From assembly GCF_002843605.1 (NCBI RefSeq), contig NZ_CP025263.1:3625501-3689500 (forward strand): a stretch of DNA of 64,000 bases, in the 5' to 3' direction. The DNA comes from Pseudomonas sp. S09G 359. Its GTDB lineage: Bacteria > Pseudomonadota > Gammaproteobacteria > Pseudomonadales > Pseudomonadaceae. Shown here piece after piece: positions 1-64,000 of this stretch; position 1 is the stretch's first letter, and each line of letters begins with the position of its first letter. Made by a program: the position numbers and the translations under genes. Below the pieces are notes generated by a model. It was not told the origin of the DNA. It searched no databases and saw nothing but the letters and a program-made list of their open reading frames with translations.

Positions 1-2418
1 ATAGAACGGGCCCACGTTGCCGGTGCGGTCCACCAGGCGCGCCCAGAAGAAGAACTGTGCGCCAGCCTGTAGGGCCTGCATGCTGTAATCAGCCTGGGGG
101 TGCGCCAGGTCAGCTAACTTGGTTGCTACCGACAAGTCATTGGCCTGGCCATACCACAGCTCGGTGCGCTGGGTGTCCTCGGCGCCGGCAGGGAAACCCC
201 AGCGAATGCCGATGCCGAACAGTTCGCTGGTGGTGGACAGGAACGCCACTGCCGGCGGCAAGCCGACCTTCCCTTCCAGGTTGGTCAGATTGGAGCTCTT
301 CCAGATCGACGAGATCTCGAAGGCGCTCACCGACCGAACCCGGGCCAGGTAGGTGCCCGAGTAGATGCCGGTGACATCCACGCTTGTCGCGCCCGTGCGC
401 TGCAGTTTTATCCAGTTGCCGCTGTCCTTGCGCCACTCCACGTCATACGCGACCGCGCCGTTCACGGCGGGCCACGAGATGTTCATGGTGCTGATCGCCA
501 GGCCCTGATCCACGGAGTAGTTCGACGTGATGTCGACGCTCGCGGGAGCAGGAACAACAGTGATTGGCACAACACTGATTGGCCGCTCTTCCAGTCGAGC
601 GCCGGTGTCGATGTGATCGAACTTGCTTGGGTCGTACTGCACGGCCGAAATTTCGAAAACACCTGGCTCCGGGCGCGCCACGCTCACGACGCGATAGAGC
701 GGGATGGCCAGATCGTCAGCATCCAGCGCCCACACCAACTCGCGCTCAGGCGCAACGGAGTAAGCAACGGTCACAGTAATCTGCCGGCCGTTGACCAGTT
801 GCACGGTGCGGCCCTCGCACTTTCCGTCAGGCAGGTTGAGGATCAGCCTGTCGCCGGGCTTGGCCTGGGTGTCGCGGTCAAGGGTGATCACCTTGCCGCC
901 CACCGCCGAGATGCGCCCGCCCACAGGCCGGCCCGCCAGCAGCTCGTCAGCGATTGGGATCACGTAGCCAGGGAGCGGGATGCGCCCATCGAGACCAACC
1001 TTGAAATTGACAGCCCGGTCCTTCGAGTTCGTGAGCAGCGCCCACTTGCCGCGGCGCTGGGCCTCCGACTCTCGATCACAACCAATTGCGCTGATCTCCA
1101 ACGGGTTGTCGCCGTAGCGCCGCTGCAGCTTGGCATCGGTCACAGCTGTGACATCGGTGTCGTAGTTGTTCAACGGGTTGTCGTAGCTGACCAGCGCGCG
1201 GCTGTACCGCGTACGTTCCGATGCGCTGGAGTAAGTGAACTTGCCATCGATCACGTTCGCCCGGGTGTAGGCGAAGTCGAAGTCGGTGGCGCGCGGCATG
1301 TCCGACAGCGTGAATACTTGGCCTTGGGCCCAGTAGGTCATGCCGCGGTAAATCGCCGAGATATCGCGCAGTAGCGACCAGGCGTCAGCCTTGCTCTGCA
1401 GGTTCAGGTTGCAGATGAAGCGAGGCTCCTGGCCGCCCTTCCCGTCCGGCACCAGCTGGTCGCAGTATTGCGAGATGCGGTACAGCTCCCACTTGTCCAC
1501 CATCCACGGCTTGATACGACGCCCGAGGCCGAAACGGTCGTTAGTGGTGATGCCGTAAGTGTGCCAAACAGGGTTGTCGGTCCAGGCCTCTTTGAACGTA
1601 CCGTCCCAGACGCCCGTATAGGTGCGCGACCTGGTGTCGTAGTTGCTCGGCACCTGCCATTTCCGACCATCACATTCGATCGTCACCGCGGGGATGCTGC
1701 GGAACTGCTCAGCAGAAAACTCGATGTAAAGCAGCGCAGTGTTCGGGTACCGAATCTTCGCGTCGATCACCTCGGTGAAGCCGGCAATCTGCATTGTGTC
1801 GGAGATTTTATTGTTGTTCTGGTTTGCAGTCAGTCGAGTGATGCGCAGCAGCCAACCGGTTGTCGCGCGCGGCAGATTGATGCGGCGGGTTCGCTCGTAC
1901 AGGCTGGTGGTCTTGCCAGACACTGCCTCGTTCAAAACCTCCTGGTAAGTCCCCCCATCCGTTGCCAGCTCGACCTTATAGCCGATCGCGTAACCGTTGA
2001 TGTTGCCACCGGCGTCCACCGATTGGAGCGCAGGCCAGGCAAAGCGCACTCGTACAGCTGAGAGCTGGGTATTGGTGATCGCTCGAACCCATGGCGTTCC
2101 GCTGCGCAGCTCGGTGCTGATGGTAGTTTCGTTCTCGACCGATGGGATGCCCTGGATATAGGGTTGGTCCACAGCCCCGCTGCGCCACTCCCATTTCACG
2201 TTCGGGAAGTTCATGTTCCCCTGCGGGTCTTGCAGCGGCGTATTGTCGAGAAAGATGTCCTTGGCGGTAGGAGCACCGTCAAACTCGCCCTCACCCACAG
2301 CAATAAGCATTTTCGCAATGGCGACGGAACGCAGGCTGTCTGGTGCCTCCGTAGGAGTTTTAGGCTTCTCGGAACCGCCCTTGGCGCCATAAACATCGAT
2401 CTTGCGTGCTGCGCCCAT
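1..2418 (-). CDS. Phage tail tip host-specificity protein J (partial)
   Basis: This is the lambda gpJ-type central tail fibre that recognises the host receptor and forms the tail tip. An uninterrupted minus-strand frame of 806 codons starts at an ATG preceded by GGAGAAAAGC and runs off the left edge without a stop, so the C-terminal part is outside the window. The visible part has the order seen in gpJ: a short N-terminal region, a tail-hub-like segment (SLLRDISAIYRGMTYW) and then fibronectin-III-like stretches (ISWPAVNGAVAYDVEWRK). It lies last in a K-I-J tail-tip block, which agrees with lambda gene order. The family call is firm; receptor specificity cannot be read from the sequence. Confidence 0.9.
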   Translation of the reverse strand, partial: MGAARKIDVYGAKGGSEKPKTPTEAPDSLRSVAIAKMLIAVGEGEFDGAPTAKDIFLDNTPLQDPQGNMNFPNVKWEWRSGAVDQPYIQGIPSVENETTISTELRSGTPWVRAITNTQLSAVRVRFAWPALQSVDAGGNINGYAIGYKVELATDGGTYQEVLNEAVSGKTTSLYERTRRINLPRATTGWLLRITRLTANQNNNKISDTMQIAGFTEVIDAKIRYPNTALLYIEFSAEQFRSIPAVTIECDGRKWQVPSNYDTRSRTYTGVWDGTFKEAWTDNPVWHTYGITTNDRFGLGRRIKPWMVDKWELYRISQYCDQLVPDGKGGQEPRFICNLNLQSKADAWSLLRDISAIYRGMTYWAQGQVFTLSDMPRATDFDFAYTRANVIDGKFTYSSASERTRYSRALVSYDNPLNNYDTDVTAVTDAKLQRRYGDNPLEISAIGCDRESEAQRRGKWALLTNSKDRAVNFKVGLDGRIPLPGYVIPIADELLAGRPVGGRISAVGGKVITLDRDTQAKPGDRLILNLPDGKCEGRTVQLVNGRQITVTVAYSVAPERELVWALDADDLAIPLYRVVSVARPEPGVFEISAVQYDPSKFDHIDTGARLEERPISVVPITVVPAPASVDITSNYSVDQGLAISTMNISWPAVNGAVAYDVEWRKDSGNWIKLQRTGATSVDVTGIYSGTYLARVRSVSAFEISSIWKSSNLTNLEGKVGLPPAVAFLSTTSELFGIGIRWGFPAGAEDTQRTELWYGQANDLSVATKLADLAHPQADYSMQALQAGAQFFFWARLVDRTGNVGPFY

Positions 2419-2433
2419 GCTTTTCTCCAGGCA

Positions 2434-2457
2434 TAAAAAAACCGCCTATTGGGCGGC
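2434..2457 (-). terminator. Intrinsic terminator between tail genes I and J
   Basis: On the minus strand a GCCGCCC/GGCGGT stem with an AATA loop is followed by a run of T. It sits between the end of tail gene I and the start of J. Because J must be expressed with the other tail genes, this hairpin implies read-through or antitermination. Confidence 0.65.
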
Positions 2458-2478
2458 TTCAGTTTTTTCGGCTGTTGG

Positions 2479-3072
2479 TTACATCTGGTCTTCGGCGTAA
2501 ACGGCGGCACTGATGATCGCGCCACCCCAGCGCCGGCGGCCAGCACACAGCGACACAGGATTGCCGGAGGCCGTGGTGTTCTTGGCGCTACCGAAGGCGT
2601 AGCCGGGGGTGTTCTCGGGCGCCGCGCTGGTCTTAAGGCCGCCAGCCTGCGGGCTGAGCATCTGGATAACGCCGCCAGCGACAAGGCCGATGCCGGCGCC
2701 AATAAGCGGCGTGCCGAAGGGGGTCGCGGAAAAGATGACGCCCACTACGATCAGTATCGCGCCAACGATGGTCTGAAGGATGCCGCCACGCTTGCTTCCC
2801 ACCACCACGGGCACAATACGAATGTCGCCGGCTCCGCTGTAGTTCAGCTCCTTTTCACCGATGTTGCGCTTGTCGCGAAACACCGCGAACTCAAGCCCGC
2901 GAGACTTGGCGTTAGACAGAAACCGCTCGAACCCAGGGATCTGGACGCAAAGCGCCTTAATGGCCTCTGCCGGCGACTTCACCGACAGCCTGAACGATTT
3001 CCCAAACTGGCGTAACTGCCCATGTAAACGAATCGTGGTCATGGGTTGATAGTTGATCGCTGATGCCTGCAT
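2479..3072 (-). CDS. Phage tail assembly protein I
   Basis: This lambda gpI-family protein helps assemble the tail tip. It has an N-terminal ubiquitin-like region (TIRLHGQLRQFGKSFRLSV) and a hydrophobic glycine-rich stretch near residues 95-135 (GVIFSATPFGTPLIGAGIG), both typical of gpI. The start is the ATG at 3072 because GGAGAA lies 6 nt upstream; a GTG directly before it is an alternative. It lies between a lipoprotein gene and J, with hairpin terminators on both sides. The length of about 197 residues is normal for the family. Confidence 0.85.
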   Translation of the reverse strand: MQASAINYQPMTTIRLHGQLRQFGKSFRLSVKSPAEAIKALCVQIPGFERFLSNAKSRGLEFAVFRDKRNIGEKELNYSGAGDIRIVPVVVGSKRGGILQTIVGAILIVVGVIFSATPFGTPLIGAGIGLVAGGVIQMLSPQAGGLKTSAAPENTPGYAFGSAKNTTASGNPVSLCAGRRRWGGAIISAAVYAEDQM

Positions 3073-3090
3073 CACTTTCTCCGGACAATA

Positions 3091-3112
3091 AAAAACCGCC
3101 CGTAGGCGGTTT
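3091..3112 (-). terminator. Intrinsic terminator downstream of the tail-region lipoprotein
   Basis: On the minus strand the stem ACCGCC/GGCGGT with loop TACG is followed by TTTTTTA. It follows the stop codon of the lipoprotein gene by about 15 nt and would end that transcript before tail gene I. Confidence 0.7.
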
Positions 3113-3127
3113 CATGGCTTTCTTGGT

Positions 3128-3550
3128 TCAGTTGTAGTCGACATAGGGGCCAATGTAGAACCCGGCCATATCGCCGCTAATGCGGTATAGGCTTTCTTTA
3201 CCGGACTGCACCGTCGCTGCGATGGTGCGGATTGCAGCCCCAGCACACAGGCCTGAACCGGCGAGACCGGCGCCGATATTCGGGGAGCCTGGTGGCAGGT
3301 AGAAGGTAGCTCGCTGGCCTGTACCTATTTTCGCGGCCTTGCGTCCATCCACATAGACGACGATATCGCAGCCCGAACCGACCGCGCCGGAGTCACGGAC
3401 AACCGTGATCTTCCCGCTTTCGCCGGACGGCTTGGACTGGAAGGCGTACAGCTCATCTGACGGCACCGGTTTCGCATCCCTTACCGAAATCGCCGATGAG
3501 GCACACCCCGCCAGCATCGCCACCGCTACCGCCGCTATCATAATCCGCAT
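3128..3550 (-). CDS. Prophage lipoprotein, unknown function
   Basis: This is a 140-residue exported lipoprotein. The start is the ATG at 3550 with GAGGGAACGAC upstream; the frame extends further upstream but without a signal sequence at that end. Residues 1-16 form a lipoprotein signal peptide ending in the lipobox LAGC (MRIMIAAVAVAMLAGC). The mature part is glycine-rich and contains two cysteines. It sits inside the tail operon between terminators at 3091 and 3600, so it can be expressed as a separate unit, as lysogenic-conversion genes often are. A role in altering the lysogen's envelope or blocking superinfection is inference from position and export only. Confidence 0.75.
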   Translation of the reverse strand: MRIMIAAVAVAMLAGCASSAISVRDAKPVPSDELYAFQSKPSGESGKITVVRDSGAVGSGCDIVVYVDGRKAAKIGTGQRATFYLPPGSPNIGAGLAGSGLCAGAAIRTIAATVQSGKESLYRISGDMAGFYIGPYVDYN

Positions 3551-3599
3551 GTCGTTCCCTCTTTGGTTTGGCGGGACTGTAGCACCGGGAGGGAGATGC

Positions 3600-3623
3600 A
3601 AAAAGCCCAGCGCGGGGCTGGGC
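3600..3623 (-). terminator. Intrinsic terminator between small membrane protein and lipoprotein
   Basis: On the minus strand GCCCAGC/GCTGGGC with loop CCCGC is followed by TTTTT. It separates the 38-residue membrane protein upstream from the lipoprotein downstream. Confidence 0.7.
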
Positions 3624-3642
3624 GATCTCTTGCGGATTTTCA

Positions 3643-3759
3643 TCATCTCAGCAGAGCAGCGAAGACTGCCACGCCAATAATGAACACAGTCGAAATTACC
3701 GCCGTATTCGCGGCCCAATTCGACATTTCACCGTTTAATTTCACTTCGATTTTGAACAT
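3643..3759 (-). CDS. Small single-span membrane protein
   Basis: A short minus-strand frame encodes 38 residues. About 18 mostly polar residues (MFKIEVKLNGEMSNWAAN) are followed by one hydrophobic span (AVISTVFIIGVAVFAALL) that ends in Arg and stop. The next feature downstream is a terminator about 20 nt after the stop. An in-frame ATG four codons upstream is an alternative start and no strong ribosome binding site is visible. Size and layout suggest a holin-, spanin- or exclusion-type small membrane protein, but no family is recognised. Codon-level support is limited because the frame is short. Confidence 0.5.
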   Translation of the reverse strand: MFKIEVKLNGEMSNWAANTAVISTVFIIGVAVFAALLR

Positions 3760-3987
3760 GGCTAAGACCATGACAGCGCGAGCTTGGCTCTGTTATAAGC
3801 GCGTCATAAAGATTTTAACCATGGAGTGAGAACCACTCGTCGGATCAGCTGTACGAATCCTCAGTAACGCCTTATCACCCCGCGATAGTAGCCTCCTGCC
3901 ACACGCAAGGATTTCCCAGTCCTTCGCCTGCAAGCCCAAGGACTGGGATAGCGCCAATACCGGCGCGTTTATGACCTGGAGGTCAAC

Positions 3988-4239
3988 ATGGCAATCGATC
4001 CAAATGAGCTCACCCGCCACGACGCATTCAATCTCGGACTGACCCGCACAGTCCAAGCGCTGGCAGCAATTGTTTATCGCGACGCTCCGGAGCGTGAAAA
4101 GCTCGTCGATCAGTTGAAAATCTATCTCAACAGCCAAGACACCGGATTCGAAGGTCACTTGCTTGGATACTACAAAGCCCCCATCGACGGCGCCCTCAAG
4201 GTTATCGAAGAGATAAAGGCTGCACAGCCGAAGAAGTGA
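3988..4239 (+). CDS. Hypothetical protein on plus strand inside the late operon (moron)
   Basis: An 83-residue protein is encoded against the direction of the surrounding tail genes. The ATG follows GACCTGGAGGTCAAC, a good ribosome binding site. The protein is soluble and mostly helical in appearance (LVDQLKIYLNSQDTGFEG), with no signal peptide or membrane segment. Own orientation, own regulatory space of about 230 nt upstream and insertion between tail genes are the features of a moron, a lysogen-expressed cargo gene. No family is recognised. Confidence 0.7.
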   Translation: MAIDPNELTRHDAFNLGLTRTVQALAAIVYRDAPEREKLVDQLKIYLNSQDTGFEGHLLGYYKAPIDGALKVIEEIKAAQPKK

Positions 4240-4283
4240 GTTTGGTGTTCGCGATTTGAACTTCAAACCAAGCCAGAACATCA

Positions 4284-4317
4284 CGCGAGCCGGTTTTTTT
4301 CGATCTATCGGCTCGCG
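4284..4317 (+). repeat. Inverted repeat downstream of the plus-strand moron
   Basis: CGCGAGCCG and CGGCTCGCG form a 9-bp stem around a 16-nt T-rich loop, 45 nt after the moron stop. The T run is inside the loop and not after the stem, so this is not a canonical terminator, although it may still separate the convergent moron and tail transcripts. Confidence 0.4.
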
Positions 4318-4369
4318 CGTCTAGAGTAGCTTTCCGGTTAGTTGCATTAGTCATAATTTCACCCTGCGG

Positions 4370-5143
4370 TCATACCACGTCAGTTGGTTGTTTTACGTCT
4401 CTGTGCCTGAGAATCAAGCGTGTTCGGTCGTGCCAGGAGCCGCCGTAGACGATAATCTCGGACGGTCTGCCGTACAGGTGGTGCAGGAGGAACGGTCCGG
4501 GGCCGAAGGCGCCCGAATCTTCACCAGGCAACGCAGGATCGGTACCCAGGTATATCCCAGCATGGTTCGGGTGAACGGTGCGGCCAACCTGCATGACGAT
4601 CATGTCGCCGCGTTGCGGTCGGTCGACGCGTACAAACCCGGCCGCCTCGTAGTTTTGCTCGTACAGGCTCGCGTTCTCCGCACTCTCCCACCAGCCATCG
4701 GTGCGCTGAAAGGCTTCGAACTCCAAACCCCATTCGCGTGCGTACCAGTCAGCGCAGACCTGCCAGCAATCCCAGGCCCCATGCACGAACGGCCGTTTGA
4801 GCAGCGGCGTGCTGCCCGTTGGTGTGATCGTGCGCATGTCGCCCTCGGGCCAGGACAAAATGTGCCAGGGCAAGGCCGTGGCCTCGCACATGGCCAGGTC
4901 GTGCGGTGACGGTCTGCTGGTGGCGTCCGGGTGTGAGTGAACGATGCCGATCACCTCACCCAAGTCCTCCGCCGCGGCGTAGTCCTCTGGGTCAATCCGG
5001 AACTCTTCGTTCGGCTCCTTGGCGATGTTCCGGCACGGGAAGTACTTCTGTGCCCGGCCGACGGCCAACAGCAGGCCGCAGCACTCACGTGGATATTCCG
5101 CCGCCGCGTGCGACTGGATCGCCGCGATGATGTGCTTGCGCAT
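4370..5143 (-). CDS. Phage tail tip assembly protein K (JAB/MPN plus NlpC/P60)
   Basis: This lambda gpK-type protein has two enzymatic domains. The N-terminal JAB/MPN metalloprotease-like domain shows H69-S-H71-P, then S79 and D82, the zinc-binding pattern of JAMM proteases. The C-terminal NlpC/P60 peptidase-like domain starts near residue 122 with the candidate nucleophile C126 in WDCWQV and a candidate His in HPNHAGIYLG. It helps assemble the tail tip and may cut peptidoglycan during entry. The start at 5143 is chosen for the GGAGCTGACC ribosome site just after the L stop; a longer upstream frame overlaps L and lacks support. Confidence 0.88.
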   Translation of the reverse strand: MRKHIIAAIQSHAAAEYPRECCGLLLAVGRAQKYFPCRNIAKEPNEEFRIDPEDYAAAEDLGEVIGIVHSHPDATSRPSPHDLAMCEATALPWHILSWPEGDMRTITPTGSTPLLKRPFVHGAWDCWQVCADWYAREWGLEFEAFQRTDGWWESAENASLYEQNYEAAGFVRVDRPQRGDMIVMQVGRTVHPNHAGIYLGTDPALPGEDSGAFGPGPFLLHHLYGRPSEIIVYGGSWHDRTRLILRHRDVKQPTDVV

Positions 5144-5145
5144 GG

Positions 5146-5898
5146 TCAGCTCCGGGCAATCAGAGAAACGGCGGGGAATCCACCGAAGGACAGTTCGTTG
5201 TTCTCTCCGAAGCGCAGCTTGCAGGACGACAGGCAGCCCTTGCACTGGTCCAGTGCGGGGTCATCCGTGGGGTTGTCCTCGTCGTCGAACATGGCAGCGC
5301 CGGTGTAGCCGCAGTCCGGCCCCCGGTAGCCGTTGGTCATGGCCCAATGGCAGAACGTCGTCATTTGGCGCCCTGGAAGCCCGTGGTTGTCGATCTCGCC
5401 CGGGGAAGACAGCTCCCACACCACCACCTGACCGTCCTCGCTGGTTTTCTGGTCGATGTACCAGATCTCCAGCGCTTCCTGAGTCGGGTCAGCGGCTGGG
5501 TTACCGTCAGGGTAGTTCGCCGCATCCAGGTACTGCGCCAGGGTCTCGCGGACTGTGAGCTTGAACTTGAGCATGTCCTCGAAAGCCAGGCACAGCGCCG
5601 TGACGCGCCCGTTGACGTTGCCCGCGGCGAACGTCGGCCGAGAGGCGGTGCCGTCGCTGCTCGAGGAGATACCCTCAATCTGCACCGGCCAGGCCGCGTA
5701 CTCCTGGCCCTGCCAGATAATTGACTTGGCGGGCAGGTCCTCTTCGGAGCCCTCGTAAGCCAGCAACTCCTCAGCCGTATGCGGGATGGCGTGACCGTGG
5801 AAGCGCAGGTAATCGGCGCCGTATTCGGTGCCGTCAATTTCGAACAGGCGAATCTCGCCGCCGGGCTCCAGTTTCTGGATGTCCGTGATCAGGGCCAT
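5146..5898 (-). CDS. Phage minor tail protein L (iron-sulfur type)
   Basis: This is a lambda gpL homologue and part of the tail tip complex. The C-terminal quarter has clustered cysteines at residues 183, 196, 219, 222 and 226 (FCHWAMTNGYRGPDCG and QCKGC). In lambda gpL such cysteines coordinate a 4Fe-4S cluster. The order M-L-K with 2 to 11 nt spacing matches lambda and suggests one translation block. The length of 250 residues is close to that of gpL. Cluster binding in this protein is inferred from the conserved Cys pattern. Confidence 0.88.
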   Translation of the reverse strand: MALITDIQKLEPGGEIRLFEIDGTEYGADYLRFHGHAIPHTAEELLAYEGSEEDLPAKSIIWQGQEYAAWPVQIEGISSSSDGTASRPTFAAGNVNGRVTALCLAFEDMLKFKLTVRETLAQYLDAANYPDGNPAADPTQEALEIWYIDQKTSEDGQVVVWELSSPGEIDNHGLPGRQMTTFCHWAMTNGYRGPDCGYTGAAMFDDEDNPTDDPALDQCKGCLSSCKLRFGENNELSFGGFPAVSLIARS

Positions 5899-5909
5899 GG
5901 GCAGTTATC

Positions 5910-6251
5910 TCAGGGATGAAAGGTTTGCTGGAAAGTCGCAGTGATGGCATAGACCTGGCCACCGCGGTGCACTGGCTTGTAGCCGTTGCACTTGTAGAGG
6001 CCAAGCTCACCCAGGGGCGGCTCCCAGAGGAAGCCCTTCGCCCCTTTGTGTCGGTCGAGGAACGCCATGATTTCCTTGATGCGCCCCTTCAAGCCCGTGA
6101 AGGTCACGGGCCAGGATTGCGACCGGTTATTGAGGCCATCCTCGACCGACTGCTCGTATCCATCGCCGAACTGCTTGGAGCGGACCCGCTGGGCAATATC
6201 GCCCTCAGCGCCCTTCTCCGTCGCCCAGGTGAATCGTTCGATAGCCATCAT
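5910..6251 (-). CDS. Phage minor tail protein M
   Basis: This 113-residue lambda gpM-family protein forms part of the distal tail ring. It shows the conserved features of the family: FGDGYEQ near residue 28, a W-rich strand (NRSQSWPVTF) and the GFLWEPP motif. The start codon overlaps the stop of the tape measure gene by ATGA, so translation is probably coupled. A second ATG follows directly and is an equally possible start. Confidence 0.85.
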   Translation of the reverse strand: MMAIERFTWATEKGAEGDIAQRVRSKQFGDGYEQSVEDGLNNRSQSWPVTFTGLKGRIKEIMAFLDRHKGAKGFLWEPPLGELGLYKCNGYKPVHRGGQVYAITATFQQTFHP

Positions 6252-9200
6252 CGCCCCTTAATTGCGTTGTTGATGACGCCGCCCTGGCGCATGTCCCTGC
6301 TCCGCAGTTCCTGGTATTTCTGCTCTACGAACGTCGCCAGCTCCTTGCCGAAGAGGTCATAGCCAGGTGCATCAGCCGTTGACGATGCGTTTCCGTCACC
6401 GTCGATGTGTACCTCGACATTGATCTGCGTTCCGCCAGCCCCACCGCCGCCCATGGCCATAACCCCAAGCTTACCGCTCGACGTCCGAGTCAGGGGCATG
6501 ATCGCCTCCTCACCAGCCTCACCCATAACGCCGGTCTTGCCGTTGGCCATGCCAAACGCCGTGGGTTTGCTGACGATGGAGTTCGTGAATGCACCGCCGT
6601 CGGCGAACATCTGCATACCCCCCGACCACGCGCCGCCCTTGGCTTGCGGGAAGTAGGTGTTGGAGTAGCCGGCCGAAGAGGCGCCGAGGTTTGACGATGC
6701 AGCGCCAGAAGACCCGGCAGCCAGCCCATTGCCGCCGCCAGCAGCACTACCTCCGAGGTAGCTTGCCGCCGCACCCACCAGACTGCCCAGCAATGCGGAG
6801 CTGGCTTGGCGGGTCGCGATACGCGCCATGTCGGCCAGGATCGATTTGGCGAAGTCCGAGAACGACGCCTTACCGGTCATGGCAAAGTTGACGATTGAGT
6901 CCTCCATGGAACTGAAGGCGTTGCCGAACAAGCTCTTAGTCTGGCCGGCAATGTTGGCTGCCGAATCCAGGTAGTTGTCCCAGGCGGCCGTAGCCCCATT
7001 CGTCCAGTCGCCCTGGGCGGCCTCCACATCCGCGTAGTTCTGCCGGATTTGATCAGTCGCAGCCTTGTTCGCGTCTGCGAGCGCCTGCGACTTGCGCTTG
7101 AACTCTTCCTCCGACATGTTGCGCGACGGATCGGATTTCTGGTTGGCCAGCTCCAGCGACTGCTGAGCAAACCGGTCTTGCTGGCTGTTGAGTTCGCCAC
7201 TGAGCGCGTTCTGGCGATCGCCCTGCCCTACGCCGAGCACTGCGCGCTGGCCTGCCAACTCCAACGCACGCTGTTGCTGCCCCAGCGCCTGCACGTAAGT
7301 GCTGATCGCCCGCTCCTGTTTGGCAAGCCGGCCGGTCTCGTTGGTCGCGAGAACCTCAAGCTGGCTATCAGCATCCTTCTGCGCCTTGACCATTCCTGCG
7401 CGCGCGTCGGCGATCTTCTGGTCAAGCTGGATGCTTTGCGCGGCCGATGTGCTCTTCTTGCCCTTCGCTCCCTCCAGCGCAGAAATCTCGGCCTCATAGC
7501 CGGCCTTGGTCTGGTCGAGTTGATTGCCGATCAGCGCCTGGCGGCGCAGCAGATAGTCTTCCTCGGACAGCAGGCCGGCCTTCTGAGCCGCTTCCAGTTC
7601 CTTCTGATAGTTCTTGTAGGTGTCGGTGATCGCCGCCAGGTCGTTCTTGGCGTTGTTGAAACTAGTCAAGTCGACTTGGGTGCCAGCTGCTTTCGGGTCC
7701 TTGAATTTGTCGTTGATGTTGGCGATATTTTTGTCGACCGTCGCCTGGGCCAGGCGCGGATCGTTTGGCGCTACCTTTCGGATATCGTCGAGTTGTTTTT
7801 TGTAGTCCTTGAGTGCGTCGGCGCGCTTTTGCTCATTCGTCCACGAGGACTTGGTTAGGGCGTCCACCTTTTGCATCGAGGTGATCGCAGCTTGTTGGGC
7901 TTTCGCCTGATCGCTTTCCAGCTTTGCAATTTCAGCCTGTGCCGCCTTCTGGTCCTCAAGCATATTCAAGCGGTTTTGATAGAGATCAATCATCTCCTGC
8001 TTGTTTTGGAACAGACCAACGTCGCCGGACTGTGCGCTCGCCAGGTCTCGGCGTGCCTGCTCAATATCTGCACCAATGTCCGGGCGCCCGATGTTCTTGA
8101 GACTGTCAGCAGCGCGTGCGACCGCGTTGTAGCCTTTCTCCCAGAAGCTCAGGTTCTCCAAAATCCTCGGCGTGCGCTCGTTGATCGCGTCAGCGTAAGA
8201 CTCGGTCGCAAGCTTTACGGCGCCAGCATGGTCGCGCTGCTCTTCCAGCGCGGCGATCTGCGAGAACACCGAAGCCGTCAGATAGTGATATTGCTCATTC
8301 AGGGCAGCGGAAGCCTTAACTGGGTCGTCGGCAAGCTTCACGAACTCGGCGACCGTCTCGCTGACGGCTTTACCGGTCGCTTCCTGCATCGAAACGGCGG
8401 CCTTGGTGATGCCCGCAAAACTCTCGCCAGCGATCTTGCCGTTATCCGCCAGCATCGCCAGTACCGCAGCGGCCTGGCCTGTGGTGCCCACGGTCGCGCT
8501 GACTTGGCGCGCCATGTCGCCCAACTGCCCAGCGCTAACCCCTGCATAGTTGCCGGTAAGGATCAGCGACTTGTTGTAGCTGTCCTGTTCTTCGCTGCCT
8601 CTGTGGTAGGCATACGCCAGGCCACCCACGGCAGCGGTGGCCAAGGCCAGCGGCGCCAGAATAGCGAGCAACCCCGCAGCACCTGCACCTGCCCCGGCCC
8701 CCAGTTGAGCAACCGCACGCACGCCGCTACCCCAGTCACCCGACGACAACGCATTACCGAGCTGAACTACGTTTTCCTGAGCCTGGCGGGTGCCGAGACG
8801 CAGTTTGTCGAAACCGGTGGTGGTCTTTTCGAGCTTGGCGTAATCCTTATCGATCTTGCCCAGGGCGCTGTTGTATTGGTCCTGGCTGATCCGCCCGGCA
8901 TCCAGGTGTTTGCCAAGCTGCTCGACCTGCGTGTCCAGTTTAGCGAGTGCAGCGCGAGCTGGGTCGATGGCACCCAGCAGGCTGTTCAGGGCCTTCTGTT
9001 CGTCGAGGGCAGACTTGGCCAAGGCGATCTGCTGCTTATCGAGCTGAGCCGAGATCTTCGCCGCCTCGGCCTCGCCATAGGCGCCGGTCTTGGTCAGTTT
9101 GGCGAGAGCGTCACGCTGCTTTGCCAGGTCCTGGGTGGTTTTGGCGCTGCTGGACAGCGACTTTTCCAGCGCCTGCATTTCGTTCATCAGCGAAACGGCG

Positions 9201-9304
9201 GACTGCTCGGCCCGGCCGCCGGCCTTCGCCATTTCATCCAGGCTCGTTTTTGCCTGGATTGCATCGGCCGAGTCGATCTTGACGCCGAGTTCTGCAATGT
9301 TCAT
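6248..9304 (-). CDS. Phage tail tape measure protein
   Basis: At 1018 residues this is the longest gene of the prophage, as expected for a protein whose length sets tail length. The N-terminal and central parts are long alpha-helical, Ala/Gln/Lys-rich coiled-coil stretches. A hydrophobic segment near residues 195-235 (AAGLLAILAPLALATAAVGG) is typical of tape measures and may act in DNA passage through the inner membrane. The C-terminal part has the Gly-rich region and the GVMGEAGEEAIMPL motif common in lambda-type tape measures. It lies between the GT chaperone and tail protein M, the expected position. Confidence 0.95.
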   Translation of the reverse strand: MNIAELGVKIDSADAIQAKTSLDEMAKAGGRAEQSAVSLMNEMQALEKSLSSSAKTTQDLAKQRDALAKLTKTGAYGEAEAAKISAQLDKQQIALAKSALDEQKALNSLLGAIDPARAALAKLDTQVEQLGKHLDAGRISQDQYNSALGKIDKDYAKLEKTTTGFDKLRLGTRQAQENVVQLGNALSSGDWGSGVRAVAQLGAGAGAGAAGLLAILAPLALATAAVGGLAYAYHRGSEEQDSYNKSLILTGNYAGVSAGQLGDMARQVSATVGTTGQAAAVLAMLADNGKIAGESFAGITKAAVSMQEATGKAVSETVAEFVKLADDPVKASAALNEQYHYLTASVFSQIAALEEQRDHAGAVKLATESYADAINERTPRILENLSFWEKGYNAVARAADSLKNIGRPDIGADIEQARRDLASAQSGDVGLFQNKQEMIDLYQNRLNMLEDQKAAQAEIAKLESDQAKAQQAAITSMQKVDALTKSSWTNEQKRADALKDYKKQLDDIRKVAPNDPRLAQATVDKNIANINDKFKDPKAAGTQVDLTSFNNAKNDLAAITDTYKNYQKELEAAQKAGLLSEEDYLLRRQALIGNQLDQTKAGYEAEISALEGAKGKKSTSAAQSIQLDQKIADARAGMVKAQKDADSQLEVLATNETGRLAKQERAISTYVQALGQQQRALELAGQRAVLGVGQGDRQNALSGELNSQQDRFAQQSLELANQKSDPSRNMSEEEFKRKSQALADANKAATDQIRQNYADVEAAQGDWTNGATAAWDNYLDSAANIAGQTKSLFGNAFSSMEDSIVNFAMTGKASFSDFAKSILADMARIATRQASSALLGSLVGAAASYLGGSAAGGGNGLAAGSSGAASSNLGASSAGYSNTYFPQAKGGAWSGGMQMFADGGAFTNSIVSKPTAFGMANGKTGVMGEAGEEAIMPLTRTSSGKLGVMAMGGGGAGGTQINVEVHIDGDGNASSTADAPGYDLFGKELATFVEQKYQELRSRDMRQGGVINNAIKGR

Positions 9305-9331
9305 CGACTCACCTTGAATAAGTGCCCGTGG

Positions 9332-9634
9332 TTACGGGCTGTTTTCCCTTTCCTCCGCCATGACGCGCAGGGCTTCGCCTTCCAGCACCTGAAGGTCAGG
9401 GAAGATTTCAGCGAGTTTCTTTTTCTTGATACCGAGAAATCCGGCCACGTCGCGGAGGCAGCTATAGTCGAGACCGATAGCGCCGCCAGAGCCTGCTCGC
9501 CACTGGGTGGACATGCGGTTGAACAGGATGAAGGCTGGCCAGTTGCAGGGCCAGACCTCCACTTCCTCAACCAGGTCGCCAGGGGCAAGGCCGAACATGC
9601 CGATTACCGTGTCCGGCACATCAGGCGAATACAT
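9332..9634 (-). CDS. Tail assembly chaperone T part, made by -1 frameshift from G
   Basis: The frame encodes about 100 residues with the features of DUF1799-type phage proteins found after the G chaperone. It is open upstream of its first ATG all the way to the slippery site at 9655-9661, in the -1 frame relative to gene G. It is therefore best read as the T domain of a GT fusion, as in lambda, where GT recruits the tape measure and tail tube during assembly. The ATG at 9634 gives the minimal separate frame. Independent translation cannot be excluded. Confidence 0.8.
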   Translation of the reverse strand: MYSPDVPDTVIGMFGLAPGDLVEEVEVWPCNWPAFILFNRMSTQWRAGSGGAIGLDYSCLRDVAGFLGIKKKKLAEIFPDLQVLEGEALRVMAEERENSP

Positions 9635-9651
9635 CGCGCGGGCGGCGTCGG

Positions 9652-10032
9652 TCAGTTTCCCAGGCGGGCCTGGCTGTATGCACCTTCGTAGGCCTTAACG
9701 ACCGCCTCGGCGGCACCCTGGCAAGACTTCACGAATGCGACGATGTTGTCGTCGCTGTATTCGTCATCGAAGCCCCAGCTGACTACCAGGTCCTTGATCT
9801 GCTGCGCTTGCTGCTCGGTATCCACGGCAACCACTTCAGACCAAGAAGGCTTGTCGCCCAGCGCGGCTCTCGCCTTGTTCCGCGCCTCGTTCCATTCATC
9901 GAACAGCGCGGCAAGCTCGGAGCGATCCCGGTACTTGAAGGTGAACTCGACCTTCTCGGGCGCGCTGCCGACGATCGGGATCAGCACGGGCGCATTGAAC
10001 GTAGCCTTTTGCGCAATACGGATCTTAGCCAT
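9652..10032 (-). CDS. Tail assembly chaperone G
   Basis: This 126-residue protein is encoded between the tail tube and the tape measure, the position of lambda gene G. It begins MAKIRIAQKATFNAPV, is acidic in the second half (WGFDDEYSDDNIVAF), and ends in the codons CTG GGA AAC TGA, which contain the slippery heptamer GGGAAAC. In lambda, gpG and gpGT act as chaperones that coat the tape measure during tail assembly and are not in the virion. Family assignment rests on position, size and the frameshift site. Confidence 0.85.
   Translation of the reverse strand: MAKIRIAQKATFNAPVLIPIVGSAPEKVEFTFKYRDRSELAALFDEWNEARNKARAALGDKPSWSEVVAVDTEQQAQQIKDLVVSWGFDDEYSDDNIVAFVKSCQGAAEAVVKAYEGAYSQARLGN
9655..9661 (-). 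promoter_or_regulatory. Programmed -1 ribosomal frameshift site GGGAAAC
   Basis: On the minus strand the last sense codons of gene G read CTG GGA AAC, so the heptamer G-GGA-AAC is in the correct phase for a -1 slip. After the slip the next codon is CTG and the frame is open for 107 codons through the downstream T frame. Lambda uses GGGAAAG at the same point. The stop of G follows directly after the heptamer. Confidence 0.88.
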
Positions 10033-10035
10033 GGT

Positions 10036-10692
10036 TTACACCGCCGCCGTCAGGTAGCGTGTCGGCTCGGCCTGCAACGCCAAGCTGACGGTACGGGTCA
10101 GCAGGTTGTTGCGGGACACCGCTGGCTGTTTGGAGAACGACGTGTAGGTGCCGTACAGCAGGGTGTCGTTACCGGGCAGGTTCAGGCGCGCCGCTTCGAT
10201 CTGCTTGCCGGCGTCCGCCTTCAGCAGCACCCCGTTGAACGCCTGAGCCGGGTCATCGGCGATGGTGAGCACCATACTTGCTGCCGATTTGTCGGTAGGG
10301 ATCTGCTTGCCCTGGTCATCCTCGAGGAACACCACATCCAGGTAGTTCTGTTCGCCACCGGAGAAGGCCACGTCGGAGATTTGCGGGATCTGCACCCAGG
10401 TCAGCACCTTGCGCATCGTGCCTGCGCCACCAGCGACCGGATAGACCTGCGTGTCGGTAGTGTCGATGCCTTCTAGGGTAATCGCCGTGGCCGTGGCTGC
10501 CTTCACGCGCACCACCTTGCTATCCAGCTTGCTCCAGCCAGACGTCAAGAGAACAATATCGCCGGCAGCGATGGTGCCACCTACAACAGTGGCCACCGCC
10601 TCACTAGCGTTGCTGATGGTGGCGAACGCCAGTGCGGCAGCGTAGGTTGCGGCGTGCTGGAAGGTGCCGCCGTTCGGGATTTTGTAGCCCAT
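10036..10692 (-). CDS. Major tail tube protein
   Basis: This is a 218-residue structural protein in the position of lambda gpV. The start at 10692 follows AGAGGAAATACCC; the longer frame upstream crosses a terminator and is rejected. The protein is rich in small and beta-prone residues (LTIADDPAQAFNGVLLKADAGKQIEAARLNLPGN), as tail tube subunits are. A strong terminator lies just upstream at 10717, so this high-copy protein may be transcribed separately from the head genes or by antitermination. Neighbours are the tail terminator (upstream) and chaperone G (4 nt downstream). Confidence 0.85.
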   Translation of the reverse strand: MGYKIPNGGTFQHAATYAAALAFATISNASEAVATVVGGTIAAGDIVLLTSGWSKLDSKVVRVKAATATAITLEGIDTTDTQVYPVAGGAGTMRKVLTWVQIPQISDVAFSGGEQNYLDVVFLEDDQGKQIPTDKSAASMVLTIADDPAQAFNGVLLKADAGKQIEAARLNLPGNDTLLYGTYTSFSKQPAVSRNNLLTRTVSLALQAEPTRYLTAAV

Positions 10693-10716
10693 GGGTATTT
10701 CCTCTTTGCAGATGTG

Positions 10717-10739
10717 AAAAAACCCGCTCAATGGCGGGT
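10717..10739 (-). terminator. Intrinsic terminator upstream of the tail tube gene
   Basis: On the minus strand ACCCGC/GCGGGT with loop CATTGA is followed by TTTTTT. It lies between the tail terminator gene and the tail tube gene. Confidence 0.8.
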
Positions 10740-10764
10740 CTCTGGGTTTGCCCAATGGGCGGGA

Positions 10765-11181
10765 TCAGTTGGTGTCGGCTCGGTACAAGAACGAGGCTGG
10801 AACGGTATAAGTTGAATCGCCTGTGATGCCGGGCCCTGGGTCAACTGGCGACATTGTCACAACGGTCAGCGCGCCCTTCGTGTCCCGCGCGTATAGAGGG
10901 AACAGGTCGGTCAATTCGGCTGCTATTGGATTCGTCTTGGCCTTGCCGGTACCGGACGGCGCGATAATGCTCACCTGGAACACTCCGGTGAACAGCCGGT
11001 GATCGCCGCCGAGCGTGTTGCTCGCGGTATCGCCCGGAATTGTGAAAGCACGCAAATACGTCTCGCCTGCCGCCGGCGTGTAGGCCGTGTTCTCGAACAC
11101 GATCTTCAGCTTCTCCGACCTGGCAGCGTTCCAGGCGATGAGCTTGGCCTCGTAGATCGAGGCTATTATTGCGTGACTCAT
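10765..11181 (-). CDS. DUF4128-type tail terminator or tail completion protein
   Basis: This 138-residue protein resembles the DUF4128 family of phage tail completion proteins, which cap the tail tube and join it to the head. It begins MSHAIIASIYEAKL and contains a beta-rich core (LRAFTIPGDT, FQVSIIAPSG). Its start overlaps the end of the gp10-like gene by 4 nt (ATGA), and the tail tube gene follows. Position between the head-tail connectors and the tail tube is the expected one. Confidence 0.78.
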   Translation of the reverse strand: MSHAIIASIYEAKLIAWNAARSEKLKIVFENTAYTPAAGETYLRAFTIPGDTASNTLGGDHRLFTGVFQVSIIAPSGTGKAKTNPIAAELTDLFPLYARDTKGALTVVTMSPVDPGPGITGDSTYTVPASFLYRADTN

Positions 11182-11774
11182 ACTTGGTTGTTCCTGATGG
11201 CCTCCAGCACGATCTGCTGAAAGCGAGCCACGGTTACCCGGACCATACCGCCGGGGGCCTGGGTCGAATGGCCAAACTCCAGCGGGATCGCGTAGGGCAA
11301 ATTGTTGATGATGTAGGCCATCTGGCCGGCGGTGAAGTCGCTCATTGCGGCCACCAGTGCGGCAGTAGTCTCGGCGCCGCTCGGGTCTACCTCGTCGAAG
11401 GTGACGCTCTCGACAACGCCCAGCGAGATGTGCCAGTTCGCGCGGAAGCGGCCTCCGACGTAGCCTTCTGGCGCCTTGAGATCCATGCCGTCGTTGAGCT
11501 TACGGGCCTTCTTGAGCCTGCCGCCCTTCGTGAGGTTGGCCGGGTCACTGCGCAGCGCGCTGTTATAATCGTCAACAGCCTTGTTGTACTGCGTCGCTAC
11601 CGCGTTCCGCGCCCAGATATCCGGGTTACCCACGGGAGACATGCGAATCAGGCTGCTGCCGACCTCAATGATGATTTCGCGGACGCTGCCGTCGATTGCT
11701 TCGCTGGTCTGCGCGGCGAACTCGGCCAGGCTCAGAGCGAAGCTACCGGACTGGCCGGCACCTGCCCGGCTCAC
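11178..11774 (-). CDS. HK97 gp10-like putative tail component
   Basis: This 198-residue protein has the features of the HK97 gp10 group: an N-terminal helix, the RMSPVGNPDIW segment and the C-terminal PLEFGHSTQAPGGMVR motif, in which the F-G-H/T core is characteristic. These proteins act in head-tail joining or tail completion. It overlaps both neighbours by 4 nt, so the three genes 12139-10765 are probably translationally coupled. Confidence 0.83.
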   Translation of the reverse strand: MSRAGAGQSGSFALSLAEFAAQTSEAIDGSVREIIIEVGSSLIRMSPVGNPDIWARNAVATQYNKAVDDYNSALRSDPANLTKGGRLKKARKLNDGMDLKAPEGYVGGRFRANWHISLGVVESVTFDEVDPSGAETTAALVAAMSDFTAGQMAYIINNLPYAIPLEFGHSTQAPGGMVRVTVARFQQIVLEAIRNNQV

Positions 11775-12139
11775 GAACGCACCTGCAATTCGTACAGGAT
11801 CGGCGTCCCGGCCGGGTTGACCTCTCTTAGCGGAGGAACAATTGACCAGGTACAGCCCTGGGCAACCACCTTATCCAGCAAGCCCGGCACCCAGACCAAA
11901 CCCTGCGCGGCAACCTTGAGCTTCTTGTCGCCTTGCCGGATGAGGCTGTTGTTTTGGAATTCCAGGCCAGTGAAGTCGAGCAGGATGCCCTGGGCGGTTT
12001 GCTCGATTGTCGCGCCCGGCGCCTCGCCGCCCGTCTCCGGGTCGTACTCGCCCGGCTCCGCCTTGCTGATGGTCACGGGCTGGCCAAACTCTGTGATCAT
12101 CTCCAGAGCCATCACGGCCATCTCATCGTAAAATGACAT
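11771..12139 (-). CDS. Putative head-tail joining protein
   Basis: This 122-residue beta-rich protein is encoded between the head-tail adaptor and the gp10-like protein. It has no recognisable catalytic motif. Size, position and a core like that of head-tail joining proteins (GQPVTISKAEPGEYDPETGG) support a stopper role. The start ATG at 12139 gives MSFYDEMAVMALEMI. It is directly downstream of a plus-strand moron that splits the connector genes. Confidence 0.65.
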   Translation of the reverse strand: MSFYDEMAVMALEMITEFGQPVTISKAEPGEYDPETGGEAPGATIEQTAQGILLDFTGLEFQNNSLIRQGDKKLKVAAQGLVWVPGLLDKVVAQGCTWSIVPPLREVNPAGTPILYELQVRS

Positions 12140-12168
12140 GATCGACCCCTTCTAAAATTGACTGAAAA

Positions 12169-12471
12169 ATGTATATCGAACTACTAGATGCTGTTCACGA
12201 GCTTAAGAAGGCAGTACAAAGCGACTGCGATAATGTCGACACCAAAAAAGTTACCGCCGCCCACGCGTTAGCTAAAGCGCTTTCAGAGCAGCATCCTGTA
12301 ATCGCGGGCCTCGCTGCGCAAATCCTTGACGATTGCTTCCCGAGGAACATTAATCCGAACGTGAACTTAGAGAAACTGGAGTCTATTACGCAGGCACTCT
12401 GCTTCAAGGACGGAGGCCGCGCCTTGTCTTGGTATACCGGCGAGAAGCTTTGTGAAGACATGGGGCTTTAG
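12169..12471 (+). CDS. Hypothetical protein on plus strand between connector genes (moron)
   Basis: A 100-residue acidic helical protein is encoded on the strand opposite to the late operon and fills the gap between two connector genes. Its end overlaps the end of the minus-strand adaptor gene by 4 nt. Base composition is AT-richer than the flanking genes. No clear ribosome binding site is seen upstream (GACTGAAAAATG), and an 88-residue frame exists on the other strand. The plus frame is preferred because its protein looks better composed (LEKLESITQALCFKDGG). No family is recognised. Confidence 0.55.
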   Translation: MYIELLDAVHELKKAVQSDCDNVDTKKVTAAHALAKALSEQHPVIAGLAAQILDDCFPRNINPNVNLEKLESITQALCFKDGGRALSWYTGEKLCEDMGL

Positions 12472-12971
12472 GCTCTAACTGCAAAAAGGCCACGCTTGGC
12501 TAGATAATCCGCAAACTGCGTAGCGCTCGGCCGATCCGGCGCCGCTGGCAACAGCCGGTTGCTGGTCGAAGGAATTGCCGCATACTGCCGCGTCACCGCG
12601 CCCTCAACACGATCCAGCAGCACCGCGCCTTTGCGCTTCTCCACCGGGTCGATGTCGTCCTGATGGATCTCGGCGGCCAGGGCCATCTGGCCGTACTGGA
12701 TCCGTGCCGGCAGGTAGTTGTCTGGCTTGATCTGGCAGTCCAGCTCAACACCCCGGCGCGGCCAGGCCAACGCCTGCTCGCTGCTCATCTTGCGGCCTTT
12801 CCAGGTCTTGCCATCCATCGCCAACGCGGCCCGGCGCAGCAACGCTTCCTGCTCGGGAACGCCTGCGGGGATGACCGTGCCGAACTTCACGGCATACATG
12901 GCCAGGTCCTCGGCGCTCGCGTAGCTTTCGGCGTCCGGCTTACCGGTACCGTCCTCGATGATGAGTGTCAT
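12468..12971 (-). CDS. DnaT-like / head-tail adaptor protein
   Basis: This 167-residue protein belongs to a phage family often labelled DnaT-like ssDNA-binding protein in automatic annotation. The family is encoded right after the capsid genes and is more plausibly a head-tail adaptor. It begins with MTLIIEDGTGKPDAESYAS, shows the conserved WKGRKMSSEQALAWPRRGV segment and ends in a Pro/Ser-rich tail. The location between the capsid module and the connector genes supports the adaptor reading. Confidence 0.72.
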   Translation of the reverse strand: MTLIIEDGTGKPDAESYASAEDLAMYAVKFGTVIPAGVPEQEALLRRAALAMDGKTWKGRKMSSEQALAWPRRGVELDCQIKPDNYLPARIQYGQMALAAEIHQDDIDPVEKRKGAVLLDRVEGAVTRQYAAIPSTSNRLLPAAPDRPSATQFADYLAKRGLFAVRA

Positions 12972-13030
12972 GCGTCAACTCGCTGGAATGGTTTGTAGGT
13001 TGGCCGCCGGATCACCGACAGCCAGCATTA

Positions 13031-13606
13031 TCAGGCCTTGGACAGATCAGCGACGAGCTTTTCCAAGGATTCTTTCGAGGCGTTGGCCCGGTATGGCACC
13101 TTCGCTTCGTCGAGCTTGGCTTTCAGGTCGGCGACTTCCTTCGCGTCGGCATCTTCCCGACCCGCTTTGTCGATCTGCTGGAGAAGCTCATCTACCTGCA
13201 GTTGCAGAACTTTCACCTTCTCGACTTCACCGTCACGCTCGCGAATAAGACTTTCCACGCCGGCGTTTACCGCTTCGAACACCCGAAACAGGCGATCAGC
13301 GATAGGGCCAAGTTCGCCTTCCGGGCGCGCCAGCGCTTGATCAGCGAACGACTCGACGATCAGACCTACAGATTCGAGCTCAGCGCGAAAGGCGTCGATA
13401 TCGATGCTGGAACTGCCACCATCGATCAGCAGCATCTTCGGCAACTCCTTGACGGTCACGTCAGGCACTTCTTCTGCTGCATCTTCACGACTTTCGGTAA
13501 CGCTTGCGTCGACGATGCGCAGGCCATTCGCCTTGGCCAGCGCCTTCACGTCTTCCTGGTACTGGTGGAATGGACCAGGCAGATACCAGATGTTTTTGTT
13601 GCTCAT
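13031..13606 (-). CDS. Capsid-associated protein with C-terminal HeH/LEM-like motif
   Basis: A protein of about 191 residues is encoded directly downstream of the major capsid gene. Residues 110-150 look coiled-coil (EKVKVLQLQVDELLQQIDKA). The C-terminal 30 residues (LKAKLDEAKVPYRANASKES plus following leucines) resemble the HeH/LEM helix-extended-loop-helix fold, seen at the ends of several phage capsid-region proteins. The start at 13606 has GAGG 8 nt upstream; an ATG two codons earlier is possible. The function is unknown; a decoration or connector accessory role is inferred from position. Confidence 0.65.
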   Translation of the reverse strand: MSNKNIWYLPGPFHQYQEDVKALAKANGLRIVDASVTESREDAAEEVPDVTVKELPKMLLIDGGSSSIDIDAFRAELESVGLIVESFADQALARPEGELGPIADRLFRVFEAVNAGVESLIRERDGEVEKVKVLQLQVDELLQQIDKAGREDADAKEVADLKAKLDEAKVPYRANASKESLEKLVADLSKA

Positions 13607-13655
13607 GATCATGTCCTCGCCAAGCCGGGCACTGGGCCCGACTCAGCTGTCAGGG

Positions 13656-14624
13656 TTACTTGGAGGCGTCACCGATCAGAGCCACACCGGCGGTGTGCTT
13701 GATGCTGGTGGCGGTCTTGTCCCAGTTGGTACCGGTCGCCAGTTCGGCGTCGGTTGGCGACTTGCCGCCGGTGGTGGTGTCCCAGGTGTAGCCCTTCAGA
13801 CCCAGGCCAAAGGTGTAGTCGGTTTGGAGCGTGGTTTCGATACGCTCCTTGCCGTTGGTGGTCTGGACGTTGCTGATGATGTCGCGGCCGTCGTGGACAA
13901 GGGCAGCGCCTTGCACCAGAGACAAGATGATTTCCTTGTTCGGGGTGCCGGCCTGCATCAGCGCCGGGGCATCCGTCACAACGGAGATCTTGCCGAGGAT
14001 GTCCACGACGCGGACGTTGCCCGCCTGGAACAGCTGCTGTTGGTTTGCCAGGTTCTGGCCGACCAACTTGTGGTAGCTGGTGCCCTGCATCACCTGGGTT
14101 ACCAGGTTCTGGCTTGCGTCGCCGAACTTCGCGTGGGCGTTGTTCAGGCCGGCGTAGGTGATGCCAGCGGTAGCCGACACATCGTTGACGGCAGCAGCCT
14201 GGGCGGTGATAGCGGCGACCAGAGCGGCGATCGCGGTGTTCAGCTGGTCCTTCAGGAGGATTTCAGCGAACGCACGGCTGGCAACTTCGATGCCTTGGGC
14301 GGTTGGGCGCTCCAGCCAGGTCATTTGGGATGGCTCGTAGCGGATCGGACCGAAGCCGCCGGCTACCTTCACCGAAGTGTTCTTCAGCTCGGTCAGGTCG
14401 GTGGCAGCGACGGCGGCGTTCGCGCTGTAGCGGTCCACGCGACGCTGAGCAGCGGCCAGGGTCTGGAAGAACGACTCCTGAAGGAAGTCACCAGTGAAGC
14501 CGTCAGGAGACAGCACGATTGCACCGCGGCTGGCGGCGTTGAACGCAGCGAGATACTGGTCCAGCGTCTCGAGAGTCGCCGGCATGATGTATTCGTTGAA
14601 AACCTGCATTTGCGACAGGGACAT
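13656..14624 (-). CDS. Major capsid protein
   Basis: This 322-residue protein is the shell subunit. It is encoded directly after the scaffold gene, as in most siphoviruses. The N-terminus MSLSQMQVFNEYIMPATLET and the overall Ala/Thr/Val-rich, low-Cys composition fit the capsid 13-like group of HK97-fold proteins. No protease gene is seen in the head module and a separate scaffold is present, which suggests assembly without maturation cleavage by a classical prohead protease. This is inference. Confidence 0.9.
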   Translation of the reverse strand: MSLSQMQVFNEYIMPATLETLDQYLAAFNAASRGAIVLSPDGFTGDFLQESFFQTLAAAQRRVDRYSANAAVAATDLTELKNTSVKVAGGFGPIRYEPSQMTWLERPTAQGIEVASRAFAEILLKDQLNTAIAALVAAITAQAAAVNDVSATAGITYAGLNNAHAKFGDASQNLVTQVMQGTSYHKLVGQNLANQQQLFQAGNVRVVDILGKISVVTDAPALMQAGTPNKEIILSLVQGAALVHDGRDIISNVQTTNGKERIETTLQTDYTFGLGLKGYTWDTTTGGKSPTDAELATGTNWDKTATSIKHTAGVALIGDASK

Positions 14625-14635
14625 GAGTTATTTCC

Positions 14636-15343
14636 TTACGATTGAGGGAGATCCGGGAACCGGCTCGCGATCGCGGCCGTGCGTTCCTCTTTGGTGCCGC
14701 CGATTTTTCCTTTTGCGGCCCCGCCGCCACCTCCAGCACCAGCAGCCCCGCCGCCAGATGCCTTACTACCCGCGATCAACGGCGCGAAGGCCGTGTCGTT
14801 TGCGAATTCTGCTTTCAGCTCATCCAGCGTTGCCGCCGAGAGCTTGCCCTGCTGGTCGAGGACGACCACAACAGGCTTCCCATCGCGCTGCTCGACGCTC
14901 AGACGGCGTTCGATGTGCGGCAACAGGGCTTTTGCGCTGCCTGGGATTGCAAGGGCAGACGCGATGTCAGTAGCGGTACGGCCGACAGTCAGATCCCGGA
15001 TTTGAGTGCTCAGCGTGCCACGCTCTTGTTCCAGCATGCCGTTCAGCTCAGCTTCGCGGCGGTTGTACTTTTCGGACCAGGACTTCTCGAGTTCTTCGAC
15101 GTTGCCGGACTTGCGAGCTGCCTCTTCACGCTCCAGTCGGGCCTGCTCTTCCGCATCCTTGCGAGCCTTCTCTGCGGCTTTCTTCTCGCCAAGCAGCTCA
15201 TCGACCTTAGCTTTCAGGCCGGACACATCTTCTTGTTGAGGCAGCCCCTCAATGCCGAGTACGAACTTGCCGTCCTTCTCGGTGTAAAGAGCGCGCACGG
15301 CTTCATCTACCCCTTCCAGGGTATCCAGTTGGAATTTCAGCAT
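14636..15343 (-). CDS. Capsid scaffolding protein
   Basis: This 235-residue protein is encoded just upstream of the capsid gene. The start at 15343 follows GGGAGACAACCA. The sequence shows the scaffold pattern: a short beta-rich head (MLKFQLDTLEGVDEAVRALY), a long charged coiled coil over residues 45-110 (EKARKDAEEQARLEREEAA) and a glycine-rich linker (GAGGGGGAAKGKIGG) before a basic C-terminal peptide that could bind capsid. It directs shell assembly and leaves or stays as a minor internal protein. Confidence 0.85.
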   Translation of the reverse strand: MLKFQLDTLEGVDEAVRALYTEKDGKFVLGIEGLPQQEDVSGLKAKVDELLGEKKAAEKARKDAEEQARLEREEAARKSGNVEELEKSWSEKYNRREAELNGMLEQERGTLSTQIRDLTVGRTATDIASALAIPGSAKALLPHIERRLSVEQRDGKPVVVVLDQQGKLSAATLDELKAEFANDTAFAPLIAGSKASGGGAAGAGGGGGAAKGKIGGTKEERTAAIASRFPDLPQS

Positions 15344-15386
15344 TGGTTGTCTCCCAGAGACGTAGGTGCAGGCCCTGCCTGCGGGC

Positions 15387-15414
15387 AAAAAAAAGCCCCG
15401 CACTAGGCAGGGCT
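15387..15414 (-). terminator. Intrinsic terminator upstream of the scaffold gene
   Basis: On the minus strand AGCCCTGC/GCGGGGCT with loop CTAGT is followed by eight T. It follows the NinX-like gene and precedes the scaffold gene. Confidence 0.8.
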
Positions 15415-15430
15415 TATAAAAACTGATCAA

Positions 15431-15796
15431 TCAGCTGTACATTTGGATCTGAAAACCATCTTTGTCCTTGGACATAGCCAAGACTTTCATGGCGGCAATC
15501 AGAGGAAAGTGATGGGTGAAACTCTCGCCACTCTCTAAGCTTGCCTCCCACCCACCTTGGTCGAAATGCTTAAGAGATATCCTGAACTCCTCGATCAGCG
15601 GACCCGCATCCGCCCACAGCGTGCTTGGCGAAAATTTTTTCCACGGCCCTTTCCGAACGCTAATCGTTAAATCTGCACCATAACCACCCGGACGCCAGCT
15701 GACGTTCGTGCCATATTCGCATACCTCTCCGGCAATGACATAGTCGAGCCACCACCCCTCCAGATCATTCAGCTCAACGGTTTGGTATCTCATCAT
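15431..15796 (-). CDS. NinX-like protein (DUF2591 type)
   Basis: This 121-residue protein resembles the NinX/DUF2591 phage family. It has an N-terminal ELNDLEGWWLDYVIAGEV segment matching the family start and the typical SPSTLWADAGPLIEEF block near residues 55-70. In lambdoid phages ninX usually lies with other nin genes; here it sits between the minor head and scaffold genes, with its own terminator after it. The function of the family is not established. The gap between it and the minor head gene (15797-15850) is short and empty. Confidence 0.7.
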   Translation of the reverse strand: MMRYQTVELNDLEGWWLDYVIAGEVCEYGTNVSWRPGGYGADLTISVRKGPWKKFSPSTLWADAGPLIEEFRISLKHFDQGGWEASLESGESFTHHFPLIAAMKVLAMSKDKDGFQIQMYS

Positions 15797-15850
15797 GACT
15801 CATCCATTCATCAGTTGAAATGCACTGACTACATGGTTTGAAGAACCTCG

Positions 15851-16936
15851 TCAAATACCTGCCCGCTCAAACGCCAACGGCTCAAGAACACGCATCTGCA
15901 CGAGGGTCAGAGGTGCAAAGTTGCGATCAAGCTGCAGCTCGGAAAAGCGTTCGATGCTCAGGCCGCCTTCGCGGAACAACTTCGCCCGAACCGGACCGAT
16001 GGCCTTATCCTGAAACGCCGCCGGCTGCTGCTTGAGCCAGTCGTAATAGCTAAGGTCAGCCCTCACCTGCTGGGCGCCGGCGTCACCGAGGGATGCCCGA
16101 GTGGCGTCCTTAGCAAACAGAGCGCTGAAGCGCGTCACCGCCACCACCGTCGAGCGGCAATTGATGTGGATCGGTGGCCTCGGCCCCTCAGTCAGCTTGA
16201 ACCGACGCTTATCGAGCGTCCGGCATTGGCTGGTGGTCTTCGAATCCAGGGTGCTGACCCACTCCACTGACTGCACAACGTCGCTGTTTTCCTTCAGCGT
16301 CTCCATGCGCGCCTGGGTGGCGACGTGCTGCACCGCCGTCCGCACGATGGCGCCGGCGTTGCGGTTGGTCGTGGCCAGGATGCCGTCGTTGTACTGGAGT
16401 GCCTTGGTGCCGCGAATGTTTTTGATGATCTGGAAGTTCGTCTGGCCCTCGAAGAAGCCCTGCCTGATCGCGCCAGTGAGGCGTTGCCGCTCTGTTGCGG
16501 TGAAGCCATCAATGAACGACTTGAGCAGCTTCCCGCCGTCGGCGCCGCGCACACTGAGCGGATTGGTGAGGATCGCCGCGCGGATCGCAGCAGCACCAGG
16601 CACCGCAGCGTCGAAGGTGACGCCAACCGGCGCCGCCCGAGTCAGGCTGGTCGCTTCAAACTCGGCCTCGTAGTTGGCGATATCCACCAGGTCGAGGTTC
16701 AGCCTCTCGCTGTACCGGTCGAAGATGCCCAGCAGGAGGCTATCAACCTCGCTCAGCAGCCGCTCTAGGCGGACGACGGTGTAATCCGTCAGGTCTGCCC
16801 GGGTCAGTCGCTCGCGAATCGAGCGATCGATCTCCTTGAGGAAGGGTGCGAACTTCGCCACCTCTCCCGACTTGAGCTGCTCCAGGAAGACGGCATGCCG
16901 GATGGTGGCGTCAAGGATTGCTTGATTTGCCGCCAT
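15851..16936 (-). CDS. Phage minor head protein (SPP1 gp7 / Mu gpF type)
   Basis: This 361-residue minor head or morphogenesis protein is encoded after the portal gene. The gp7/gpF signature is clear: RTAVQHVATQARMETL, then WVSTLDSKTTSQCRTLDKR and PRPPIHINCRSTV, with a CxxLD and PPxHxxCR pair that probably binds metal. These proteins enter the prohead with the portal and may be injected with DNA. The start at 16936 overlaps the portal gene by 26 nt. Confidence 0.88.
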   Translation of the reverse strand: MAANQAILDATIRHAVFLEQLKSGEVAKFAPFLKEIDRSIRERLTRADLTDYTVVRLERLLSEVDSLLLGIFDRYSERLNLDLVDIANYEAEFEATSLTRAAPVGVTFDAAVPGAAAIRAAILTNPLSVRGADGGKLLKSFIDGFTATERQRLTGAIRQGFFEGQTNFQIIKNIRGTKALQYNDGILATTNRNAGAIVRTAVQHVATQARMETLKENSDVVQSVEWVSTLDSKTTSQCRTLDKRRFKLTEGPRPPIHINCRSTVVAVTRFSALFAKDATRASLGDAGAQQVRADLSYYDWLKQQPAAFQDKAIGPVRAKLFREGGLSIERFSELQLDRNFAPLTLVQMRVLEPLAFERAGI

Positions 16937-18371
16937 TTAGTGCGCCCTCATCATCGTCCAGGTCAGGCCCGGCGCTTTGCGTTTCCAGTTCGCCCCGGAT
17001 TTCGTCGTCCGTTTTCTCCGGGTTGATCACGCCGCGATCGCGCAGGTACTGCCAGAAGTCGCCTTCCGGTAGCTTTCCTCCCTGCACCGCGTTGAACAGC
17101 GCCGAAAGGATCGTCGCGTCCAGAGTGATCTGGCTGAAGTCTTGGTTGAGCTTGTAGACCACTTCGCCGGGCGCATTGACGAACTCGGCCATCCAGACCA
17201 GGCACTGGCTGTAGGCCTCACTGACGTTACTCACCACCAGTGAGAGAACGCTGTGTTCGGCGGCACTGTCGTTATCGGCCTGGGTCGCGGTCTTCACTGC
17301 ACTGCCACGCTCGATCAACCGGGCACCGAGCGAAACCATGTCCTCTTTCTTGGCGTCCATGGCCTCTTTGGCGACGGTGTTGGGCTGCGCCTGCCATACG
17401 CCACATGCGCCATTCACAGGGAGCAGCCAGGGCGCCCTGGAGCCCAGGAAGATCCCGGCATTTTCGAGGTGGTCACGCCATTGCTCATCAAGGCCAGACA
17501 TCCATGGCTGAGGCTGGCCTACCAGGTAAGCCGCCTCTTCGTAGTCGGCACTGTTCCGGTAATGCCCGATATTCACTTCGGCCATGTCGTACAGCGGCGA
17601 GTCGTCGATGCTGGTGTCGTTGTTCTCGCTGCCCAGGAACTGGAACGGGATGATTCGCCACGGCTGGCCGGCTCCGTTCAGCGGGGCGAATGGCGCTACC
17701 GTCATCTCCGTCTTGCTGGATCCCTCTTCCCATACCTCCTGGGTGTACACGCCGGAAGCATCCAGGCGCAGCACGCGATATTGCACAACCTGCTCACTGC
17801 CGAACCCGTCATCAGTATCGACGTCGACCTTTTCGCGCAGCACAACCAGGCTCAACAGGTGTTGGCCGCCAACCAGGCGCGTTTTCCAGTTGATGATTGA
17901 TTCAGCCGGATAGCTGGCGACGTTGGCACGGGCGCGACCGGCCTGCTCGTCTGCCTTGCTCACGGTGCCAGCCTCAACGGCGGCATAATCCACCAGCAGG
18001 CCGTGACGACCAACCTCGAGCAAATGCCCGATAACCGACTGCGATTGCTGGTAAACGCTGACGCCTTGCCCGTCGATGTCCTTCGTCACGTAGTCGAGCG
18101 CACCGGGAACAGTCAGCGTTGGCCATGTGCGGAACACCGCGCCTACCAGGCTGTGTTTCGTGCGCCCAGTTGCGTTGTAGAACACAGCGCGCTTCTTGTA
18201 CGCCTCGTACCGGTCCTTGTTGTCCTGTGACTTGTCCGAGGCGTTCGGCCTGGGCAGGTAGTAATCGCCAGCAGCCTTGACTGTTTCCGAGCCCTTGCAG
18301 ACGTCGCGCACCAAGCGCCAGCGGTATTTCGCCGCCGTGTACTCGGGACGGGTGAAAGTGACGTCCGTCAT
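16911..18371 (-). CDS. Phage portal protein (DUF4055)
   Basis: This 486-residue portal protein forms the dodecameric ring through which terminase packages DNA. It has the DUF4055 family features: the N-terminal MTDVTFTRPEYTAAKYRWR segment, KRAVFYNATGRTKHSLVGAV and a long helical C-terminal region. The start at 18371 overlaps the terminase stop by ATGA and follows a GGGGGTCGC stretch; the longer upstream frame overlaps terminase and is rejected. Order TerS-TerL-portal-minor head is canonical. Confidence 0.92.
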   Translation of the reverse strand: MTDVTFTRPEYTAAKYRWRLVRDVCKGSETVKAAGDYYLPRPNASDKSQDNKDRYEAYKKRAVFYNATGRTKHSLVGAVFRTWPTLTVPGALDYVTKDIDGQGVSVYQQSQSVIGHLLEVGRHGLLVDYAAVEAGTVSKADEQAGRARANVASYPAESIINWKTRLVGGQHLLSLVVLREKVDVDTDDGFGSEQVVQYRVLRLDASGVYTQEVWEEGSSKTEMTVAPFAPLNGAGQPWRIIPFQFLGSENNDTSIDDSPLYDMAEVNIGHYRNSADYEEAAYLVGQPQPWMSGLDEQWRDHLENAGIFLGSRAPWLLPVNGACGVWQAQPNTVAKEAMDAKKEDMVSLGARLIERGSAVKTATQADNDSAAEHSVLSLVVSNVSEAYSQCLVWMAEFVNAPGEVVYKLNQDFSQITLDATILSALFNAVQGGKLPEGDFWQYLRDRGVINPEKTDDEIRGELETQSAGPDLDDDEGALNGGKSSNP

Positions 18372-19669
18372 CGAGCGACCCCCATTTTCATTGCGGTGAC
18401 CGGTTTGATGATCGGGTACTCGCGGTGGATGAAGTAGCCGCCGGCGTCGTTCGCGTGATCGATGCCTGCGGTCTTGTCTGGCTCCCCGTTTGCGCCCCAC
18501 ACCTGCTGCTCCAGGCCATCGGCATAAGTTGGGCAGGTGAACGGGTTGACCAGGTAGCGGCGCTCGCCCTGCGCATTGCAGAAGGCGGCGTTCATTGCGT
18601 TGATTCGGTCCTTCACCGGCGGGTTTGCCGCTGGAGCGATGACTGCGAACCCTGCCTGCTTGAGCATGGCCAGGTCGGTGATGCTGGCGTTCACGGACTT
18701 GCGCGAATCGCCCGAGGCATCCGGGTAGATCCTGATCTCGCAGGTCTTCTTGAATTCGTTGCCGTCGTGCTGCCAGTACCGCTCTTTGATACGGCGGATC
18801 ATGTCGGGCGTGTCGTAGCCGTCGATCAACTCATCCACTGCCCTGGGTAGCCCCTGGTCGCGCTTGACGTGAGTAATCGCCGCCATCTTGCCGACGTTGA
18901 AGTCCATGCCGATAAAGAGAGGCTCGCCGGACTGCACTCTATCGAAGCACCCATTGAGCTTTCGGTCGTAGGCCGTGTAGATCGTCCCTGACGTCAGGTT
19001 GACGAACTGGCCCTTGAGGTACGCCATGATCAGCTGCGGCGGGTACGACTCCATCAGGGAGGCGATGTAGTCATCCGGCAAGTTCAGTTCGTTGTCGAAC
19101 GTGCTGGCCTGCACCAAGCCATACATCTCTTTGAGCGAAGGCTTGTCGCGGAGCTGCTTCACGAACTGCAGGAAGACGAACTTGAAGCCTTCCGGCGTCG
19201 TGGTGACATCCACCCCGTTCTTGAGCCCGGGCAAGTTGTAGCGCATCCGGGCGATGATCTTGCGCCAGGCCTGTTGAGCCTTGACGGCAGTAAGAACGTC
19301 CAGCTCATCCACCAGGGCATGGCCGATCTTGAAACCGACAATCGTCTGCGGCTTCTCCATTGACCGGCAGATCACAGTGCCGCGGTACTGCCGGCCGCTG
19401 TAGATGTGAACCTCGTGGTTCGCCTGGTTGATCTTGGTCTTCAGCCCCCAGTCGTAGGCCACCTCATCCATGGTCGGATAGAAGATGTCCCGGATCTGCG
19501 GGTAAGTCGGTGCGAAGTAGCCAGCATTGACGCCGGGCCACTCCATGAAGTGTTTGCTCAGTGCCGAGCATCCCACCCAGGTCTTGCCTGAGCCGAACCC
19601 GGCAACAAAGGCACGAAACTTGTGGGGCAGAGTTAGGAACTGAGCCTGCGGAACGTTAAGACTCGGCAT
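18368..19669 (-). CDS. Terminase large subunit
   Basis: This is the packaging motor ATPase and nuclease, 433 residues. Walker A is GFGSGKT at residues 24-30 and Walker B is ALVDE around residues 118-122. The C-terminal RNase H-like nuclease domain begins near residue 225 (FIGMDFNVGKMAAI), with acidic residues including the D of YPDASGDS. The start at 19669 is chosen for AGGAAGCC 6-7 nt upstream; an ATG five codons earlier is possible. It overlaps the small subunit by 14 nt. Confidence 0.95.
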   Translation of the reverse strand: MPSLNVPQAQFLTLPHKFRAFVAGFGSGKTWVGCSALSKHFMEWPGVNAGYFAPTYPQIRDIFYPTMDEVAYDWGLKTKINQANHEVHIYSGRQYRGTVICRSMEKPQTIVGFKIGHALVDELDVLTAVKAQQAWRKIIARMRYNLPGLKNGVDVTTTPEGFKFVFLQFVKQLRDKPSLKEMYGLVQASTFDNELNLPDDYIASLMESYPPQLIMAYLKGQFVNLTSGTIYTAYDRKLNGCFDRVQSGEPLFIGMDFNVGKMAAITHVKRDQGLPRAVDELIDGYDTPDMIRRIKERYWQHDGNEFKKTCEIRIYPDASGDSRKSVNASITDLAMLKQAGFAVIAPAANPPVKDRINAMNAAFCNAQGERRYLVNPFTCPTYADGLEQQVWGANGEPDKTAGIDHANDAGGYFIHREYPIIKPVTAMKMGVAR

Positions 19670-20117
19670 TCGGCTTCCTCGCATCCACCACGTCGACTTG
19701 AATGCGGGTTGGGATCATCGGTTCATCGCCGGCCTCTTCCTTCCGCGCCCTATTGACGTATATGTCACCGGTTTCCTTTGCGGCCTGCTCCAGGATCTGC
19801 ATGGCGAGGCCGATGTTCTTCATCGACTCAGCCTTCTCCACGAAGCGGTTCATGGCTCGTAAGCGGAAGGCGCGGTTGGCAATCGGGATCTCGGAAGTCT
19901 CTTCGCGGAATCGCTTCCTGGTGTCTTCGAACATCGTCACCCAGCGCTTTGCCAGGCCTTTACCCGATGTCTTCGTCGGGTCGTGTGTTTCCACCTGCTG
20001 GCGGGTTACAACGACCCCGTATTCTTTCTGGACAGCTTCAACAACCTGTGAGGGCGTGTCGAAGCACGCCAGGGCCTGAACGATAAAGGCCTTCACGTCG
20101 TTTTGAAGGGCTGCCAT
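19656..20117 (-). CDS. Terminase small subunit (DUF2280)
   Basis: This 153-residue protein is encoded immediately before terminase large subunit. It fits the DUF2280 family: an N-terminal helix-turn-helix-like region (FDTPSQVVEAVQKEYGVVVT) and a helical central oligomerisation region. It recognises the packaging start site. The likely pac or cos site is in or near this gene but cannot be located by eye. Confidence 0.85.
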   Translation of the reverse strand: MAALQNDVKAFIVQALACFDTPSQVVEAVQKEYGVVVTRQQVETHDPTKTSGKGLAKRWVTMFEDTRKRFREETSEIPIANRAFRLRAMNRFVEKAESMKNIGLAMQILEQAAKETGDIYVNRARKEEAGDEPMIPTRIQVDVVDARKPNAES

Positions 20118-20148
20118 AGATTCTCATCCGTCCAGAGCCTGTCCAGAA

Positions 20149-20772
20149 TCAGGCCGACTTGAGCAGACAGGTTCCGCAGGCCCTCGCAATGTTCAATTTA
20201 CCCACCTCAGCAGGACTGTTTGCAGCATCCACCAACGCTTGAACGTCAGGGCTTGCACCGTAGCGGCGGACGACACCGACGAACTCTTCGACGTCGTGGC
20301 CGCGCATCTCGAGCTTGGGCGACCCATCCTTGGTGAATGCTGGCTGGCCGGACTTATCGTTGGCGTGGGCGATGTGATAAAGCTCATGCTCAACCAGTGC
20401 ACAGAAGTCGGTGTCACTGCACTGGTCGCAGTAGTCGGCAGCCAGCGTGATGATGAAAGCCGGCACGTCGCCGAACCAATCACGCATCTGTTGCTCCATT
20501 CGGGCCTTCTGCCAACCACCTGCACGAAACGCTACCTGTTCAGCCTGGCCAAGCACTGTCCTACCCTGCTTCTCGAAGCTCGACGACGCCCACATGACCC
20601 GGATGTCTGCATCCAGTAGGTGGGCATGGTCTTCGTTGTGAATGCTGCCGGTGTCGGCAAGGATCTGGGCCTGGAGCCAGTCCCACACCTCAGGTGCTGG
20701 AGTTAGCCGAATACCGAAGTCGGAAAGGTCGGACAGCTCAAGCAGCGACGCTGGAGGGTATGGCCTATCCAT
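20149..20772 (-). CDS. Putative phage metallopeptidase with HELYH motif
   Basis: This 207-residue protein has a zincin-type HExxH motif, H129-E-L-Y-H133, preceded by a Cys-containing segment (DYCDQCSDTDFCALVE). It resembles the phage putative metallopeptidase group found beside terminase genes in Pseudomonas prophages. The start at 20772 follows GAGGTAATA. Its substrate is unknown. It could process a head protein, since no capsid protease is seen in the head module, or act on a host protein. Confidence 0.7.
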   Translation of the reverse strand: MDRPYPPASLLELSDLSDFGIRLTPAPEVWDWLQAQILADTGSIHNEDHAHLLDADIRVMWASSSFEKQGRTVLGQAEQVAFRAGGWQKARMEQQMRDWFGDVPAFIITLAADYCDQCSDTDFCALVEHELYHIAHANDKSGQPAFTKDGSPKLEMRGHDVEEFVGVVRRYGASPDVQALVDAANSPAEVGKLNIARACGTCLLKSA

Positions 20773-20846
20773 TATTACCTCGCATCCACGAATTGCTTTT
20801 AGACCCGTGACCAACCGAAAATGGCTGTTTAACTTAGGGGAAGGAC

Positions 20847-21287
20847 ATGGATAGCCAGGAACAAAGCGTTTTTTGGGGAACCGTCTCTAAATTGGCGGTA
20901 GCCGTACCAATTGCGCTAGCAGTAGGCGCCGGGCTTTCAGCACTGGTTCTCGGCGGCATCGATTACGGCCAACTCAGAAGCTCTTTAGACACCGAAAAAC
21001 GTCGCAGCGCGCAGCTTGAGAAAGCAAACGAACAATACCTACAAGCGATTGAGAAGTGGCGGGACGCTTACACAAAACTCAGCGCTGAAAACTCGTCTGC
21101 AAACGCCAGGCTAGTAAGCATGCAGAATGATCAGTGCGAATCTATTCGAAGGGATATCACACGTTTGCAGTACAAAATTGAGGAAGCCTACGGTTACACA
21201 GACTCAAGTGAAAAGCGTGGAAACATGCAGATCATGATGCGACAACATCAGGAGTCCTTGCAGACGTGCTTTGCGTCAAGAAAATAG
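20847..21287 (+). CDS. Membrane-anchored coiled-coil protein on plus strand (moron)
   Basis: A 146-residue protein is encoded against the late operon. It has a good ribosome binding site (GGGGAAGGAC before ATG), one transmembrane segment at about residues 16-38 (LAVAVPIALAVGAGLSALVL) and then a long charged coiled coil (LDTEKRRSAQLEKANEQYLQ) with two cysteines near the end. Topology suggests a short cytoplasmic N-terminus and a long exported helix. It lies between the metallopeptidase and the holins. A lysis accessory or exclusion role is possible; no family is recognised. Confidence 0.7.
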   Translation: MDSQEQSVFWGTVSKLAVAVPIALAVGAGLSALVLGGIDYGQLRSSLDTEKRRSAQLEKANEQYLQAIEKWRDAYTKLSAENSSANARLVSMQNDQCESIRRDITRLQYKIEEAYGYTDSSEKRGNMQIMMRQHQESLQTCFASRK

Positions 21288-21318
21288 ACTTCACCATATG
21301 TATAGGCTCATCGGGAGT

Positions 21319-21392
21319 ACGTGGCGCAGCCGGGTGACATTGCTCATCTGAAACCTCGCGCCACGATTTGGCGCACCCGAAAACGTGGCGCG
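21319..21392. repeat. Cluster of ACGTGGCGC motifs in the intergenic region before the holins
   Basis: This 110-bp intergenic stretch has three copies of a CGTGGCGC-type motif: ACGTGGCGCA near 21319, an inverted CGCGCCACG near 21357 and CGAAAACGTGGCGCG at 21378-21392. The 14-mer GAAAACGTGGCGCG recurs at 27484-27497 (inverted) and 38231-38244, and with one extra A at 27505-27519. No known binding protein is assigned. Confidence 0.5.
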
Positions 21393-21394
21393 GA

Positions 21395-21739
21395 TTACTT
21401 ACCCCGCCGCTCGACACCGCCAGGTGCCTTGTTACAGTTCAGGCAGTGCTCGCAGTTCAGCGTCCGGCACAGCCAGACCTTCACCCGCTGCCAGTACGTG
21501 ACCATGAAGATATGCCGTGCACCGGCCAGGGCCAGGGCGACATGCAACGTCAGGCCGGCAGTGGTAGGGCCGAAGAAGATGTTCTGGCTGCGTACCATCA
21601 CAACGAAACCGGTGATGGCGATGGCCGAGTAGATCAGCTTCCCGAGAATGCCGTCCCTCACCTTCCCGCTCAGTACGCACCAGGCTGCCCACAGCGCGAT
21701 AAGGCCGCAGGCGATGGTATTGATCAGTTCAAGATTCAT
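21395..21739 (-). CDS. Holin-like multi-span membrane protein
   Basis: This 114-residue protein has three hydrophobic segments (residues about 5-23, 36-52 and 64-82) and a cysteine-rich C-terminal tail (WLCRTLNCEHCLNC) that may bind metal or form disulfides. It overlaps the upstream holin gene by 4 nt. Paired small membrane proteins at this point of the late operon fit a holin/antiholin or holin/holin-accessory pair. No endolysin or spanin gene lies next to it. Confidence 0.6.
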   Translation of the reverse strand: MNLELINTIACGLIALWAAWCVLSGKVRDGILGKLIYSAIAITGFVVMVRSQNIFFGPTTAGLTLHVALALAGARHIFMVTYWQRVKVWLCRTLNCEHCLNCNKAPGGVERRGK

Positions 21740-22074
21740 GGTGGATTGCCTCCCCCAAACCGCTGGCGAATGAGAGCCCAGAGGTCAGCGGATTTAATGG
21801 CTCTGTTGATGGCCGCCAGGAGCGAGCCGCCAAAGGCACCCAGCAGGAAGCCGATGCCAGCGACGATCTTTGGCTCAGTCACGCCCAGGTAGGTGCTGAC
21901 CATGCTCGTAAGATAGATCGAGCAGGCCATGCCGGTGACGAGGAAAATCACCCAGGCACGCCAGTCGTTGAGGTCATCCTTGTGCCACCAGCTGGCGATT
22001 ACAGCGCCGACGAGGCCCGCGATCAGTAATTCGTACCTGTCGATCTTGTCGAGCAGGCGCTGTAGATACTCCAT
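21736..22074 (-). CDS. Putative holin
   Basis: This 112-residue membrane protein has an N-terminal amphipathic helix (MEYLQRLLDKIDRYE) followed by three hydrophobic spans (LLIAGLVGAVIASWW, AWVIFLVTGMACSIYL, IVAGIGFLLGAFGGSLLAA) and a short basic tail. The layout fits phage holins. The start at 22074 has GGAG 8 nt upstream; a start seven codons earlier is possible. It is translationally coupled to the following membrane protein. Confidence 0.72.
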   Translation of the reverse strand: MEYLQRLLDKIDRYELLIAGLVGAVIASWWHKDDLNDWRAWVIFLVTGMACSIYLTSMVSTYLGVTEPKIVAGIGFLLGAFGGSLLAAINRAIKSADLWALIRQRFGGGNPP

Positions 22075-22164
22075 GCGCTCGACTCCGTGGGGCATGTTTG
22101 AAATAGGTCGGCTCCAGCAGCACTCCCAGCTCGGAGCAATGGGTGTGGCGGAGCCGAAAATAGG

Positions 22165-22190
22165 AAGGCCCCGGCAAATGCCAGGGCCTT
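22165..22190 (-). terminator. Intrinsic terminator upstream of the holin genes
   Basis: On the minus strand an 11-bp stem AAGGCCCTGGC/GCCGGGGCCTT with an ATTT loop is followed by CCTATTTT. It ends the 22249-22572 gene. The region 22075-22248 has no other visible gene. Confidence 0.65.
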
Positions 22191-22248
22191 GGCCTGTCAC
22201 GTAAGGACAGGAGAAAAGCAAACGGCTGCAGATGCAGCCCACCGCTTC

Positions 22249-22572
22249 TTATGGCAGCAGGTCGTAGGTCACGTAGGCCGTACCGCCGCCATTCTGCGTC
22301 ATTGCTACCCACAGGCCCTGACCGGCAGGGATGGTCACAGAGAACGGAAGAGTGGAAGAACCGCTAACGGCGGACAAGATAACGGGCACGTTGGTCACCC
22401 AGCGCCCTTCCGGAATGGTCGTGCCGGTACTAATAAATCCGTTCCCGACAGGGCTGATCATCGTAGCTGTCCGAACTACAGCGCCATTGACGTTCTGTGC
22501 CGGAGTGAAAATTGCCTCGGCGTAGCTGGTTGCCACCGATTTGAAACGGCTGCCGATTTGTACTGGTTCCAT
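22249..22572 (-). CDS. Hypothetical phage protein, beta-rich
   Basis: This 107-residue protein is rich in Thr, Val, Gly and Pro (FISTGTTIPEGRWVTNVPVI). It has no signal peptide or membrane span and looks like a small beta-sandwich structural or accessory protein. The start at 22572 has AGGTGAAAAC upstream. It follows the Com-like gene by 8 nt, so the two probably share a transcript. In Mu the gene controlled by Com is mom, but this protein does not look like Mom. The function is unknown. Confidence 0.65.
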   Translation of the reverse strand: MEPVQIGSRFKSVATSYAEAIFTPAQNVNGAVVRTATMISPVGNGFISTGTTIPEGRWVTNVPVILSAVSGSSTLPFSVTIPAGQGLWVAMTQNGGGTAYVTYDLLP

Positions 22573-22580
22573 GTTTTCAC

Positions 22581-22766
22581 CTATTGAGTCGAATGATTTG
22601 TCGCGGAGGATTCCGCTTTCATGTCGCTCAAAGGCGATTGCTCGAGGCTCGTGGCCTTCACATGATTCAACGTCCCGCATCGGGAGCATTTGATCTGGAG
22701 CTCTGTAAACCCACCCGTACGGGCGAGAAGTCTTTTGCAGTTACCGCATCTGAATTCTTTCAACAT
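22581..22766 (-). CDS. Com-like zinc ribbon translational regulator
   Basis: This 61-residue protein starts MLKEFRCGNCKRLLARTGG and has the two CxxC pairs CGNC and CSRC spaced as in phage Mu Com. In Mu, Com binds the mom mRNA and unmasks its start. Here the next gene is a short beta-rich protein and no mom homologue is recognised in the window. The start at 22766 follows AAAGGAATTTGCAG. Confidence is good for the fold and lower for the role. Confidence 0.75.
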   Translation of the reverse strand: MLKEFRCGNCKRLLARTGGFTELQIKCSRCGTLNHVKATSLEQSPLSDMKAESSATNHSTQ

Positions 22767-22806
22767 CTGCAAATTCCTTTTGCTGAATCGCCCTTCCGTG
22801 GGCAAT

Positions 22807-22836
22807 AAAAAGCCCCGCACATGGCGGGGCTTTTTG
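22807..22836 (-). terminator. Intrinsic terminator, bidirectional
   Basis: AGCCCCGC/GCGGGGCT with a 5-nt loop has A-rich sequence on the left and TTTTT on the right, so it can act on both strands. It follows the DUF1496 gene and precedes the Com-like gene. Confidence 0.82.
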
Positions 22837-22848
22837 GGATAAACCTGA

Positions 22849-23127
22849 TTAAAGCTCGGACTCTTTGACCCACTCAAATGGTAAAGAAGAGTCACGCTGA
22901 TTGTATGAGCTTTTAGTATGCGCACAAACCAAGGTGCCAGACTTCACATCCAGTCTCATACCTTCTGAATAGAACTGATCAGCGGCGTAACAGCCCTTCA
23001 TTGGGTCATTTTGGACGCGCGGCTTTTGAGATTGGGTGTCCGCGAAATTGTCGGTAGCTTGCTGAGCGAAAACTTGAGAGGAAGCCAATGCCAACAGAAG
23101 TGGTGCTACATAACCTGGTTTCAACAT
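22849..23127 (-). CDS. Secreted DUF1496-like protein
   Basis: This 92-residue protein has an N-terminal signal peptide (MLKPGYVAPLLLALASSQVFA, cleavage after AQA or FAQ) and a core with GCYAADQFYSEGMRLDVKSG and a second Cys, the DUF1496 pattern, probably a disulfide. It is a periplasmic protein of unknown role. It stands alone between two terminators in the late operon, so it is probably lysogenic cargo. The start at 23127 follows AAGGATCTGACG. Confidence 0.7.
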   Translation of the reverse strand: MLKPGYVAPLLLALASSQVFAQQATDNFADTQSQKPRVQNDPMKGCYAADQFYSEGMRLDVKSGTLVCAHTKSSYNQRDSSLPFEWVKESEL

Positions 23128-23233
23128 CGTCAGATCCTTTGGGCTGAGTGTGCCACTATAGGATAGAGGCACAATGATGCCAATTTAGTGGCGTCAAATA
23201 AAATTTTCAACCCGCAAACGATGCTCACCCAAT

Positions 23234-23260
23234 AAAAAGCCCGACACGGTCGCCGGGCTT
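23234..23260 (-). terminator. Intrinsic terminator after the Q-position gene
   Basis: On the minus strand AAGCCCG/CGGGCTT with a 10-nt loop is followed by TTTA. It follows the stop of the gene at 23341 by about 80 nt and is the first terminator that a late antiterminator would have to overcome. Confidence 0.65.
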
Positions 23261-23340
23261 TACTGTGCAACCTCAACGCGCAAGATCGACAGGATAAACA
23301 AATGCTCTCTCACTTTCTCATTCGATGCAATGGCTTTTTG

Positions 23341-23886
23341 TCACGCGGCGCAACTTTCGATAAGCCCCTCAGCGTCGAGCAGTTCCTGAGCGGCAGTAAG
23401 CGCCTCGTTCACCTGGTCATCAAGCGTCTTGCGGATCCCTGAGCGCCAACGGTACCGGGTCGACTCTGGCTTACCATCATTGCCCCAATTGGTGATGTCG
23501 TACCAGGCGGCCGGCAGCACCGCGGCGGAGCGCTTGCCTTCGGCGCCGGCTACTTGTGGAATCGCCCAGGTCAATACGGCGCACTCCCGGAAACGTTTCG
23601 GCGCAGGCGTGCGCACCGAGTTGAGCAGTTCCAGAATCGCGCCGTGCTTACGCTCCTCATGGGTGGAATACTTCGCCACGAGTGCTCGCCAGTGCGCCGG
23701 GGTGAGCGCCTTGTGCAGCCGGCCGAACACCCAGCAGTCCTGGAGAAACGCCGCCTCCTTTCCGATGATCTCCCCCTTTTGCTTGGCACATTGCACCTTC
23801 GGTTCAAAGTCGCAGCCGCCGGCGGAAGTGATGGTCTCGGCCGCGAGGGCTCGGACTACTGCTGAAACAACGTTGCGATAGGTCAT
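23341..23886 (-). CDS. Phage protein in the position of late antiterminator Q
   Basis: This 181-residue protein overlaps the ninG stop by 4 nt. In lambdoid phages the gene after the nin region is Q, which lets RNA polymerase read through terminators of the late operon. The sequence (MTYRNVVSAVVRALAAET, LTPAHWRALVAKYSTHEERK) is conserved-looking and has a basic helical middle, but no assigned domain is certain to me. Terminators downstream at 23234 and between several late genes fit a Q-type function. The role is inference from position. Confidence 0.6.
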   Translation of the reverse strand: MTYRNVVSAVVRALAAETITSAGGCDFEPKVQCAKQKGEIIGKEAAFLQDCWVFGRLHKALTPAHWRALVAKYSTHEERKHGAILELLNSVRTPAPKRFRECAVLTWAIPQVAGAEGKRSAAVLPAAWYDITNWGNDGKPESTRYRWRSGIRKTLDDQVNEALTAAQELLDAEGLIESCAA

Positions 23887-24482
23887 GCAGCTTCCCCTTT
23901 TTTCAACTCTCTGGTCATTGCGCGGTATTTGGCTTTGATCGCCTTGATCTCTTCCACGGTGTACTTGCAGGCTGGGTGCAGGCCTTCCAGCCAAGCGACC
24001 TTCTCGGCGCCGATGCGCAACACCAGGCGAATGCGGTACTCCACTGCGTTGCCGGAAAGGTTGCGGTTGCACTTCACACACTGGCGATGGATGTTCAGCG
24101 GCTCGAAGCGCAGCTCCGGGCAGGCGCCGACGGATCGGTAGTGCCCGGCGTCCCACCGGCTGCCGGTCATGAGGTCGCCGTCGCTCGGCGTCGAGTCACA
24201 GCTGATGCACGGCAGGTGCGCGTCACGCAGACGCACGTACTCGTTCACTACGGTTTGGGCTTCGCGCAGGTGATCCGCCCTGCTCTTAAGCTTCTCCTTG
24301 CGGACTTTGATCTCGCGCCGCTCAACTTGAGCCAGAGACTTACGCGCCTTCGCCTGATTTACGTCCTTGATTGCCAGGCCACACTTCGGGCTGCATACGG
24401 CCTGTCCGAGGCGCTGCGGCGGAAAGCTGATGCCGCACGCTGGGTTCTTGCATTTCTTCGGTTTGGGTTGCTTGGCGATCAT
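23883..24482 (-). CDS. ninG: Recombination protein NinG/Rap
   Basis: This 199-residue homologue of lambda NinG (Rap) is a Holliday-junction and branch-specific endonuclease. Visible features are the N-terminal zinc-finger-like cluster (CKNPACGISFPPQRLGQAVCSPKC), a basic coiled region (KVRKEKLKSRADHLREAQ) and an HNH-like C-terminal part (WDAGHYRSVG with the CVKCN pair). It lies in a ninB-ninG pair with 4-nt overlaps on both sides. Confidence 0.9.
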   Translation of the reverse strand: MIAKQPKPKKCKNPACGISFPPQRLGQAVCSPKCGLAIKDVNQAKARKSLAQVERREIKVRKEKLKSRADHLREAQTVVNEYVRLRDAHLPCISCDSTPSDGDLMTGSRWDAGHYRSVGACPELRFEPLNIHRQCVKCNRNLSGNAVEYRIRLVLRIGAEKVAWLEGLHPACKYTVEEIKAIKAKYRAMTRELKKGEAA

Positions 24483-24949
24483 GCAGCCTCCTTGCTGAGT
24501 AGATCAGTGAAAACCACACCTTGGCCCGTGAAGTAGGCTGCAATGCGGTCGGTATAAGCGATGCCCTGGGCGCGATTGAACAGGCTGGTCACTGGGAAAC
24601 CGTCGGGGCCGAACAAATGGCACTCGCCCATCATGGCCAGCTTCGTTTCGTAGGGCAGATGGCGCATGACCCGGTACCACTCGGCCTGAAAGCCGGCATC
24701 CTCGTTCAGCAGGATCTGAACGCCGAAGTGCAGCTTGCAGTAGCGCCGGGCGTCAGCGGCGTCACCGATCTGGGTCATTTCGGCGATGCGCTTGTACATC
24801 CCGAACCACAACCGATTTTGGTCAAGCGTGCGGTCCTTGCCCGGGCGCAAGGAGACCACCACGAACTTCTTGTCGCGGTACATGGCGCTCAACTTGGTGA
24901 TAGCCTCAGAGAGCTTGGCCTGGCAGTTCACGCTGATCTTGTCGGTCAT
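24479..24949 (-). CDS. ninB: Recombination protein NinB (Orf)
   Basis: This 156-residue lambda NinB/Orf-family protein is a recombination mediator that can replace RecFOR functions and binds SSB and ssDNA. It shows the typical RTLDQNRLWFGMYKRIAE block and the FGVQILLNEDAGFQAEWYR and TSLFNRAQGIAYTDRIAAYF segments. It overlaps the gene upstream and ninG downstream by 4 nt. Confidence 0.9.
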   Translation of the reverse strand: MTDKISVNCQAKLSEAITKLSAMYRDKKFVVVSLRPGKDRTLDQNRLWFGMYKRIAEMTQIGDAADARRYCKLHFGVQILLNEDAGFQAEWYRVMRHLPYETKLAMMGECHLFGPDGFPVTSLFNRAQGIAYTDRIAAYFTGQGVVFTDLLSKEAA

Positions 24950-25743
24950 GGCGCCGCCCTCTTCGCTTCCAGTTCCTGAGCTTGCTTGATGAGCAGCGCC
25001 CTGCGATCCGCCAACTCATTTGCCGCGTCAATCCGCATTTCGGTTTTCCGTTCGGCACTGGCCTTGCGCATTTCCAGCATCGAGTTTTTCACCAGTTCCA
25101 ACTTCTGCCGAAGCTGGGGCTCTGGCCGTGTGACGGTGCCAGTGAGCAAACCGGCGATGGCGCGACCGTCCTCAGTGATCGGCTCGACGCTAAGGTCCGT
25201 CAGGTACTTCTGGGCGTGTTCGCGCGGGATTCTCTTCAGCTCCACTGCCTTAGTCACAGCCTGCACGCGACGGTTTGCGTCGAAGCCCACGGACACGTGC
25301 CAGTTGACCGGTTTCGCATCCTCGCGGGCCTGCCCTACGAAACGCTGGTAGGCATCGATGAACGCCATGCGCGCACCGATCTTGTCGCCGCCATCCAAGA
25401 TGGGCTTCGCAGCAGCCAGGGCCAGCTGGATCTCGTCGGTCAGCACCACTGTTTCAAATTCGTCGTTGGTGGTCATGGCGATGGCCCAGGCCTCGTCCTT
25501 GCCCGGGCGCCCGTCGGAGGACTGGACGCGTTGCAGGATGTCAGCCATTGCCAGCTTGCCCTTCACCTCGAAGCGGCAGGCCTTCAATGCGGCTTTGACG
25601 ACGGGCACCGGATACGCGCAGAGGTCTTCAGCCATCATCGCGGCAGTACCCGGGTTCATTTCCTGGCCCATGGCCTCGGCTGTGGCGCAGATGGCGGCGG
25701 CCAATCCGGCAACCTGGTGGTCATTCATTTCAAAGGTATTCAT
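24946..25743 (-). CDS. Hypothetical phage replication-associated protein
   Basis: This 265-residue protein overlaps the replication protein gene by 14 nt. The N-terminal third is helical (DHQVAGLAAAICATAEAMGQ), followed by FEVKGKLAMADILQRVQSSDGRPGKDEAW and a long charged helix at the end. The same N-terminal pattern is common in phage genes next to replication initiators. In lambda the gene after O is P, the helicase loader; this position makes a P-like role plausible. No Walker motif is present, and lambda P also has none. The start at 25743 is the first Met after the overlap. Confidence 0.6.
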   Translation of the reverse strand: MNTFEMNDHQVAGLAAAICATAEAMGQEMNPGTAAMMAEDLCAYPVPVVKAALKACRFEVKGKLAMADILQRVQSSDGRPGKDEAWAIAMTTNDEFETVVLTDEIQLALAAAKPILDGGDKIGARMAFIDAYQRFVGQAREDAKPVNWHVSVGFDANRRVQAVTKAVELKRIPREHAQKYLTDLSVEPITEDGRAIAGLLTGTVTRPEPQLRQKLELVKNSMLEMRKASAERKTEMRIDAANELADRRALLIKQAQELEAKRAAP

Positions 25744-26707
25744 TACGGTCACCTGCTTGGCGTTTGGCCAAAACCATCTGGGCGGCCTGCTCCGCTGCGG
25801 AGTGGTTCGCTTCTGTCCGTTCCATCTGCCGGGCGGTCGTGCCGTTGATGCGCTGCCCAGTGACCCACTGGGTGTGGTAGCTCTCGGCGTTGGCCAGCAG
25901 CTCGTTGAGACTGTGGCACTTGCGCAGCACAGCGGCGTCACTGGTTTTCAGGAAGTGGGCAGCGACGTGGTGGGCGACATCGGCGCCGAGGCGGTCAACC
26001 AGTTGGCCGAGTTGGCCGCCGACCTTGGCATTCCACACTGGCCAGGCGCTGTAGCGTTTGCGGTAAGCCATGGCGTAGTTCGCCCAGACCTTGAAGGTTT
26101 TGCAGGTCTGGTCTTTGGGGCCCGGCATGTCGGCGGGGATCTCAACCCGTGGGGCATCGGTGCGATCAACCACCAGCAACAAGCCGCGGGACTGAGCCGG
26201 CTTGCCGGTGGCGTCCTGCAAGTCCTGACTGGTGTCCTGATTGGTACCCTGATGATTGGTATCCTGATTTGTCGGAGATTTTTCCGACCCTTGCCCGGAT
26301 TTTTTTCCGACCTTGCTCGGAGATTTATCCGAGGTAGATCGGATATTTCTCCGACCCTTGTTTTTTGGTGGGGTCGGATATTTTTCCGACCCATCCAGCT
26401 TCTGGTTCCACTCGACGGCCTTCTCTGTGAGGCGGAAAAGCGTGATGTTCGAGGTGCTGGAAAGCTCAATCAAACCGGCCTCTTCCAGGGCCTTCAGCAT
26501 GCGGTAAGCGGTGTCCGGCTTATCAGTGAGCAGCGGCAGCTCCTCGATGATCTTGGCCTTGCTCAGCGCGAAGAAGATCCCGTCATCAGTCTTGATTGGC
26601 TTGGTCCAGCTTGGGCAGCCGTAGACGAAGGCGAACAGCAGGGCCTGCTGAGAATTCAGCCCCCACTCCAGCGCCTTCACCTGGTTAATCGTGACGGTGT
26701 ATTGCAT
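25730..26707 (-). CDS. Phage replication protein, lambda O-like
   Basis: This 325-residue protein has an N-terminal winged-helix-like region (residues 1-100; ALSKAKIIEELPLLTDKPDT, TAYRMLKALEEAGLI) that fits an origin-binding domain. A low-complexity Lys/Ser/Gln linker (residues about 108-170) is encoded by the iteron array at 26271-26390. The C-terminal domain (FKVWANYAMAYRKRYSAWP) resembles that of phage O-type proteins that contact the helicase loader. Origin repeats inside the initiator gene are exactly the lambda O/ori arrangement. The start at 26707 lies 2 nt after the antirepressor stop. Confidence 0.82.
   Translation of the reverse strand: MQYTVTINQVKALEWGLNSQQALLFAFVYGCPSWTKPIKTDDGIFFALSKAKIIEELPLLTDKPDTAYRMLKALEEAGLIELSSTSNITLFRLTEKAVEWNQKLDGSEKYPTPPKNKGRRNIRSTSDKSPSKVGKKSGQGSEKSPTNQDTNHQGTNQDTSQDLQDATGKPAQSRGLLLVVDRTDAPRVEIPADMPGPKDQTCKTFKVWANYAMAYRKRYSAWPVWNAKVGGQLGQLVDRLGADVAHHVAAHFLKTSDAAVLRKCHSLNELLANAESYHTQWVTGQRINGTTARQMERTEANHSAAEQAAQMVLAKRQAGDRNEYL
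26271..26390. repeat. Five palindromic iterons: candidate phage replication origin
   Basis: Five 18-bp imperfect palindromes fit GTCGGAKATTTTTCCGAC: 26271-26288, 26294-26311, 26316-26333, 26338-26355 and 26373-26390. The first four start 22-23 bp apart, about two helical turns, and the fifth after 35 bp with a T-rich stretch between. They lie in the linker-coding part of the O-like gene. Lambda ori is arranged the same way with four iterons inside O, bound by O dimers. Confidence 0.85.
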
Positions 26708-26708
26708 G

Positions 26709-27557
26709 TCAGGCCTTCCCGACCTTTGCGGCCAATTCAAGGAAGCGATCCACATACCAGTGAGGCTGCGTCTCGCGGGGGCATTGAGGGCTGGTGAGGT
26801 TCTTGCCGTAGGCCATGCCCTTCTCGGTCACGGACCAGAAGTCGACCATTTCCTGCCTGGAGTTTTTGCGCTGAAGAACCTTGAGGAAGCCGTGGGCCTC
26901 AAGAGCAAGGTTGAAGCCGCGGGCGGTGCTGGCGATGGCGTGATCTTTGATCAGGGCGGTGATTGCCTTGGTAGGCATCGAAGAGCCGCCAGCGGCATCA
27001 GGGGCGGCGTCAACGGCGTAGCCTGGAAGGAACTTGGCGTCCAGGCCGTTGTTGGCGGCGATCTTGGCCAGCATCAGCATCTTGCTGGAGTTGGCAGGCT
27101 TCAACAGGCGGTCGAAGCATTCCAGAATGGCCAGCTCGCCGACGATCTTGGAGTTGTTCGGGCTCTGGGCGGAAAACGAGCCGGTCTTGCGAATGCTCGG
27201 CAGGACCTGGCCCACCACCCACTCTTCGAACTTCTCGGCGGTCGGAAGCTTGGACCTCATTACCAGCCGGTAAAGATCGCGCTCCGGGATAATGGTCATG
27301 AAACCACCACCCTGTTTCGGGGTAGTGGACGCAGCCTTGCAGTGACGGGACACGGCATTCTCTGGCTTGGAGTAGCCGAGGGCGTCAGCGACATCGCGCG
27401 CGACAAACCACGGATCGCCGAGCTTGTCGGTGATGACCCGAATTGCGGCGCCGTCGAAGTCGAACGGAATTACTGCTGAATTGCGCGCCACGTTTTCAGA
27501 TTGCGAAAAACGTGGCGCGAGATTGGTAGTGCTATTGATATGTGGCGGCGTTTGCAT
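26709..27557 (-). CDS. BRO-type antirepressor
   Basis: This 282-residue protein has an N-terminal Bro-N domain (PWFVARDVADALGYSKPENA, ERDLYRLVMRSKLPTAEKFE, WVVGQVLPSIRKTG) and a C-terminal domain of about 130 residues of the antirepressor/KilA-C kind. Such proteins bind DNA or the phage repressor. It is the first gene after cro on the early right transcript. The start at 27557 has AGG 8 nt upstream. The start codon and ribosome site overlap a strong promoter that fires in the opposite direction at 27535-27562, which suggests antisense control. Confidence 0.83.
   Translation of the reverse strand: MQTPPHINSTTNLAPRFSQSENVARNSAVIPFDFDGAAIRVITDKLGDPWFVARDVADALGYSKPENAVSRHCKAASTTPKQGGGFMTIIPERDLYRLVMRSKLPTAEKFEEWVVGQVLPSIRKTGSFSAQSPNNSKIVGELAILECFDRLLKPANSSKMLMLAKIAANNGLDAKFLPGYAVDAAPDAAGGSSMPTKAITALIKDHAIASTARGFNLALEAHGFLKVLQRKNSRQEMVDFWSVTEKGMAYGKNLTSPQCPRETQPHWYVDRFLELAAKVGKA
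27484..27519. repeat. Inverted repeat of the GAAAACGTGGCGCG motif inside the antirepressor gene
   Basis: CGCGCCACGTTTTC at 27484-27497 and GAAAAACGTGGCGCG at 27505-27519 form a near-perfect palindrome with a 7-nt spacer. It lies in codons 13-25 of the antirepressor. The arm sequence also occurs singly at 21378-21392 and 38230-38244. It could be a protein-binding site or an mRNA hairpin near the 5' end. Confidence 0.6.
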
Positions 27558-27562
27558 ATAAT
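27535..27562 (+). promoter_or_regulatory. Strong sigma-70 promoter opposing the antirepressor
   Basis: TTGATA at 27535-27540, a 16-nt spacer and a consensus TATAAT at 27557-27562 read on the plus strand. The -10 box covers the antirepressor start codon. Transcription would start near 27569 and run away from the gene through its leader. Confidence 0.65.
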
Positions 27563-27568
27563 CGACCT

Positions 27569-27614
27569 CGCTAAGTTTTATCGAAGAAGCCGACCTCGAC
27601 CGTCGGCTTTTTTT
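27569..27614 (+). ncRNA. Candidate short antisense RNA to the antirepressor leader
   Basis: A transcript from the promoter at 27535-27562 would begin opposite the antirepressor Shine-Dalgarno sequence and end at the terminator at 27588-27614, giving about 45 nt complementary to the antirepressor mRNA leader. No protein frame is present. Position and logic recall P22 sar RNA, which represses ant, and lambda oop. It is predicted from the promoter and terminator only. Confidence 0.55.
27588..27614 (+). terminator. Intrinsic terminator of the candidate antisense RNA
   Basis: AGCCGAC/GTCGGCT with a 7-nt loop is followed by seven T on the plus strand. On the minus strand the same hairpin is followed by TTCTTCG, so it is a plus-strand terminator. 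There is no protein gene on the plus strand upstream, which points to a small RNA. The stretch 27615-27771 holds nothing else I can identify. Confidence 0.78.
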
Positions 27615-27771
27615 ATTGCCTGTAATTCGGCGCCGAAGCGCCAACCACCTCGCCCTACTCCCCGCATCGCCTCTCTCAAAACCCACTGGATAAAACACCA
27701 GCGACCTCAGGTTTCTTACTTCGCAGACCGGCTGGGCCGATACTGGCTACATGGGCAGAAGGGTTTGCCTG

Positions 27772-27951
27772 TCAGGCGGCTTGGTCTTTCTTTGTCGCCT
27801 TGAACTTGCCCTTGGAAAGGACCTGGATCTGGTACTGCCGGGATTCGGGGATCGTTTCCCCCCACATGGTCACGGCGCTTGGGCGGATGCCCAAAGCGAG
27901 TGCCAGCTTCGTCTTGCTGCCGAAGAATTCGGCGACTTCATGCGTATTCAT
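27772..27951 (-). CDS. cro: Cro-type repressor
   Basis: This 59-residue helix-turn-helix protein starts MNTHEVAEFFGSKTKLALAL, the usual start of short Pseudomonas phage Cro proteins, with the recognition helix in GIRPSAVTMW. It is divergent from cI and lies directly downstream of the inferred PR. The ribosome site is GAGGATGCGCA before the ATG. It should repress cI transcription early in the lytic cycle. It is too short to stand out by length, but the family pattern is clear. Confidence 0.85.
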   Translation of the reverse strand: MNTHEVAEFFGSKTKLALALGIRPSAVTMWGETIPESRQYQIQVLSKGKFKATKKDQAA

Positions 27952-27978
27952 TGCGCATCCTCGTTCGAGCCTGTCGCA

Positions 27979-28007
27979 ATTTAAGCATGCTTAAGTTATG
28001 GCATCAA
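27979..28007 (-). promoter_or_regulatory. Inferred PR promoter with operator
   Basis: On the minus strand TTGATG (28007-28002), a 17-nt spacer and TTAAAT (27984-27979) form a sigma-70 promoter for cro. The perfect 14-bp palindrome TTAAGCATGCTTAA (27981-27994) overlaps the -10 box. The inferred PL at 33.4 kb has the same -10 and an operator in the same relative place. Confidence 0.78.
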
Positions 28008-28050
28008 CGGTGATTTGCACCTACTGCATGCTTAAATTCAGTTAACTTAA
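27981..28050. promoter_or_regulatory. CI/Cro operator region
   Basis: Three related sites lie between cro and cI: TTAAGCATGCTTAA at 27981-27994, a site with the half GCATGCTTAA at 28026-28035, and TTCAGTTAACTTAA at 28037-28050. They fit TTNAGNNNNCTTAA to different degrees. The first overlaps PR; the other two lie upstream of and over the inferred PRM. Confidence 0.72.
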
Positions 28051-28053
28051 TAT
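28048..28053 (+). promoter_or_regulatory. Inferred PRM -10 box; cI mRNA probably leaderless
   Basis: TAATAT ends 7 nt before the cI ATG, so transcription would start at or within a base or two of it. No Shine-Dalgarno sequence precedes the ATG (TATTGAGTCC). No good -35 is seen, which suggests activation by CI. Lambda PRM also makes a leaderless cI mRNA. Confidence 0.55.
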
Positions 28054-28060
28054 TGAGTCC

Positions 28061-28717
28061 ATGGAAAGACACGAACGTATCGCCCGCGCCATACAGGTCA
28101 GCGGTAAAAAGAAAGGGGAAATTGCATCGCTTTGCGGCGTTGCAAATTCGGCCGTCACTCAGTGGATCACCGGCGAGAGCAAAAGCCTCAGGCCGGAGAA
28201 CCTTTACGCCCTGGCGAAAGCGACTGGCTTTCGGGCTGAGTGGCTAGCCATTGGCGAGGGCAATGAACGGGAGGCTACCGAATCAAATATCTCCCCCGCC
28301 GCCCAGCCCACCAAATCATTCCGCTACCCAGTAGTGAGCTGGGTTGCCGCCGGCGCCTGGTCGGAAGCAGTGGAGCCCTACCCGGCTGGAATCTCGGACA
28401 CCTACGAGTTTTCGGAGTACGACTCCAAAGGTCCGGCGTTCTGGCTGACGGTCAAAGGTGACTCGATGACGGCGCCCGCCGGCCAGAGCATCACTGAGGG
28501 CACTCTGATCCTGGTAGACACCGAGGCTGAGGTTGCACCAGGTAAGCTGGTGGTGGCCAAGCTGCCAGACAGCAACGAGGCTACATTCAAGAAGCTGGTC
28601 AGCGACGGCGGTCGGCTGTTCCTGAAACCGCTGAATCCGAGCTACCCGATCGAGGCGGTCGACGAGAACTGCCGGATCGTGGGCGTGGTTGTGCAGGCGC
28701 TGCAGAAGTTTTATTGA
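28061..28717 (+). CDS. cI: CI-type phage repressor with LexA-like self-cleavage domain
   Basis: This 218-residue repressor maintains lysogeny. Residues 1-65 form the helix-turn-helix DNA-binding domain (GEIASLCGVANSAVTQWITG). The C-terminal S24 peptidase domain has the cleavage site A97-G98 in WVAAGAW, the nucleophile S135 in VKGDSMTAP and the general base K177 in ATFKKL. RecA-stimulated self-cleavage would induce the prophage after DNA damage. Two lysogeny-type genes follow on the same strand after 80 nt with no terminator between. Confidence 0.93.
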   Translation: MERHERIARAIQVSGKKKGEIASLCGVANSAVTQWITGESKSLRPENLYALAKATGFRAEWLAIGEGNEREATESNISPAAQPTKSFRYPVVSWVAAGAWSEAVEPYPAGISDTYEFSEYDSKGPAFWLTVKGDSMTAPAGQSITEGTLILVDTEAEVAPGKLVVAKLPDSNEATFKKLVSDGGRLFLKPLNPSYPIEAVDENCRIVGVVVQALQKFY

Positions 28718-28797
28718 GGGCGAAGCGCCGCGAAAGCATACAGGCTCGCGGCCAGCCAAAACCGGACACGCACAGCGTCGAACATGGAAGAAACCTA

Positions 28798-29541
28798 ATG
28801 CCTGAGAGCATTACAGCGATTGAAATCGTCCGGCAGAGTCAACAGGGATATTCGATAAAGCCATTTATTGTGCGGGGAGACGATGGCCATCCATATTTCG
28901 TCAAAGGACTCGACAAGGCAGGCGGGTTCGCACTTATTTCAGAGGCAATTGGCGCCGAGCTTGGGAAGGTTCTAGGCCTTCCAATACCTCCTTGGCGGTT
29001 AATGCACATTCCACAGGATCTGATTGCGTTCAGCGCAATCCCTAATGTGGGGGATCTCGGCGGGGGTCTGGCGTTCGCCTCGCTCGCAGTAGAAAACGCC
29101 TCGGATTTCAATCTCAGTAATATAAACCGGACCCCTTTAGACCTAAGAAGACGAATTCTTCTGTTTGATTTTTGGATTCGGAATGAGGATCGGTGCCTTG
29201 GAGATCGTGGCGGCAACGTGAACCTAATATTGGACGCTAGCGGCGACCTAAATGTCATTGACCACAATCTTGCGTTTGACAGAACGTTTGACTCCGATGC
29301 ATTTATGCAAGGGCACGTTTTTCGAGAATGCAGGTCTTTCTTTAGAGATCTGGTCGTTCGTCAGGACTGTGAGCAAATGCTTAGCGAGGCTATGAAGAAC
29401 TGGGGTACGATCACCGCCCTTTTGCCTAACGACTGGCTTTATCGAGATCGCGACTACATCGATGAATCAGAGCCGACGCTAGCAGAGAGGTTGGAAATGC
29501 TGGAAGTGTTCAAGGAAGAGCGGTTCTGGGGAGCGCTATGA
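28798..29541 (+). CDS. HipA-like kinase
   Basis: This 247-residue protein belongs to the short HipA-like kinase group (HipA_2 type). It lacks the N-terminal half of classical HipA toxins. Kinase features are FIVRGDDGHPYFVKG (nucleotide-binding strand region), WIRNEDRCLGDRGGNVN (catalytic loop-like D and N) and LNVIDHNLAFD (metal-binding D). The start at 28798 follows GGAAGAAACCTA. It overlaps the DUF3037 gene by 4 nt and probably shares the cI transcript. It has no HipB-type antitoxin next to it. AT-richer codon use than cI suggests separate acquisition. The function is unproven. Confidence 0.82.
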   Translation: MPESITAIEIVRQSQQGYSIKPFIVRGDDGHPYFVKGLDKAGGFALISEAIGAELGKVLGLPIPPWRLMHIPQDLIAFSAIPNVGDLGGGLAFASLAVENASDFNLSNINRTPLDLRRRILLFDFWIRNEDRCLGDRGGNVNLILDASGDLNVIDHNLAFDRTFDSDAFMQGHVFRECRSFFRDLVVRQDCEQMLSEAMKNWGTITALLPNDWLYRDRDYIDESEPTLAERLEMLEVFKEERFWGAL

Positions 29542-30374
29542 AATACATATGCAACTATTCAATTTTGAGGTTTTTGCCTTACCCTGAAACAGGCGAGTTC
29601 GTAAATATTGGTATCGTTCTGATTGCCAATAACGGTGACTTTCGCTTCAAAATTGAGAAAAAAAGGCAGCGAATTACTAATTTCTTTCCCAGCCTCGACG
29701 CAAAAATATTCGTCAGAGCTCGCAGGGAAATCGATGTGGAGCTGACACGTCTTAGCGGCTTTCTCACTGTTAATCGCGAAGATGTAGGACTACTCCTCTC
29801 CACTTTCAAACATTTGATTCACCCTCGCGAGACGATGATGAGGTTTAGCGATCCTGGCACTATGGCCACAGATAATGCGGACCAAGCTCTCGCGACTCTT
29901 TTCGATCATTATGTGAATCATAGCTTTGCAACGAAGGAGTATCAGGAAACATTTTTGGAGCGTCAGCTCGGAAAGCTGCTTGCCGCGTCCAACCTTAAGC
30001 AGCGCTACAGCGAGCAAAAACTGGGCAATGCTGATTATCCGGTTAAGTTTCCGTTCGTGCTGATGAGTGGCATTGAACCGGTCCAGGCCTTGAAGCCAAT
30101 CCACTTGGGACATGACGAGTCGGCCAAGATCATTGAGCATGGCGATGCCTGGATTTCGAAGATCAGACGCCTGAATGCCGCTGGGCAACTCGCAAAAGAT
30201 ACCCTTTTCATTGCCGGACCTCCCGAAGAAGGCAAGCCAAAGCTACTGAGGGCATATCGGGAGATTTCTGAAGAGCTTAAGTCTTTTCCAGGAATACGCG
30301 TCACCAGTTCGGAAGAAGGGAAATCGGCATTGCTGGAAAAAATAAAACAAGGCATTCCAGATACGCTCCACTGA
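29538..30374 (+). CDS. DUF3037 protein, partner of the HipA-like kinase
   Basis: This 278-residue protein begins MKYICNYSILRFLPYPETGE and continues with FVNIGIVL, the DUF3037 signature. The middle and C-terminal parts are helical and charged, with no catalytic motif that I recognise. The start overlaps the kinase stop by ATGA, so the two are probably made in fixed ratio. HipA_2-type kinases and DUF3037 proteins are recurrent neighbours in bacterial genomes. A terminator follows at 30383. Possible roles are phage exclusion or a toxin/antidote pair, by analogy to rexAB position. Confidence 0.82.
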   Translation: MKYICNYSILRFLPYPETGEFVNIGIVLIANNGDFRFKIEKKRQRITNFFPSLDAKIFVRARREIDVELTRLSGFLTVNREDVGLLLSTFKHLIHPRETMMRFSDPGTMATDNADQALATLFDHYVNHSFATKEYQETFLERQLGKLLAASNLKQRYSEQKLGNADYPVKFPFVLMSGIEPVQALKPIHLGHDESAKIIEHGDAWISKIRRLNAAGQLAKDTLFIAGPPEEGKPKLLRAYREISEELKSFPGIRVTSSEEGKSALLEKIKQGIPDTLH

Positions 30375-30382
30375 AGAGTATG

Positions 30383-30406
30383 AGCCCGGCCCAGCGCCGG
30401 GCTTCT
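30383..30406 (+). terminator. Terminator of the cI-kinase-DUF3037 unit
   Basis: AGCCCGGC/GCCGGGCT with a 4-nt loop is followed by TCTTGT, 8 nt after the DUF3037 stop. The T run is weak but the stem is strong. The following 220 nt (to 30625) hold no gene and presumably carry the promoter of the glycine-zipper gene. Confidence 0.6.
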
Positions 30407-30625
30407 TGTATCTGCCCATTCACACTCGGGCTCCTCTGGTCATCCCAATTTTTGGTGAAACCGCTTAAGCCTGCCCTTCGCCGCTGAAGCCATCACGGCA
30501 TATCTTGTTACAACCATTCGCCTGTAGGCACCGCCTGTAGAGAACTACAAACTTCTACTCCAGTCCTAATGCTAGGCGTGCTTTAAACCGTGAGCGCCTG
30601 CTGACAGCCCATAGAGGTTCAAAAA

Positions 30626-31057
30626 ATGAAAATTACACTGCCTGCCCTATTTTTAGGCGTCCTCATCTCGCAAGGAGCAATGGCTGCCGGAGATGGCACA
30701 GCCGGCCTTGGAGGCGGCGTTGGTGGTGCACTTGGCAATATCGTAGGCCAACAGCTCGGCGGCTCAACTGGCGCGGCAGTAGGCGCAGGCGTAGGTGGTG
30801 CTGCCGGCAGTGCTGTCGGCGCTCAGAGAGGCAACAGAGCTGAAGCCGCATTAGGTGGCGGTATCGGCTCGGCTGGTGGCTCGCTCATCGGTAATCGCCT
30901 CGGCGGCACGACTGGCTCGACGATCGGCGCAGGTCTAGGCGGCGCTGCGGGTGGAGCGCTTGGAAACAACCTGGCGGATGATGAGAGCAATCATCGGTCG
31001 GATGGTAAGAAGCACAAAGGCAACAACAAGCATAAACACAAGAACAAGCATCGTTAG
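30626..31057 (+). CDS. Exported glycine-zipper protein
   Basis: This 143-residue protein has a signal peptide (MKITLPALFLGVLISQGAMA) and a body of GxxxG-rich glycine-zipper repeats over residues 25-118 (GGVGGALGNIVGQQLGG, GAAVGAGVGGAAGSAVG). Such repeats pack in membranes or form oligomers. The end is a strongly basic His/Lys/Asn tail (KHKGNNKHKHKNKHR). Similar chromosomal proteins occur in Pseudomonas. It is cargo in the lysogeny region; a role in the envelope or as a membrane-active factor is possible but not shown. Confidence 0.72.
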   Translation: MKITLPALFLGVLISQGAMAAGDGTAGLGGGVGGALGNIVGQQLGGSTGAAVGAGVGGAAGSAVGAQRGNRAEAALGGGIGSAGGSLIGNRLGGTTGSTIGAGLGGAAGGALGNNLADDESNHRSDGKKHKGNNKHKHKNKHR

Positions 31058-31077
31058 TTTCTGACGCGGTTACATCG

Positions 31078-31105
31078 AGCCCGGCCCTGCGTCGGGCTTC
31101 TTGTT
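31078..31105 (+). terminator. Terminator after the glycine-zipper gene
   Basis: GCCCG/CGGGC with a 9-nt loop is followed by TTCTTGTTT, about 20 nt after the stop codon. It resembles the element at 30383. Confidence 0.55.
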
Positions 31106-31165
31106 TCTGGCGAGCCACTACCCTGCTATGGTGGCGCCCTTAGATCGCAATGGAAGCAATGAAGC

Positions 31166-31492
31166 ATGGAGTTATGTAAGACACTGGCGATAGCCCTACT
31201 GGCATCGGTCAGCACGCAGGCCGTATCAGGTGATGGCGCCAACCCTATCGCTGCCGCGATATTTCTCACAATCTCCGCGCCAACCATTTTAATTGGGGCG
31301 ACCACATCTCTCACGACCGAGCCGCCAAAGATTTTCAAGTCGGCCAAGACCGACGCTTTAGCATTCATCGGTTCAGGCGGCGAGATTCGCGGTGCGGAGT
31401 TTGAGCAGGCCTCCCGGTATTATCGTTCGGCATACACATCGCCTCATATGTCCGACATGCAGCTGGCGCAGGCGATAGCGACCTCGCTCTGA
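31166..31492 (+). CDS. Exported DUF2388-like protein, first copy
   Basis: This 108-residue protein has a signal peptide (MELCKTLAIALLASVSTQAVS) and the C-terminal DUF2388-type core KTDALAFIGSGGEIRGAEFEQASRYYR. DUF2388 is a small periplasmic family typical of Pseudomonas with unknown function. The next gene is a paralogue with the same core. Both start regions share CGCAATGGAAGCAAYGAAG, so the duplication included the ribosome binding site. Confidence 0.75.
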   Translation: MELCKTLAIALLASVSTQAVSGDGANPIAAAIFLTISAPTILIGATTSLTTEPPKIFKSAKTDALAFIGSGGEIRGAEFEQASRYYRSAYTSPHMSDMQLAQAIATSL

Positions 31493-31588
31493 TGTCGACC
31501 TAAAGATGCCCGCAGTGACGGCCTTCTGGCTTCCCCCCCGCTGGAACCCGATCGCGCTCTACTTTAAACGCAATGGAAGCAACGAAGA

Positions 31589-31912
31589 ATGGATTCATGG
31601 AAGATTATGACGGTAGCCCTACTGGTATCGATCAACGCTCATGCCTCTGAGGGGTCGGATGACTCCTATAACAACTCGATGTTGTCTGTACTGATGGCTC
31701 CAACCTACACCGTTGCAGGCACTACCGGGCTCACAATGCTAGCCACAAATAACTTCAAGCCTGCAAAGGCTGACGCGCTCGCATTTATTGGCTCCGACGG
31801 CGATATTCGCGGCGCCCAATTTGAACAGGCGGTGCGCTTCTACCGTACGACTTATGCGCCACCGCTGATGAATGATCAGCAGCTCGCACAGGCAATCGTA
31901 ACTAGGTTTTGA
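31589..31912 (+). CDS. Exported DUF2388-like protein, second copy
   Basis: This 107-residue paralogue of the upstream gene has a weaker signal peptide (MDSWKIMTVALLVSINAHA) and the same core KADALAFIGSDGDIRGAQFE, with the QLAQAIVTRF end matching QLAQAIATSL. The middle parts have diverged strongly while the ends match, which suggests an old tandem duplication with selection on the C-terminal core. Confidence 0.75.
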   Translation: MDSWKIMTVALLVSINAHASEGSDDSYNNSMLSVLMAPTYTVAGTTGLTMLATNNFKPAKADALAFIGSDGDIRGAQFEQAVRFYRTTYAPPLMNDQQLAQAIVTRF

Positions 31913-32028
31913 GGTAAGGTTGGGCACCTTCGTCATAGCCCCACACTGAATCAAAAGAACAGCCACTATCCAAAGCAAATGCCGCGCGATATCAAATAGC
32001 CATCTTCTAGTTTTCACGGAGAGCTGCG

Positions 32029-32325
32029 ATGAAGGTCTTTGGATTAGTACTGCTTGCACCAACCTGCTTGGTCAGCTACTTCATCAGCAGCGGCGACAAT
32101 GGAGTCGCGATTGCAGCTGATCTCATGTTCTACGTTACCGCCATAGCTCTTTACCTATTCCCCTCAATTTATGCCGCTGCGGTCGAACCAATTCCGCCCC
32201 GCCGAATTTTTTTAATCAATCTGCTGACCGGATGGACATTAATCGGATGGTGCGTGGCCTACTACTTAGCGCTGCGGGGTCTGGGCGGGCAGCAAGTCGA
32301 AGAAGAGATTTCCAATCGGGGGTGA
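32029..32325 (+). CDS. Superinfection-immunity-type membrane protein
   Basis: This 98-residue protein has three hydrophobic spans and the block LYLFPSIYAA then FLINLLTGWTLIGWCVAYYLAL, which is the signature of the T4 Imm-like superinfection immunity family. In T4, Imm blocks DNA entry of superinfecting phage at the inner membrane. The start follows GGAGAGCTGCG. Its location in the lysogeny region fits an exclusion function, but many chromosomal proteins share this fold, so the role is inferred. Confidence 0.75.
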   Translation: MKVFGLVLLAPTCLVSYFISSGDNGVAIAADLMFYVTAIALYLFPSIYAAAVEPIPPRRIFLINLLTGWTLIGWCVAYYLALRGLGGQQVEEEISNRG

Positions 32326-32445
32326 GTGCGAGTCTCGAGGCGTAGTCGTCAAGAGACAACCCCTTCAGAGAGCCGACGTGAACCCGCCAATGGTGGCTGT
32401 ACGCTACGAATGGTAAAGTGCTCGCTCAATTATGGGAGGGATTCC

Positions 32446-32925
32446 ATGCGTTTCCACGCACCAATCGCGGCGCTTTTCTTTGCCATTTCGCTTTCGGCCA
32501 ATGCCGGTTTATTCAAGGACGAGACAGACCGATTCACCGGCAACAGGTCCGCCTCTTGGGACGCCTTGCCTTCAAAGCCTGAAGACTTCTCATTTTCTAC
32601 GTATGCCTTGTATTTAAAAGGCTCACCAGCGCCTGGTTACTACAGAGTCCAACTCATGACTTGGAGCGACCGAGGGCAATTCAGAGACTGTCACCATACT
32701 AATTGGCTTGTTGATGGCGCTCGAGACCCATATCTAGAGTTTGAATATTCTTCGGTTAGCGCTGGATCGGCCGTCATGGAACGATTTGACAAGCGGGTTG
32801 ATCGCGCCAATCTTGAAAGGCTAGCTTCTGCGAAACTCATAGAATTTCAGGTCTGCGGTATAGAGGGAAAAATTTCTGAAAGTGACATGGGCGGCATGCG
32901 CAAGGTTCTCGACGCGACAAAGTAA
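32446..32925 (+). CDS. Exported hypothetical protein
   Basis: This 159-residue protein has a signal peptide (MRFHAPIAALFFAISLSANA) and a start at 32446 preceded by GGGAGGGATTCC; the longer upstream frame lacks an export signal. Two cysteines in the mature part (RDCHHTNW and VCGIEG) could pair in the periplasm. No family is recognised. It is followed by a clear terminator, so it is an independent cargo unit. Confidence 0.65.
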   Translation: MRFHAPIAALFFAISLSANAGLFKDETDRFTGNRSASWDALPSKPEDFSFSTYALYLKGSPAPGYYRVQLMTWSDRGQFRDCHHTNWLVDGARDPYLEFEYSSVSAGSAVMERFDKRVDRANLERLASAKLIEFQVCGIEGKISESDMGGMRKVLDATK

Positions 32926-32944
32926 GATCAAACCTTTCAACGAT

Positions 32945-32968
32945 AGCCCGCCCAGTGCGGGCTTTTTC
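32945..32968 (+). terminator. Intrinsic terminator
   Basis: AGCCCGC/GCGGGCT with loop CCAGT is followed by TTTTT. It ends the exported-protein gene at 32925. The stretch after it has the palindrome ATGCATTTATGCAT near 32999. Confidence 0.82.
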
Positions 32969-33056
32969 ATGCCTGTCGAAAAACACCCTCCAGAAAATAT
33001 GCATTTATGCATGAAACTTCTTGCCGCCCTCTTGCCAAGATATGCCAGCACCAATA

Positions 33057-33072
33057 CTGTGTATACATACAG
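33057..33072 (+). promoter_or_regulatory. LexA (SOS) box
   Basis: CTGTGTATACATACAG is a near-ideal LexA box (CTG-N10-CAG, AT-rich centre), 19 nt before the ATG of the DUF1654 gene. It predicts induction of that gene by DNA damage. Confidence 0.85.
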
Positions 33073-33091
33073 TATTCGCAAGGAGCGACGC

Positions 33092-33343
33092 ATGATCCAG
33101 GCACCCTACCCCACATCCAAACCGAGAAATTCCTACGAACTTGTTGGCCGCCGCCTGCAAGGCTTGATCGCCTCTCCCCGGGTACAGCGGATTCAATTGG
33201 TCGAGGTTTCCAGACGCGACGACGAAAGCCCTGAAGCCTGGCGCCAGGTCATCCAAGACATCGGCGACACCGCCGGCATTAGCGTCGAGCATTTGGATGA
33301 CGGTGCCGTCAGGATCGGCTGGCGCGAGTACTGCGACGCATAA
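33092..33343 (+). CDS. DUF1654 protein under SOS control
   Basis: This 83-residue protein has the DUF1654 pattern: SYELVGRRLQGLIASPRVQR followed by ESPEAWRQVIQDI and a C-terminal HLDDGAVRIGW block. The family is almost confined to Pseudomonas and its phages. The start at 33092 has AAGGAGCGACGC upstream, and the LexA box lies directly before it. It ends at a strong terminator and sits just before PL. The function is unknown; SOS control suggests a part in induction or DNA repair. Confidence 0.8.
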   Translation: MIQAPYPTSKPRNSYELVGRRLQGLIASPRVQRIQLVEVSRRDDESPEAWRQVIQDIGDTAGISVEHLDDGAVRIGWREYCDA

Positions 33344-33346
33344 AGG

Positions 33347-33370
33347 AGCCCGCCAATGAGCGGGCTTTTT
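33347..33370 (+). terminator. Intrinsic terminator upstream of PL
   Basis: AGCCCGC/GCGGGCT with a 6-nt loop is followed by TTTTTATC. It isolates the DUF1654 gene from the early left operon. Confidence 0.85.
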
Positions 33371-33405
33371 ATCGCCCAAAAATTTCAGCAATCTGAATTT
33401 ATTTA

Positions 33406-33444
33406 TTCAGCATACTTGACACATTAATTTCAGCTTGCTTAAAT
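33406..33444 (+). promoter_or_regulatory. Inferred early left promoter PL with two CI operators
   Basis: TTGACA (33416-33421), a 17-nt spacer and TTAAAT (33439-33444) form a strong sigma-70 promoter. TTCAGCATACTTGA (33406-33419) and TTCAGCTTGCTTAA (33429-33442) match the operators at cro/cI and cover the -35 and -10 boxes. CI would therefore shut this promoter in the lysogen. It drives the plus-strand arm up to the integrase. Confidence 0.8.
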
Positions 33445-33493
33445 TTATCTCAAGCCAGCAGCGAACACCGCCGGCCAGCAGCGAAAGCTGCGC

Positions 33494-33541
33494 CGCTCTT
33501 TAACAACCCAAGACCTTCGCAGATCGATCCCCGGTAACGGG
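33494..33541 (+). promoter_or_regulatory. boxA/boxB-like nut site downstream of PL
   Basis: CGCTCTTTAACAA at 33494-33506 is almost identical to the rrn and lambda boxA element bound by NusB/S10. It is followed at 33530-33541 by CCCG-GTAA-CGGG, a short hairpin with a GNRA tetraloop like lambda boxB. It lies about 45 nt after the inferred PL start. The 33371-33705 leader contains no gene that I can support. An N-type protein has not been identified. Confidence 0.65.
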
Positions 33542-33705
33542 CACAGCGCGAACAATAAATTCGATCTCCATGCCAGCTCTGGAACTGGCCGTACTCCCAC
33601 ATGCGAGTACGCGAAACCACGCAAGCCGGTCGGCGAAGAACACCGTCCACGAAATGTGTGACGCCGGCCAGAGATATGAATCGGGCGATGCGCGTGGTGG
33701 AGAGA

Positions 33706-33762
33706 CGGACATTTTCACTTCTGCACCTGGTGACGGGTGCAGCGGGAAAACAACCGGAGAGT
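33706..33762 (+). promoter_or_regulatory. Hairpin leader element, copy 1
   Basis: CGGACATTTTCACTT, a 7-bp stem CTGCACC/GGTGCAG, then CGGGAAAACAACCGG and the ribosome site lead to the gene at 33767. Copy 2 at 34062-34116 keeps the flanks but has a different, still complementary stem. Confidence 0.65.
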
Positions 33763-33766
33763 AGTG

Positions 33767-34060
33767 ATGATCAAAAAGGTAGGGAGGAAAACGACGGTGA
33801 CGGCGATAGCAATTCGGATGCATCCAAAGCTAAGACATCTTCTGGATGTGGTGGGTCGTAAGCAGCGCCGGTCAATGACTGCCGTGATCGAGGCCGCCAT
33901 CGAAGCATTCGCAAGTTCTACGGAGCGTGATATCGCGGAGTCGACTTGGTCCACCGATGAAAACGAGCGCGCCTTGAACCTCTATTTAACGGCGCCGGAC
34001 CTTTGCTCATTCGATGAAGAAGTCGATGCCAAAGCAGCCCTGGCTGCGCGCAGCAAGTAA
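33767..34060 (+). CDS. Putative ribbon-helix-helix-type regulator
   Basis: This 97-residue protein is the first gene after PL. Residues 10-50 (TAIAIRMHPKLRHLLDVVGR, RRSMTAVIEAAIEAF) read like a ribbon-helix-helix module: one strand and two helices with a conserved turn. The rest is acidic. The start at 33767 follows CCGGAGAGTAGTG inside the hairpin leader. It is probably an early transcription factor; an N-like antiterminator role cannot be excluded. Confidence 0.65.
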   Translation: MIKKVGRKTTVTAIAIRMHPKLRHLLDVVGRKQRRSMTAVIEAAIEAFASSTERDIAESTWSTDENERALNLYLTAPDLCSFDEEVDAKAALAARSK

Positions 34061-34061
34061 T

Positions 34062-34116
34062 CGGAAATTTTCACTTTTGCCACCGCATCGGTGGCAACGG
34101 GAAAACAACCGGGAGT
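34062..34116 (+). promoter_or_regulatory. Hairpin leader element, copy 2
   Basis: CGGAAATTTTCACTT, an 8-bp stem TTGCCACC/GGTGGCAA with loop GCATC, then CGGGAAAACAACCGG directly before the ribosome site of the gene at 34124. Stem bases differ from copy 1 but pairing is kept. Confidence 0.65.
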
Positions 34117-34123
34117 CACGACG

Positions 34124-34507
34124 ATGGAAGCAACAATCATCAACGGCGGATGGAAAGGCCACCTCGGACGTGGCCTTGCGCCGCGAGAACTTCAGTTTCT
34201 GCTTTGGATTGCCCAGGGCTTCACCTCGAAAGAGATCGCCCGGGAAGCGGGCATCGAGTACGGCAGCGTCAAGAAGCGCCTGACCAATGCGATGTTCAAG
34301 CTGGGCGTTACGAAGCGCACTGCTTTGGTGGCTGAGGCCATGAAGCGCCAGATCATCACCCCGGTGTGCTTTGTGCTGGCGGCGCTGATCGCCATGCACT
34401 CGATGATCAGTGACGACTCGCTGCGCCGTGATCGCCGGGCGCCGGAACGGCGAATGGCTCAGGTTCGGATGGTGCGCCGGGCTGAGTGCGCAGAACTGGC
34501 TGTGTGA
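34124..34507 (+). CDS. LuxR-type HTH regulator with a hydrophobic C-terminal segment
   Basis: This 127-residue protein has a GerE/LuxR-type DNA-binding domain at residues 16-75 (LAPRELQFLLWIAQGFTSKE, IAREAGIEYGSVKKRLTNAM). A hydrophobic stretch follows (ITPVCFVLAALIAMHSM), which may anchor it in the membrane, and then a basic tail. There is no N-terminal sensor domain. It shares the duplicated hairpin leader with the upstream gene. It is probably an early phage regulator. Confidence 0.75.
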   Translation: MEATIINGGWKGHLGRGLAPRELQFLLWIAQGFTSKEIAREAGIEYGSVKKRLTNAMFKLGVTKRTALVAEAMKRQIITPVCFVLAALIAMHSMISDDSLRRDRRAPERRMAQVRMVRRAECAELAV

Positions 34508-34529
34508 ACACCAATATCGATGAGCCTCT

Positions 34530-34757
34530 TCATCTGGGTATGGCTTCTCCAATATCGATGTTTTTGCTTCCGCACTTACAGACTGGCACGAGTGCCTCGG
34601 AGCGTTTCCGATGGTACTCGTAGTCATTTGCGGGAGTGGTGTCAAAGCCCTCCCACCACTCTTCGGTGCGCCCCCAGTCATCTGAGCTCCTGACCTGAAC
34701 ACCCTCATGACCACAAGCACTGCAAGTTGCTTTGTACCTGCTTTCATCCCCGCTCAT
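34530..34757 (-). CDS. Small zinc-ribbon-like protein on minus strand
   Basis: This 75-residue protein is encoded against the early operon. The start at 34757 follows GAGGAGAACGAA. Two CxxC-type pairs (CSACG near the start, VCKCG near the end) suggest a zinc ribbon around a Trp/acid-rich middle (WGRTEEWWEGFD). Orientation and AT content suggest cargo. It shares no recognised family. Confidence 0.6.
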   Translation of the reverse strand: MSGDESRYKATCSACGHEGVQVRSSDDWGRTEEWWEGFDTTPANDYEYHRKRSEALVPVCKCGSKNIDIGEAIPR

Positions 34758-34929
34758 TTCGTTCTCCTCGGCCTCGAACAACTGGTTCAAATATAGCAGT
34801 GCGATAAGCCTTCACCCTTATCCCCCACCTCTATTACGTCAGCACTCCTCCCCCGCGCCCATCGGCAACCAGCGGGAGGCATGAGTGTTGACGAATACAG
34901 GTGAACAACCCGCCACCCTGGAGGCGACC

Positions 34930-35367
34930 ATGAACGCAGCATTGAAGATATGCCAGGAGCGTTACGACGCTCAGTTGCCTCCAGAGGTAAGCGAGGCGAG
35001 CGCGGAGCAGGAGTGGCTGGAACACTCGGCGGAACAGTTGGTGTGCGGCATGGACATCAAGTGGAAGCGCCGCTACGGCCAGCCGCAGGTGGTGACGTTT
35101 GATCGGTTCTGCACCTACCTGCAAGGCGTCCTAAATCAGCGCCAGATTGATGGCCTGGACCAGCGCGACTCATTCGCCCGCCTCTTCCTGTCGTCGATCC
35201 TGGGCAGCCAGGCAGATTCACGCGGTCACGCCGCTGACTTGATCGGCCAGCCCCGCCCCATCGAAGCCGCCGAGAAGGTCGCCGTAGACCTGCTCAGGCC
35301 TTACGCCGCCGACGCTGTGGCAGCAGAACGGGAAGAGGCAGAAGACGACGTGGATGCCGACCTATGA
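34930..35367 (+). CDS. Early phage hypothetical protein
   Basis: This 145-residue acidic protein is the first of a tight block of small genes that overlap by 4 nt (35364, 35552, 35743). The start at 34930 follows GGAGGCGACC. It contains EEWLEHSAEQLVCGMDIKWK-like helical segments and an acidic tail. There is no recognised family. Probably it is a host-takeover or accessory early protein; this is inference from position. Confidence 0.68.
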   Translation: MNAALKICQERYDAQLPPEVSEASAEQEWLEHSAEQLVCGMDIKWKRRYGQPQVVTFDRFCTYLQGVLNQRQIDGLDQRDSFARLFLSSILGSQADSRGHAADLIGQPRPIEAAEKVAVDLLRPYAADAVAAEREEAEDDVDADL

Positions 35368-35555
35368 GCCCGCACATCCTGATCGATGAGGCACTTGAAG
35401 CGCTTGAGCATCCCAGCAGCGAGCCCGGCGCCCAGGCGGTGGTGGTGCGGATGATCACCAACATGCTCACCGGCGACGCAATCACCGTCGAAGAATTCAA
35501 CCACTACTGCCAGCGCCTGCTGAAAATCACCAGGCACCGCAAGGAGGCTGCATGA
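35364..35555 (+). CDS. Early phage small protein
   Basis: This 63-residue helical protein overlaps both neighbours by 4 nt, which supports that it is real (translational coupling). It begins MSPHILIDEALEALEHPSSE and has no motif that I recognise. Confidence 0.65.
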   Translation: MSPHILIDEALEALEHPSSEPGAQAVVVRMITNMLTGDAITVEEFNHYCQRLLKITRHRKEAA

Positions 35556-35746
35556 GCACTGCACCGGTTAAATCACTGATCGACGAGCAACTCGACGAAG
35601 TTGAGTCGAAGCTGATCATGCTGGGCTTCGGCCTTCCCTTCAATGAAGTGATCGGCCAGCCGCGTGAGCGTGCCGTGGCCACCTTGCCGAAGCGCCTGGC
35701 GGCATCCATGAAGGGCGGGCGGATCGCGGTGAGGGTTCGGCCGTGA
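35552..35746 (+). CDS. Early phage small protein
   Basis: This 64-residue protein (MSTAPVKSLIDEQLDEVESK) overlaps the upstream stop by ATGA and the next gene by GTGA. A short amphipathic helix is followed by a basic end. No family is recognised. Confidence 0.62.
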   Translation: MSTAPVKSLIDEQLDEVESKLIMLGFGLPFNEVIGQPRERAVATLPKRLAASMKGGRIAVRVRP

Positions 35747-35859
35747 CCACACACCAACGCACCCGTCGCCTCCTCATCTGGCGCGGCTCTTTCTCTGCCC
35801 TCTCCGTCTGCACCTTCCTGATGTTGCTCAGCGCCCTCGCTGATCGGATCACCTCCTAA
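35743..35859 (+). CDS. Tiny membrane protein with GTG start
   Basis: A 38-residue frame starts at a GTG that overlaps the upstream stop by 4 nt. A basic N-terminus (TTHQRTRRLLIWRG) is followed by one hydrophobic span (FSALSVCTFLMLLSALA). The coupling and membrane pattern support a real gene despite its length. Confidence 0.5.
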   Translation: MTTHQRTRRLLIWRGSFSALSVCTFLMLLSALADRITS

Positions 35860-35899
35860 ACACCTACAGCGCCCCTCTCCGGTGGCGCGGAGAGCAACC

Positions 35900-36637
35900 A
35901 TGTCCGAACAGAACATGCATATTTGGAACAAGGTCGATAAGACCGACACCAGGTTCACCAAGAAAGCCAAGGTCAACGGCCAGGACATCACCAGCTTGAG
36001 CGGTACCGCGATGGCCATGAAGGCGACCGAGTTGTTTGGTCCGGTCGGCATCGGCTGGGGCTGGAGGATTGTCGAAGAACGCTTCGATGAGGGTCACGAA
36101 ATCTTCATCGGTGAAGGCGACAAGCGTGCATGCATAGGTCGCGAGATTGGTCACACAGTCAAAATCGCCCTCTGGTTTATGCAGGACAGCCAGCGCGGCG
36201 AGATTGAGCAATACGGCTGCACTCGGTACCAGTACAAAACTACCTACGGCATGACCACTGACGGCGAAGCGCCAAAAAAATCGCTTACGGACGCCATCAA
36301 GAAATCGCTTTCGATGCTTGGGTTCAGCGCCGACGTGTTCCTCGGGCTATTCGATGACGACGCGTACGTCACTCAGCTCAAAGAAGAGGAAGCGATCGCA
36401 AACGCCGACGACAAGGACGCAGAAATCCTTCGGCAGAAGCAGGAGCGCGTGGATTGGCTCGCCTCAGCAGTTGAGACCATCGGCAAGGCCGTCACTACGT
36501 ACGAACTGAAAACCTTGAACGTGAAATACATCCGCGAAGCTACTCGCCGCAATGAACCAGCGTTCATCGCCCGCATCACTCGTGCATTCGAAGAGCGCAA
36601 AGACAGCCTTGAGAAAGGCAAGGAGGCAGCAGCATGA
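35900..36637 (+). CDS. Candidate single-strand annealing protein or recombination-region protein
   Basis: This 245-residue protein begins MSEQNMHIWNKVDKTDTRFT, followed by a conserved core (AMAMKATELFGPVGIGWGWR, DAIKKSLSMLGFSADVFLG) and a charged helical C-terminus. The core resembles Rad52/Sak-like phage annealing proteins, in which an FGP-GWG strand region precedes an SDAxKRA-like helix. It is directly followed by Gp157, a common neighbour of recombination genes. The start at 35900 has GGAGAGCAACC upstream. The family assignment is tentative. Confidence 0.6.
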   Translation: MSEQNMHIWNKVDKTDTRFTKKAKVNGQDITSLSGTAMAMKATELFGPVGIGWGWRIVEERFDEGHEIFIGEGDKRACIGREIGHTVKIALWFMQDSQRGEIEQYGCTRYQYKTTYGMTTDGEAPKKSLTDAIKKSLSMLGFSADVFLGLFDDDAYVTQLKEEEAIANADDKDAEILRQKQERVDWLASAVETIGKAVTTYELKTLNVKYIREATRRNEPAFIARITRAFEERKDSLEKGKEAAA

Positions 36638-37197
36638 CTCAACTTTACGCACTCACCGGCAAACTCGCCGAACTCCAGGCCATGGCCGACACCGATGATG
36701 AAGGCTTGAAAGAGGCCCTGCAGCATGCCATGGACGAGGTTCAAGGCGACTTCAATATCAAGGCAGACAACATCGTCATGCTGCGCCGCAATATCGAGAG
36801 CGATGTGACGGCCATCGAAAACGAGATTGAGCGCCTGGCCGAGTTGAAGCGCATCAAATCCAACAGCGTGTCAGAGATCAGCGACTACCTGCGCCGCAAT
36901 ATGGAAGCCGCCAACATCAAGTCAATCAAACGGCCGCTCTTCACAATCACACTGGCTATGGGCAGCGAGAAGGTGATCGTGGACAACGAAGATGCGGTAC
37001 CGGACGAGCTGACCAACGTTAAATCGAGCATCACCCCAGACAAAAAGGCCATCGCCGCCAAGCTCAAGGAGATCCGAGAGCATAACGAGGCGGTCCGCAA
37101 GCGCATGGCCGCCGGTGAGGATGCTGAACACGAACTTTTACCAGAACCTACCTGGGCTCACTTGGAGCGCGGCGATAGTTCGATCCGCATCAAGTGA
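36634..37197 (+). CDS. Siphovirus Gp157-type protein
   Basis: This 187-residue protein has the Gp157 pattern: a long N-terminal helix, KADNIVMLRRNIESDVTAIE, then a block EIERLAELKRIKSNSVSEIS and YLRRNMEAANIKSIKRPLFT. Members have been linked to phage resistance in Streptococcus thermophilus, but the biochemical role is unknown. It overlaps the upstream gene by 4 nt. Confidence 0.82.
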   Translation: MTQLYALTGKLAELQAMADTDDEGLKEALQHAMDEVQGDFNIKADNIVMLRRNIESDVTAIENEIERLAELKRIKSNSVSEISDYLRRNMEAANIKSIKRPLFTITLAMGSEKVIVDNEDAVPDELTNVKSSITPDKKAIAAKLKEIREHNEAVRKRMAAGEDAEHELLPEPTWAHLERGDSSIRIK

Positions 37198-37204
37198 GAT
37201 CGCC

Positions 37205-37448
37205 ATGATCAGCAATCACCAGACCATCGTAGAGGCACACCGTCCGCGTCTCCGACGCGATCAACGCGAAGGTTGAGCAGTTCCTATCCGCCGGCGGGAC
37301 GATCTACCAGGGCGAAAGCCCTGCCATCAACCCACCACCGCCGAAGCGCTCGGCCAAGATCGATCCCGAAACCATCCTCAAGCGCCGCAAGCCGGCTATC
37401 ACAGCGGCAGAACGTAAGGCGCTGCGCAAACTTGCGGAGGCGTTATGA
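37205..37448 (+). pseudogene. Frameshifted small phage gene
   Basis: An ATG at 37205 opens a frame for MISNHQTIVEA that stops after 23 codons. The reading frame one base further continues without any start codon as HTVRVSDAINAKVEQFLSAG and ends at 37448, overlapping the next gene by ATGA. The joined product would be about 80 residues. The tight junction to the next gene and the good codon quality after the break point to one gene broken by a one-base indel around 37231-37240. A sequencing error is the alternative. Confidence 0.62.
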
Positions 37449-37918
37449 GCAAGAAGCGTAAGCCCCACAACCTACAGGCCCGCATTGCCCGTTCGTTCCG
37501 CTCCCTGTTGTCCACAAACCATGTGGCGGTGGTCAACATCGACCCCAGCGGCCGCCAGGGCATGATCAATTACAAGTCGCTGAAGAACATCGCGCCTGGG
37601 AAGATCGGCCAGGCCGTCTGCGGCATTCCTCACCGGTGGACGATTTACCTGAGCACACTTTGCATCGATGCCCGAGGCGACCGCTACAGCAAATCGGTGG
37701 AGGTCGCACCCGATGGCGTTTACCTCTCCGACCACCTGGAAGACGTGATCGAGCATTGCTACAAGAAGCTCCGCGACGAAGCCAACCAAAGCCAGATGGT
37801 TGCTTCGGGCTGGATCGCCATTCCGGAAGCGATGTCGCTTGATGAGGCGCACGCAGCGCGGATTTTTGAAGCCGTCGGCGCCTGGCGCCAGGTGAAGGTC
37901 GATTCATGCGCCGCATAG
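37445..37918 (+). CDS. Early phage hypothetical protein
   Basis: This 157-residue basic protein (MSKKRKPHNLQARIARSFRS) overlaps the broken gene upstream by 4 nt. The middle part (RWTIYLSTLCIDARGDRYSK) is beta-prone and the C-terminus helical. A similar pattern is frequent in early regions of Pseudomonas phages, but I cannot assign a function. It may bind nucleic acid, given the charge of the first 30 residues. Confidence 0.68.
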   Translation: MSKKRKPHNLQARIARSFRSLLSTNHVAVVNIDPSGRQGMINYKSLKNIAPGKIGQAVCGIPHRWTIYLSTLCIDARGDRYSKSVEVAPDGVYLSDHLEDVIEHCYKKLRDEANQSQMVASGWIAIPEAMSLDEAHAARIFEAVGAWRQVKVDSCAA

Positions 37919-37987
37919 CCCGCACCCAGCAACGCAAACGTCAAACCTGGCTCGCACTGCCGGCCAGCGGAATAGAAGAGGTAGGCC

Positions 37988-38326
37988 ATGGCAAAATCAG
38001 TACAGGAGCGGTCGGCCAAGGCTGCGCAGAAGCGTCTGGCGGTCGCAGAGAAGGAATTGCGGCACAAGGTCAGGCCGGGCATCGAGCAGGCCATGGAGCG
38101 AATCCGGCTGCGCGGCCAGGTGCCGATCATCAGCGAGCTTCTTCAGATCGCCATCATGAAGATGGACTTGATGGGCGACCACGAGTTGATCGAGTTCTTG
38201 AGCTATCCGCGCCACGAAATCGTGATTAGCGAAAACGTGGCGCGTAGATTCCAAGAGGAGAGCCTGCGGGAAATCAGGAGAGATTCAGGTGATGAGACAT
38301 TTCATCCAGGCATACTTAATAAGTAA
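37988..38326 (+). CDS. Early phage hypothetical protein
   Basis: This 112-residue helical protein begins MAKSVQERSAKAAQKRLAVA and has a basic N-terminal helix followed by IIS-ELLQIAIMKMDLMGDHEL. The ribosome site is AGAGGTAGGCC. Codons for ISENVARRF carry the 15-mer CGAAAACGTGGCGCG (38230-38244), shared with 21378 and the antirepressor gene. The last codons hold GGCATACTTAA (38304 region), which resembles a CI operator half. It converges with the AbiC-like gene, the two stops overlapping by about 10 nt. Confidence 0.66.
   Translation: MAKSVQERSAKAAQKRLAVAEKELRHKVRPGIEQAMERIRLRGQVPIISELLQIAIMKMDLMGDHELIEFLSYPRHEIVISENVARRFQEESLREIRRDSGDETFHPGILNK
38230..38244. repeat. Copy of the CGAAAACGTGGCGCG motif
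   Basis: The 15-mer is identical to 21378-21392, and its last 14 bases to the inverted copy at 27484-27497. Here it lies in a coding region of the early operon, 17 kb and 10.7 kb from the other copies. Confidence 0.55.
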
Positions 38327-39155
38327 TGTCAGATGCTCTCTTCAACGTACTGGCGCTACAAGCCCCGCATCTGTTACGACTAAACGTATCGAGAATTTCA
38401 GTATTTGCGCCGTAGGATTCAGAGGCTAGATAAAGCACATCTGACATATCCAACAACATCGCAGGCTCTAAATTATCGAATATAGCAAACTCGGTTATAT
38501 AAACCCGAAACTTTTTCCCCTTCTCACCTAGACTATTATAAAATAAAATTACCAACTCAAAATCAGACAGCAAAGATCTAACTACGTTTCCGAACTTTCT
38601 CTGGTCTGGATGATTACACTCAGAGACAAACCTAAAAACCGAATAGAGGCTTCGAAAATACAGACCAAGATCGCCATGAAATCTTCTCATAACTTCACGA
38701 TAAGCAACCCCCATTCTTTCCTCATGCGTTCCTTTGGCGTTACGATATTCGTTTCGCAAATGCCAAACCCAAGTCTTAAAACAATCCCTACCAAGCATTT
38801 TTACGACACCATTTTTCTTGATGTCAAAACTTTGAACTACACCCTGCTGCAGGCTTAGCATATTATAAAATTGCGAGTCGATTTGCTGCCTAAAGTTCTG
38901 CTCCTGACTTCCCTGCAAGTCTTTACGCTGTATAAGCAAAGTAATTAAAACACCGGAGAATGCCAGACCAGAAAACAGAGCATTAAGCGTTCCAAATGCG
39001 TCACCAAACGTCCCGCCCCGAACACCTTTTAGCTCTTTTAAATCTTCTGGAGATGAAAAGCCTGAATATAGAAAACTATAATAACCAGCATATATCCCCA
39101 GTACGATCACGACTACTATCGTGATTACCCACCCCAAGCCTATTTTATTTTTCAT
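38316..39155 (-). CDS. Putative phage abortive infection protein (AbiC-like)
   Basis: This 279-residue membrane protein is encoded against the early operon. Two transmembrane segments lie at residues 7-29 (WVITIVVVIVLGIYAGYY) and about 52-75, the second in the GTFGDAFGTLNALFSGLAFS block that is the signature of the putative AbiC-like family. A Gln-rich helix and a large cytoplasmic helical domain follow (QIDSQFYNMLSLQQGVVQSF). The DNA is clearly AT-richer than neighbouring phage genes. It is the strongest single candidate for a prophage-encoded anti-phage gene in this arm. Evidence for activity is by family name only. Confidence 0.75.
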   Translation of the reverse strand: MKNKIGLGWVITIVVVIVLGIYAGYYSFLYSGFSSPEDLKELKGVRGGTFGDAFGTLNALFSGLAFSGVLITLLIQRKDLQGSQEQNFRQQIDSQFYNMLSLQQGVVQSFDIKKNGVVKMLGRDCFKTWVWHLRNEYRNAKGTHEERMGVAYREVMRRFHGDLGLYFRSLYSVFRFVSECNHPDQRKFGNVVRSLLSDFELVILFYNSLGEKGKKFRVYITEFAIFDNLEPAMLLDMSDVLYLASESYGANTEILDTFSRNRCGACSASTLKRASDITY

Positions 39156-39174
39156 TCGATCCTACCTATCCACT

Positions 39175-39191
39175 CTCGGCTCCTATGCCGG
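39175..39191. repeat. Recurrent hairpin CTCGGC..ATGCCGG
   Basis: CTCGGCTCCTATGCCGG forms a short stem (CGGC/GCCG). Closely similar hairpins lie at 40518-40533 (TCCGGCCTCATGCCGG) and 44015-44031 (CCTCGGCCCCATGCCGG). All three are at junctions between early-operon genes and minus-strand inserts. Confidence 0.45.
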
Positions 39192-39280
39192 CCGCACACA
39201 AATAACCGAAAAACAACCATTTTGCCATCACTCATTGCCACCACCGGTAGCGGAGGGCGGCGCCTGACTGGAGATAATCC

Positions 39281-39919
39281 ATGAGCAAGCCAAAAGCCGA
39301 TCCGGCATCGCGTAAGGTGCTGGCCTACTCCGTAGAGACCAACGACCCTGAAGAATCCAACATTCAGTTCGCCACCTCGAACGCTGCAGCTCGCCGCCAG
39401 GGCGCAGATAATATCGGTACTGACTTTGGTTCGGTTTCTTGCCGCCGTGCCCACTGGACCGACCAGTATGTCGGCCAGCGCTTTATCCCAGCGAAAGCCT
39501 ACATCGATGCTGGCTGGTGGTTCGGATGCACCCACTGCGGCGCCAGGTGCGACAGTGATGCCAGCTACTGGGATGAAGAGACCGAAACCGATATCACACT
39601 GGATTTGGTGTTCGACGGCCGTGTCGTTTACTGCTCGCCTGAGTGTAAGACTGGGCACGAAGCTGAGGTCGCGGCCCGCAATGCCAGATTTGAAGAATTC
39701 AAGGTTCGTGTGGCAGCAGAGCGACCCGGCGTGACCTTCACCGAGTTCACCGGCGGATACCCGTGGTGCGGTAACAAAGGGTTATTCACCTTCCCTGGTG
39801 CCCAGTACGGCGGCTCAGTTACTGACAACGAAGAAAGCACGGAGCTGAAATGGTATGTGGCACAAAGCGACAAAGCTGCTTGGGACTACTTCATTGCTGA
39901 GCAGTCCGTTCCTGATTAG
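39281..39919 (+). CDS. Early phage protein with zinc-binding cysteines
   Basis: This 212-residue plus-strand protein belongs to the early operon. The middle region has CTHCGARCD and VYCSPECK, two cysteine pairs that fit a zinc finger. The N-terminal half is mixed (DFGSVSCRRAHWTDQYVGQR), and the C-terminal half is aromatic-rich (GYPWCGNKGLFTFPGAQYGG). The start follows GACTGGAGATAATCC. There is no recognised family. It is flanked on both sides by minus-strand cargo. Confidence 0.66.
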   Translation: MSKPKADPASRKVLAYSVETNDPEESNIQFATSNAAARRQGADNIGTDFGSVSCRRAHWTDQYVGQRFIPAKAYIDAGWWFGCTHCGARCDSDASYWDEETETDITLDLVFDGRVVYCSPECKTGHEAEVAARNARFEEFKVRVAAERPGVTFTEFTGGYPWCGNKGLFTFPGAQYGGSVTDNEESTELKWYVAQSDKAAWDYFIAEQSVPD

Positions 39920-39945
39920 CCCTCGCCTATTGCGCCGAGCGCAGA

Positions 39946-40494
39946 TTAAAGATCAGGCGCCCTGATTACCTCGACTCCGCCACTATATTCATCTGCAAAG
40001 GAAGTTAAGCTCAGTAAAGCCTTTTCGGGCGCACCGTTGAGCACCCACAGAGATTTTCGGCTTTCATCGGACTGATATCCTTGAGTGGATATTTGATCTA
40101 GAACTTTGTGCATTCGATTTGCGTACAGGGCTATGTTCTGCACGTCCCTAGCGACCAAAGCTCCAGGGAGTTCGTAGATAGGAAGCCTTGCAATCCATAG
40201 TGCTGCGGCCTCAAGAGCTTCTCTATGTAAGGGCGCACTCCCTTCAATCATGATATCGGGCATCTTCCTGGCCACCTCAATTACGCGCCTAGCAACAATT
40301 TCAGCAACTTCAACCGTCGCCCTGAGCGACGCAATACGCTGAAGCCTGGCTTCTTCCGCAGCGTGGTTAACCTGGTATCGAAACAGCTTTTGCGACTGGC
40401 GTCCTTGCCACCATGCAACGCCTATAGCAACAAACAAAGCAACGACCGACCCAATTGCTTGAGCCCACGATGCTAGTCCTGAGTGGCCATCCAT
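39946..40494 (-). CDS. Membrane-anchored protein, accessory pair member 1
   Basis: This 182-residue protein has one transmembrane segment at residues 10-28 (WAQAIGSVVALFVAIGVAWW) followed by a basic, helical cytoplasmic domain (RQSQKLFRYQVNHAAEEARL). It starts at an ATG at 40494; a TTG three codons upstream is possible. It follows a second membrane protein on the same strand after 95 nt, and the two are bounded by plus-strand phage genes, so they look like one inserted unit. No enzymatic motif is visible. A defence or exclusion role is a hypothesis from context. Confidence 0.65.
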   Translation of the reverse strand: MDGHSGLASWAQAIGSVVALFVAIGVAWWQGRQSQKLFRYQVNHAAEEARLQRIASLRATVEVAEIVARRVIEVARKMPDIMIEGSAPLHREALEAAALWIARLPIYELPGALVARDVQNIALYANRMHKVLDQISTQGYQSDESRKSLWVLNGAPEKALLSLTSFADEYSGGVEVIRAPDL

Positions 40495-40589
40495 CCAATT
40501 CAACTCTATCCGCTCCTTCCGGCCTCATGCCGGTCACCCGTAATACCCCATATCAAAGAATCACGCCAGCCGACCAATGAAAACAATTA

Positions 40590-41660
40590 TCATTTTCGGA
40601 TCTTGCCTACCAACTCTGCGAGCTTATCTAAGCCATCGAATGTAGACGGAATGGCACTTTCGTCATTAACGATGCCACTGAACACAACCTGCTCAAAACG
40701 TTCCAATAACCCTTTGCTGCCATCAGGGGCACCCTTTGAGTATTCGGCATAACTCTGCACAAATTGACAAAGAGTCATCCGCAGATCGATTTGGAGCAAC
40801 TGAGCTTTAATAGATCGAAAATTTTGAAGGGCCACCCTGAAAAAATAAAGAAGTAGCAACTCCAACCCCGCCAGCGCAAAAAACGAAATTATATCAGAAC
40901 CAGATTTTGCTGGAGCTTCGAGAACGTTAAAGAACTTAACAACTATGGGAACCAGCAGTAAGAATCCCAGCACAAGCAAAAAGAGAAAGTTCCAGTTTTT
41001 CTCAGAAACCTTCGTTATTTTTAGGCTTTTGAAACCGGAGTAAAGGCCAACAAAATTGAACGCTGTTTCGTACGTTTCAAGCTTCTCCGCCAAAGCACTC
41101 ACTCTAGTCTCTCGATCCAAGATAGCTTGCTCGGCGCCCTCTCGTTCGGCCTCAGAACGCTTAATAACCTCCGGCAGGTCTTTCAAGGAGACAAGGTTCG
41201 GATGATACAAATAATGCTGAACAACATTAATCAGCATTTGATGACCAGCATATCTAACTTGAGAACTTCCAACTGTATACTCGAAATCAGAAACGCGAGA
41301 TAAGATAGAGAGTAATTCTGACGAGATTTGATGTGGACTGCTAAGCTGATATTCAATTAAAAATCTGTAGCAGTATGCAAAAAGGTACTCAGCATCTATC
41401 TCGCCGAGCTCAAACTTTCTCACCTCATCCATAAACCTATCGCCTAAAGAGGCGATATTCATGATGCATCTCTCGTCAAAGCTCTCGGGATAGCTTTCAA
41501 GATGAAAAAGCGTCGTTCCAATAAACTCTAAAAGGAATTTATGTTTAGCATTGTCGCTATCTCTTAGTGCATCCAACCCACCACGAACCTTTACCACCAT
41601 ATTAGATAAAATTTTCTTATTGCGATCAGTGGCGAAATAGCTTTCCCCTGGAATACTCAT
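40590..41660 (-). CDS. Membrane protein with coiled coil, accessory pair member 2
   Basis: This 356-residue protein starts at 41660 with a strong AAGGAG site. The N-terminal half is helical and soluble. Residues 164-200 form a coiled coil (KRSEAEREGAEQAILDRETR), then two transmembrane spans at 224-243 and 255-276 (FLFLLVLGFLLLVPIV, FFALAGLELLLLYFF), and a helical C-terminus of about 80 residues. The base composition is AT-rich. There is no recognised family. With the downstream gene at 39946 it forms a two-gene minus-strand insert in the early arm. Confidence 0.68.
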   Translation of the reverse strand: MSIPGESYFATDRNKKILSNMVVKVRGGLDALRDSDNAKHKFLLEFIGTTLFHLESYPESFDERCIMNIASLGDRFMDEVRKFELGEIDAEYLFAYCYRFLIEYQLSSPHQISSELLSILSRVSDFEYTVGSSQVRYAGHQMLINVVQHYLYHPNLVSLKDLPEVIKRSEAEREGAEQAILDRETRVSALAEKLETYETAFNFVGLYSGFKSLKITKVSEKNWNFLFLLVLGFLLLVPIVVKFFNVLEAPAKSGSDIISFFALAGLELLLLYFFRVALQNFRSIKAQLLQIDLRMTLCQFVQSYAEYSKGAPDGSKGLLERFEQVVFSGIVNDESAIPSTFDGLDKLAELVGKIRK

Positions 41661-41707
41661 ACTTTCTCCTTTCCCCAAAACGCTAAATATACCGCCGAGA
41701 AATCCCG

Positions 41708-42286
41708 ATGCCCACAGAAAACAATTCGGTCGAGCCTCTCCAGGTGGAGCGATCGACAGTTACGAAGCTGGTTATCACCGGCGCACCGAGTCTCGACCCG
41801 ATCACCGTCTTCCTTGAAGACTTGGCCCAATGCAGGGGAAAGATCACCGTCAGCTGCTGGGGCAAGAGCTGGACCGCGTACTGGGGTGGCATGTGGGACA
41901 GCCTAAACATCGGGCAGTTCTTTTGCGAGTTGAGCACCGGCTACATCATCGGTTACTTCGACCAGGCGATGAGCCCACGGCAGTTCAGTGGTGAAGCGCT
42001 TGCAAACAAAGCACAAAACACCGTACTGAAAGGACGCCGGCGCGGTGAACTCGGACAGGACGAAGCGCGTGAGCTGTTCACCAAAGCCGAAGACTTTCGC
42101 GAATCGCCATCGATTGACCACCTGCACGCTGCGCACAGCGAACTGATGGCCAAGCTTTTCGGGGATGAATGGTGGCACCTGACCAATGATGCCACCGAGC
42201 CAAACCCCGATTACGCCTACCTCGAGCGAATCATTCATGCAGTTCAGCAGGCATTGAGCCAGGAACAGCAGCAGACGGCGGTATGA
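41708..42286 (+). CDS. Early phage hypothetical protein
   Basis: This 192-residue protein contains TKLVITGAPSLDPITVFLED, then CWGKSWTAYWGGMWD and YIIGYFDQAMSP, a pattern shared by proteins of Pseudomonas phage early regions. Function is unknown. It lies on the plus strand and thus belongs to the early operon, with minus-strand cargo on both sides. Confidence 0.68.
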   Translation: MPTENNSVEPLQVERSTVTKLVITGAPSLDPITVFLEDLAQCRGKITVSCWGKSWTAYWGGMWDSLNIGQFFCELSTGYIIGYFDQAMSPRQFSGEALANKAQNTVLKGRRRGELGQDEARELFTKAEDFRESPSIDHLHAAHSELMAKLFGDEWWHLTNDATEPNPDYAYLERIIHAVQQALSQEQQQTAV

Positions 42287-42322
42287 AGCTCATCACTTTC
42301 CGCGATCTGCCGTTGAATAAAG

Positions 42323-42988
42323 TCATGTTTTGAAGACAGTATCAGCCAGCCTTGGATGTAAATACGTACCGAGCAATAAGTGCTCAAGTACATTCATTGC
42401 CAAGTCAAGCTGTTCGGGGCTACTTGGCTTTGCTTCATGAGCTGCTGTATTTCCTAAAGATCTTAATTTATGAAGAATCGAAACATCAGTTTTAGTTATC
42501 GCCCCCCTCACCAAAAGATCGTTTATTTTCTTAAATAAATAATCGCCTTCAGCCTTGAGGTCAACGCAAATTGACTCAAGTAGAACCCGAATCCCTAGGC
42601 CCGCAAGAATTGTTTGGCCGGCATTCATAGCGTCAACTAGTTCGTCATAGGCTTTACGAACTATAGGTGGCAACAAAAAAGAGTCTTTGATCTTGAACCG
42701 TCCTGCGGTTCTATGGGGAAAAATATCCACTGAAGTCCAATGAAAGTCCTCCCCTGTTTCCATATCATAAGCATGAGATTCAGAATCATCATACTCACTA
42801 CGAAAGCAAAGTGCCTCACAGTTGAGACACTGAACTATTTGGTATGATTTTTTGGATTCAAAATTACTCTCTTCGATGCAGTCCTCCATGGAAGTTAGCA
42901 CTACATGCTTTTGAGGAATGCGACATTCCGCACATATCAGCTTTAGCTGTTCGCCAGCTGTTTTGTCTTTTTTGATTGTCCGTTCCAT
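42323..42988 (-). CDS. DUF4145 protein
   Basis: This 221-residue protein has an N-terminal zinc-ribbon-like part (C19-AE-C22, then QCLNCEALCF) and the DUF4145 core (LPPIVRKAYDELVDAMNAGQ, GLGIRVLLESICVDLKA) with the final LRSLGNTAAHEAKP block. DUF4145 domains often accompany restriction or other defence genes; their role is not settled. The coding strand is opposite to the early operon and the DNA is AT-rich, as for the other inserted genes. Confidence 0.75.
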   Translation of the reverse strand: MERTIKKDKTAGEQLKLICAECRIPQKHVVLTSMEDCIEESNFESKKSYQIVQCLNCEALCFRSEYDDSESHAYDMETGEDFHWTSVDIFPHRTAGRFKIKDSFLLPPIVRKAYDELVDAMNAGQTILAGLGIRVLLESICVDLKAEGDYLFKKINDLLVRGAITKTDVSILHKLRSLGNTAAHEAKPSSPEQLDLAMNVLEHLLLGTYLHPRLADTVFKT

Positions 42989-43078
42989 CTCAATCTACCT
43001 CCATGCAATTTCCTGAACTGTAACAGAAAGCCACCCTCCCCCTTCAAAGTCAGCCGCTATAGCGGCAAGGACGAAGTC

Positions 43079-43762
43079 ATGCCTGAAATAAAGGAACGCC
43101 CCATCCTGTTCTCGGCGCCGATGGTGCGCGCCATCCTGGAAGGCCGGAAGACGGTCACGCGCCGGGCGGTGAAGTTTCCGCTGATCGATCGCGACTTCGG
43201 TTGCGAACTTGCCGGCAACGAGATCGGCCAATCGGAGGCGCACCGCCTTTGCCCCTACGGGCAACCCGAGCAGCGGCTCTGGGTGCGCGAGAGCTGGTGG
43301 CAAGCTGGCGACTGGCAGGCTACCTATCCCGAAGACGACACCGGCGCCTGGTTTGGCAGCAAGCGCGTGGTTTATTCGGCTGACGGCACACCACCGAACG
43401 AGCCAAACACCAGCTACCCGAACGGATTGCGCAACGGCGCTTACTCGGCGGCGGCGCCGAACAAGATCTGGCGGCACCGGCCAAGCATCCACATGAACCG
43501 CTGGGCCAGCCGCATCCTGCTGGAGATCAACGACGTGCGCGTCGAGCGGTTGCAGGACATCACCGAGGCGCAAGCAAAGGCCGAGGGCGTAAGGCTCTAC
43601 ACCGATCATGCGGAGCTGGGTGATTGGTGGCACGTCGAGGGGATCGAAACCTACAGCGCTGATCCGCGCAAATCGTTCGAACTACTCTGGTCATCCGTCG
43701 GCGGCGACTGGCAAGCCAACCCGTGGGTATGGGTGGTCGAGTTCAAGCGGGTGACGCCATGA
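43079..43762 (+). CDS. ASCH-like phage protein
   Basis: This 227-residue protein starts ERPILFSAPMVRAILEGRKT with VTRR following, the typical opening of ASCH-like phage proteins that may bind RNA or modified nucleosides. Later blocks fit the fold: PYGQPEQRLWVRESWW, HMNRWASRILLEINDVRVER and LQDITEAQAKAEGV. These proteins are common in phage early regions. The exact function is unknown. Confidence 0.78.
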   Translation: MPEIKERPILFSAPMVRAILEGRKTVTRRAVKFPLIDRDFGCELAGNEIGQSEAHRLCPYGQPEQRLWVRESWWQAGDWQATYPEDDTGAWFGSKRVVYSADGTPPNEPNTSYPNGLRNGAYSAAAPNKIWRHRPSIHMNRWASRILLEINDVRVERLQDITEAQAKAEGVRLYTDHAELGDWWHVEGIETYSADPRKSFELLWSSVGGDWQANPWVWVVEFKRVTP

Positions 43763-44079
43763 TCGCCACCCTCTGGTTCGCCTACGTCTGCATCTACGCG
43801 TGACTGGGCGAGGATGTGACCAATGGACCAAGGCGTTGAGTTACTAGCCCAGAGGAAGGGAGTTGTTTAACTCGCAGCTAACTACTTCGATCCATCGAAT
43901 CACTGCCCACAGCATGAAGGGCGCGCTCAAATTACTTGATAGAGCGCCTGCCGGCAGAGCACTTCAACAACACACACCTGAAATACATGCGCGGCAGATC
44001 AGGTGTAGCACAACCCTCGGCCCCATGCCGGATCTATTTCAGACAAACCCCAATCCCCCTACATGCCTGCCGGTGAGCA
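43763..44079. other. Stretch of about 300 bases without a supported gene
   Basis: A plus-strand frame from 43914 (MKGALKLLDRAPAGRALQQH) lacks a ribosome binding site and runs into low-quality Pro/Ser-rich sequence, so it is not called. The stretch contains the hairpin CCTCGGCCCCATGCCGG (44015-44031) and the first copy of a 15-bp direct repeat at 44064-44078. It may be the remains of a decayed early gene. Confidence 0.4.
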
Positions 44080-44278
44080 TCAAGGCTGTTTCTTGCTCTT
44101 CGCCAACCCACAAACCATCAAAACCAAACCGGGAATCCATAGGGCTGGCGCAGCGATCACAATGCCGCAAATTGCCAACGGGATCCCAGTCAAAAACAAA
44201 GGGTTTCTAAACACCTTATCCATTTCGCGTCACCTTTAAGAATTCATTTCATTAAATCACAAGTGCCTGCCGGTGAGC
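44064..44278. repeat. 15-bp direct repeat bracketing a small minus-strand gene
   Basis: TGCCTGCCGGTGAGC occurs at 44064-44078 and 44264-44278, exactly 200 bp apart, and brackets the 47-residue minus-strand gene. The right copy is part of a hairpin (GCCTGCCG/CGGCGGGC) in the leader of the methylase gene. Confidence 0.7.
44080..44223 (-). CDS. Small two-span membrane protein between direct repeats
   Basis: A 47-residue minus-strand frame starts at 44223 after AAAGGTGACGCGAA. It reads MDKVFRNPLFLTGIPLAICG followed by a second hydrophobic stretch (LWIPGLVLMVCGLA) and a basic end (KSKKQP). It lies exactly between two 15-bp direct repeats, which suggests insertion of a compact cargo unit. No family is recognised. 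Confidence 0.6.
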   Translation of the reverse strand: MDKVFRNPLFLTGIPLAICGIVIAAPALWIPGLVLMVCGLAKSKKQP

Positions 44279-44304
44279 GGCGGGCGCACGCCTGGAAAAC
44301 AATT

Positions 44305-45159
44305 ATGACCATCACCGCACCGGTCATCCGTTACCACGGCGCCAAGTTCCGACTTGCGCCGTGGGTATTGCAACACTTCCCACCGCACACATGCTACGTA
44401 GAGTCGTTCGGCGGCGCTGCTGGCGTGCTGATGCAAAAGCCTCGGTCGTATGCCGAGGTCTACAACGACCTCGATGGCGACATCGTTAACCTGTTCAGGG
44501 TTTTGCAGGATCAGGACTCGCGATCGGGACTTGTCGAGCGCCTGGTATTCACACCCTACTCCCGCGAAGAGTTCGAACTGTCCTGGGAGCCGAGCGCCGA
44601 GCCGATCGAGCGTGCAAGGCGGACCATCATCAGAGCGCAAATGGGGTTCGGCTCCGCCGGTGCGACCAAGGGCGTGACCGGCTTCCGCATCGACACCAAA
44701 CGCCAATACGGCACAGCCCAGTCACTCTGGGCCTCCTATCCGGAGCAACTTGCCGGGGTTGGCCAGAGGCTCAGCGGCGTGCTGATCGAAAACCGCCCCG
44801 CGATCGAGGTGATCAAGGCGCACGACGCGCCGCAGACATTGCATTACGTCGACCCTCCCTACGTGCATGACACCAGGTACAAAGGCGCGTCGAGCGGCCG
44901 GTACTACAAACATGAGATGGATGATGCCGCACACCGCGTGTTACTCGGGGTTTTGCTCGAGCTAGAAGGAATGGTCGTGCTGTCGGGATACCCGAGTGAC
45001 CTGTACGCGGAGCTTCTACCCGGCTGGGCGAGCTACAGCACATCTGCCCGCATCAGCGCCGGGCGCGGCACCGCGAACCGAACCGAATGCATCTGGCTTA
45101 ACCCAGCCTGTGTCGATCGCGTAAGCCAGATCGGCTTGGACCTCTGCGAAAGAGCATAA
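44305..45159 (+). CDS. DNA adenine methylase (Dam/D12 class)
   Basis: This 284-residue N6-adenine methyltransferase is of the D12 class. The SAM-binding motif FGGAAG is at residues 35-40, with YNDLDGDIVNLFRVLQ after it, and the catalytic DPPY is at 183-186 (HYVDPPYVHDTRYKG). The motif order (FxG, then DPPY) is that of alpha-class Dam-like enzymes. No restriction partner is adjacent, so it is an orphan, probably protecting phage DNA or affecting expression. The target sequence cannot be predicted. The start follows TGGAAAACAATT. Confidence 0.88.
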   Translation: MTITAPVIRYHGAKFRLAPWVLQHFPPHTCYVESFGGAAGVLMQKPRSYAEVYNDLDGDIVNLFRVLQDQDSRSGLVERLVFTPYSREEFELSWEPSAEPIERARRTIIRAQMGFGSAGATKGVTGFRIDTKRQYGTAQSLWASYPEQLAGVGQRLSGVLIENRPAIEVIKAHDAPQTLHYVDPPYVHDTRYKGASSGRYYKHEMDDAAHRVLLGVLLELEGMVVLSGYPSDLYAELLPGWASYSTSARISAGRGTANRTECIWLNPACVDRVSQIGLDLCERA

Positions 45160-45248
45160 CCCTAAACCATCTTCTGCCGCCCAGCGCGGCGAGGACAACT
45201 CTTGAACAACGACAAGGCACCGCCCAAACCAGGCGGTAGGAGGTAGAT

Positions 45249-45464
45249 ATGGACGGAATTCAGTTCCTGTCGCACGAAGATGTTTGCGAGCTTACCGGCG
45301 CTAGAACCAAAGCCGGCCAGATTCGAGTCCTATCTCGAAACGGCATACGCCACACAATCAAGCGAAATGGTTGGCCATGCGTAATATCGGCATCGCTGCT
45401 GGCCAGCCCTAAAGATCGAAAGCCCGAAAAGGCCGAATGGCAACCAAGGATGGGAATTCAGTAA
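45249..45464 (+). CDS. DUF4224-type protein next to integrase
   Basis: This 71-residue protein begins FLSHEDVCELTGARTKAGQI and has the RNGIRHTIKRNGWPCV block of DUF4224. Members are small putative DNA-binding proteins found directly before phage integrases, where they could act as excisionases. The integrase ATG follows its stop codon directly with no gap, so they are co-translated or coupled. Confidence 0.78.
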   Translation: MDGIQFLSHEDVCELTGARTKAGQIRVLSRNGIRHTIKRNGWPCVISASLLASPKDRKPEKAEWQPRMGIQ

Positions 45465-46499
45465 ATGGCAAGACGCCCCACTAACCCCGGCAGCATCCCC
45501 CGGCTGAGAAAGCGACTGCGCTCCGGGGGAAGGGTTTATTACTACTACGATGCAGGCGACAAGCCGAGAAAGGAGATCGCGCTGGGTTCTGATTACGGCG
45601 CGGCCATCGTTGAATACGCCCGACTCGAAAAGAGCCGAGCAGCCAGCGCACTGGTCGGCGCCGTACTGACATTTGAGTACGTCGCAAACAAGTACATGGA
45701 AGAGGTGGTGCCCACTAAATCAGCGAACACACAGAAGGACAACACTCGCGAGCTGAAACAACTTCTAATCTTCTTCAATGACCCTCCTGGCCCGCTTGAG
45801 GCAATAGAGCCAAAGCACGTTGTTCAGTACCTGCGCTACCGCTCTAAGACAGCGAAGGTGCGAGCAAATAGGGAGAAAGCGTTGCTAAGCGCGATCTGGA
45901 ACTTCGCCAGACAAAGCGGTTACACATCACTCGCCAACCCGTGCTCGGGCGTCAAAGGGAACAAAGAAACAGGCCGGGACACCTACGTCGAGGACGAGAT
46001 GTTCGCATCCGTTTACTTGCATGCCGATCAGCCGCTCAAAGACGCGCTGGACCTGTTCTACCTAACCGCCCAGCGTATAGGTGACACGCTCAAAATGGAC
46101 GAGCGCGACTTGCTGGACGGCCAACTGCTGATCAAACAAGGAAAGACCAGCGCCAAAAGGCGTATTGAGGTGGTCGGCGAGCTAAAGGTCGTAATCGACC
46201 GGATCATGGAAAGGAAAAAGGGGCACAAGATTCGGTCAACCAGGCTCGTCGTAATGGACAACGGCCAGCCGATGACAGCAAGCATGCTGAGGGGGAGATT
46301 TGACGCGGCCAGGTTAAAGGCCGGAATTGAAAAGTCTGCGTTCCAAATGCGCGACCTGCGCGCAAAAGCTGCAACGGACAAAGAGGAGTCGACAGGAAGT
46401 ATTCGTGACGCGCGTGACCAGTTGGGCCACACAACTGTCGGCATGACAGAGCAGTACATCCGGCGCCGTAAGGGGCTGAAAGTGCTCCCAACCAAGTGA
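45465..46499 (+). CDS. int: Tyrosine-family phage integrase
   Basis: This 344-residue site-specific recombinase integrates and excises the prophage. The catalytic residues are R204 (TAQRIGDTLKM), K228-region (KQGKTSAKRR), R299 (RDLRAKAA; the usual His of the box is replaced by R296), H322 (LGHTTVGM) and the nucleophile Y331 (EQYIRRRKG). The N-terminal arm-binding region (MARRPTNPGSIPRLRKRLRS) is basic. It lies 118 nt from the tRNA-derived attachment site, the usual arrangement. Confidence 0.93.
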   Translation: MARRPTNPGSIPRLRKRLRSGGRVYYYYDAGDKPRKEIALGSDYGAAIVEYARLEKSRAASALVGAVLTFEYVANKYMEEVVPTKSANTQKDNTRELKQLLIFFNDPPGPLEAIEPKHVVQYLRYRSKTAKVRANREKALLSAIWNFARQSGYTSLANPCSGVKGNKETGRDTYVEDEMFASVYLHADQPLKDALDLFYLTAQRIGDTLKMDERDLLDGQLLIKQGKTSAKRRIEVVGELKVVIDRIMERKKGHKIRSTRLVVMDNGQPMTASMLRGRFDAARLKAGIEKSAFQMRDLRAKAATDKEESTGSIRDARDQLGHTTVGMTEQYIRRRKGLKVLPTK

Positions 46500-46616
46500 A
46501 AATCCGTTCCGCAATTAAAATAGTCCCCTTGTAAACAAAGGCCTCCAAGCGAGTCATCGCAGAACTATTGCGGACCTAAAACAACTACAAGCTATTGATT
46601 TAAAACAATTTACCAT

Positions 46617-46675
46617 CGGACTTAAAATCCCCCGCTCGTAAGGGCGTCCCGGTTCGATTCCGGGTTCGGGCACCA
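46617..46675 (+). other. Right attachment site: 3' part of tRNA-Leu (UAA)
   Basis: The stretch contains an anticodon arm GGACTTAAAATCC (anticodon UAA), a variable-arm region CCCGCTCGTAAGGGCG, a T arm (CCGGTTCGATTCCGG) and the acceptor end TTCGGGCACCA. The 5' acceptor strand and D arm are missing: the sequence upstream is AT-rich phage DNA. So this is not a working tRNA but the tRNA 3' end duplicated as attR, and the intact tRNA should lie at attL beyond the left edge. Confidence 0.85.
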
Positions 46676-46720
46676 ACTCTTGTTCCACTGACAGCCAGTA
46701 AAGTCCGTGGAACCCTTTAA

Positions 46721-46745
46721 AACCCGCCTCTCGGCGGGTTTTTTC
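46721..46745 (+). terminator. Intrinsic terminator at the chromosome side of attR
   Basis: ACCCGCC/GGCGGGT with loop TCTC is followed by TTTTTT. It probably terminated the tRNA transcript before phage integration. The interval 46746-46954 holds no gene and should contain the promoter of the oxidase operon. Confidence 0.85.
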
Positions 46746-46954
46746 GTTTATGAGACCGCTTCGGTTTCCAGCTGATTCCGATATGTTTAGGGAGCGGGGA
46801 GCCACCCACCGTGAATGGTTTCCTCGCGCGCCACCTTTATCGTTAGTAAGCCCCATCACAATATCTACCACCCAATACACTCACCGCCCCACTAAATTCA
46901 CCGCTCATTGCCACCGGTCATCCCATCCGACCGCGCAACTCTGGAGCGTGAACC

Positions 46955-48922
46955 ATGACCATCGGATCCACCTACGACTACCCGGCCTTCGCCGCCAATC
47001 AGCTATTGGCCCAAGCTCCATCCTCCTGGCGCGGCCGCTTCCCGAGTCCCCCTGATCTTTGTTTCAACTACCGCAAGCTGATCGAACAACCGTTCGGCAT
47101 CGCCCGGGCAACCCAGCCCAATTACAAAATCTGCATCGTGGGTGCCGGTGTCACTGGCCTCTGCGCCGCCCGCGAACTACTGCGCTGTGGCTTCAACAAC
47201 GTCACGTTGCTGGAACAATCTCACCGCATTGGCGGCCGTCATCTATCGGTGATCAAATCCGGTCAATCCCCTCTCCTCGGCAGCACCCCCTTCGAAATGG
47301 GCGCAATGCGCATGCCCTTGTTCAACCAAGCCGGCGAATCGCCTTTAGACGGCCAGTCGCTGGTCGCCTACTACTGCAAGCTCTTCGAGCTGCGGCTGTC
47401 AGACTTTCCCAATCCTGGCACTCCCCATGTGCGCAGTACCGGCATCTATCTGCGCGAAGGACTACTCGAAGGCCAGCCGGAACCGCACATGCTGATCTGG
47501 AAAAACCCACACGGCCAAACGCCTCCTCCGACAGAGCAATTGCAGCAGGTGTACGCCAAGTGGCGCCACTTTGCCGATCAGATGACACGTCAGGTCGCCC
47601 AAGCCTATGGCACGCCGCAATGGGAATCCCTGTGGGCCGCGATCGTCGAGCGCTACCACCGCCTGTCTTTTCGGGACCTGGTGACGTTGCCGAGCCTCGC
47701 CTGGAATGCCGATACCCCGGGGGATTTTGGTGGGTTGGGCATGACCCAGGACGAATCCACCCTCTTCTACTCCATCGGTATCGGCGATGGCAGTTGGGGC
47801 GCGTTCTATGACGTGTGCTGCCTCTACCCCATCCGCACCGCGATTTTTGGCTTCAGCAGCCAGTTGCAGCTCGTACATGGCCGCGTAGATGTCCAAGGCA
47901 ACCCCACTCCATCCCCGTACTTGGGCGAGCCTTCGCTCGATGACTGCAACGGCGTGGCCTTCGACCCACCTCGCTATCTCGGCCTGGCCGCACTGGATGA
48001 GTGCCTGCTATTTATGGAAACCGGTGTCAATATACAGTCCGTTTACGACCACTGCCGCCAGCGCGGGGCGGGCTTTTTGACCGACAGTTCCGTGAATCGA
48101 TTGACCAAGCTGGAAAACGGCCAGATCCGTGTGACCTACGACTGGCACGCCAGCAGCCCGACCGAGAAATCTGAAGGCCATGAAGACTTCGATGCGGTGA
48201 TCATGACCCTACCGTCCTGGCTCATCGAAACTCACATCCAGATGGAAAACTTCAGTCCTGCCATGCTGCCGTACGCCGTCACCAATGCCTATAAAACCGC
48301 GCACTGGGAAACCAGTTGCAAAGTCTACGCACCGTTGAAAAAGAGCTTCCTGTCGAAAAACAAAAAGATCCCTCAGATCATGGTCACCGACAGTTTTATC
48401 CATGACGTGTACACCTACCGTTACCACGATGCCTATCCCTACGACTGCATCTTGCTCAGTTACACCTGGGAGGATGATGCGACCAAACTGGCGTCCTTCG
48501 ATGATCAGGCGCTGGTCGAAAAATGCGTCACCGAGCTGGACCGTATCCTATTGCGGTCCACGAATATCCAAACGCCGATATCCCCCTACATCGACACCCG
48601 CAACGCCGTGGTCCAACGCTGGGTGACCGACAAGAACGCACTGGGCTGCGCCAAGCTGTATCGAGCGGGAACTTACTACGACGCGGTCAGCTTGATGAAG
48701 TACAACCGCGACTACGCCCATTTATCCGGGCTCTACCTGGCAGGCGAATCGTTTTCCGTGGATGCCGGCTGGACGGAACCCTGCCTGCGCGGTGCCATTG
48801 ATACGGTGATCCACCTCTGCAATACCACCCACGCCGAATTCAACGGCGGGTTTACCCTGGACGATTACCCACACTACCAAGGCCAGCCGCCATCAGCGTT
48901 ACAGCAAGAGACTACAACCTAA
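46955..48922 (+). CDS. Flavin amino-acid 2-monooxygenase / amine oxidase family enzyme
   Basis: This 655-residue FAD enzyme has the dinucleotide-binding motif GAGVTGLCAAREL at residues 63-75, preceded by a 58-residue N-terminal extension, and the GGRHLSV FAD motif at about 92-98. The C-terminal FAD block is LYLAGESFSVDAGWTEPCLRGA. Size and extension fit the tryptophan/lysine/phenylalanine 2-monooxygenase group, which convert an amino acid to an amide with release of CO2. The next gene is a nitrilase-type amidase that could hydrolyse that amide. The start follows GGAGCGTGAACC. The substrate cannot be read from sequence. Confidence 0.82.
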   Translation: MTIGSTYDYPAFAANQLLAQAPSSWRGRFPSPPDLCFNYRKLIEQPFGIARATQPNYKICIVGAGVTGLCAARELLRCGFNNVTLLEQSHRIGGRHLSVIKSGQSPLLGSTPFEMGAMRMPLFNQAGESPLDGQSLVAYYCKLFELRLSDFPNPGTPHVRSTGIYLREGLLEGQPEPHMLIWKNPHGQTPPPTEQLQQVYAKWRHFADQMTRQVAQAYGTPQWESLWAAIVERYHRLSFRDLVTLPSLAWNADTPGDFGGLGMTQDESTLFYSIGIGDGSWGAFYDVCCLYPIRTAIFGFSSQLQLVHGRVDVQGNPTPSPYLGEPSLDDCNGVAFDPPRYLGLAALDECLLFMETGVNIQSVYDHCRQRGAGFLTDSSVNRLTKLENGQIRVTYDWHASSPTEKSEGHEDFDAVIMTLPSWLIETHIQMENFSPAMLPYAVTNAYKTAHWETSCKVYAPLKKSFLSKNKKIPQIMVTDSFIHDVYTYRYHDAYPYDCILLSYTWEDDATKLASFDDQALVEKCVTELDRILLRSTNIQTPISPYIDTRNAVVQRWVTDKNALGCAKLYRAGTYYDAVSLMKYNRDYAHLSGLYLAGESFSVDAGWTEPCLRGAIDTVIHLCNTTHAEFNGGFTLDDYPHYQGQPPSALQQETTT

Positions 48923-49019
48923 ACAGAAACGGCCGACTGCCAAGCCCGTGAAAAAGACTTCTTACTTAATGCCCACCCACCACACCGGTGGGCAATAACA
49001 ATAAAAAGAGGTCTGCTCC

Positions 49020-49907
49020 ATGAACGAATCTACCAGTCCCGTGCGCGTCGCCGTTGTGCAGTTCGATCCGCAAGTCGGCACGCAAAACCGCGCCGCCAAC
49101 CTGGAAACCAGCCTGAACCTCGCCCTGCAAGCGGTGAACAATGGCGCCAATCTGATTGTGCTGCCGGAGCTGGCCAATACCGGTTATCTCTTTATCAACC
49201 GTCATGATGCCTACCTGCATGCCGAACTTATTCCCGACGGCCCCAGCATGCGCGCCTGGATGGATTTCGCGCAGTTTCACCAGGTGTATCTGGTGGCAGG
49301 TTTGGCAGAACGTGACGGCATGCAACTGTTCGACACTGCGGTTCTGCTGGGCCCCGAAGGTTTTATAGGCAAGTACCGCAAGGCCCATCTTTGGAACCAG
49401 GAAAAGCTCTGGTTCACCCCGGGCAATCTGGGTTTCCCCGTGTTTGAAACGCCCATCGGCCGTATTGGTTTGCTGATCTGCTGGGACATCTGGTTCCCCG
49501 AGGTCCCGCGCATCCTGACCCAGCAAGGCGCCGACATCATTTGCAGCTTGAACAACTGGGTGTGGACCCCGCCGCCGCTGTTCGATGACGCCGGCAAATG
49601 CATGGCCTCATACCTGACCATGACCGCGGCCCACGTCAACAACGTGTTTATCGCCGCCGCCAACCGCATCGGCGAGGAGCGTGACGCTCGCTACCTGGGC
49701 TGTTCGCTGATCGCCGGCACCAACGGCTGGCCCATCGGCAAAATCGCCACAGCCAATGAGCAAACAATCATCTATGCCGACATCGACCTGTCCAGCGCCC
49801 GTAGCGCGCCGATTTGGAACAGCCTGAACGACCTGCAGCGCGATCGCAGGGGCGACCTGTATGACGCGATGCTCGGCTATCGCCATCATCCGTGCCTGCC
49901 ACGCTGA
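49020..49907 (+). CDS. Nitrilase-superfamily amidase
   Basis: This 295-residue carbon-nitrogen hydrolase has the catalytic triad E50 (VLPELANTG), K121 (YRKAHLW) and C154 (LICWDIWFPE). It is similar in kind to 5-aminopentanamidase (DavA) and other aliphatic amidases, and pairs with the upstream 2-monooxygenase to give amino acid to amide to carboxylic acid. It probably acts in the cytoplasm; no signal peptide is seen. The gene lies 97 nt after the oxidase on the same strand. Confidence 0.85.
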   Translation: MNESTSPVRVAVVQFDPQVGTQNRAANLETSLNLALQAVNNGANLIVLPELANTGYLFINRHDAYLHAELIPDGPSMRAWMDFAQFHQVYLVAGLAERDGMQLFDTAVLLGPEGFIGKYRKAHLWNQEKLWFTPGNLGFPVFETPIGRIGLLICWDIWFPEVPRILTQQGADIICSLNNWVWTPPPLFDDAGKCMASYLTMTAAHVNNVFIAAANRIGEERDARYLGCSLIAGTNGWPIGKIATANEQTIIYADIDLSSARSAPIWNSLNDLQRDRRGDLYDAMLGYRHHPCLPR

Positions 49908-49920
49908 TGGAGGTGCGACC

Positions 49921-51117
49921 ATGGATCTCACACCCACAAAACCAACATCCGACTCATCTGTTCGCCACCTTGTCATTCTGATCCTGGCCGCACTTACCGT
50001 GGTGGTGTCGCTCACGGGATTGTCAGTGGCCTACTCCACCTCGGCATCGATGTCATGGCCGGGCTACAGCGACTTGATGGCCAGCCTGCCCTCGCCTACG
50101 GCATGGATACGCTGGGTGGTCGGCGATATCAGCGAAGTGGCGTTTTATAAACACGAGTTCGCCTCCCTGGGGTTGCTGCTCGGGGGCGCTTTCGGTTACT
50201 GGGCCAGTCGGTATGCCCCGGGCTGGCAAGGCTTCAGCATCGCCTATGGAACCGGCTTATGGCCTTGGCTGGTAACCAGTTCATTGCTGGGACTGCTACT
50301 GAGCAATGCGCTCTGGGGCTGGACTCTCACAGCTGACTCCTGGCAACCCACGTTCGCCGCCTTTGTGTCACTGCCGGCGGCCATGGTGCTGCTGTTTGGC
50401 GGGGGCTGGAAGGTCACTCTCAACGGCGCGCTACTCGGTGCCATCTTGGTGACGCCGAGCTGCCTGTTGATGGTCAATTACCTGTGCATCCCATTGGGCT
50501 TGCCGGTGGTGATCGGCAATGTGCTGGGGATGGCGTTGGGCAGCGTGGTGGCGTTTTTGCTGTGCAGGGCGCTACCGGTGCTGGTCAGCCGTTCACCTGA
50601 GGCCAACGCCACAGTCCCCCCTCCCGCGCCCGACAAAGTACCCGACTACGGTATACGCTGGACATTTCGTCGGGTGCTGGCGGACTTTTCCGAAGCGCCG
50701 TTTTTCGGTAATGAATGGGCGAGCTTGGGGTTGCTTGCGGGGGTATTGCTGGCCTACTCCTTGAATCCCCTGAGTCCGGCTTATGGATCGGGATGGCTGC
50801 CGCACCTGATAACAAGCCAGGCGTTGACCTCCCTGCTCGGCATTATGATATGGCGTTCGCAGTGGCGGAAACGGGGCTGGTACCCAACATATGTGCCCCT
50901 GGTGTCCGTGGTGCCCGCGGCCGTGTTGACCTATGGCGGCAGCGCAACGGTCATTGTGGCCAGCGCATTGCTGGGAGCGTTGATTGCCCCGCCGCTGGCT
51001 TGCACGATTGCCGGGCGGCTGCCGAGCTACCTGCATCCCTATATCGGTAATGTGCTGTCGATGGCGATCAGTACGGTGCTGATTGTTCCCGCGATCGGTC
51101 TGCTGATCGCGGATTGA
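49921..51117 (+). CDS. Multi-span membrane protein with internal duplication
   Basis: This 398-residue protein has about 10 hydrophobic segments. The two halves share a motif, HEFASLGLLLGGAFGYW near residue 78 and NEWASLGLLAGVLLAYS near 268, each followed by a similar set of spans, so it arose by duplication. The start at 49921 has TGGAGGTGCGACC upstream, 13 nt after the amidase stop. It is probably a transporter for the substrate or product of the oxidase-amidase pathway. No transporter family is certain. Confidence 0.7.
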   Translation: MDLTPTKPTSDSSVRHLVILILAALTVVVSLTGLSVAYSTSASMSWPGYSDLMASLPSPTAWIRWVVGDISEVAFYKHEFASLGLLLGGAFGYWASRYAPGWQGFSIAYGTGLWPWLVTSSLLGLLLSNALWGWTLTADSWQPTFAAFVSLPAAMVLLFGGGWKVTLNGALLGAILVTPSCLLMVNYLCIPLGLPVVIGNVLGMALGSVVAFLLCRALPVLVSRSPEANATVPPPAPDKVPDYGIRWTFRRVLADFSEAPFFGNEWASLGLLAGVLLAYSLNPLSPAYGSGWLPHLITSQALTSLLGIMIWRSQWRKRGWYPTYVPLVSVVPAAVLTYGGSATVIVASALLGALIAPPLACTIAGRLPSYLHPYIGNVLSMAISTVLIVPAIGLLIAD

Positions 51118-51139
51118 TCCATGACAATGGGCGAGTTTC

Positions 51140-52051
51140 CTAGTGAGACTCGCCCATCTGCATCAACGCATCGGCGGTGCTCTGGATATGCTCACGCATC
51201 CACACCTTGTCTAACCAATCCGCAGGAATACCGTGCACGCCATAATATGCACCGGCCACCTGCCCCACGATTGCCGCCGTCGTATCCGCATCGTCCCCCA
51301 GATTTGCAGCCGCCAGCACGGCCTCCGCAAAGCTGTCCGTCTGGTGGAAGCACCACAGCGCGGCTTCCAGCGAAGCCACTGCATAGCCCGAACCCGCAAT
51401 GTCAGCGCAGGCCTTTTCCCGGTAGGCCCCTTGAGCAATCGCTATCACTTTCGGCTCGATCAAACCGGAACTTTCTACCTGCAGCACTTGTTCTTTCGTA
51501 TCACCACGTAGGGCGCTGGCAATCACCATCGATAGCACCAAACAGCATTCCACCGCCTCCTGAGCGGCGTGAGTCGTACGGGAGCTATCAGCCGCAAAGG
51601 TAAGGATTTGATGGGCATCCGGGAAGTAAAACAGCACCACTGGGGCCAGACGCATCATTGAACCGTTGCCCGCCGAGTAGCGATTTGTCGATCCGGCAAA
51701 GGGTTCGCCATTTCTTTGGAAGTCAGCCAATGCCTGGCGCACTGTCAGGCCGATATCGAAGCATTCGCCGGTTGAGCTCAAGTAGCCCGACGTCCACCAA
51801 TTCAGATAGCGCGTCATCTGATCTACGGGGTCGAAACCGCCGCTCTGCACCAAGCTTTCCGCCAAGCAGAGTGCCATGGATGTGTCGTCGGTCCACTGCC
51901 CAGGCTGAAGATCAAAAGGCCCCCCGCCGGTCATGTCCGTGACCGGTGTAAAGGACCCGCGCGGCATAAACTCGACAGAAGTCCCGACGGCATCGCCACA
52001 GGCCAGGCCAAGTAGGCAGCCACGATAACGCTCCGACAGGGAGATTGGCAT
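51140..52051 (-). CDS. ADP-ribosylglycohydrolase family protein
   Basis: This 303-residue DraG-like hydrolase removes ADP-ribose from modified proteins or nucleic acids. The metal-binding motifs are present: RYRGCLLGLACGDAVGTSVE at the start, WTDDTSMALCLAESL at about residues 53-67, and GDDADTTAAIVGQVAGAYYG near residue 250. It is convergent with the membrane protein gene; the inverted repeat ATGGGCGAGT/ACTCGCCCAT (51127-51157) spans its stop and may separate the transcripts. Confidence 0.9.
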   Translation of the reverse strand: MPISLSERYRGCLLGLACGDAVGTSVEFMPRGSFTPVTDMTGGGPFDLQPGQWTDDTSMALCLAESLVQSGGFDPVDQMTRYLNWWTSGYLSSTGECFDIGLTVRQALADFQRNGEPFAGSTNRYSAGNGSMMRLAPVVLFYFPDAHQILTFAADSSRTTHAAQEAVECCLVLSMVIASALRGDTKEQVLQVESSGLIEPKVIAIAQGAYREKACADIAGSGYAVASLEAALWCFHQTDSFAEAVLAAANLGDDADTTAAIVGQVAGAYYGVHGIPADWLDKVWMREHIQSTADALMQMGESH

Positions 52052-52205
52052 TTGTGATGAGCTCGTAGACAGATTCAGGTCACGGCACTATTCCAGTTCC
52101 GTCCTGCTCGGTCTGTAGGACGTAACTGGCTAAGTTGTGCGATGTGCGGAACCGCTGCGCGTCCCCGGAGAAATGGCTATCGCCACTACATTGCAGCATT
52201 TACAG

Positions 52206-52628
52206 TCACTTGGTTCGGATCACAATCGTAGACGCAAGCATGTCCCCTAAGCGTTTGCGTGAGCCAAAGAAAATAAATATCCAGTCAAAAATGCTCAGGA
52301 TCGGCGTAGTAATGTTGCGCATAAAAGACTGATACAGATTGCAATTAAGATGGCTGCGCTCGTCAATTACGGACATCCCCAGCAGCTTCTTTCCCACGCT
52401 TTGACCGTTGGGCATTGCGTCTGAAAACAGGTAGTACGCCGCAGCGGACCCAAGCGCCAGGATTCCGACCGCGTCTGGGGATACACCCACAAACTCAGCC
52501 GCTCGTCCTACGGCCAGTAACACAAAGACGGTGATCAAGGAGTCGATCCATTGCCCTCCCAGCCGCCGCCCCAACCCAGCCAGATTGTCTGGCTTGCGGT
52601 ACTCATTTTGAGTGGTACTGACTTCCAT
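52206..52628 (-). CDS. RDD family membrane protein
   Basis: This 140-residue RDD-type protein has RRLGGQWIDSLITVFVLLAV at about residues 21-40, where the RDD-motif Arg and Asp lie, and NGQSVGKKLLGMSVID at about 73-88. It has three hydrophobic spans. The function of short RDD proteins is not settled; some act in ion transport. The interval 52052-52205 upstream of the ADP-ribosylglycohydrolase start holds no gene. Confidence 0.85.
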   Translation of the reverse strand: MEVSTTQNEYRKPDNLAGLGRRLGGQWIDSLITVFVLLAVGRAAEFVGVSPDAVGILALGSAAAYYLFSDAMPNGQSVGKKLLGMSVIDERSHLNCNLYQSFMRNITTPILSIFDWIFIFFGSRKRLGDMLASTIVIRTK

Positions 52629-52799
52629 GTGTTGCCTCTCTAATAGTATTTGATTTCAAGTTTCTAGACGCCAAAGCCCAGCGCGGGCAGCGCTTCTGGA
52701 GGAATGCCCCGCCAGAAGCGCCCGTGGCGATCTTCGTGCTTGAGATGAGGATAGCAGCGTGCTCAAATGCATGATGGCATTTTGATATGGAGCTCTTAG

Positions 52800-53228
52800 T
52801 TGAAGCAGTATCGCGGATTCATCATTTTTGTTTCGGTCATGTCGTTACTCTTTATCCTGGTGCAAGTCTGGCATGCCAAATCTGCCCCGGAAGAGCTGAA
52901 GCAAGAGCGCGAACGCCAGCTTAAAGGCGCCGCAATCATCATGGGTGCCGGGGCCCCAAAGATGATCGATGAATCGGCTCGCCTCGATTCGGTGACTTAC
53001 AACGATGGGATGATGCGTATCGCGTATACGCTCACCACTGTTTCGAAAAACGACCTTGATTCCGATGCCTTTACTGAAGACAGAAAAGCCGTTGCAGCTA
53101 CTGTGTCCTGCGACGAAAAAGGCTTGGGGCTGTACGTTGAGTCGGGGCTTTTGATTAATTACGTCTTCAACGATTCAAACAACGCCCCAATAGCGGACTT
53201 TCAGATAAGCAAGTCCGACTGCCGCTAA
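52800..53228 (+). CDS. Membrane-anchored hypothetical protein with TTG start
   Basis: This 142-residue protein has an N-terminal transmembrane anchor (YRGFIIFVSVMSLLFILVQV) and a mixed periplasmic domain with two cysteines (VSCDEKG and SDCR at the end). The start is a TTG at 52800 with GGAG 7 nt upstream; no ATG is placed well. It has no recognised family. It is alone on the plus strand between RDD and the HAD gene. Confidence 0.62.
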   Translation: MKQYRGFIIFVSVMSLLFILVQVWHAKSAPEELKQERERQLKGAAIIMGAGAPKMIDESARLDSVTYNDGMMRIAYTLTTVSKNDLDSDAFTEDRKAVAATVSCDEKGLGLYVESGLLINYVFNDSNNAPIADFQISKSDCR

Positions 53229-53275
53229 CGTCACCACCTGAGGCCCGCTGTTTCCAGCGAGTCAGGCCAAACCCA

Positions 53276-53926
53276 TCAGCAGCGCACCGGTATGCCTGCA
53301 ACCGCGGGCTTATAGATGCGTGGGGGTTGCTGCACAAAGGCCTTGTGCCTCAGCGGTTGTTGCCTGGCGAGCTGCGCCTGGACCGCGGCGACGGCTTCAA
53401 GCACTCGGTGCGCCCAGTTCTCATCCTCAGGGTGTACCACGACGACGCGAAAGCCGTGGTCATCACCTTCCAGCCGCACGCCTTCGGAATCATCCACGTG
53501 CAAGTCGATATCGAATGCCGGTGGAAATTTCGAGGGGGTGTTCGACAGGCCATGCGCCGTCAGGGCGTGTTTGTGCAGCACGCTGTTGACCACACCGTCG
53601 ACACGAATGCCGTACAGCATCAGCCAACGCCGGATGTAGGACGGTGTGCGACCGGAAGAGGTGTAAACCCAGATGCTGCAACCCTGGCGCCGTAGCTCGC
53701 GAGTCAGGGAGCGTGTGCCGATACGCAACGGTTCACCCAGCCAACGGTGCACACAGGCTGGCAGCCGGCTTGACTCTACGTCGCAGTGGTGAAGCTGGCA
53801 GGCCAGTGTGTCATCGATATCGAACGAAATACGTATGCGTGGGCGCTGGAGCACCGGCATCGGGATGGCGCGCCAGGCGCGGCTGACGGAGGTACGGCAT
53901 CTGGCGAGCAGTGTAAGCCGTTTCAT
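53276..53926 (-). CDS. HAD-like phosphatase domain protein
   Basis: This 216-residue protein has the HAD nucleophile motif FDIDDTLAC near residue 30, motif II VYTSSGRT near residue 75 and an acidic motif near the end (FDIDLHVDDSEGV). The start at 53926 follows GGGAGGCCTTTG and overlaps the Fic-like stop by one base, so the two are coupled. It is at the end of the pst operon, where phoU would be expected, suggesting a phosphate-related phosphatase role. Substrate is unknown. Confidence 0.75.
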   Translation of the reverse strand: MKRLTLLARCRTSVSRAWRAIPMPVLQRPRIRISFDIDDTLACQLHHCDVESSRLPACVHRWLGEPLRIGTRSLTRELRRQGCSIWVYTSSGRTPSYIRRWLMLYGIRVDGVVNSVLHKHALTAHGLSNTPSKFPPAFDIDLHVDDSEGVRLEGDDHGFRVVVVHPEDENWAHRVLEAVAAVQAQLARQQPLRHKAFVQQPPRIYKPAVAGIPVRC

Positions 53927-54651
53927 CAAAGGCCTCCCTGATAGAGGGGCAACGGTGTTTCGTCCACGAAAAACTCCTTTGGATCGGGTGCCTGTTCTTC
54001 CAGGAAAGCCGCGTATTTTTTCTTGATCTTGGGCAATTCGTACAACGCCTTGACACCATGCTTGGCCGAGTTGCGGATGACCGAGGACGGGTTGAAGTAG
54101 CCCTCGGCGTTTTCCAACGTCAGCACAAATGGCGATAAACCTTCGCGCATCAGCAAGTAGCTGACGATCAGCGACCCACTGCGGTGATTGCCCTCGATAA
54201 ACAACTGCGGCTTGCTGAGAATGCGCACGTAGACCCCGGCTGCACGCTTCCACACCGATTCACTGTGGTGCCTGCAGTACCAGTTGTACAAATCCTTGAT
54301 GCCGCCTTCAACATTGTTGAAAAAGTGCTGTTCGGTCGCCGCCAGGTGATGAGCATATTCCTGCCGGCGTACCACGTCTTTGCCACAGAGCACGGTGGCA
54401 TTGATCTCCAGCATCAGGTTCAGTTGCTGGAGGTCGAACAGGTCGATGCCACGGGCAACATAGTCGTCAATCAGGGCATAGCCATCAAGCACATTCTGCA
54501 GCACCTCGTCGGTCAAGGGGTCGCGCGGCTCGGTAAAGTCGCGACTGAGCGCGGTAAAGCGGCGCTGTACCTCACGCAGCGCGCGTTCAATCGCGAGCAG
54601 GTCGAGACGACGTGTGGTAGCCCTTGGCGGCCCTGAAAACGGTAGATGCAT
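53926..54651 (-). CDS. Degenerate Fic-like protein downstream of pstB
   Basis: This 241-residue protein has a Fic-like core: YALIDDYVARGIDLFDLQQL and the motif PQLFIEGNHRSGSLIVSYLL at residues 148-167. The Fic consensus HPFxxGNGR aligns to QLFIEGNHR, so the catalytic His is Gln and the second Gly is His. AMPylation in the usual way is therefore doubtful. The start is 2 nt before the pstB stop region (54654) and its stop overlaps the HAD start, so pstB-Fic-HAD is a translational unit. Function is unknown. Confidence 0.7.
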   Translation of the reverse strand: MHLPFSGPPRATTRRLDLLAIERALREVQRRFTALSRDFTEPRDPLTDEVLQNVLDGYALIDDYVARGIDLFDLQQLNLMLEINATVLCGKDVVRRQEYAHHLAATEQHFFNNVEGGIKDLYNWYCRHHSESVWKRAAGVYVRILSKPQLFIEGNHRSGSLIVSYLLMREGLSPFVLTLENAEGYFNPSSVIRNSAKHGVKALYELPKIKKKYAAFLEEQAPDPKEFFVDETPLPLYQGGL

Positions 54652-54653
54652 AG

Positions 54654-55472
54654 TCAGCTGAACTTGCCGCTGATGTAGTCCCCGGTCATTTGTTCACGCG
54701 GGTTATCGAAAATCTGCGTGGTTGGGCCCATCTCGACCAGATAGCCAGTGCGCGTGCCCTGGGAAATGTCTACCGAGAAGAACGCCGTGGTGTCAGCCAC
54801 GCGGATAGCCTGCTGCATGTTGTGGGTCACCAGGGCGATGGTGTAGTCCTTTTTCAGTTCGACCATCAACTCTTCGACCCGGCGGGTGGCAATCGGGTCC
54901 AGTGCCGAGCAAGGCTCGTCCAGCAGCAACACTTCCGGCTCAGTGGCGATAGCGCGGGCGATGCACAGACGTTGCTGCTGGCCGCCGGACAGCGACAGGC
55001 CGCTGACCTTGAGCTTGTCCTTGACTTCATCCCACAGCGCGGCGCCTTGCAGGGCATGCTTGACGCGGTCGCCGAGGTCGCCCTTGTAGCGGTTCAGGCG
55101 CAGGCCGAAGGCAACGTTGTCGAAAATGCTCATCGAGAACGGGTTCGGCTGCTGGAAGACCATGCCGATGTAACGACGTACTACTACCGGGTCAACGCCC
55201 TTGCCGTAAACGTCCTGGCCGAGGAAATGCACATGCCCTTCGAAGCGGAAGCCTTTTACCAGGTCGTTCATGCGGTTGAGGCTACGCAGCACGGTACTTT
55301 TACCGCAGCCGGAGGGACCGATGAAGCCGGTGATCTTGTTTTTCTCAATCGGCACATGGCTATCACGCACCGCCATGAAGTTGCCGTAGAAAATCTTGTC
55401 CAGCTTGCAGTCCATGACCACAGGCGCCTGGGTGACCAACGGAGAGGCTACGTGTGCAGTTGATACGTTCAA
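54654..55472 (-). CDS. pstB: Phosphate ABC transporter ATP-binding protein PstB
   Basis: This 272-residue ATPase powers high-affinity phosphate uptake. Walker A is GPSGCGKST (near residue 52), the signature is LSGGQQQRL, and Walker B is [13 protein letters not shown], followed by the switch H in VTHNMQQA. Length and motifs are standard. It follows pstA by 19 nt. In many genomes phoU follows; here the Fic-like gene does. Confidence 0.96.
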
Positions 55473-55491
55473 AATTCAGGTGCTCCCGTTC

Positions 55492-56385
55492 TTAATACTT
55501 GGGCTTGCCGAAAATACGGCTCACGATATTCACGACCAGCACGATCATCACCAACACCAGCGAGGCCGCCCATGCGAGCTCAAGTTGGTTGTCGAAAGGC
55601 ATGCCGGAAAAGTTGTAAATCAGTACGGCAAGGGATGCCGTCGGATTCATCACAGCCAGGCTGCCGTCGTGATAGATCCAGTAGTTGCTGAACAGCGCGG
55701 TGAACAACAGCGGCGCGGTTTCGCCCGCAGCGCGGGCCACGGCCAGCATGACGCCCGTGAGGATCGCCGGCATGCCGGTGGGCAGTACGATTTTCCAGAT
55801 GACCTGCGAGCGGGTACACCCCATGCCGTAGGCCGCGTCCTTCATGATCTTGGGCACCATCCGCATCGACTCTTCAGCGGTCAGCACCACGATTGGCAGC
55901 ATCAGCACGGCCAGCGCTACACCGCCGGCCGGCGCCGAGTAAGTCCCGGTGGTCATCACCACCAGCGCGTAGGCAAATACCCCGGCCAGGATGGATGGCA
56001 AGCCAGTGAGCATTTTCGCGGCGAAACGTGAGGCGTTCGCCAGCTTGCTGTCCGGCCCCAGTTCCGCGAGGAAAATAGCCGCCATGATGCCGACCGGAAC
56101 CGCAATGGCCGCAGCGATACCGACCATCACGAAGGTACCCGCCATAGCGTTGCCGAAGCCGCCGCCGGTTTCGAAGCCGGTGGGTGGCAGTTCGGTGAAC
56201 ACTTCCAGGCTAAGGCGCGCGCCGCCGCGAGTGATCAGCATGTACAGCACGGAAATCAACGGCACGCTGGCCAGCAGCGCCCCGAGCCAGACCAGCGTGG
56301 TCAACACCAGGCTGCGCAGCGCGCGGCCTTCGAAGCGGCGTTGCAGGCTGGGCAATGCAGCGGTAGGAACGGTGAGATTGGTCAT
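55492..56385 (-). CDS. pstA: Phosphate ABC transporter permease PstA
   Basis: This 297-residue permease has six predicted spans and the EAA-type loop near GMGCTRSQVIWKIVLPTGMP, which contacts PstB. The N-terminus (MTNLTVPTAALPSLQRRFEG) is usual. The start codon overlaps the pstC stop by one base. Length is of the E. coli type, not the long form found in the other Pseudomonas pst system. Confidence 0.95.
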   Translation of the reverse strand: MTNLTVPTAALPSLQRRFEGRALRSLVLTTLVWLGALLASVPLISVLYMLITRGGARLSLEVFTELPPTGFETGGGFGNAMAGTFVMVGIAAAIAVPVGIMAAIFLAELGPDSKLANASRFAAKMLTGLPSILAGVFAYALVVMTTGTYSAPAGGVALAVLMLPIVVLTAEESMRMVPKIMKDAAYGMGCTRSQVIWKIVLPTGMPAILTGVMLAVARAAGETAPLLFTALFSNYWIYHDGSLAVMNPTASLAVLIYNFSGMPFDNQLELAWAASLVLVMIVLVVNIVSRIFGKPKY

Positions 56386-57350
56386 TATTTGGTACCCCGC
56401 TGGGCGTAGAGCATGATCATCGAGCCGATGACGTTGACCAGTAAGGTGATAAACATCAGCACCAGGGCGGCGTACATCAGCACCTCGATCTCGTTCGGCC
56501 CGGCTTCGGGGAAGTTCAGCGCCAGCAAGGCCGCCAGGGTATTGGCCGGCGCAAACAGCGAAAGCGAGATGTTGTTGGCGTTGCCGACCAGCATGGCCAG
56601 GGCCATGGTTTCACCCAAGGCGCGCCCCAGGCCCAGCACCAGCGAGCCGAAAATGCCGGTGGCGGCGGATGGCACCATTACCTTGAGGATCGCTTCCCAG
56701 TGAGTGGTGCCCATGCCGTAGGCGGCCTGTTTGGTTTTCATCGGTACGCCGGTAAGGGCGTCCTGGGAAACCGCGGCAATGGTCGGCAGGATCATGATCG
56801 CCAGTACCAGGGCGGCCGGGAGCAGGCCCGGCCCGCTGAGGGACGTGCCGAAAAAAGGAATCCAGCCCAGTTCCGTGTTCAGCCACGCCGTCAGCGGGCG
56901 GATCGCCGGGATCACCACGTAGATCCCCCACAGGCCATAAACCACACTTGGGATGGCCGCGAGCAATTCAACGATGGTACGAAATACGGCTGCCAGCTTG
57001 GCCGGCAGGAAGTCCTGGGTCAGGAAGATCGCCATGCTGACGCCGAAAAAACCGGCAATCAGCAGGGCGATAAATGCACTGTAGAGCGTGCCCCAAATGG
57101 CCGGCAGAATGCCGTACTTGCCTTGGTTAACATCCCAGACGCTGCCGAACAGCACGTCAAAACCGTGCTTCTCCATGCCTGGCAAGGCTTTGCGGCCAAC
57201 CTCAAACACCAGGGCGAAGACCAGCGCCAGAATCAGAACCACCCCAATTCGCGCAAGCGCGCGGAAGGTGCGATCAACCAGGAAATCCTTGGCAGAGGGC
57301 GGCTGGCAAGCAGAATCCGGGTTAACCGGTACGACAAAAGGTGTGTTCAT
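56385..57350 (-). CDS. pstC: Phosphate ABC transporter permease PstC
   Basis: This 321-residue permease partners PstA. It has an N-terminal cytoplasmic stretch of about 35 residues, six spans and the coupling loop GMGTTHWEAILKVMVPSAAT. The segment AIPSVVYGLWGIYVVIPAI is characteristic of PstC. It begins 74 nt after the pstS stop on the same strand. Confidence 0.95.
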   Translation of the reverse strand: MNTPFVVPVNPDSACQPPSAKDFLVDRTFRALARIGVVLILALVFALVFEVGRKALPGMEKHGFDVLFGSVWDVNQGKYGILPAIWGTLYSAFIALLIAGFFGVSMAIFLTQDFLPAKLAAVFRTIVELLAAIPSVVYGLWGIYVVIPAIRPLTAWLNTELGWIPFFGTSLSGPGLLPAALVLAIMILPTIAAVSQDALTGVPMKTKQAAYGMGTTHWEAILKVMVPSAATGIFGSLVLGLGRALGETMALAMLVGNANNISLSLFAPANTLAALLALNFPEAGPNEIEVLMYAALVLMFITLLVNVIGSMIMLYAQRGTK

Positions 57351-57424
57351 TGGCTAGTTCCGGTACAGGGGGAAAACTCCCCCGGCATGGCTGACTGCCC
57401 ACGCCGAGAGAGGCCTCACAAGCG

Positions 57425-58456
57425 TTACTGAATGTTGGCAGACGCTTTGCGAACCTGATCAACCACCGATTGTGGCAGCGGGATGTAACCCATCGAGTCG
57501 GCGATTTTCTGCCCCTCGGTCAGGCTGTACTCAACCATTTCACGCATGGCCTTGGCTTTGGCCGGGTTGCCATTGTCCTTGCGGAAGATCATCCAGGTGT
57601 AGGAAGTGATCGGATACGACTTGGCGCCGTCCGGGTCCGGCAACCAGGCCACCAGGCTTTCCGGCATCTTCACAGCAGCCAGGGCCTCGGCACCGCTTTC
57701 GGCGTTTGGCACAACATAGTGGCCAGCCTTGTTCTGCAATTGTGCGAAGTCGACCTTGGCCAGTTTGGCGAAGCCGTATTCGATGTAGCCGATGGCGCCT
57801 GGGGTCTGGCGTACGGTGGCGGTCACGCCGTCGTTCTTCGGCGATTTGATGAACTTGTCGCTGGCTGGCCAGTTGACGGTGTTGCCTTCGCCCAGGTCTT
57901 TCTGGAATTGCGCGTTGATCGACGCCAGGTGCTTGGTGAACACGGCAGTGGTACCGCTGGAGTCAGCACGTACAACCACGGTGATCGGCGTGTCGGTCAG
58001 CTTCAAGTCCGGGTTGGCAGCGACGATCTGTGGGTCGTTCCACTTGGTGATCTTGCCCAGGAAGATGTTGGAGTACACATCGCGTGGCAGCTTCAGGCCC
58101 TTCGGGTTGCCCGGCAGGTTATAGGCCAGCACGATTTCACCAGCGGTCATCGGCAGCAATTGCACGCCTTCGGCAACCTTGGCGATGTCTTCGTCTTTCA
58201 TCGCCGAGTCACTGGCGGCGAAGTCCACGGTTTTATTCAGGAAGTCCTGTACACCCGCACCGCTACCCTTGGATTGGTAATCCACGGTCACACCGGCGGT
58301 TTTCTTGCTGAAATCCTTGAACCAGGTGAGGTAGATCGGTGCCGGAAAGCTGGCACCGGAACCGGTCAGACGTACGCTTTCGTCGGCAAACGCCAGAGAA
58401 CCGGCACAAAGCGACACTGCAACGGCGAGTGCGGCAGACTTCATCAAGCTTTTCAT
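57425..58456 (-). CDS. pstS: Phosphate-binding protein PstS
   Basis: This 343-residue periplasmic protein has a signal peptide (MKSLMKSAALAVAVSLCAGS, cleaved after AFA) and phosphate-binding loops GSGASFPAPIY, SKGSGAGVQDF and VRADSSGTTAVF. It captures phosphate for PstCA. It is the first gene of the operon, and its upstream region holds a Pho-box-like sequence shared with ppk2, so it should be induced by PhoB at low phosphate. Confidence 0.96.
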   Translation of the reverse strand: MKSLMKSAALAVAVSLCAGSLAFADESVRLTGSGASFPAPIYLTWFKDFSKKTAGVTVDYQSKGSGAGVQDFLNKTVDFAASDSAMKDEDIAKVAEGVQLLPMTAGEIVLAYNLPGNPKGLKLPRDVYSNIFLGKITKWNDPQIVAANPDLKLTDTPITVVVRADSSGTTAVFTKHLASINAQFQKDLGEGNTVNWPASDKFIKSPKNDGVTATVRQTPGAIGYIEYGFAKLAKVDFAQLQNKAGHYVVPNAESGAEALAAVKMPESLVAWLPDPDGAKSYPITSYTWMIFRKDNGNPAKAKAMREMVEYSLTEGQKIADSMGYIPLPQSVVDQVRKASANIQ

Positions 58457-58577
58457 TCAGGGAATTCCTTGTGGTATCGGGCTCCCCGGGACTTTGCAGC
58501 AGCTTTGTTACGTTTTTATGAAAAATGAGTGGCAGATGCGTTTTTGTCCCCGCTTATCGCCTCAACGCGCGGTTTTG

Positions 58578-58595
58578 CTGTAATTGGTTCGTAAC
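58578..58595. promoter_or_regulatory. Pho box between pstS and ppk2
   Basis: CTGTAATTGGTTCGTAAC fits the PhoB repeat CTGTNAT-N4-CTGTNAT with few mismatches on the plus strand. It lies 122 nt before the pstS start and 50 nt before the ppk2 start, so a single PhoB site could serve both divergent genes. A weaker repeat-like GTTACGTTTTTATGA lies near 58506. Confidence 0.65.
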
Positions 58596-58644
58596 AAATT
58601 GCGACTAACACTCTGGCATTCTTCCCCCCACGCGAGTGCCTCCC

Positions 58645-59562
58645 ATGTCCTCAGTAGAAGACGCCTTGTTGCTGCGCATCCACCGTGAGCTGCTGGATCA
58701 CAGTGATGAAGAGCTGGAATTGGAATTATCCGAAGACGGGCATGACCTGAATGCCTTGTTCGATGAACATGTCGGGGAAAGCAGCGAGAAGGCCGCGCGG
58801 CGGATTTATTTCAGCGAACTGTTCCGCCTGCAGGGCGAACTGGTGAAGCTGCAAAGCTGGGTGGTCAAGACGGGCGCCAAAGTGGTGATCCTATTCGAAG
58901 GCCGCGATGCCGCCGGCAAAGGCGGTGTGATCAAGCGTATTACCCAGCGCCTCAACCCACGGGTGTGCCGCGTTGCTGCCCTGCCCGCCCCAAATGACCG
59001 CGAGCAGACGCAATGGTACTTCCAGCGTTACGTCTCCCACTTGCCGGCGGCCGGTGAAATCGTGTTGTTCGACCGCAGTTGGTATAACCGCGCCGGCGTC
59101 GAGCAAGTGATGGGGTTTTGCAATGAAGACCAGTACGAGGAGTTCTTCCGCACCGTACCGGAGTTCGAGCGCATGCTCGCGCGCTCCGGCATCCAGCTGA
59201 TCAAGTACTGGTTCTCGATTTCCGACCAGGAACAGCACCTGCGTTTTCTCAGCCGCATCCACGACCCGCTCAAACAATGGAAGCTCAGCCCCATGGACCT
59301 GGAATCACGCCGACGCTGGGAAGCCTACACCAAGGCCAAGGAAATCATGCTCGACCGCACCCACATCGCTGAAGCGCCGTGGTGGGTGGTACAAGCCGAC
59401 GACAAGAAGAAGGCCCGGCTCAATTGCATTCACCACCTGCTTGGGCAGATGCCCTATGAAGAAGTGCAGCTGCCCACCATCGAACTGCCGCAACGCGTCC
59501 GGCAGGAGGACTATTCCCGCAGCCCGACGCCACCGGAGCTGATCGTGCCGGCGGTGTACTAA
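58645..59562 (+). CDS. ppk2: Polyphosphate kinase 2
   Basis: This 305-residue PPK2-family kinase uses polyphosphate to phosphorylate nucleoside diphosphates, or the reverse. Walker A is EGRDAAGKGG at residues 85-94, Walker B is LFDRSWYNRAGVE at 141-153, and the lid region KQWKLSPMDLESRRRWEAYT follows. It is a one-domain enzyme. The start is the ATG at 58645; an upstream GTG adds three codons, and neither has a strong ribosome site. The shared Pho box suggests control by phosphate. Confidence 0.93.
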   Translation: MSSVEDALLLRIHRELLDHSDEELELELSEDGHDLNALFDEHVGESSEKAARRIYFSELFRLQGELVKLQSWVVKTGAKVVILFEGRDAAGKGGVIKRITQRLNPRVCRVAALPAPNDREQTQWYFQRYVSHLPAAGEIVLFDRSWYNRAGVEQVMGFCNEDQYEEFFRTVPEFERMLARSGIQLIKYWFSISDQEQHLRFLSRIHDPLKQWKLSPMDLESRRRWEAYTKAKEIMLDRTHIAEAPWWVVQADDKKKARLNCIHHLLGQMPYEEVQLPTIELPQRVRQEDYSRSPTPPELIVPAVY

Positions 59563-59625
59563 GGCGGACCAGCCGGCAAATCTGATCTACGATTAATGCA
59601 TACGGCCTTCCTATCGGAGCACACC

Positions 59626-60231
59626 ATGACCCCGCACACCACCGCCCTTGTGTTGATCGAGTTCCAGAACGATTTCACCACCCAAGGTGGCGTGTTCCAT
59701 GACGCCGTCAAAGCCGTCATGCACACGTCCGACATGCTGGCCAACACCGCAACCACCGTGCAGCAGGCGCGCAAGCTCGGCGTGAAGATCATCCACTTGC
59801 CGATCAGCTTCGCCGCGGGTTACCCCGAGTTGACCACGCGTGACTACGGCATCCTCAAGGGCGTCGCCGACGGCAATGCCTTCAGCGCCGGTACCTGGGG
59901 CGCCGAGATCAGCGCGGCGCTGTCCCAGGAAACCGGGGATATCGTGGTCGAAGGCAAACGCGGCCTGGATGGGTTTGCCACCACCGGCCTGGACCTGGTG
60001 CTGCGCAACAATGGCATCCAGACGTTGGTGGTAGCGGGCTTCCTCACCAATTGCTGCGTTGAAGGCACGGTGCGCTCGGGGTATGAAAAAGGCTACAACG
60101 TGGTGACCTTGACCGATTGCACGGCAACCTTCACCGACGAGCAACAACAGGCCGCCGAGAACTTCACACTGCCGATGTTTTCGCAGACGCTGAAACACAC
60201 GCAGTTTCTGGAAGCATTGACCACCCAATGA
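59626..60231 (+). CDS. Isochorismatase-family cysteine hydrolase
   Basis: This 201-residue hydrolase has the catalytic triad D16 (LIEFQNDF), K111 (VEGKRGLDGF) and C144 (GFLTNCCVEGT) with the cis-peptide region before the Cys. Members hydrolyse nicotinamide-like, biuret or related amides, or isochorismate; the substrate is not clear here. The start at 59626 follows CGGAGCACACC; a longer frame to 59596 is possible. Confidence 0.87.
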   Translation: MTPHTTALVLIEFQNDFTTQGGVFHDAVKAVMHTSDMLANTATTVQQARKLGVKIIHLPISFAAGYPELTTRDYGILKGVADGNAFSAGTWGAEISAALSQETGDIVVEGKRGLDGFATTGLDLVLRNNGIQTLVVAGFLTNCCVEGTVRSGYEKGYNVVTLTDCTATFTDEQQQAAENFTLPMFSQTLKHTQFLEALTTQ

Positions 60232-60263
60232 AAAAACGGGCGGCTCATCAACGAGTCGCCCGC
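60231..60263 (-). terminator. Intrinsic terminator between convergent genes
   Basis: GGGCGGCTC/GAGTCGCCC with a 6-nt loop is followed by TTTTTT on the minus strand. It ends the tautomerase-like gene and probably also the hydrolase gene on the other strand. Confidence 0.78.
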
Positions 60264-60264
60264 C

Positions 60265-60657
60265 TTATTCTGTAGGTGCGTACTGCATCTCACCGTTGCC
60301 GAACGACCAGTCTTCGCGCTTTACATCCACCAGGCTGATCCACACGTCTTGCTTGCGCAGGCCGGTTTTGGCGTGGATGCCGTCGGCGATAAATTTGTAG
60401 AAGGCCTTTTTCACCTCGATGCTGCGCCCGGCGCTCCAGGTGATCTGGATAAACACGATCTTTGGCGTGTAGGTCACGCCCAGGTAACCGGCGGCGGGAT
60501 ACACCAGCTCATCTCCGGCATGGCGGTTGATGATCTGGAATTTGTCATGCTCGGGCACGTTGGCCACGCCTGTCATCGCCGCATAGATCACATCGCCAAT
60601 GGCGGCGGCGGTTTCAACGGAAGTGTCGGCGGCGAGGTCGATTCGAACTAAAGGCAT
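60265..60657 (-). CDS. Tautomerase-like protein
   Basis: This 130-residue protein begins with Pro after Met (MPLVRIDLAADTSVETAAAI), as in the 4-oxalocrotonate tautomerase superfamily, where Pro1 is the catalytic base. The C-terminal half (VFIQITWSAGRSIEVKKAFY, TGLRKQDVWISLVDVKREDW) matches the second beta-alpha-beta unit. The start at 60657 keeps Pro1. Substrate is unknown. Confidence 0.83.
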   Translation of the reverse strand: MPLVRIDLAADTSVETAAAIGDVIYAAMTGVANVPEHDKFQIINRHAGDELVYPAAGYLGVTYTPKIVFIQITWSAGRSIEVKKAFYKFIADGIHAKTGLRKQDVWISLVDVKREDWSFGNGEMQYAPTE

Positions 60658-60784
60658 TGGGGAATCCTTGGCAGGTCGGTGGCCAGCCCACATGGGTGGC
60701 CGGTGATCACTAAGCTAGCCCTGCCAAGAACCGCCATCAAGCGCATATTTAGCAACAATCAAAATAATTATTACGCATAATTAT

Positions 60785-61201
60785 TCAGGGCTTGGCTACG
60801 ACTGCGCTCTGCCCCGTCTCGCTATCGCGAATGTCGTACGTCCAACGGTCCTTGAACATCTCGCCGGACATCCCGTACGTTCGCCCGCCTACCAAGTTCA
60901 CCGTCTTCTCAAAACCGCCAGTGCTGTTTTCGCCGAAGTACCAGGCGACTGTCAGCTTATGAGTGCCGGCGCCGAGTTGGTATTCGCTTTGACGACTGAG
61001 CCAGAACAGCGTCGACTTGTCATCGATTTTGGTGATCACCAAGTGTTTGTCGAGCTGTTGGATAGTCGCGACCTGGGCGGCAGGCTTACCTTCCGCGCTC
61101 TGGTGCTCGTAATGGATGCAACCGGTCAGCATCACACTGAAAGCGGCCAGAGCGATAACACGAAAAACTATTTGCACGCGCATAATTTGTTTCGCAAGCA
61201 T
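60785..61201 (-). CDS. Lipoprotein, hypothetical
   Basis: This 138-residue lipoprotein has a signal sequence with lipobox LTGC at about residues 25-28 and a mature part of mixed structure (STLFWLSRQSEYQLGAGTHK, TYGMSGEMFKDRWTYDIRD). The start at 61201 has GGGA 8-9 nt upstream; an ATG six codons later (MRVQIV) is an alternative. Residues around LGAGTHKLTVAW resemble small envelope-stress lipoproteins, but no family is sure. Confidence 0.7.
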   Translation of the reverse strand: MLAKQIMRVQIVFRVIALAAFSVMLTGCIHYEHQSAEGKPAAQVATIQQLDKHLVITKIDDKSTLFWLSRQSEYQLGAGTHKLTVAWYFGENSTGGFEKTVNLVGGRTYGMSGEMFKDRWTYDIRDSETGQSAVVAKP

Positions 61202-61237
61202 CGTCTCATTCCCTTGAAAAAGGGCATGATCCTAGTT

Positions 61238-62100
61238 GCATTCAAGCCCCGCATCAAGGCGCCGCCTATGTGGCGAGCGGGCTTGCCCGCGTTGGGGCGC
61301 GAAGCGGCCCCTGTCATGAAGAATGTGGTGTATCTGGCAGACTGGGGCTGCTGCGCAGCCCAACGCGGGCAAGCCCGCTCGCCACAGAAGCCGTGCTCGC
61401 CTCAGTTTTTGTGTCGCAAGTATCATTTCGTGTCCTTGAAAAAGCCCATGCCCCTGATTGCATTCAAGCCCGCATCAAGGCGCCGCCTATGTGGCGAGCG
61501 GGCTTGCCCGCGTTGGGGCGCGAAGCAGCCCCTGTCATGAAGAATGCGGTGTACCTGGCAACCTGGGGCTGCTGCGCAGCCCAACGCGGGCAAGCCCGCT
61601 CGCCACAGAAGCCGTGCTCGTCTGAGTATTTGTGTCGCAAGCATCATTTCGTGTCCTTGAAAAAGGCCATGATCCTGATTGCATTCAAGCCCGCATCAAG
61701 GCGCCGCCGTTGTGGCGAGCGGGCTTGCCCGCGTTGGGGCGCGAAGCGGCCCCTGTCATGAAGAATGTGGTGTAACTGGCGAATTGGGACTGCTGCGCAG
61801 CCCAACGCGGGCAAGCCCGCTCGCCACAGAAGCCGTGCTCGTCTGAGTATTTGTGTCGCAAGCATCGTTGCACTCCCTTGAAAAAGGCCATGATCCGGAT
61901 TGCATTCAAGCCCGCATCAAGGCGCCGCCTATGTGGCGAGCGGGCTTGCCCGCGTTGGGGCGCGAAGCGGCCCCTGTCATGAAGAATGCGGTGTGCCTGG
62001 CAACCTGGGGCTGCTGCGCAGCCCAACGCGGGCTAGCCCGCTCGCCACACTAGCCCGCTCGTCACGGCGGGCGCGTCTGTCTCGGTATTTGTTTCGCGAG
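61238..62100. repeat. Four tandem ~221-bp units, each with a REP doublet
   Basis: GCATTCAAGCCC recurs at 61238, 61460, 61681 and 61902, a period of 221-222 bp. Each unit contains GTGGCGAGCGGGCTTGCCC and, about 100 bp later, its inverted partner GGGCAAGCCCGCTCGCCAC (last unit slightly degenerate), so it is a REP doublet of Pseudomonas type. Short frames inside are by-products of the repeat. The interval has no gene. Confidence 0.88.
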
Positions 62101-62117
62101 CAGCGTTGCATTGGCTT

Positions 62118-63503
62118 CTACTGCCACCCTCCTCCCATCACTTTGTACAAACTCACTCGGTTACTCTGCTCAGCCAGGCGCAGGGTAATCAGGTCTTGCT
62201 GGGCGCTGTACAACGACCGCTGGGCGTCGAGGGCTTCGAGGTAGCTTTGCGAGCCCGCGCGGTAGAGGGCGTTGGACAGGTCATAACTCTGCTGGCTCGC
62301 CTCGGTCAGCGCCTGTTGCGCGGCCAGGCGCAGGTCGAGGGTGCTGCGTACGGCTAAAGCGTCGGCGACTTCCTTGAACGCGGTTTGCAGGGTTTGCTGG
62401 TAGGTCTGCACCTGGATGTCATTCTCGACCTTGGCTGCGTCGAGGGTGGCGCGGTTGCTGCCGGCATCGAAGATCGGCAGGCTGATGCTCGGCGCGAAGC
62501 TCCAGGCGCCGCTGCCGGCCTTGAACAGGCTGGACAGTGACGCACTGGCAGAGCCGGCGCTGGCCGTCAGGCTGATGCTGGGGAAGAACGCCGCCCGGGC
62601 CGCACCAATGTCGATATTGGCGGACTTGAGGCTGTGCTCCGCCGCGAGCACATCCGGGCGCCGCTGCAGCAGGCTCGAGGGCAGTTCACCCGGCACCTCC
62701 ACCAGTGCCGCCGCCGATTGCAGATGAGTGCCGGGGAGCAAGCTGTCGGGGATGTCGCTGCCCACCAGCAGGCGCAAGGCGTTGCGGTCCTGCAGTATCT
62801 GGCTTTGGTACTCCGCCACATCACCCCGTGCCGACTCGACGGTGGTTTGCGCCTGAGCCACCGCCAGTGCCGCCGAACCACCCAGTGCATGGCTGCGCTG
62901 GGTCAGCTCGTAGGTGGACTGTTGGCTGGCCAGGGTGTCCTCGGCCAGGTGCAGGCGCTCGTTGTCGGCGGCCAGCGTCAGCCACGCCGTGGCCACCTCG
63001 GCCACCAGGCTGATTTGCGTGCTGCGGCGGGTTTCGGTCAGCGCCAGGTAGGCTTCCAGCGCTTCGTCCTGCAGGTTCTGCACGCGGCCAAACACATCCA
63101 CTTCATAGCTGCTCAACCCCAACTGCGCACTGTAGTCGTGGCCGGTGGTCGCCGTACCACTGCTGGACAGCGCCCCCGGCGTGCGGCTGTGGGTGCCGCT
63201 GACACCGGCATCAATCGTCGGCAACGCTGCCGCGCGCTGGATGCGGTATTGCGCCTGGGCCTTTTCGATATTCAGGCTGGCCAGGCGCAGGTCGCGGTTA
63301 TTGGCCAGGGCCAGGGTTTGCAATTGCGCCAGGCGGCGGTCGGTAAAGAACTGCTGCCATTGGATATCGGCCGCCACCTCGCCCTTGACGCCCGCTTGCC
63401 ATTCGCTTGGCACCGGCGCCTCGGGCTGTTGGTAGTGCGGCGCAAGGTTGATGCAGCCACTCAGGGCCAGCGCGGCCAGCAAAGGCCAGTGAAACCGGAT
63501 CAT
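62118..63503 (-). CDS. RND efflux outer membrane factor (OprM/NodT family)
   Basis: This 461-residue outer membrane lipoprotein has the lipobox LSGC (residues 14-17) and two repeated TolC-like helical hairpin blocks ([20 protein letters not shown] and [20 protein letters not shown], each ahead of a beta-barrel hairpin such as [15 protein letters not shown]). It forms the exit channel of a tripartite pump. The start overlaps the stop of the RND gene by 4 nt. The substrate range cannot be inferred. Confidence 0.92.
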
Positions 63504-64000
63504 GCGTCACCTTTCAGGGCAGATTGAGTCGTGCCGGTGCGACTGAAGCGGCGGCGGATCAACAGAAAAAACAGCGGCACAAAGAAAATCCCCAGCAGCG
63601 TGGCGCTGAACATGCCGCCGAGCACGCCGGTGCCGATCGCGCGGCGCCCGGCGGAACCCGCGCCGCTGCTGACGGCCAAGGGCAGCACGCCGAACATGAA
63701 GGCCAGCGAGGTCATCAGGATCGGGCGCAGACGTTGGCGCACCGCCAGCAACGTGGCCTCGCGCAGGCTGTTGCCCTGCTCTTGCAGGTGCTTGGCGAAC
63801 TCGACGATCAGGATCGCATTCTTCGCCGCCAGCCCCACCGTGGTCAGCAGGCCGACCTGGAAATACACGTCATTGCTCAGCCCGGTCAACCGTGTGGCCA
63901 GAACCGCACCGACAACGCCGAGCGGCACTACCAGAATCACTGAAAACGGCACCGACCAACTCTCGTACAACGCGGCCAGGCACAGGAACACAAACAGCAC
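63500..64000 (-). CDS. RND efflux pump inner membrane transporter (3' part)
   Basis: The 166 visible residues are the C-terminal end of an HAE1-type RND pump. [38 protein letters not shown] and [14 protein letters not shown] are the family's TM9-TM11 region, followed by [19 protein letters not shown] and the final span. The gene continues beyond the right edge and forms a unit with the outer membrane factor. Confidence 0.93.

Follow-up and report, generated by a model that had tools for sequence, protein, structure and literature searches.

The question raised by this locus is what a kinase gene and a DUF3037 gene, lying directly behind the cI repressor gene of a Pseudomonas prophage, do for the prophage that carries them. 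The window, the 64,000-nucleotide stretch of Pseudomonas sp. S09G 359 DNA that was analysed, sits in a 6.77-Mb single-contig genome. We consider it probable, at roughly 0.8, that this pair is a prophage HipAD whose two genes close the repressor operon and which would exclude other phages abortively.

Organization of the repressor operon

The prophage in the window is lambda-like, with a recognizable tape measure protein, major head protein, large terminase and replication initiator, as well as a Cro-like regulator, cI, an exonuclease, a Gam-like protein and an integrase. The cI gene (28061–28717, forward strand) encodes an S24-type phage repressor (Peptidase_S24, E 1.9e-27; HTH_3, E 1.2e-5; phrog_4 repressor, E 1.9e-51) and is presumed to be the first gene of the lysogenic transcript. 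Divergent from it lies a gene on the reverse strand (27772–27951; phrog_409 transcriptional regulator, E 1.4e-19, match given as 27787–27954) whose place suggests the name Cro. The interval between the two contains a perfect 14-bp palindrome (27981–27994), probably an operator, with a three-mismatch copy at 28022–28035; five matches with at most three mismatches occur in the window against 1.46 expected, and the exact sequence is found only at 27981–27994.

Downstream of cI on the same strand follow hipA (28798–29541), encoding a 247-aa kinase of the HipA_2 family (PF20613, E 1.7e-66), and hipD (29538–30374), encoding a 278-aa DUF3037 protein (PF11236, E 1.6e-21). The spacing is 80 nt between cI and the kinase gene and −4 nt between the kinase and DUF3037 genes. 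An alternative in-frame TTG start at 28714 would give a kinase of 275 aa; the best 60 homologues measure 246–249 aa except for two (227 and 276 aa), in agreement with a start at the ATG at 28798. The unit ends at an intrinsic terminator (30382–30404, forward strand), located by hairpin scan and folding, with a 9-bp stem that includes seven G-C pairs. The 44-nt stretch around it folds at −18.9 kcal/mol (z −3.0); the pattern scan is weak alone, giving six terminator-like sites against 4.7 expected in shuffles. One further hairpin, at 28692–28704 (5 bp and a T-run), overlaps the end of cI, and its fold does not rise above shuffles (z +0.66). Open reading frames and folding thus bear out the gene order, the spacing and the single terminator after DUF3037 described in the earlier note, which was also right that the pair is AT-richer than cI (GC 0.501 for the kinase gene and 0.471 for the DUF3037 gene against 0.597, with 0.578 for the window). 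A consensus scan showed no promoter-like site in the cI–kinase interval, but it also missed any before cI, so that this absence says little.

The same pattern extends to relatives. Among 165 HipD-bearing loci, counting the window together with L001 and L095, which are copies of it, the kinase gene adjoins hipD upstream on the same strand in 154 by longest-ORF calls; the two genes overlap in 151 of these, by exactly 4 nt in 96. Among 70 linked loci that differ in their downstream sequence, 59 have a terminator-like site within 150 nt after HipD (2.3 expected from shuffles); none of 50 has one between cI and HipA (1.4 expected). The scan is a simple one, and the first contrast is large and the second small. 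L001, L095, loci with an identical downstream 60 nt and loci with short flanks were dropped from this survey, and the gap test also dropped gaps above 350 nt and overlapping ORF calls, the window's own gap lying outside the 50. A terminator separating the pair from cI, which had been named as evidence that would overturn the earlier reading, was found neither in the window nor in relatives. The idea that hipAD forms a transcription unit of its own was accordingly set aside, there being no convincing cI–hipA terminator in the window or in the 50 relatives, and no promoter-like site there in the consensus scan of the window that likewise missed the cI promoter; as far as sequence can tell, the three genes appear to form one operon.

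Several other features of the prophage were recorded. A near-copy of the hipD terminator (31077–31099) lies 3′ of a glycine-zipper gene (30626–31057). An AT-rich island on the reverse strand (38319–39155, with 39155–39658; GC about 0.40–0.43) encodes a 279-aa protein at 38319–39155 that matches putAbiC (E 6.9e-16) and PADLOC AbiP (E 2.7e-12); with this putAbiC/AbiP-type gene the prophage probably has a second defence gene. A DUF4145 protein (E 8.1e-16) is encoded at 42326–42988 on the reverse strand, and its match to PD-T7-4 is weak (E 2.3e-5).

Relationship to known systems

By sequence, the window pair is assigned to HipAD (DS-6; PADLOC candidate PDC-M66), which is known as an anti-phage toxin-antitoxin system of two genes. 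A HipA-family kinase with its catalytic residues is present, as is a DUF3037 partner directly downstream in what appears to be the same operon, and the kinase fold of HipA was counted in support of the assignment. The two proteins match PDC-M66A (E 4.6e-10, over part of the kinase) and PDC-M66B (E 6.8e-20), judged without PADLOC's own cut-offs. The earlier note's statement that such pairs have no established function is out of date, homologues having been tested in work described in the available text of PMC13092281 and PMC12548924. According to the latter, a HipA/DUF3037 pair beside the retron Sda1 acts without the retron; once the kinase is deleted the defence against Bas51 is lost, whereas removing DUF3037 is toxic. 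The available part of PMC13092281, which renames DS-6 as HipAD, reports that a catalytic mutation in DS-6A loses defence, proposes a toxin-antitoxin logic and cites Brenes & Laub 2025. The likeness of the window pair to DS-6 is drawn by description rather than by sequence: both join a HipA-like kinase to a DUF3037 partner, whereas the DUF1829 described there for DS-6B has no Pfam match in the window HipD or in that of Escherichia phage PhiR5_1 (limit E 10). PDC-M66 and the Sda1-side pair belong to the same two families as the window pair, which, however, adjoins a phage repressor and not a retron reverse transcriptase.

Homologues in three phages, of E. coli, Salmonella and Klebsiella, are about 27–34% identical to the window proteins; one of the three, SW-37, has a short kinase ORF (167 aa). 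The GenBank record of PhiR5_1 (PV340545) annotates the two genes that directly follow cI as HipA toxin and HipD antitoxin. PhiR5_1 and Klebsiella phage Kp4864-1 share with the window the order cI, HipA, HipD on one strand, but have other repressors and hosts, and cI–HipA gaps of 122 and 94 nt as opposed to 80 nt. The arrangement is also seen in E. coli AR_452, the one genome that was opened, and the PhiR5_1 pair is present in 283 of 5,426 complete E. coli genomes. Given the PhiR5_1 annotation and the HipAD papers, both the system and, for one phage, its position behind cI were already public. Our literature search found no paper that states the link of HipAD to cI, Brenes & Laub 2025 lying outside its reach.

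The position of the pair, on one strand behind cI with no terminator between, is indeed that of rexAB, as the earlier note had proposed. Lambda RexAB, the RexAB-type system of P. putida prophage P1 (available text of PMC12894663) and genes 43/44 of the Gordonia phage CarolAnn (available text of PMC6426606) are exclusion genes behind repressors and expressed with them. The RexAB-type systems have a membrane protein; the window has a kinase pair, with no match to RexA, RexB or DUF4747. Homology to RexAB was rejected, since the only matches of the pair in Pfam, PHROGs and NCBIfam are HipA_2, DUF3037 and unnamed PHROGs. For P. aeruginosa phage Fc02, the available text of PMC9936078 places exclusion genes upstream of the repressor and does not name HipA. 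HipAB and HipBST differ in having HipB or HipS beside the kinase, whereas the neighbours here are an S24 cI and DUF3037. The absence of a HipB antitoxin claimed in the earlier note holds among the five neighbouring proteins scanned, where a helix-turn-helix occurs only in cI. The window kinase differs from those systems also in its Pfam family, HipA_2, and the antitoxin role would be taken by DUF3037.

Association with repressors

A search for the pair next to phage repressors had been suggested. A repressor gene lies upstream of HipA, on the same strand and within 1.5 kb, in 71 of the 80 viral-contig loci, all 3 phage loci and 12 of the 80 bacterial-genome loci, as called by a profile that started from three cI seeds and was then widened with sequences from the loci. 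The viral and bacterial-genome sets are 80 kept of 110 and 80 of 127 confirmed loci, and the count over all 165 loci takes in the window as well as its two copies L001 and L095, of which L095 belongs to the 71. The other nine viral loci comprise one without a called kinase, two that are cut short and six without a repressor in this range (L124, L130, L132, L136, L158, L160), L130 having one 1.9 kb upstream. When four repressor candidates were compared with the PDB, lambda CI was matched by L125 and L248, L086 had no match and L162 had only implausible ones, so that the calls at the last two loci come from the profile.

In a draw of Pseudomonas genomes, DUF3037 was found in 20 of 398. Eight of the 18 loci fetched stand behind a repressor (L235, L244, L246, L248–L252), the window making nine of 19; the window's own hit and the weak G014 are the two of the 20 that were not among the 18. 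The close homologues bearing a name are nearly all from Pseudomonas, with one from Pantoea.

The loci L248–L252 hold very diverged kinase/DUF3037 pairs behind CI-type repressors, the distance staying within 80 nt in all but L251 (633 nt). The L248 kinase shows 26% identity over 179 residues, its partner is alignable mainly over 22 residues, and its repressor matches lambda CI. At the viral contigs L157–L160, the place of cI before the kinase is taken by a small gene (about 80 aa). We take this gene to resemble DinI, and SOS-linked expression of the pair is possible there.

The bacterial-genome loci divide into 12 with a repressor, 53 without, five with less than 700 nt upstream of the kinase and ten without an adjacent kinase. 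The 53 have a kinase and upstream room, yet no repressor of this kind, and control by cI is thus not needed for HipAD as such. This bears on the proposal that HipAD serves prophage addiction, killing cells that lose the prophage as HipD decays first and HipA remains, with exclusion being secondary. The toxicity of deleting DUF3037 from the homologous pair (available text of PMC12548924) would fit such a role, and coupling to cI would mean that loss of the prophage ends the supply of HipD. The 53 copies lacking a repressor speak against it, however, as do the homologues that defend against phage directly (available text of PMC12548924 and PMC13092281) and the case of HicAB2, another prophage toxin-antitoxin, in P. 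putida P1, which aided neither stability nor defence according to the available text of PMC12894663. We regard addiction as unlikely, and abortive exclusion remains the preferred reading.

The slot behind related cI genes was also read at 20 loci, and 43 proteins from 17 of them, with crude gene calls, were compared with Pfam and PADLOC. DUF1654 is the commonest occupant (7 of 43 proteins), L202 carries HipAD, and L208 has a PDC-S05 protein about 1.8 kb off on the opposite strand. The similarity of L202 to the window extends through the glycine-zipper gene, to 31108. At L196 (2665–3950), two overlapping ORFs of 177 and 279 aa stand behind a 73%-identical cI at the place of the window's HipAD, the 279-aa ORF having a weak match to PDC-M24B (E 1.1e-4).

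Exchange between repressors and selection

The pair is found behind repressors that show no pairwise similarity to one another. The locus L085 resembles the window throughout (cI 94%, HipA 91%, HipD 96%), and L101 joins a close cI (84%) to a distant pair (64% and 69%). L086 and L087 have HipA 89–90% and HipD 95% identical to those of the window, and both carry one identical repressor without similarity to the window cI beyond 16 residues. When their DNA is compared with positions 27500–31500 of the window, similarity is confined to 28684–30416, from the last 34 nt of cI to past the terminator. The piece from the end of cI is found 3′ of the stop codon at which their own repressor gene ends and thus looks like the leftover tail of a window-type cI. 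Either the pair moved or the repressor before it was swapped; on both accounts the pair stays behind a repressor. The leftover tail and leader (L086, 5127–5260) are well conserved with the window, whereas synonymous sites of hipA are not (dS 0.9); the swap may be young or the stretch regulatory.

Over 94 rows, the repressors form 16 clusters at 40% identity, and the window's HipD cluster (60% identity) goes with seven of them; at 90% identity there are 72 repressor and 51 HipD clusters. These rows are not all independent: L235 and L244 lie on contigs equal in length to those of L006 and L005, a single prophage seems to underlie L005 and L091, and the repressor is shared by L086 and L087.

Could the two genes be passengers with no present function? 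Their lower GC content, as is often seen in recently acquired genes, might suggest so. Against this, dN/dS relative to L085, L086 and L087 is 0.058–0.065 for HipA and 0.021–0.022 for HipD, values that are rough, dS being high, and dS is saturated in most of nine further comparisons. Relatives also occur in many bacterial genera, and the kinase residues are nearly invariant: among 144 distinct relatives K36 is kept in 139, D131 in 142, N142 in 142 and D155 in 137, the remainder being nearly all gaps. The loss of catalytic residues in most homologues, which the earlier note had held would count against it, is therefore not seen, and a passenger role is scarcely credible beside a defensive one.

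A possible sensor domain in HipD

The HipD model shows a C-terminal domain. This half of the protein resembles a nuclease fold and DNA enzymes in the model, and may have a PD-(D/E)XK-like fold. Its strand A184-x-K186 has K in 139 of 154 sequences and A, V, I or L at position 184 in 151 of 154, leaving no acid at the motif as placed from predicted strands rather than by superposition; the domain is apparently without catalytic acids. Foldseek with the whole HipD model gave no matches at E 0.001, and profile searches of PDB chains with HipA and HipD gave two chance-level matches each (best E 0.15 and 0.069).

A domain of this kind might also suit a regulator of the lysogeny switch, in which HipD, through a possible DNA-binding domain, or the kinase would act on CI, Cro or their promoter. 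Lambda RexA acts on PRM, the available text of PMC12894663 treats RexA and switch control, AlphaFold3 places DS-6B on DNA (available text of PMC13092281), and the modelled HipD fold resembles DNA enzymes. The window's HipD cluster, however, stands behind seven repressor clusters and so matches no single operator or repressor, and copies without a nearby repressor exist. A switch regulator is accordingly very improbable in our estimation.

Proposed function

Exclusion by HipAD could proceed as follows. In the lysogen, the cI transcript would also yield HipA and HipD, and HipD would hold the kinase inactive, as the tested homologues suggest. Infection by another phage would free HipA, perhaps when the nuclease-like, apparently inactive C-terminal domain of HipD binds DNA or a protein of the incoming phage. 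Once free, HipA would phosphorylate a host factor, probably of translation, stopping growth so that the infection fails. Upon prophage induction, transcription from cI would drop and the module would go off with it, sparing the prophage's own lytic growth. The earlier note's picture of a kinase toxin and its antidote, serving exclusion and kept on by the repressor operon, fits the published homologues, as the available text of PMC13092281 and PMC12548924 describes them.

A more far-reaching proposal, which we offer tentatively and at less than even odds, is that prophage HipAD has specialised for a place at the end of the repressor transcript and is a module passed between prophages of different immunity, with HipD as a two-domain sensor. 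On this proposal, HipAD recurs after cI and before a terminator because it can be used safely only when its level follows that of cI up and down, and the dead nuclease-like domain of HipD would read invading DNA or a phage protein. The diverged HipA/DUF3037 branch of L248–L252 in the same slot suggests repeated or ancient selection for the place.

As far as we have seen, the repressor-link and terminator numbers, the recombination scar and the reading of the HipD C-terminal domain are new here. The locus extends a defence system tested in E. coli to Pseudomonas prophages, and the survey ties its prophage form, over many loci, to the repressor operon. The natural pairs and their repressor contexts make up a ready set in which to look for what triggers HipAD and what its kinase targets, and the place behind cI may be a good spot in which to seek further defence genes.
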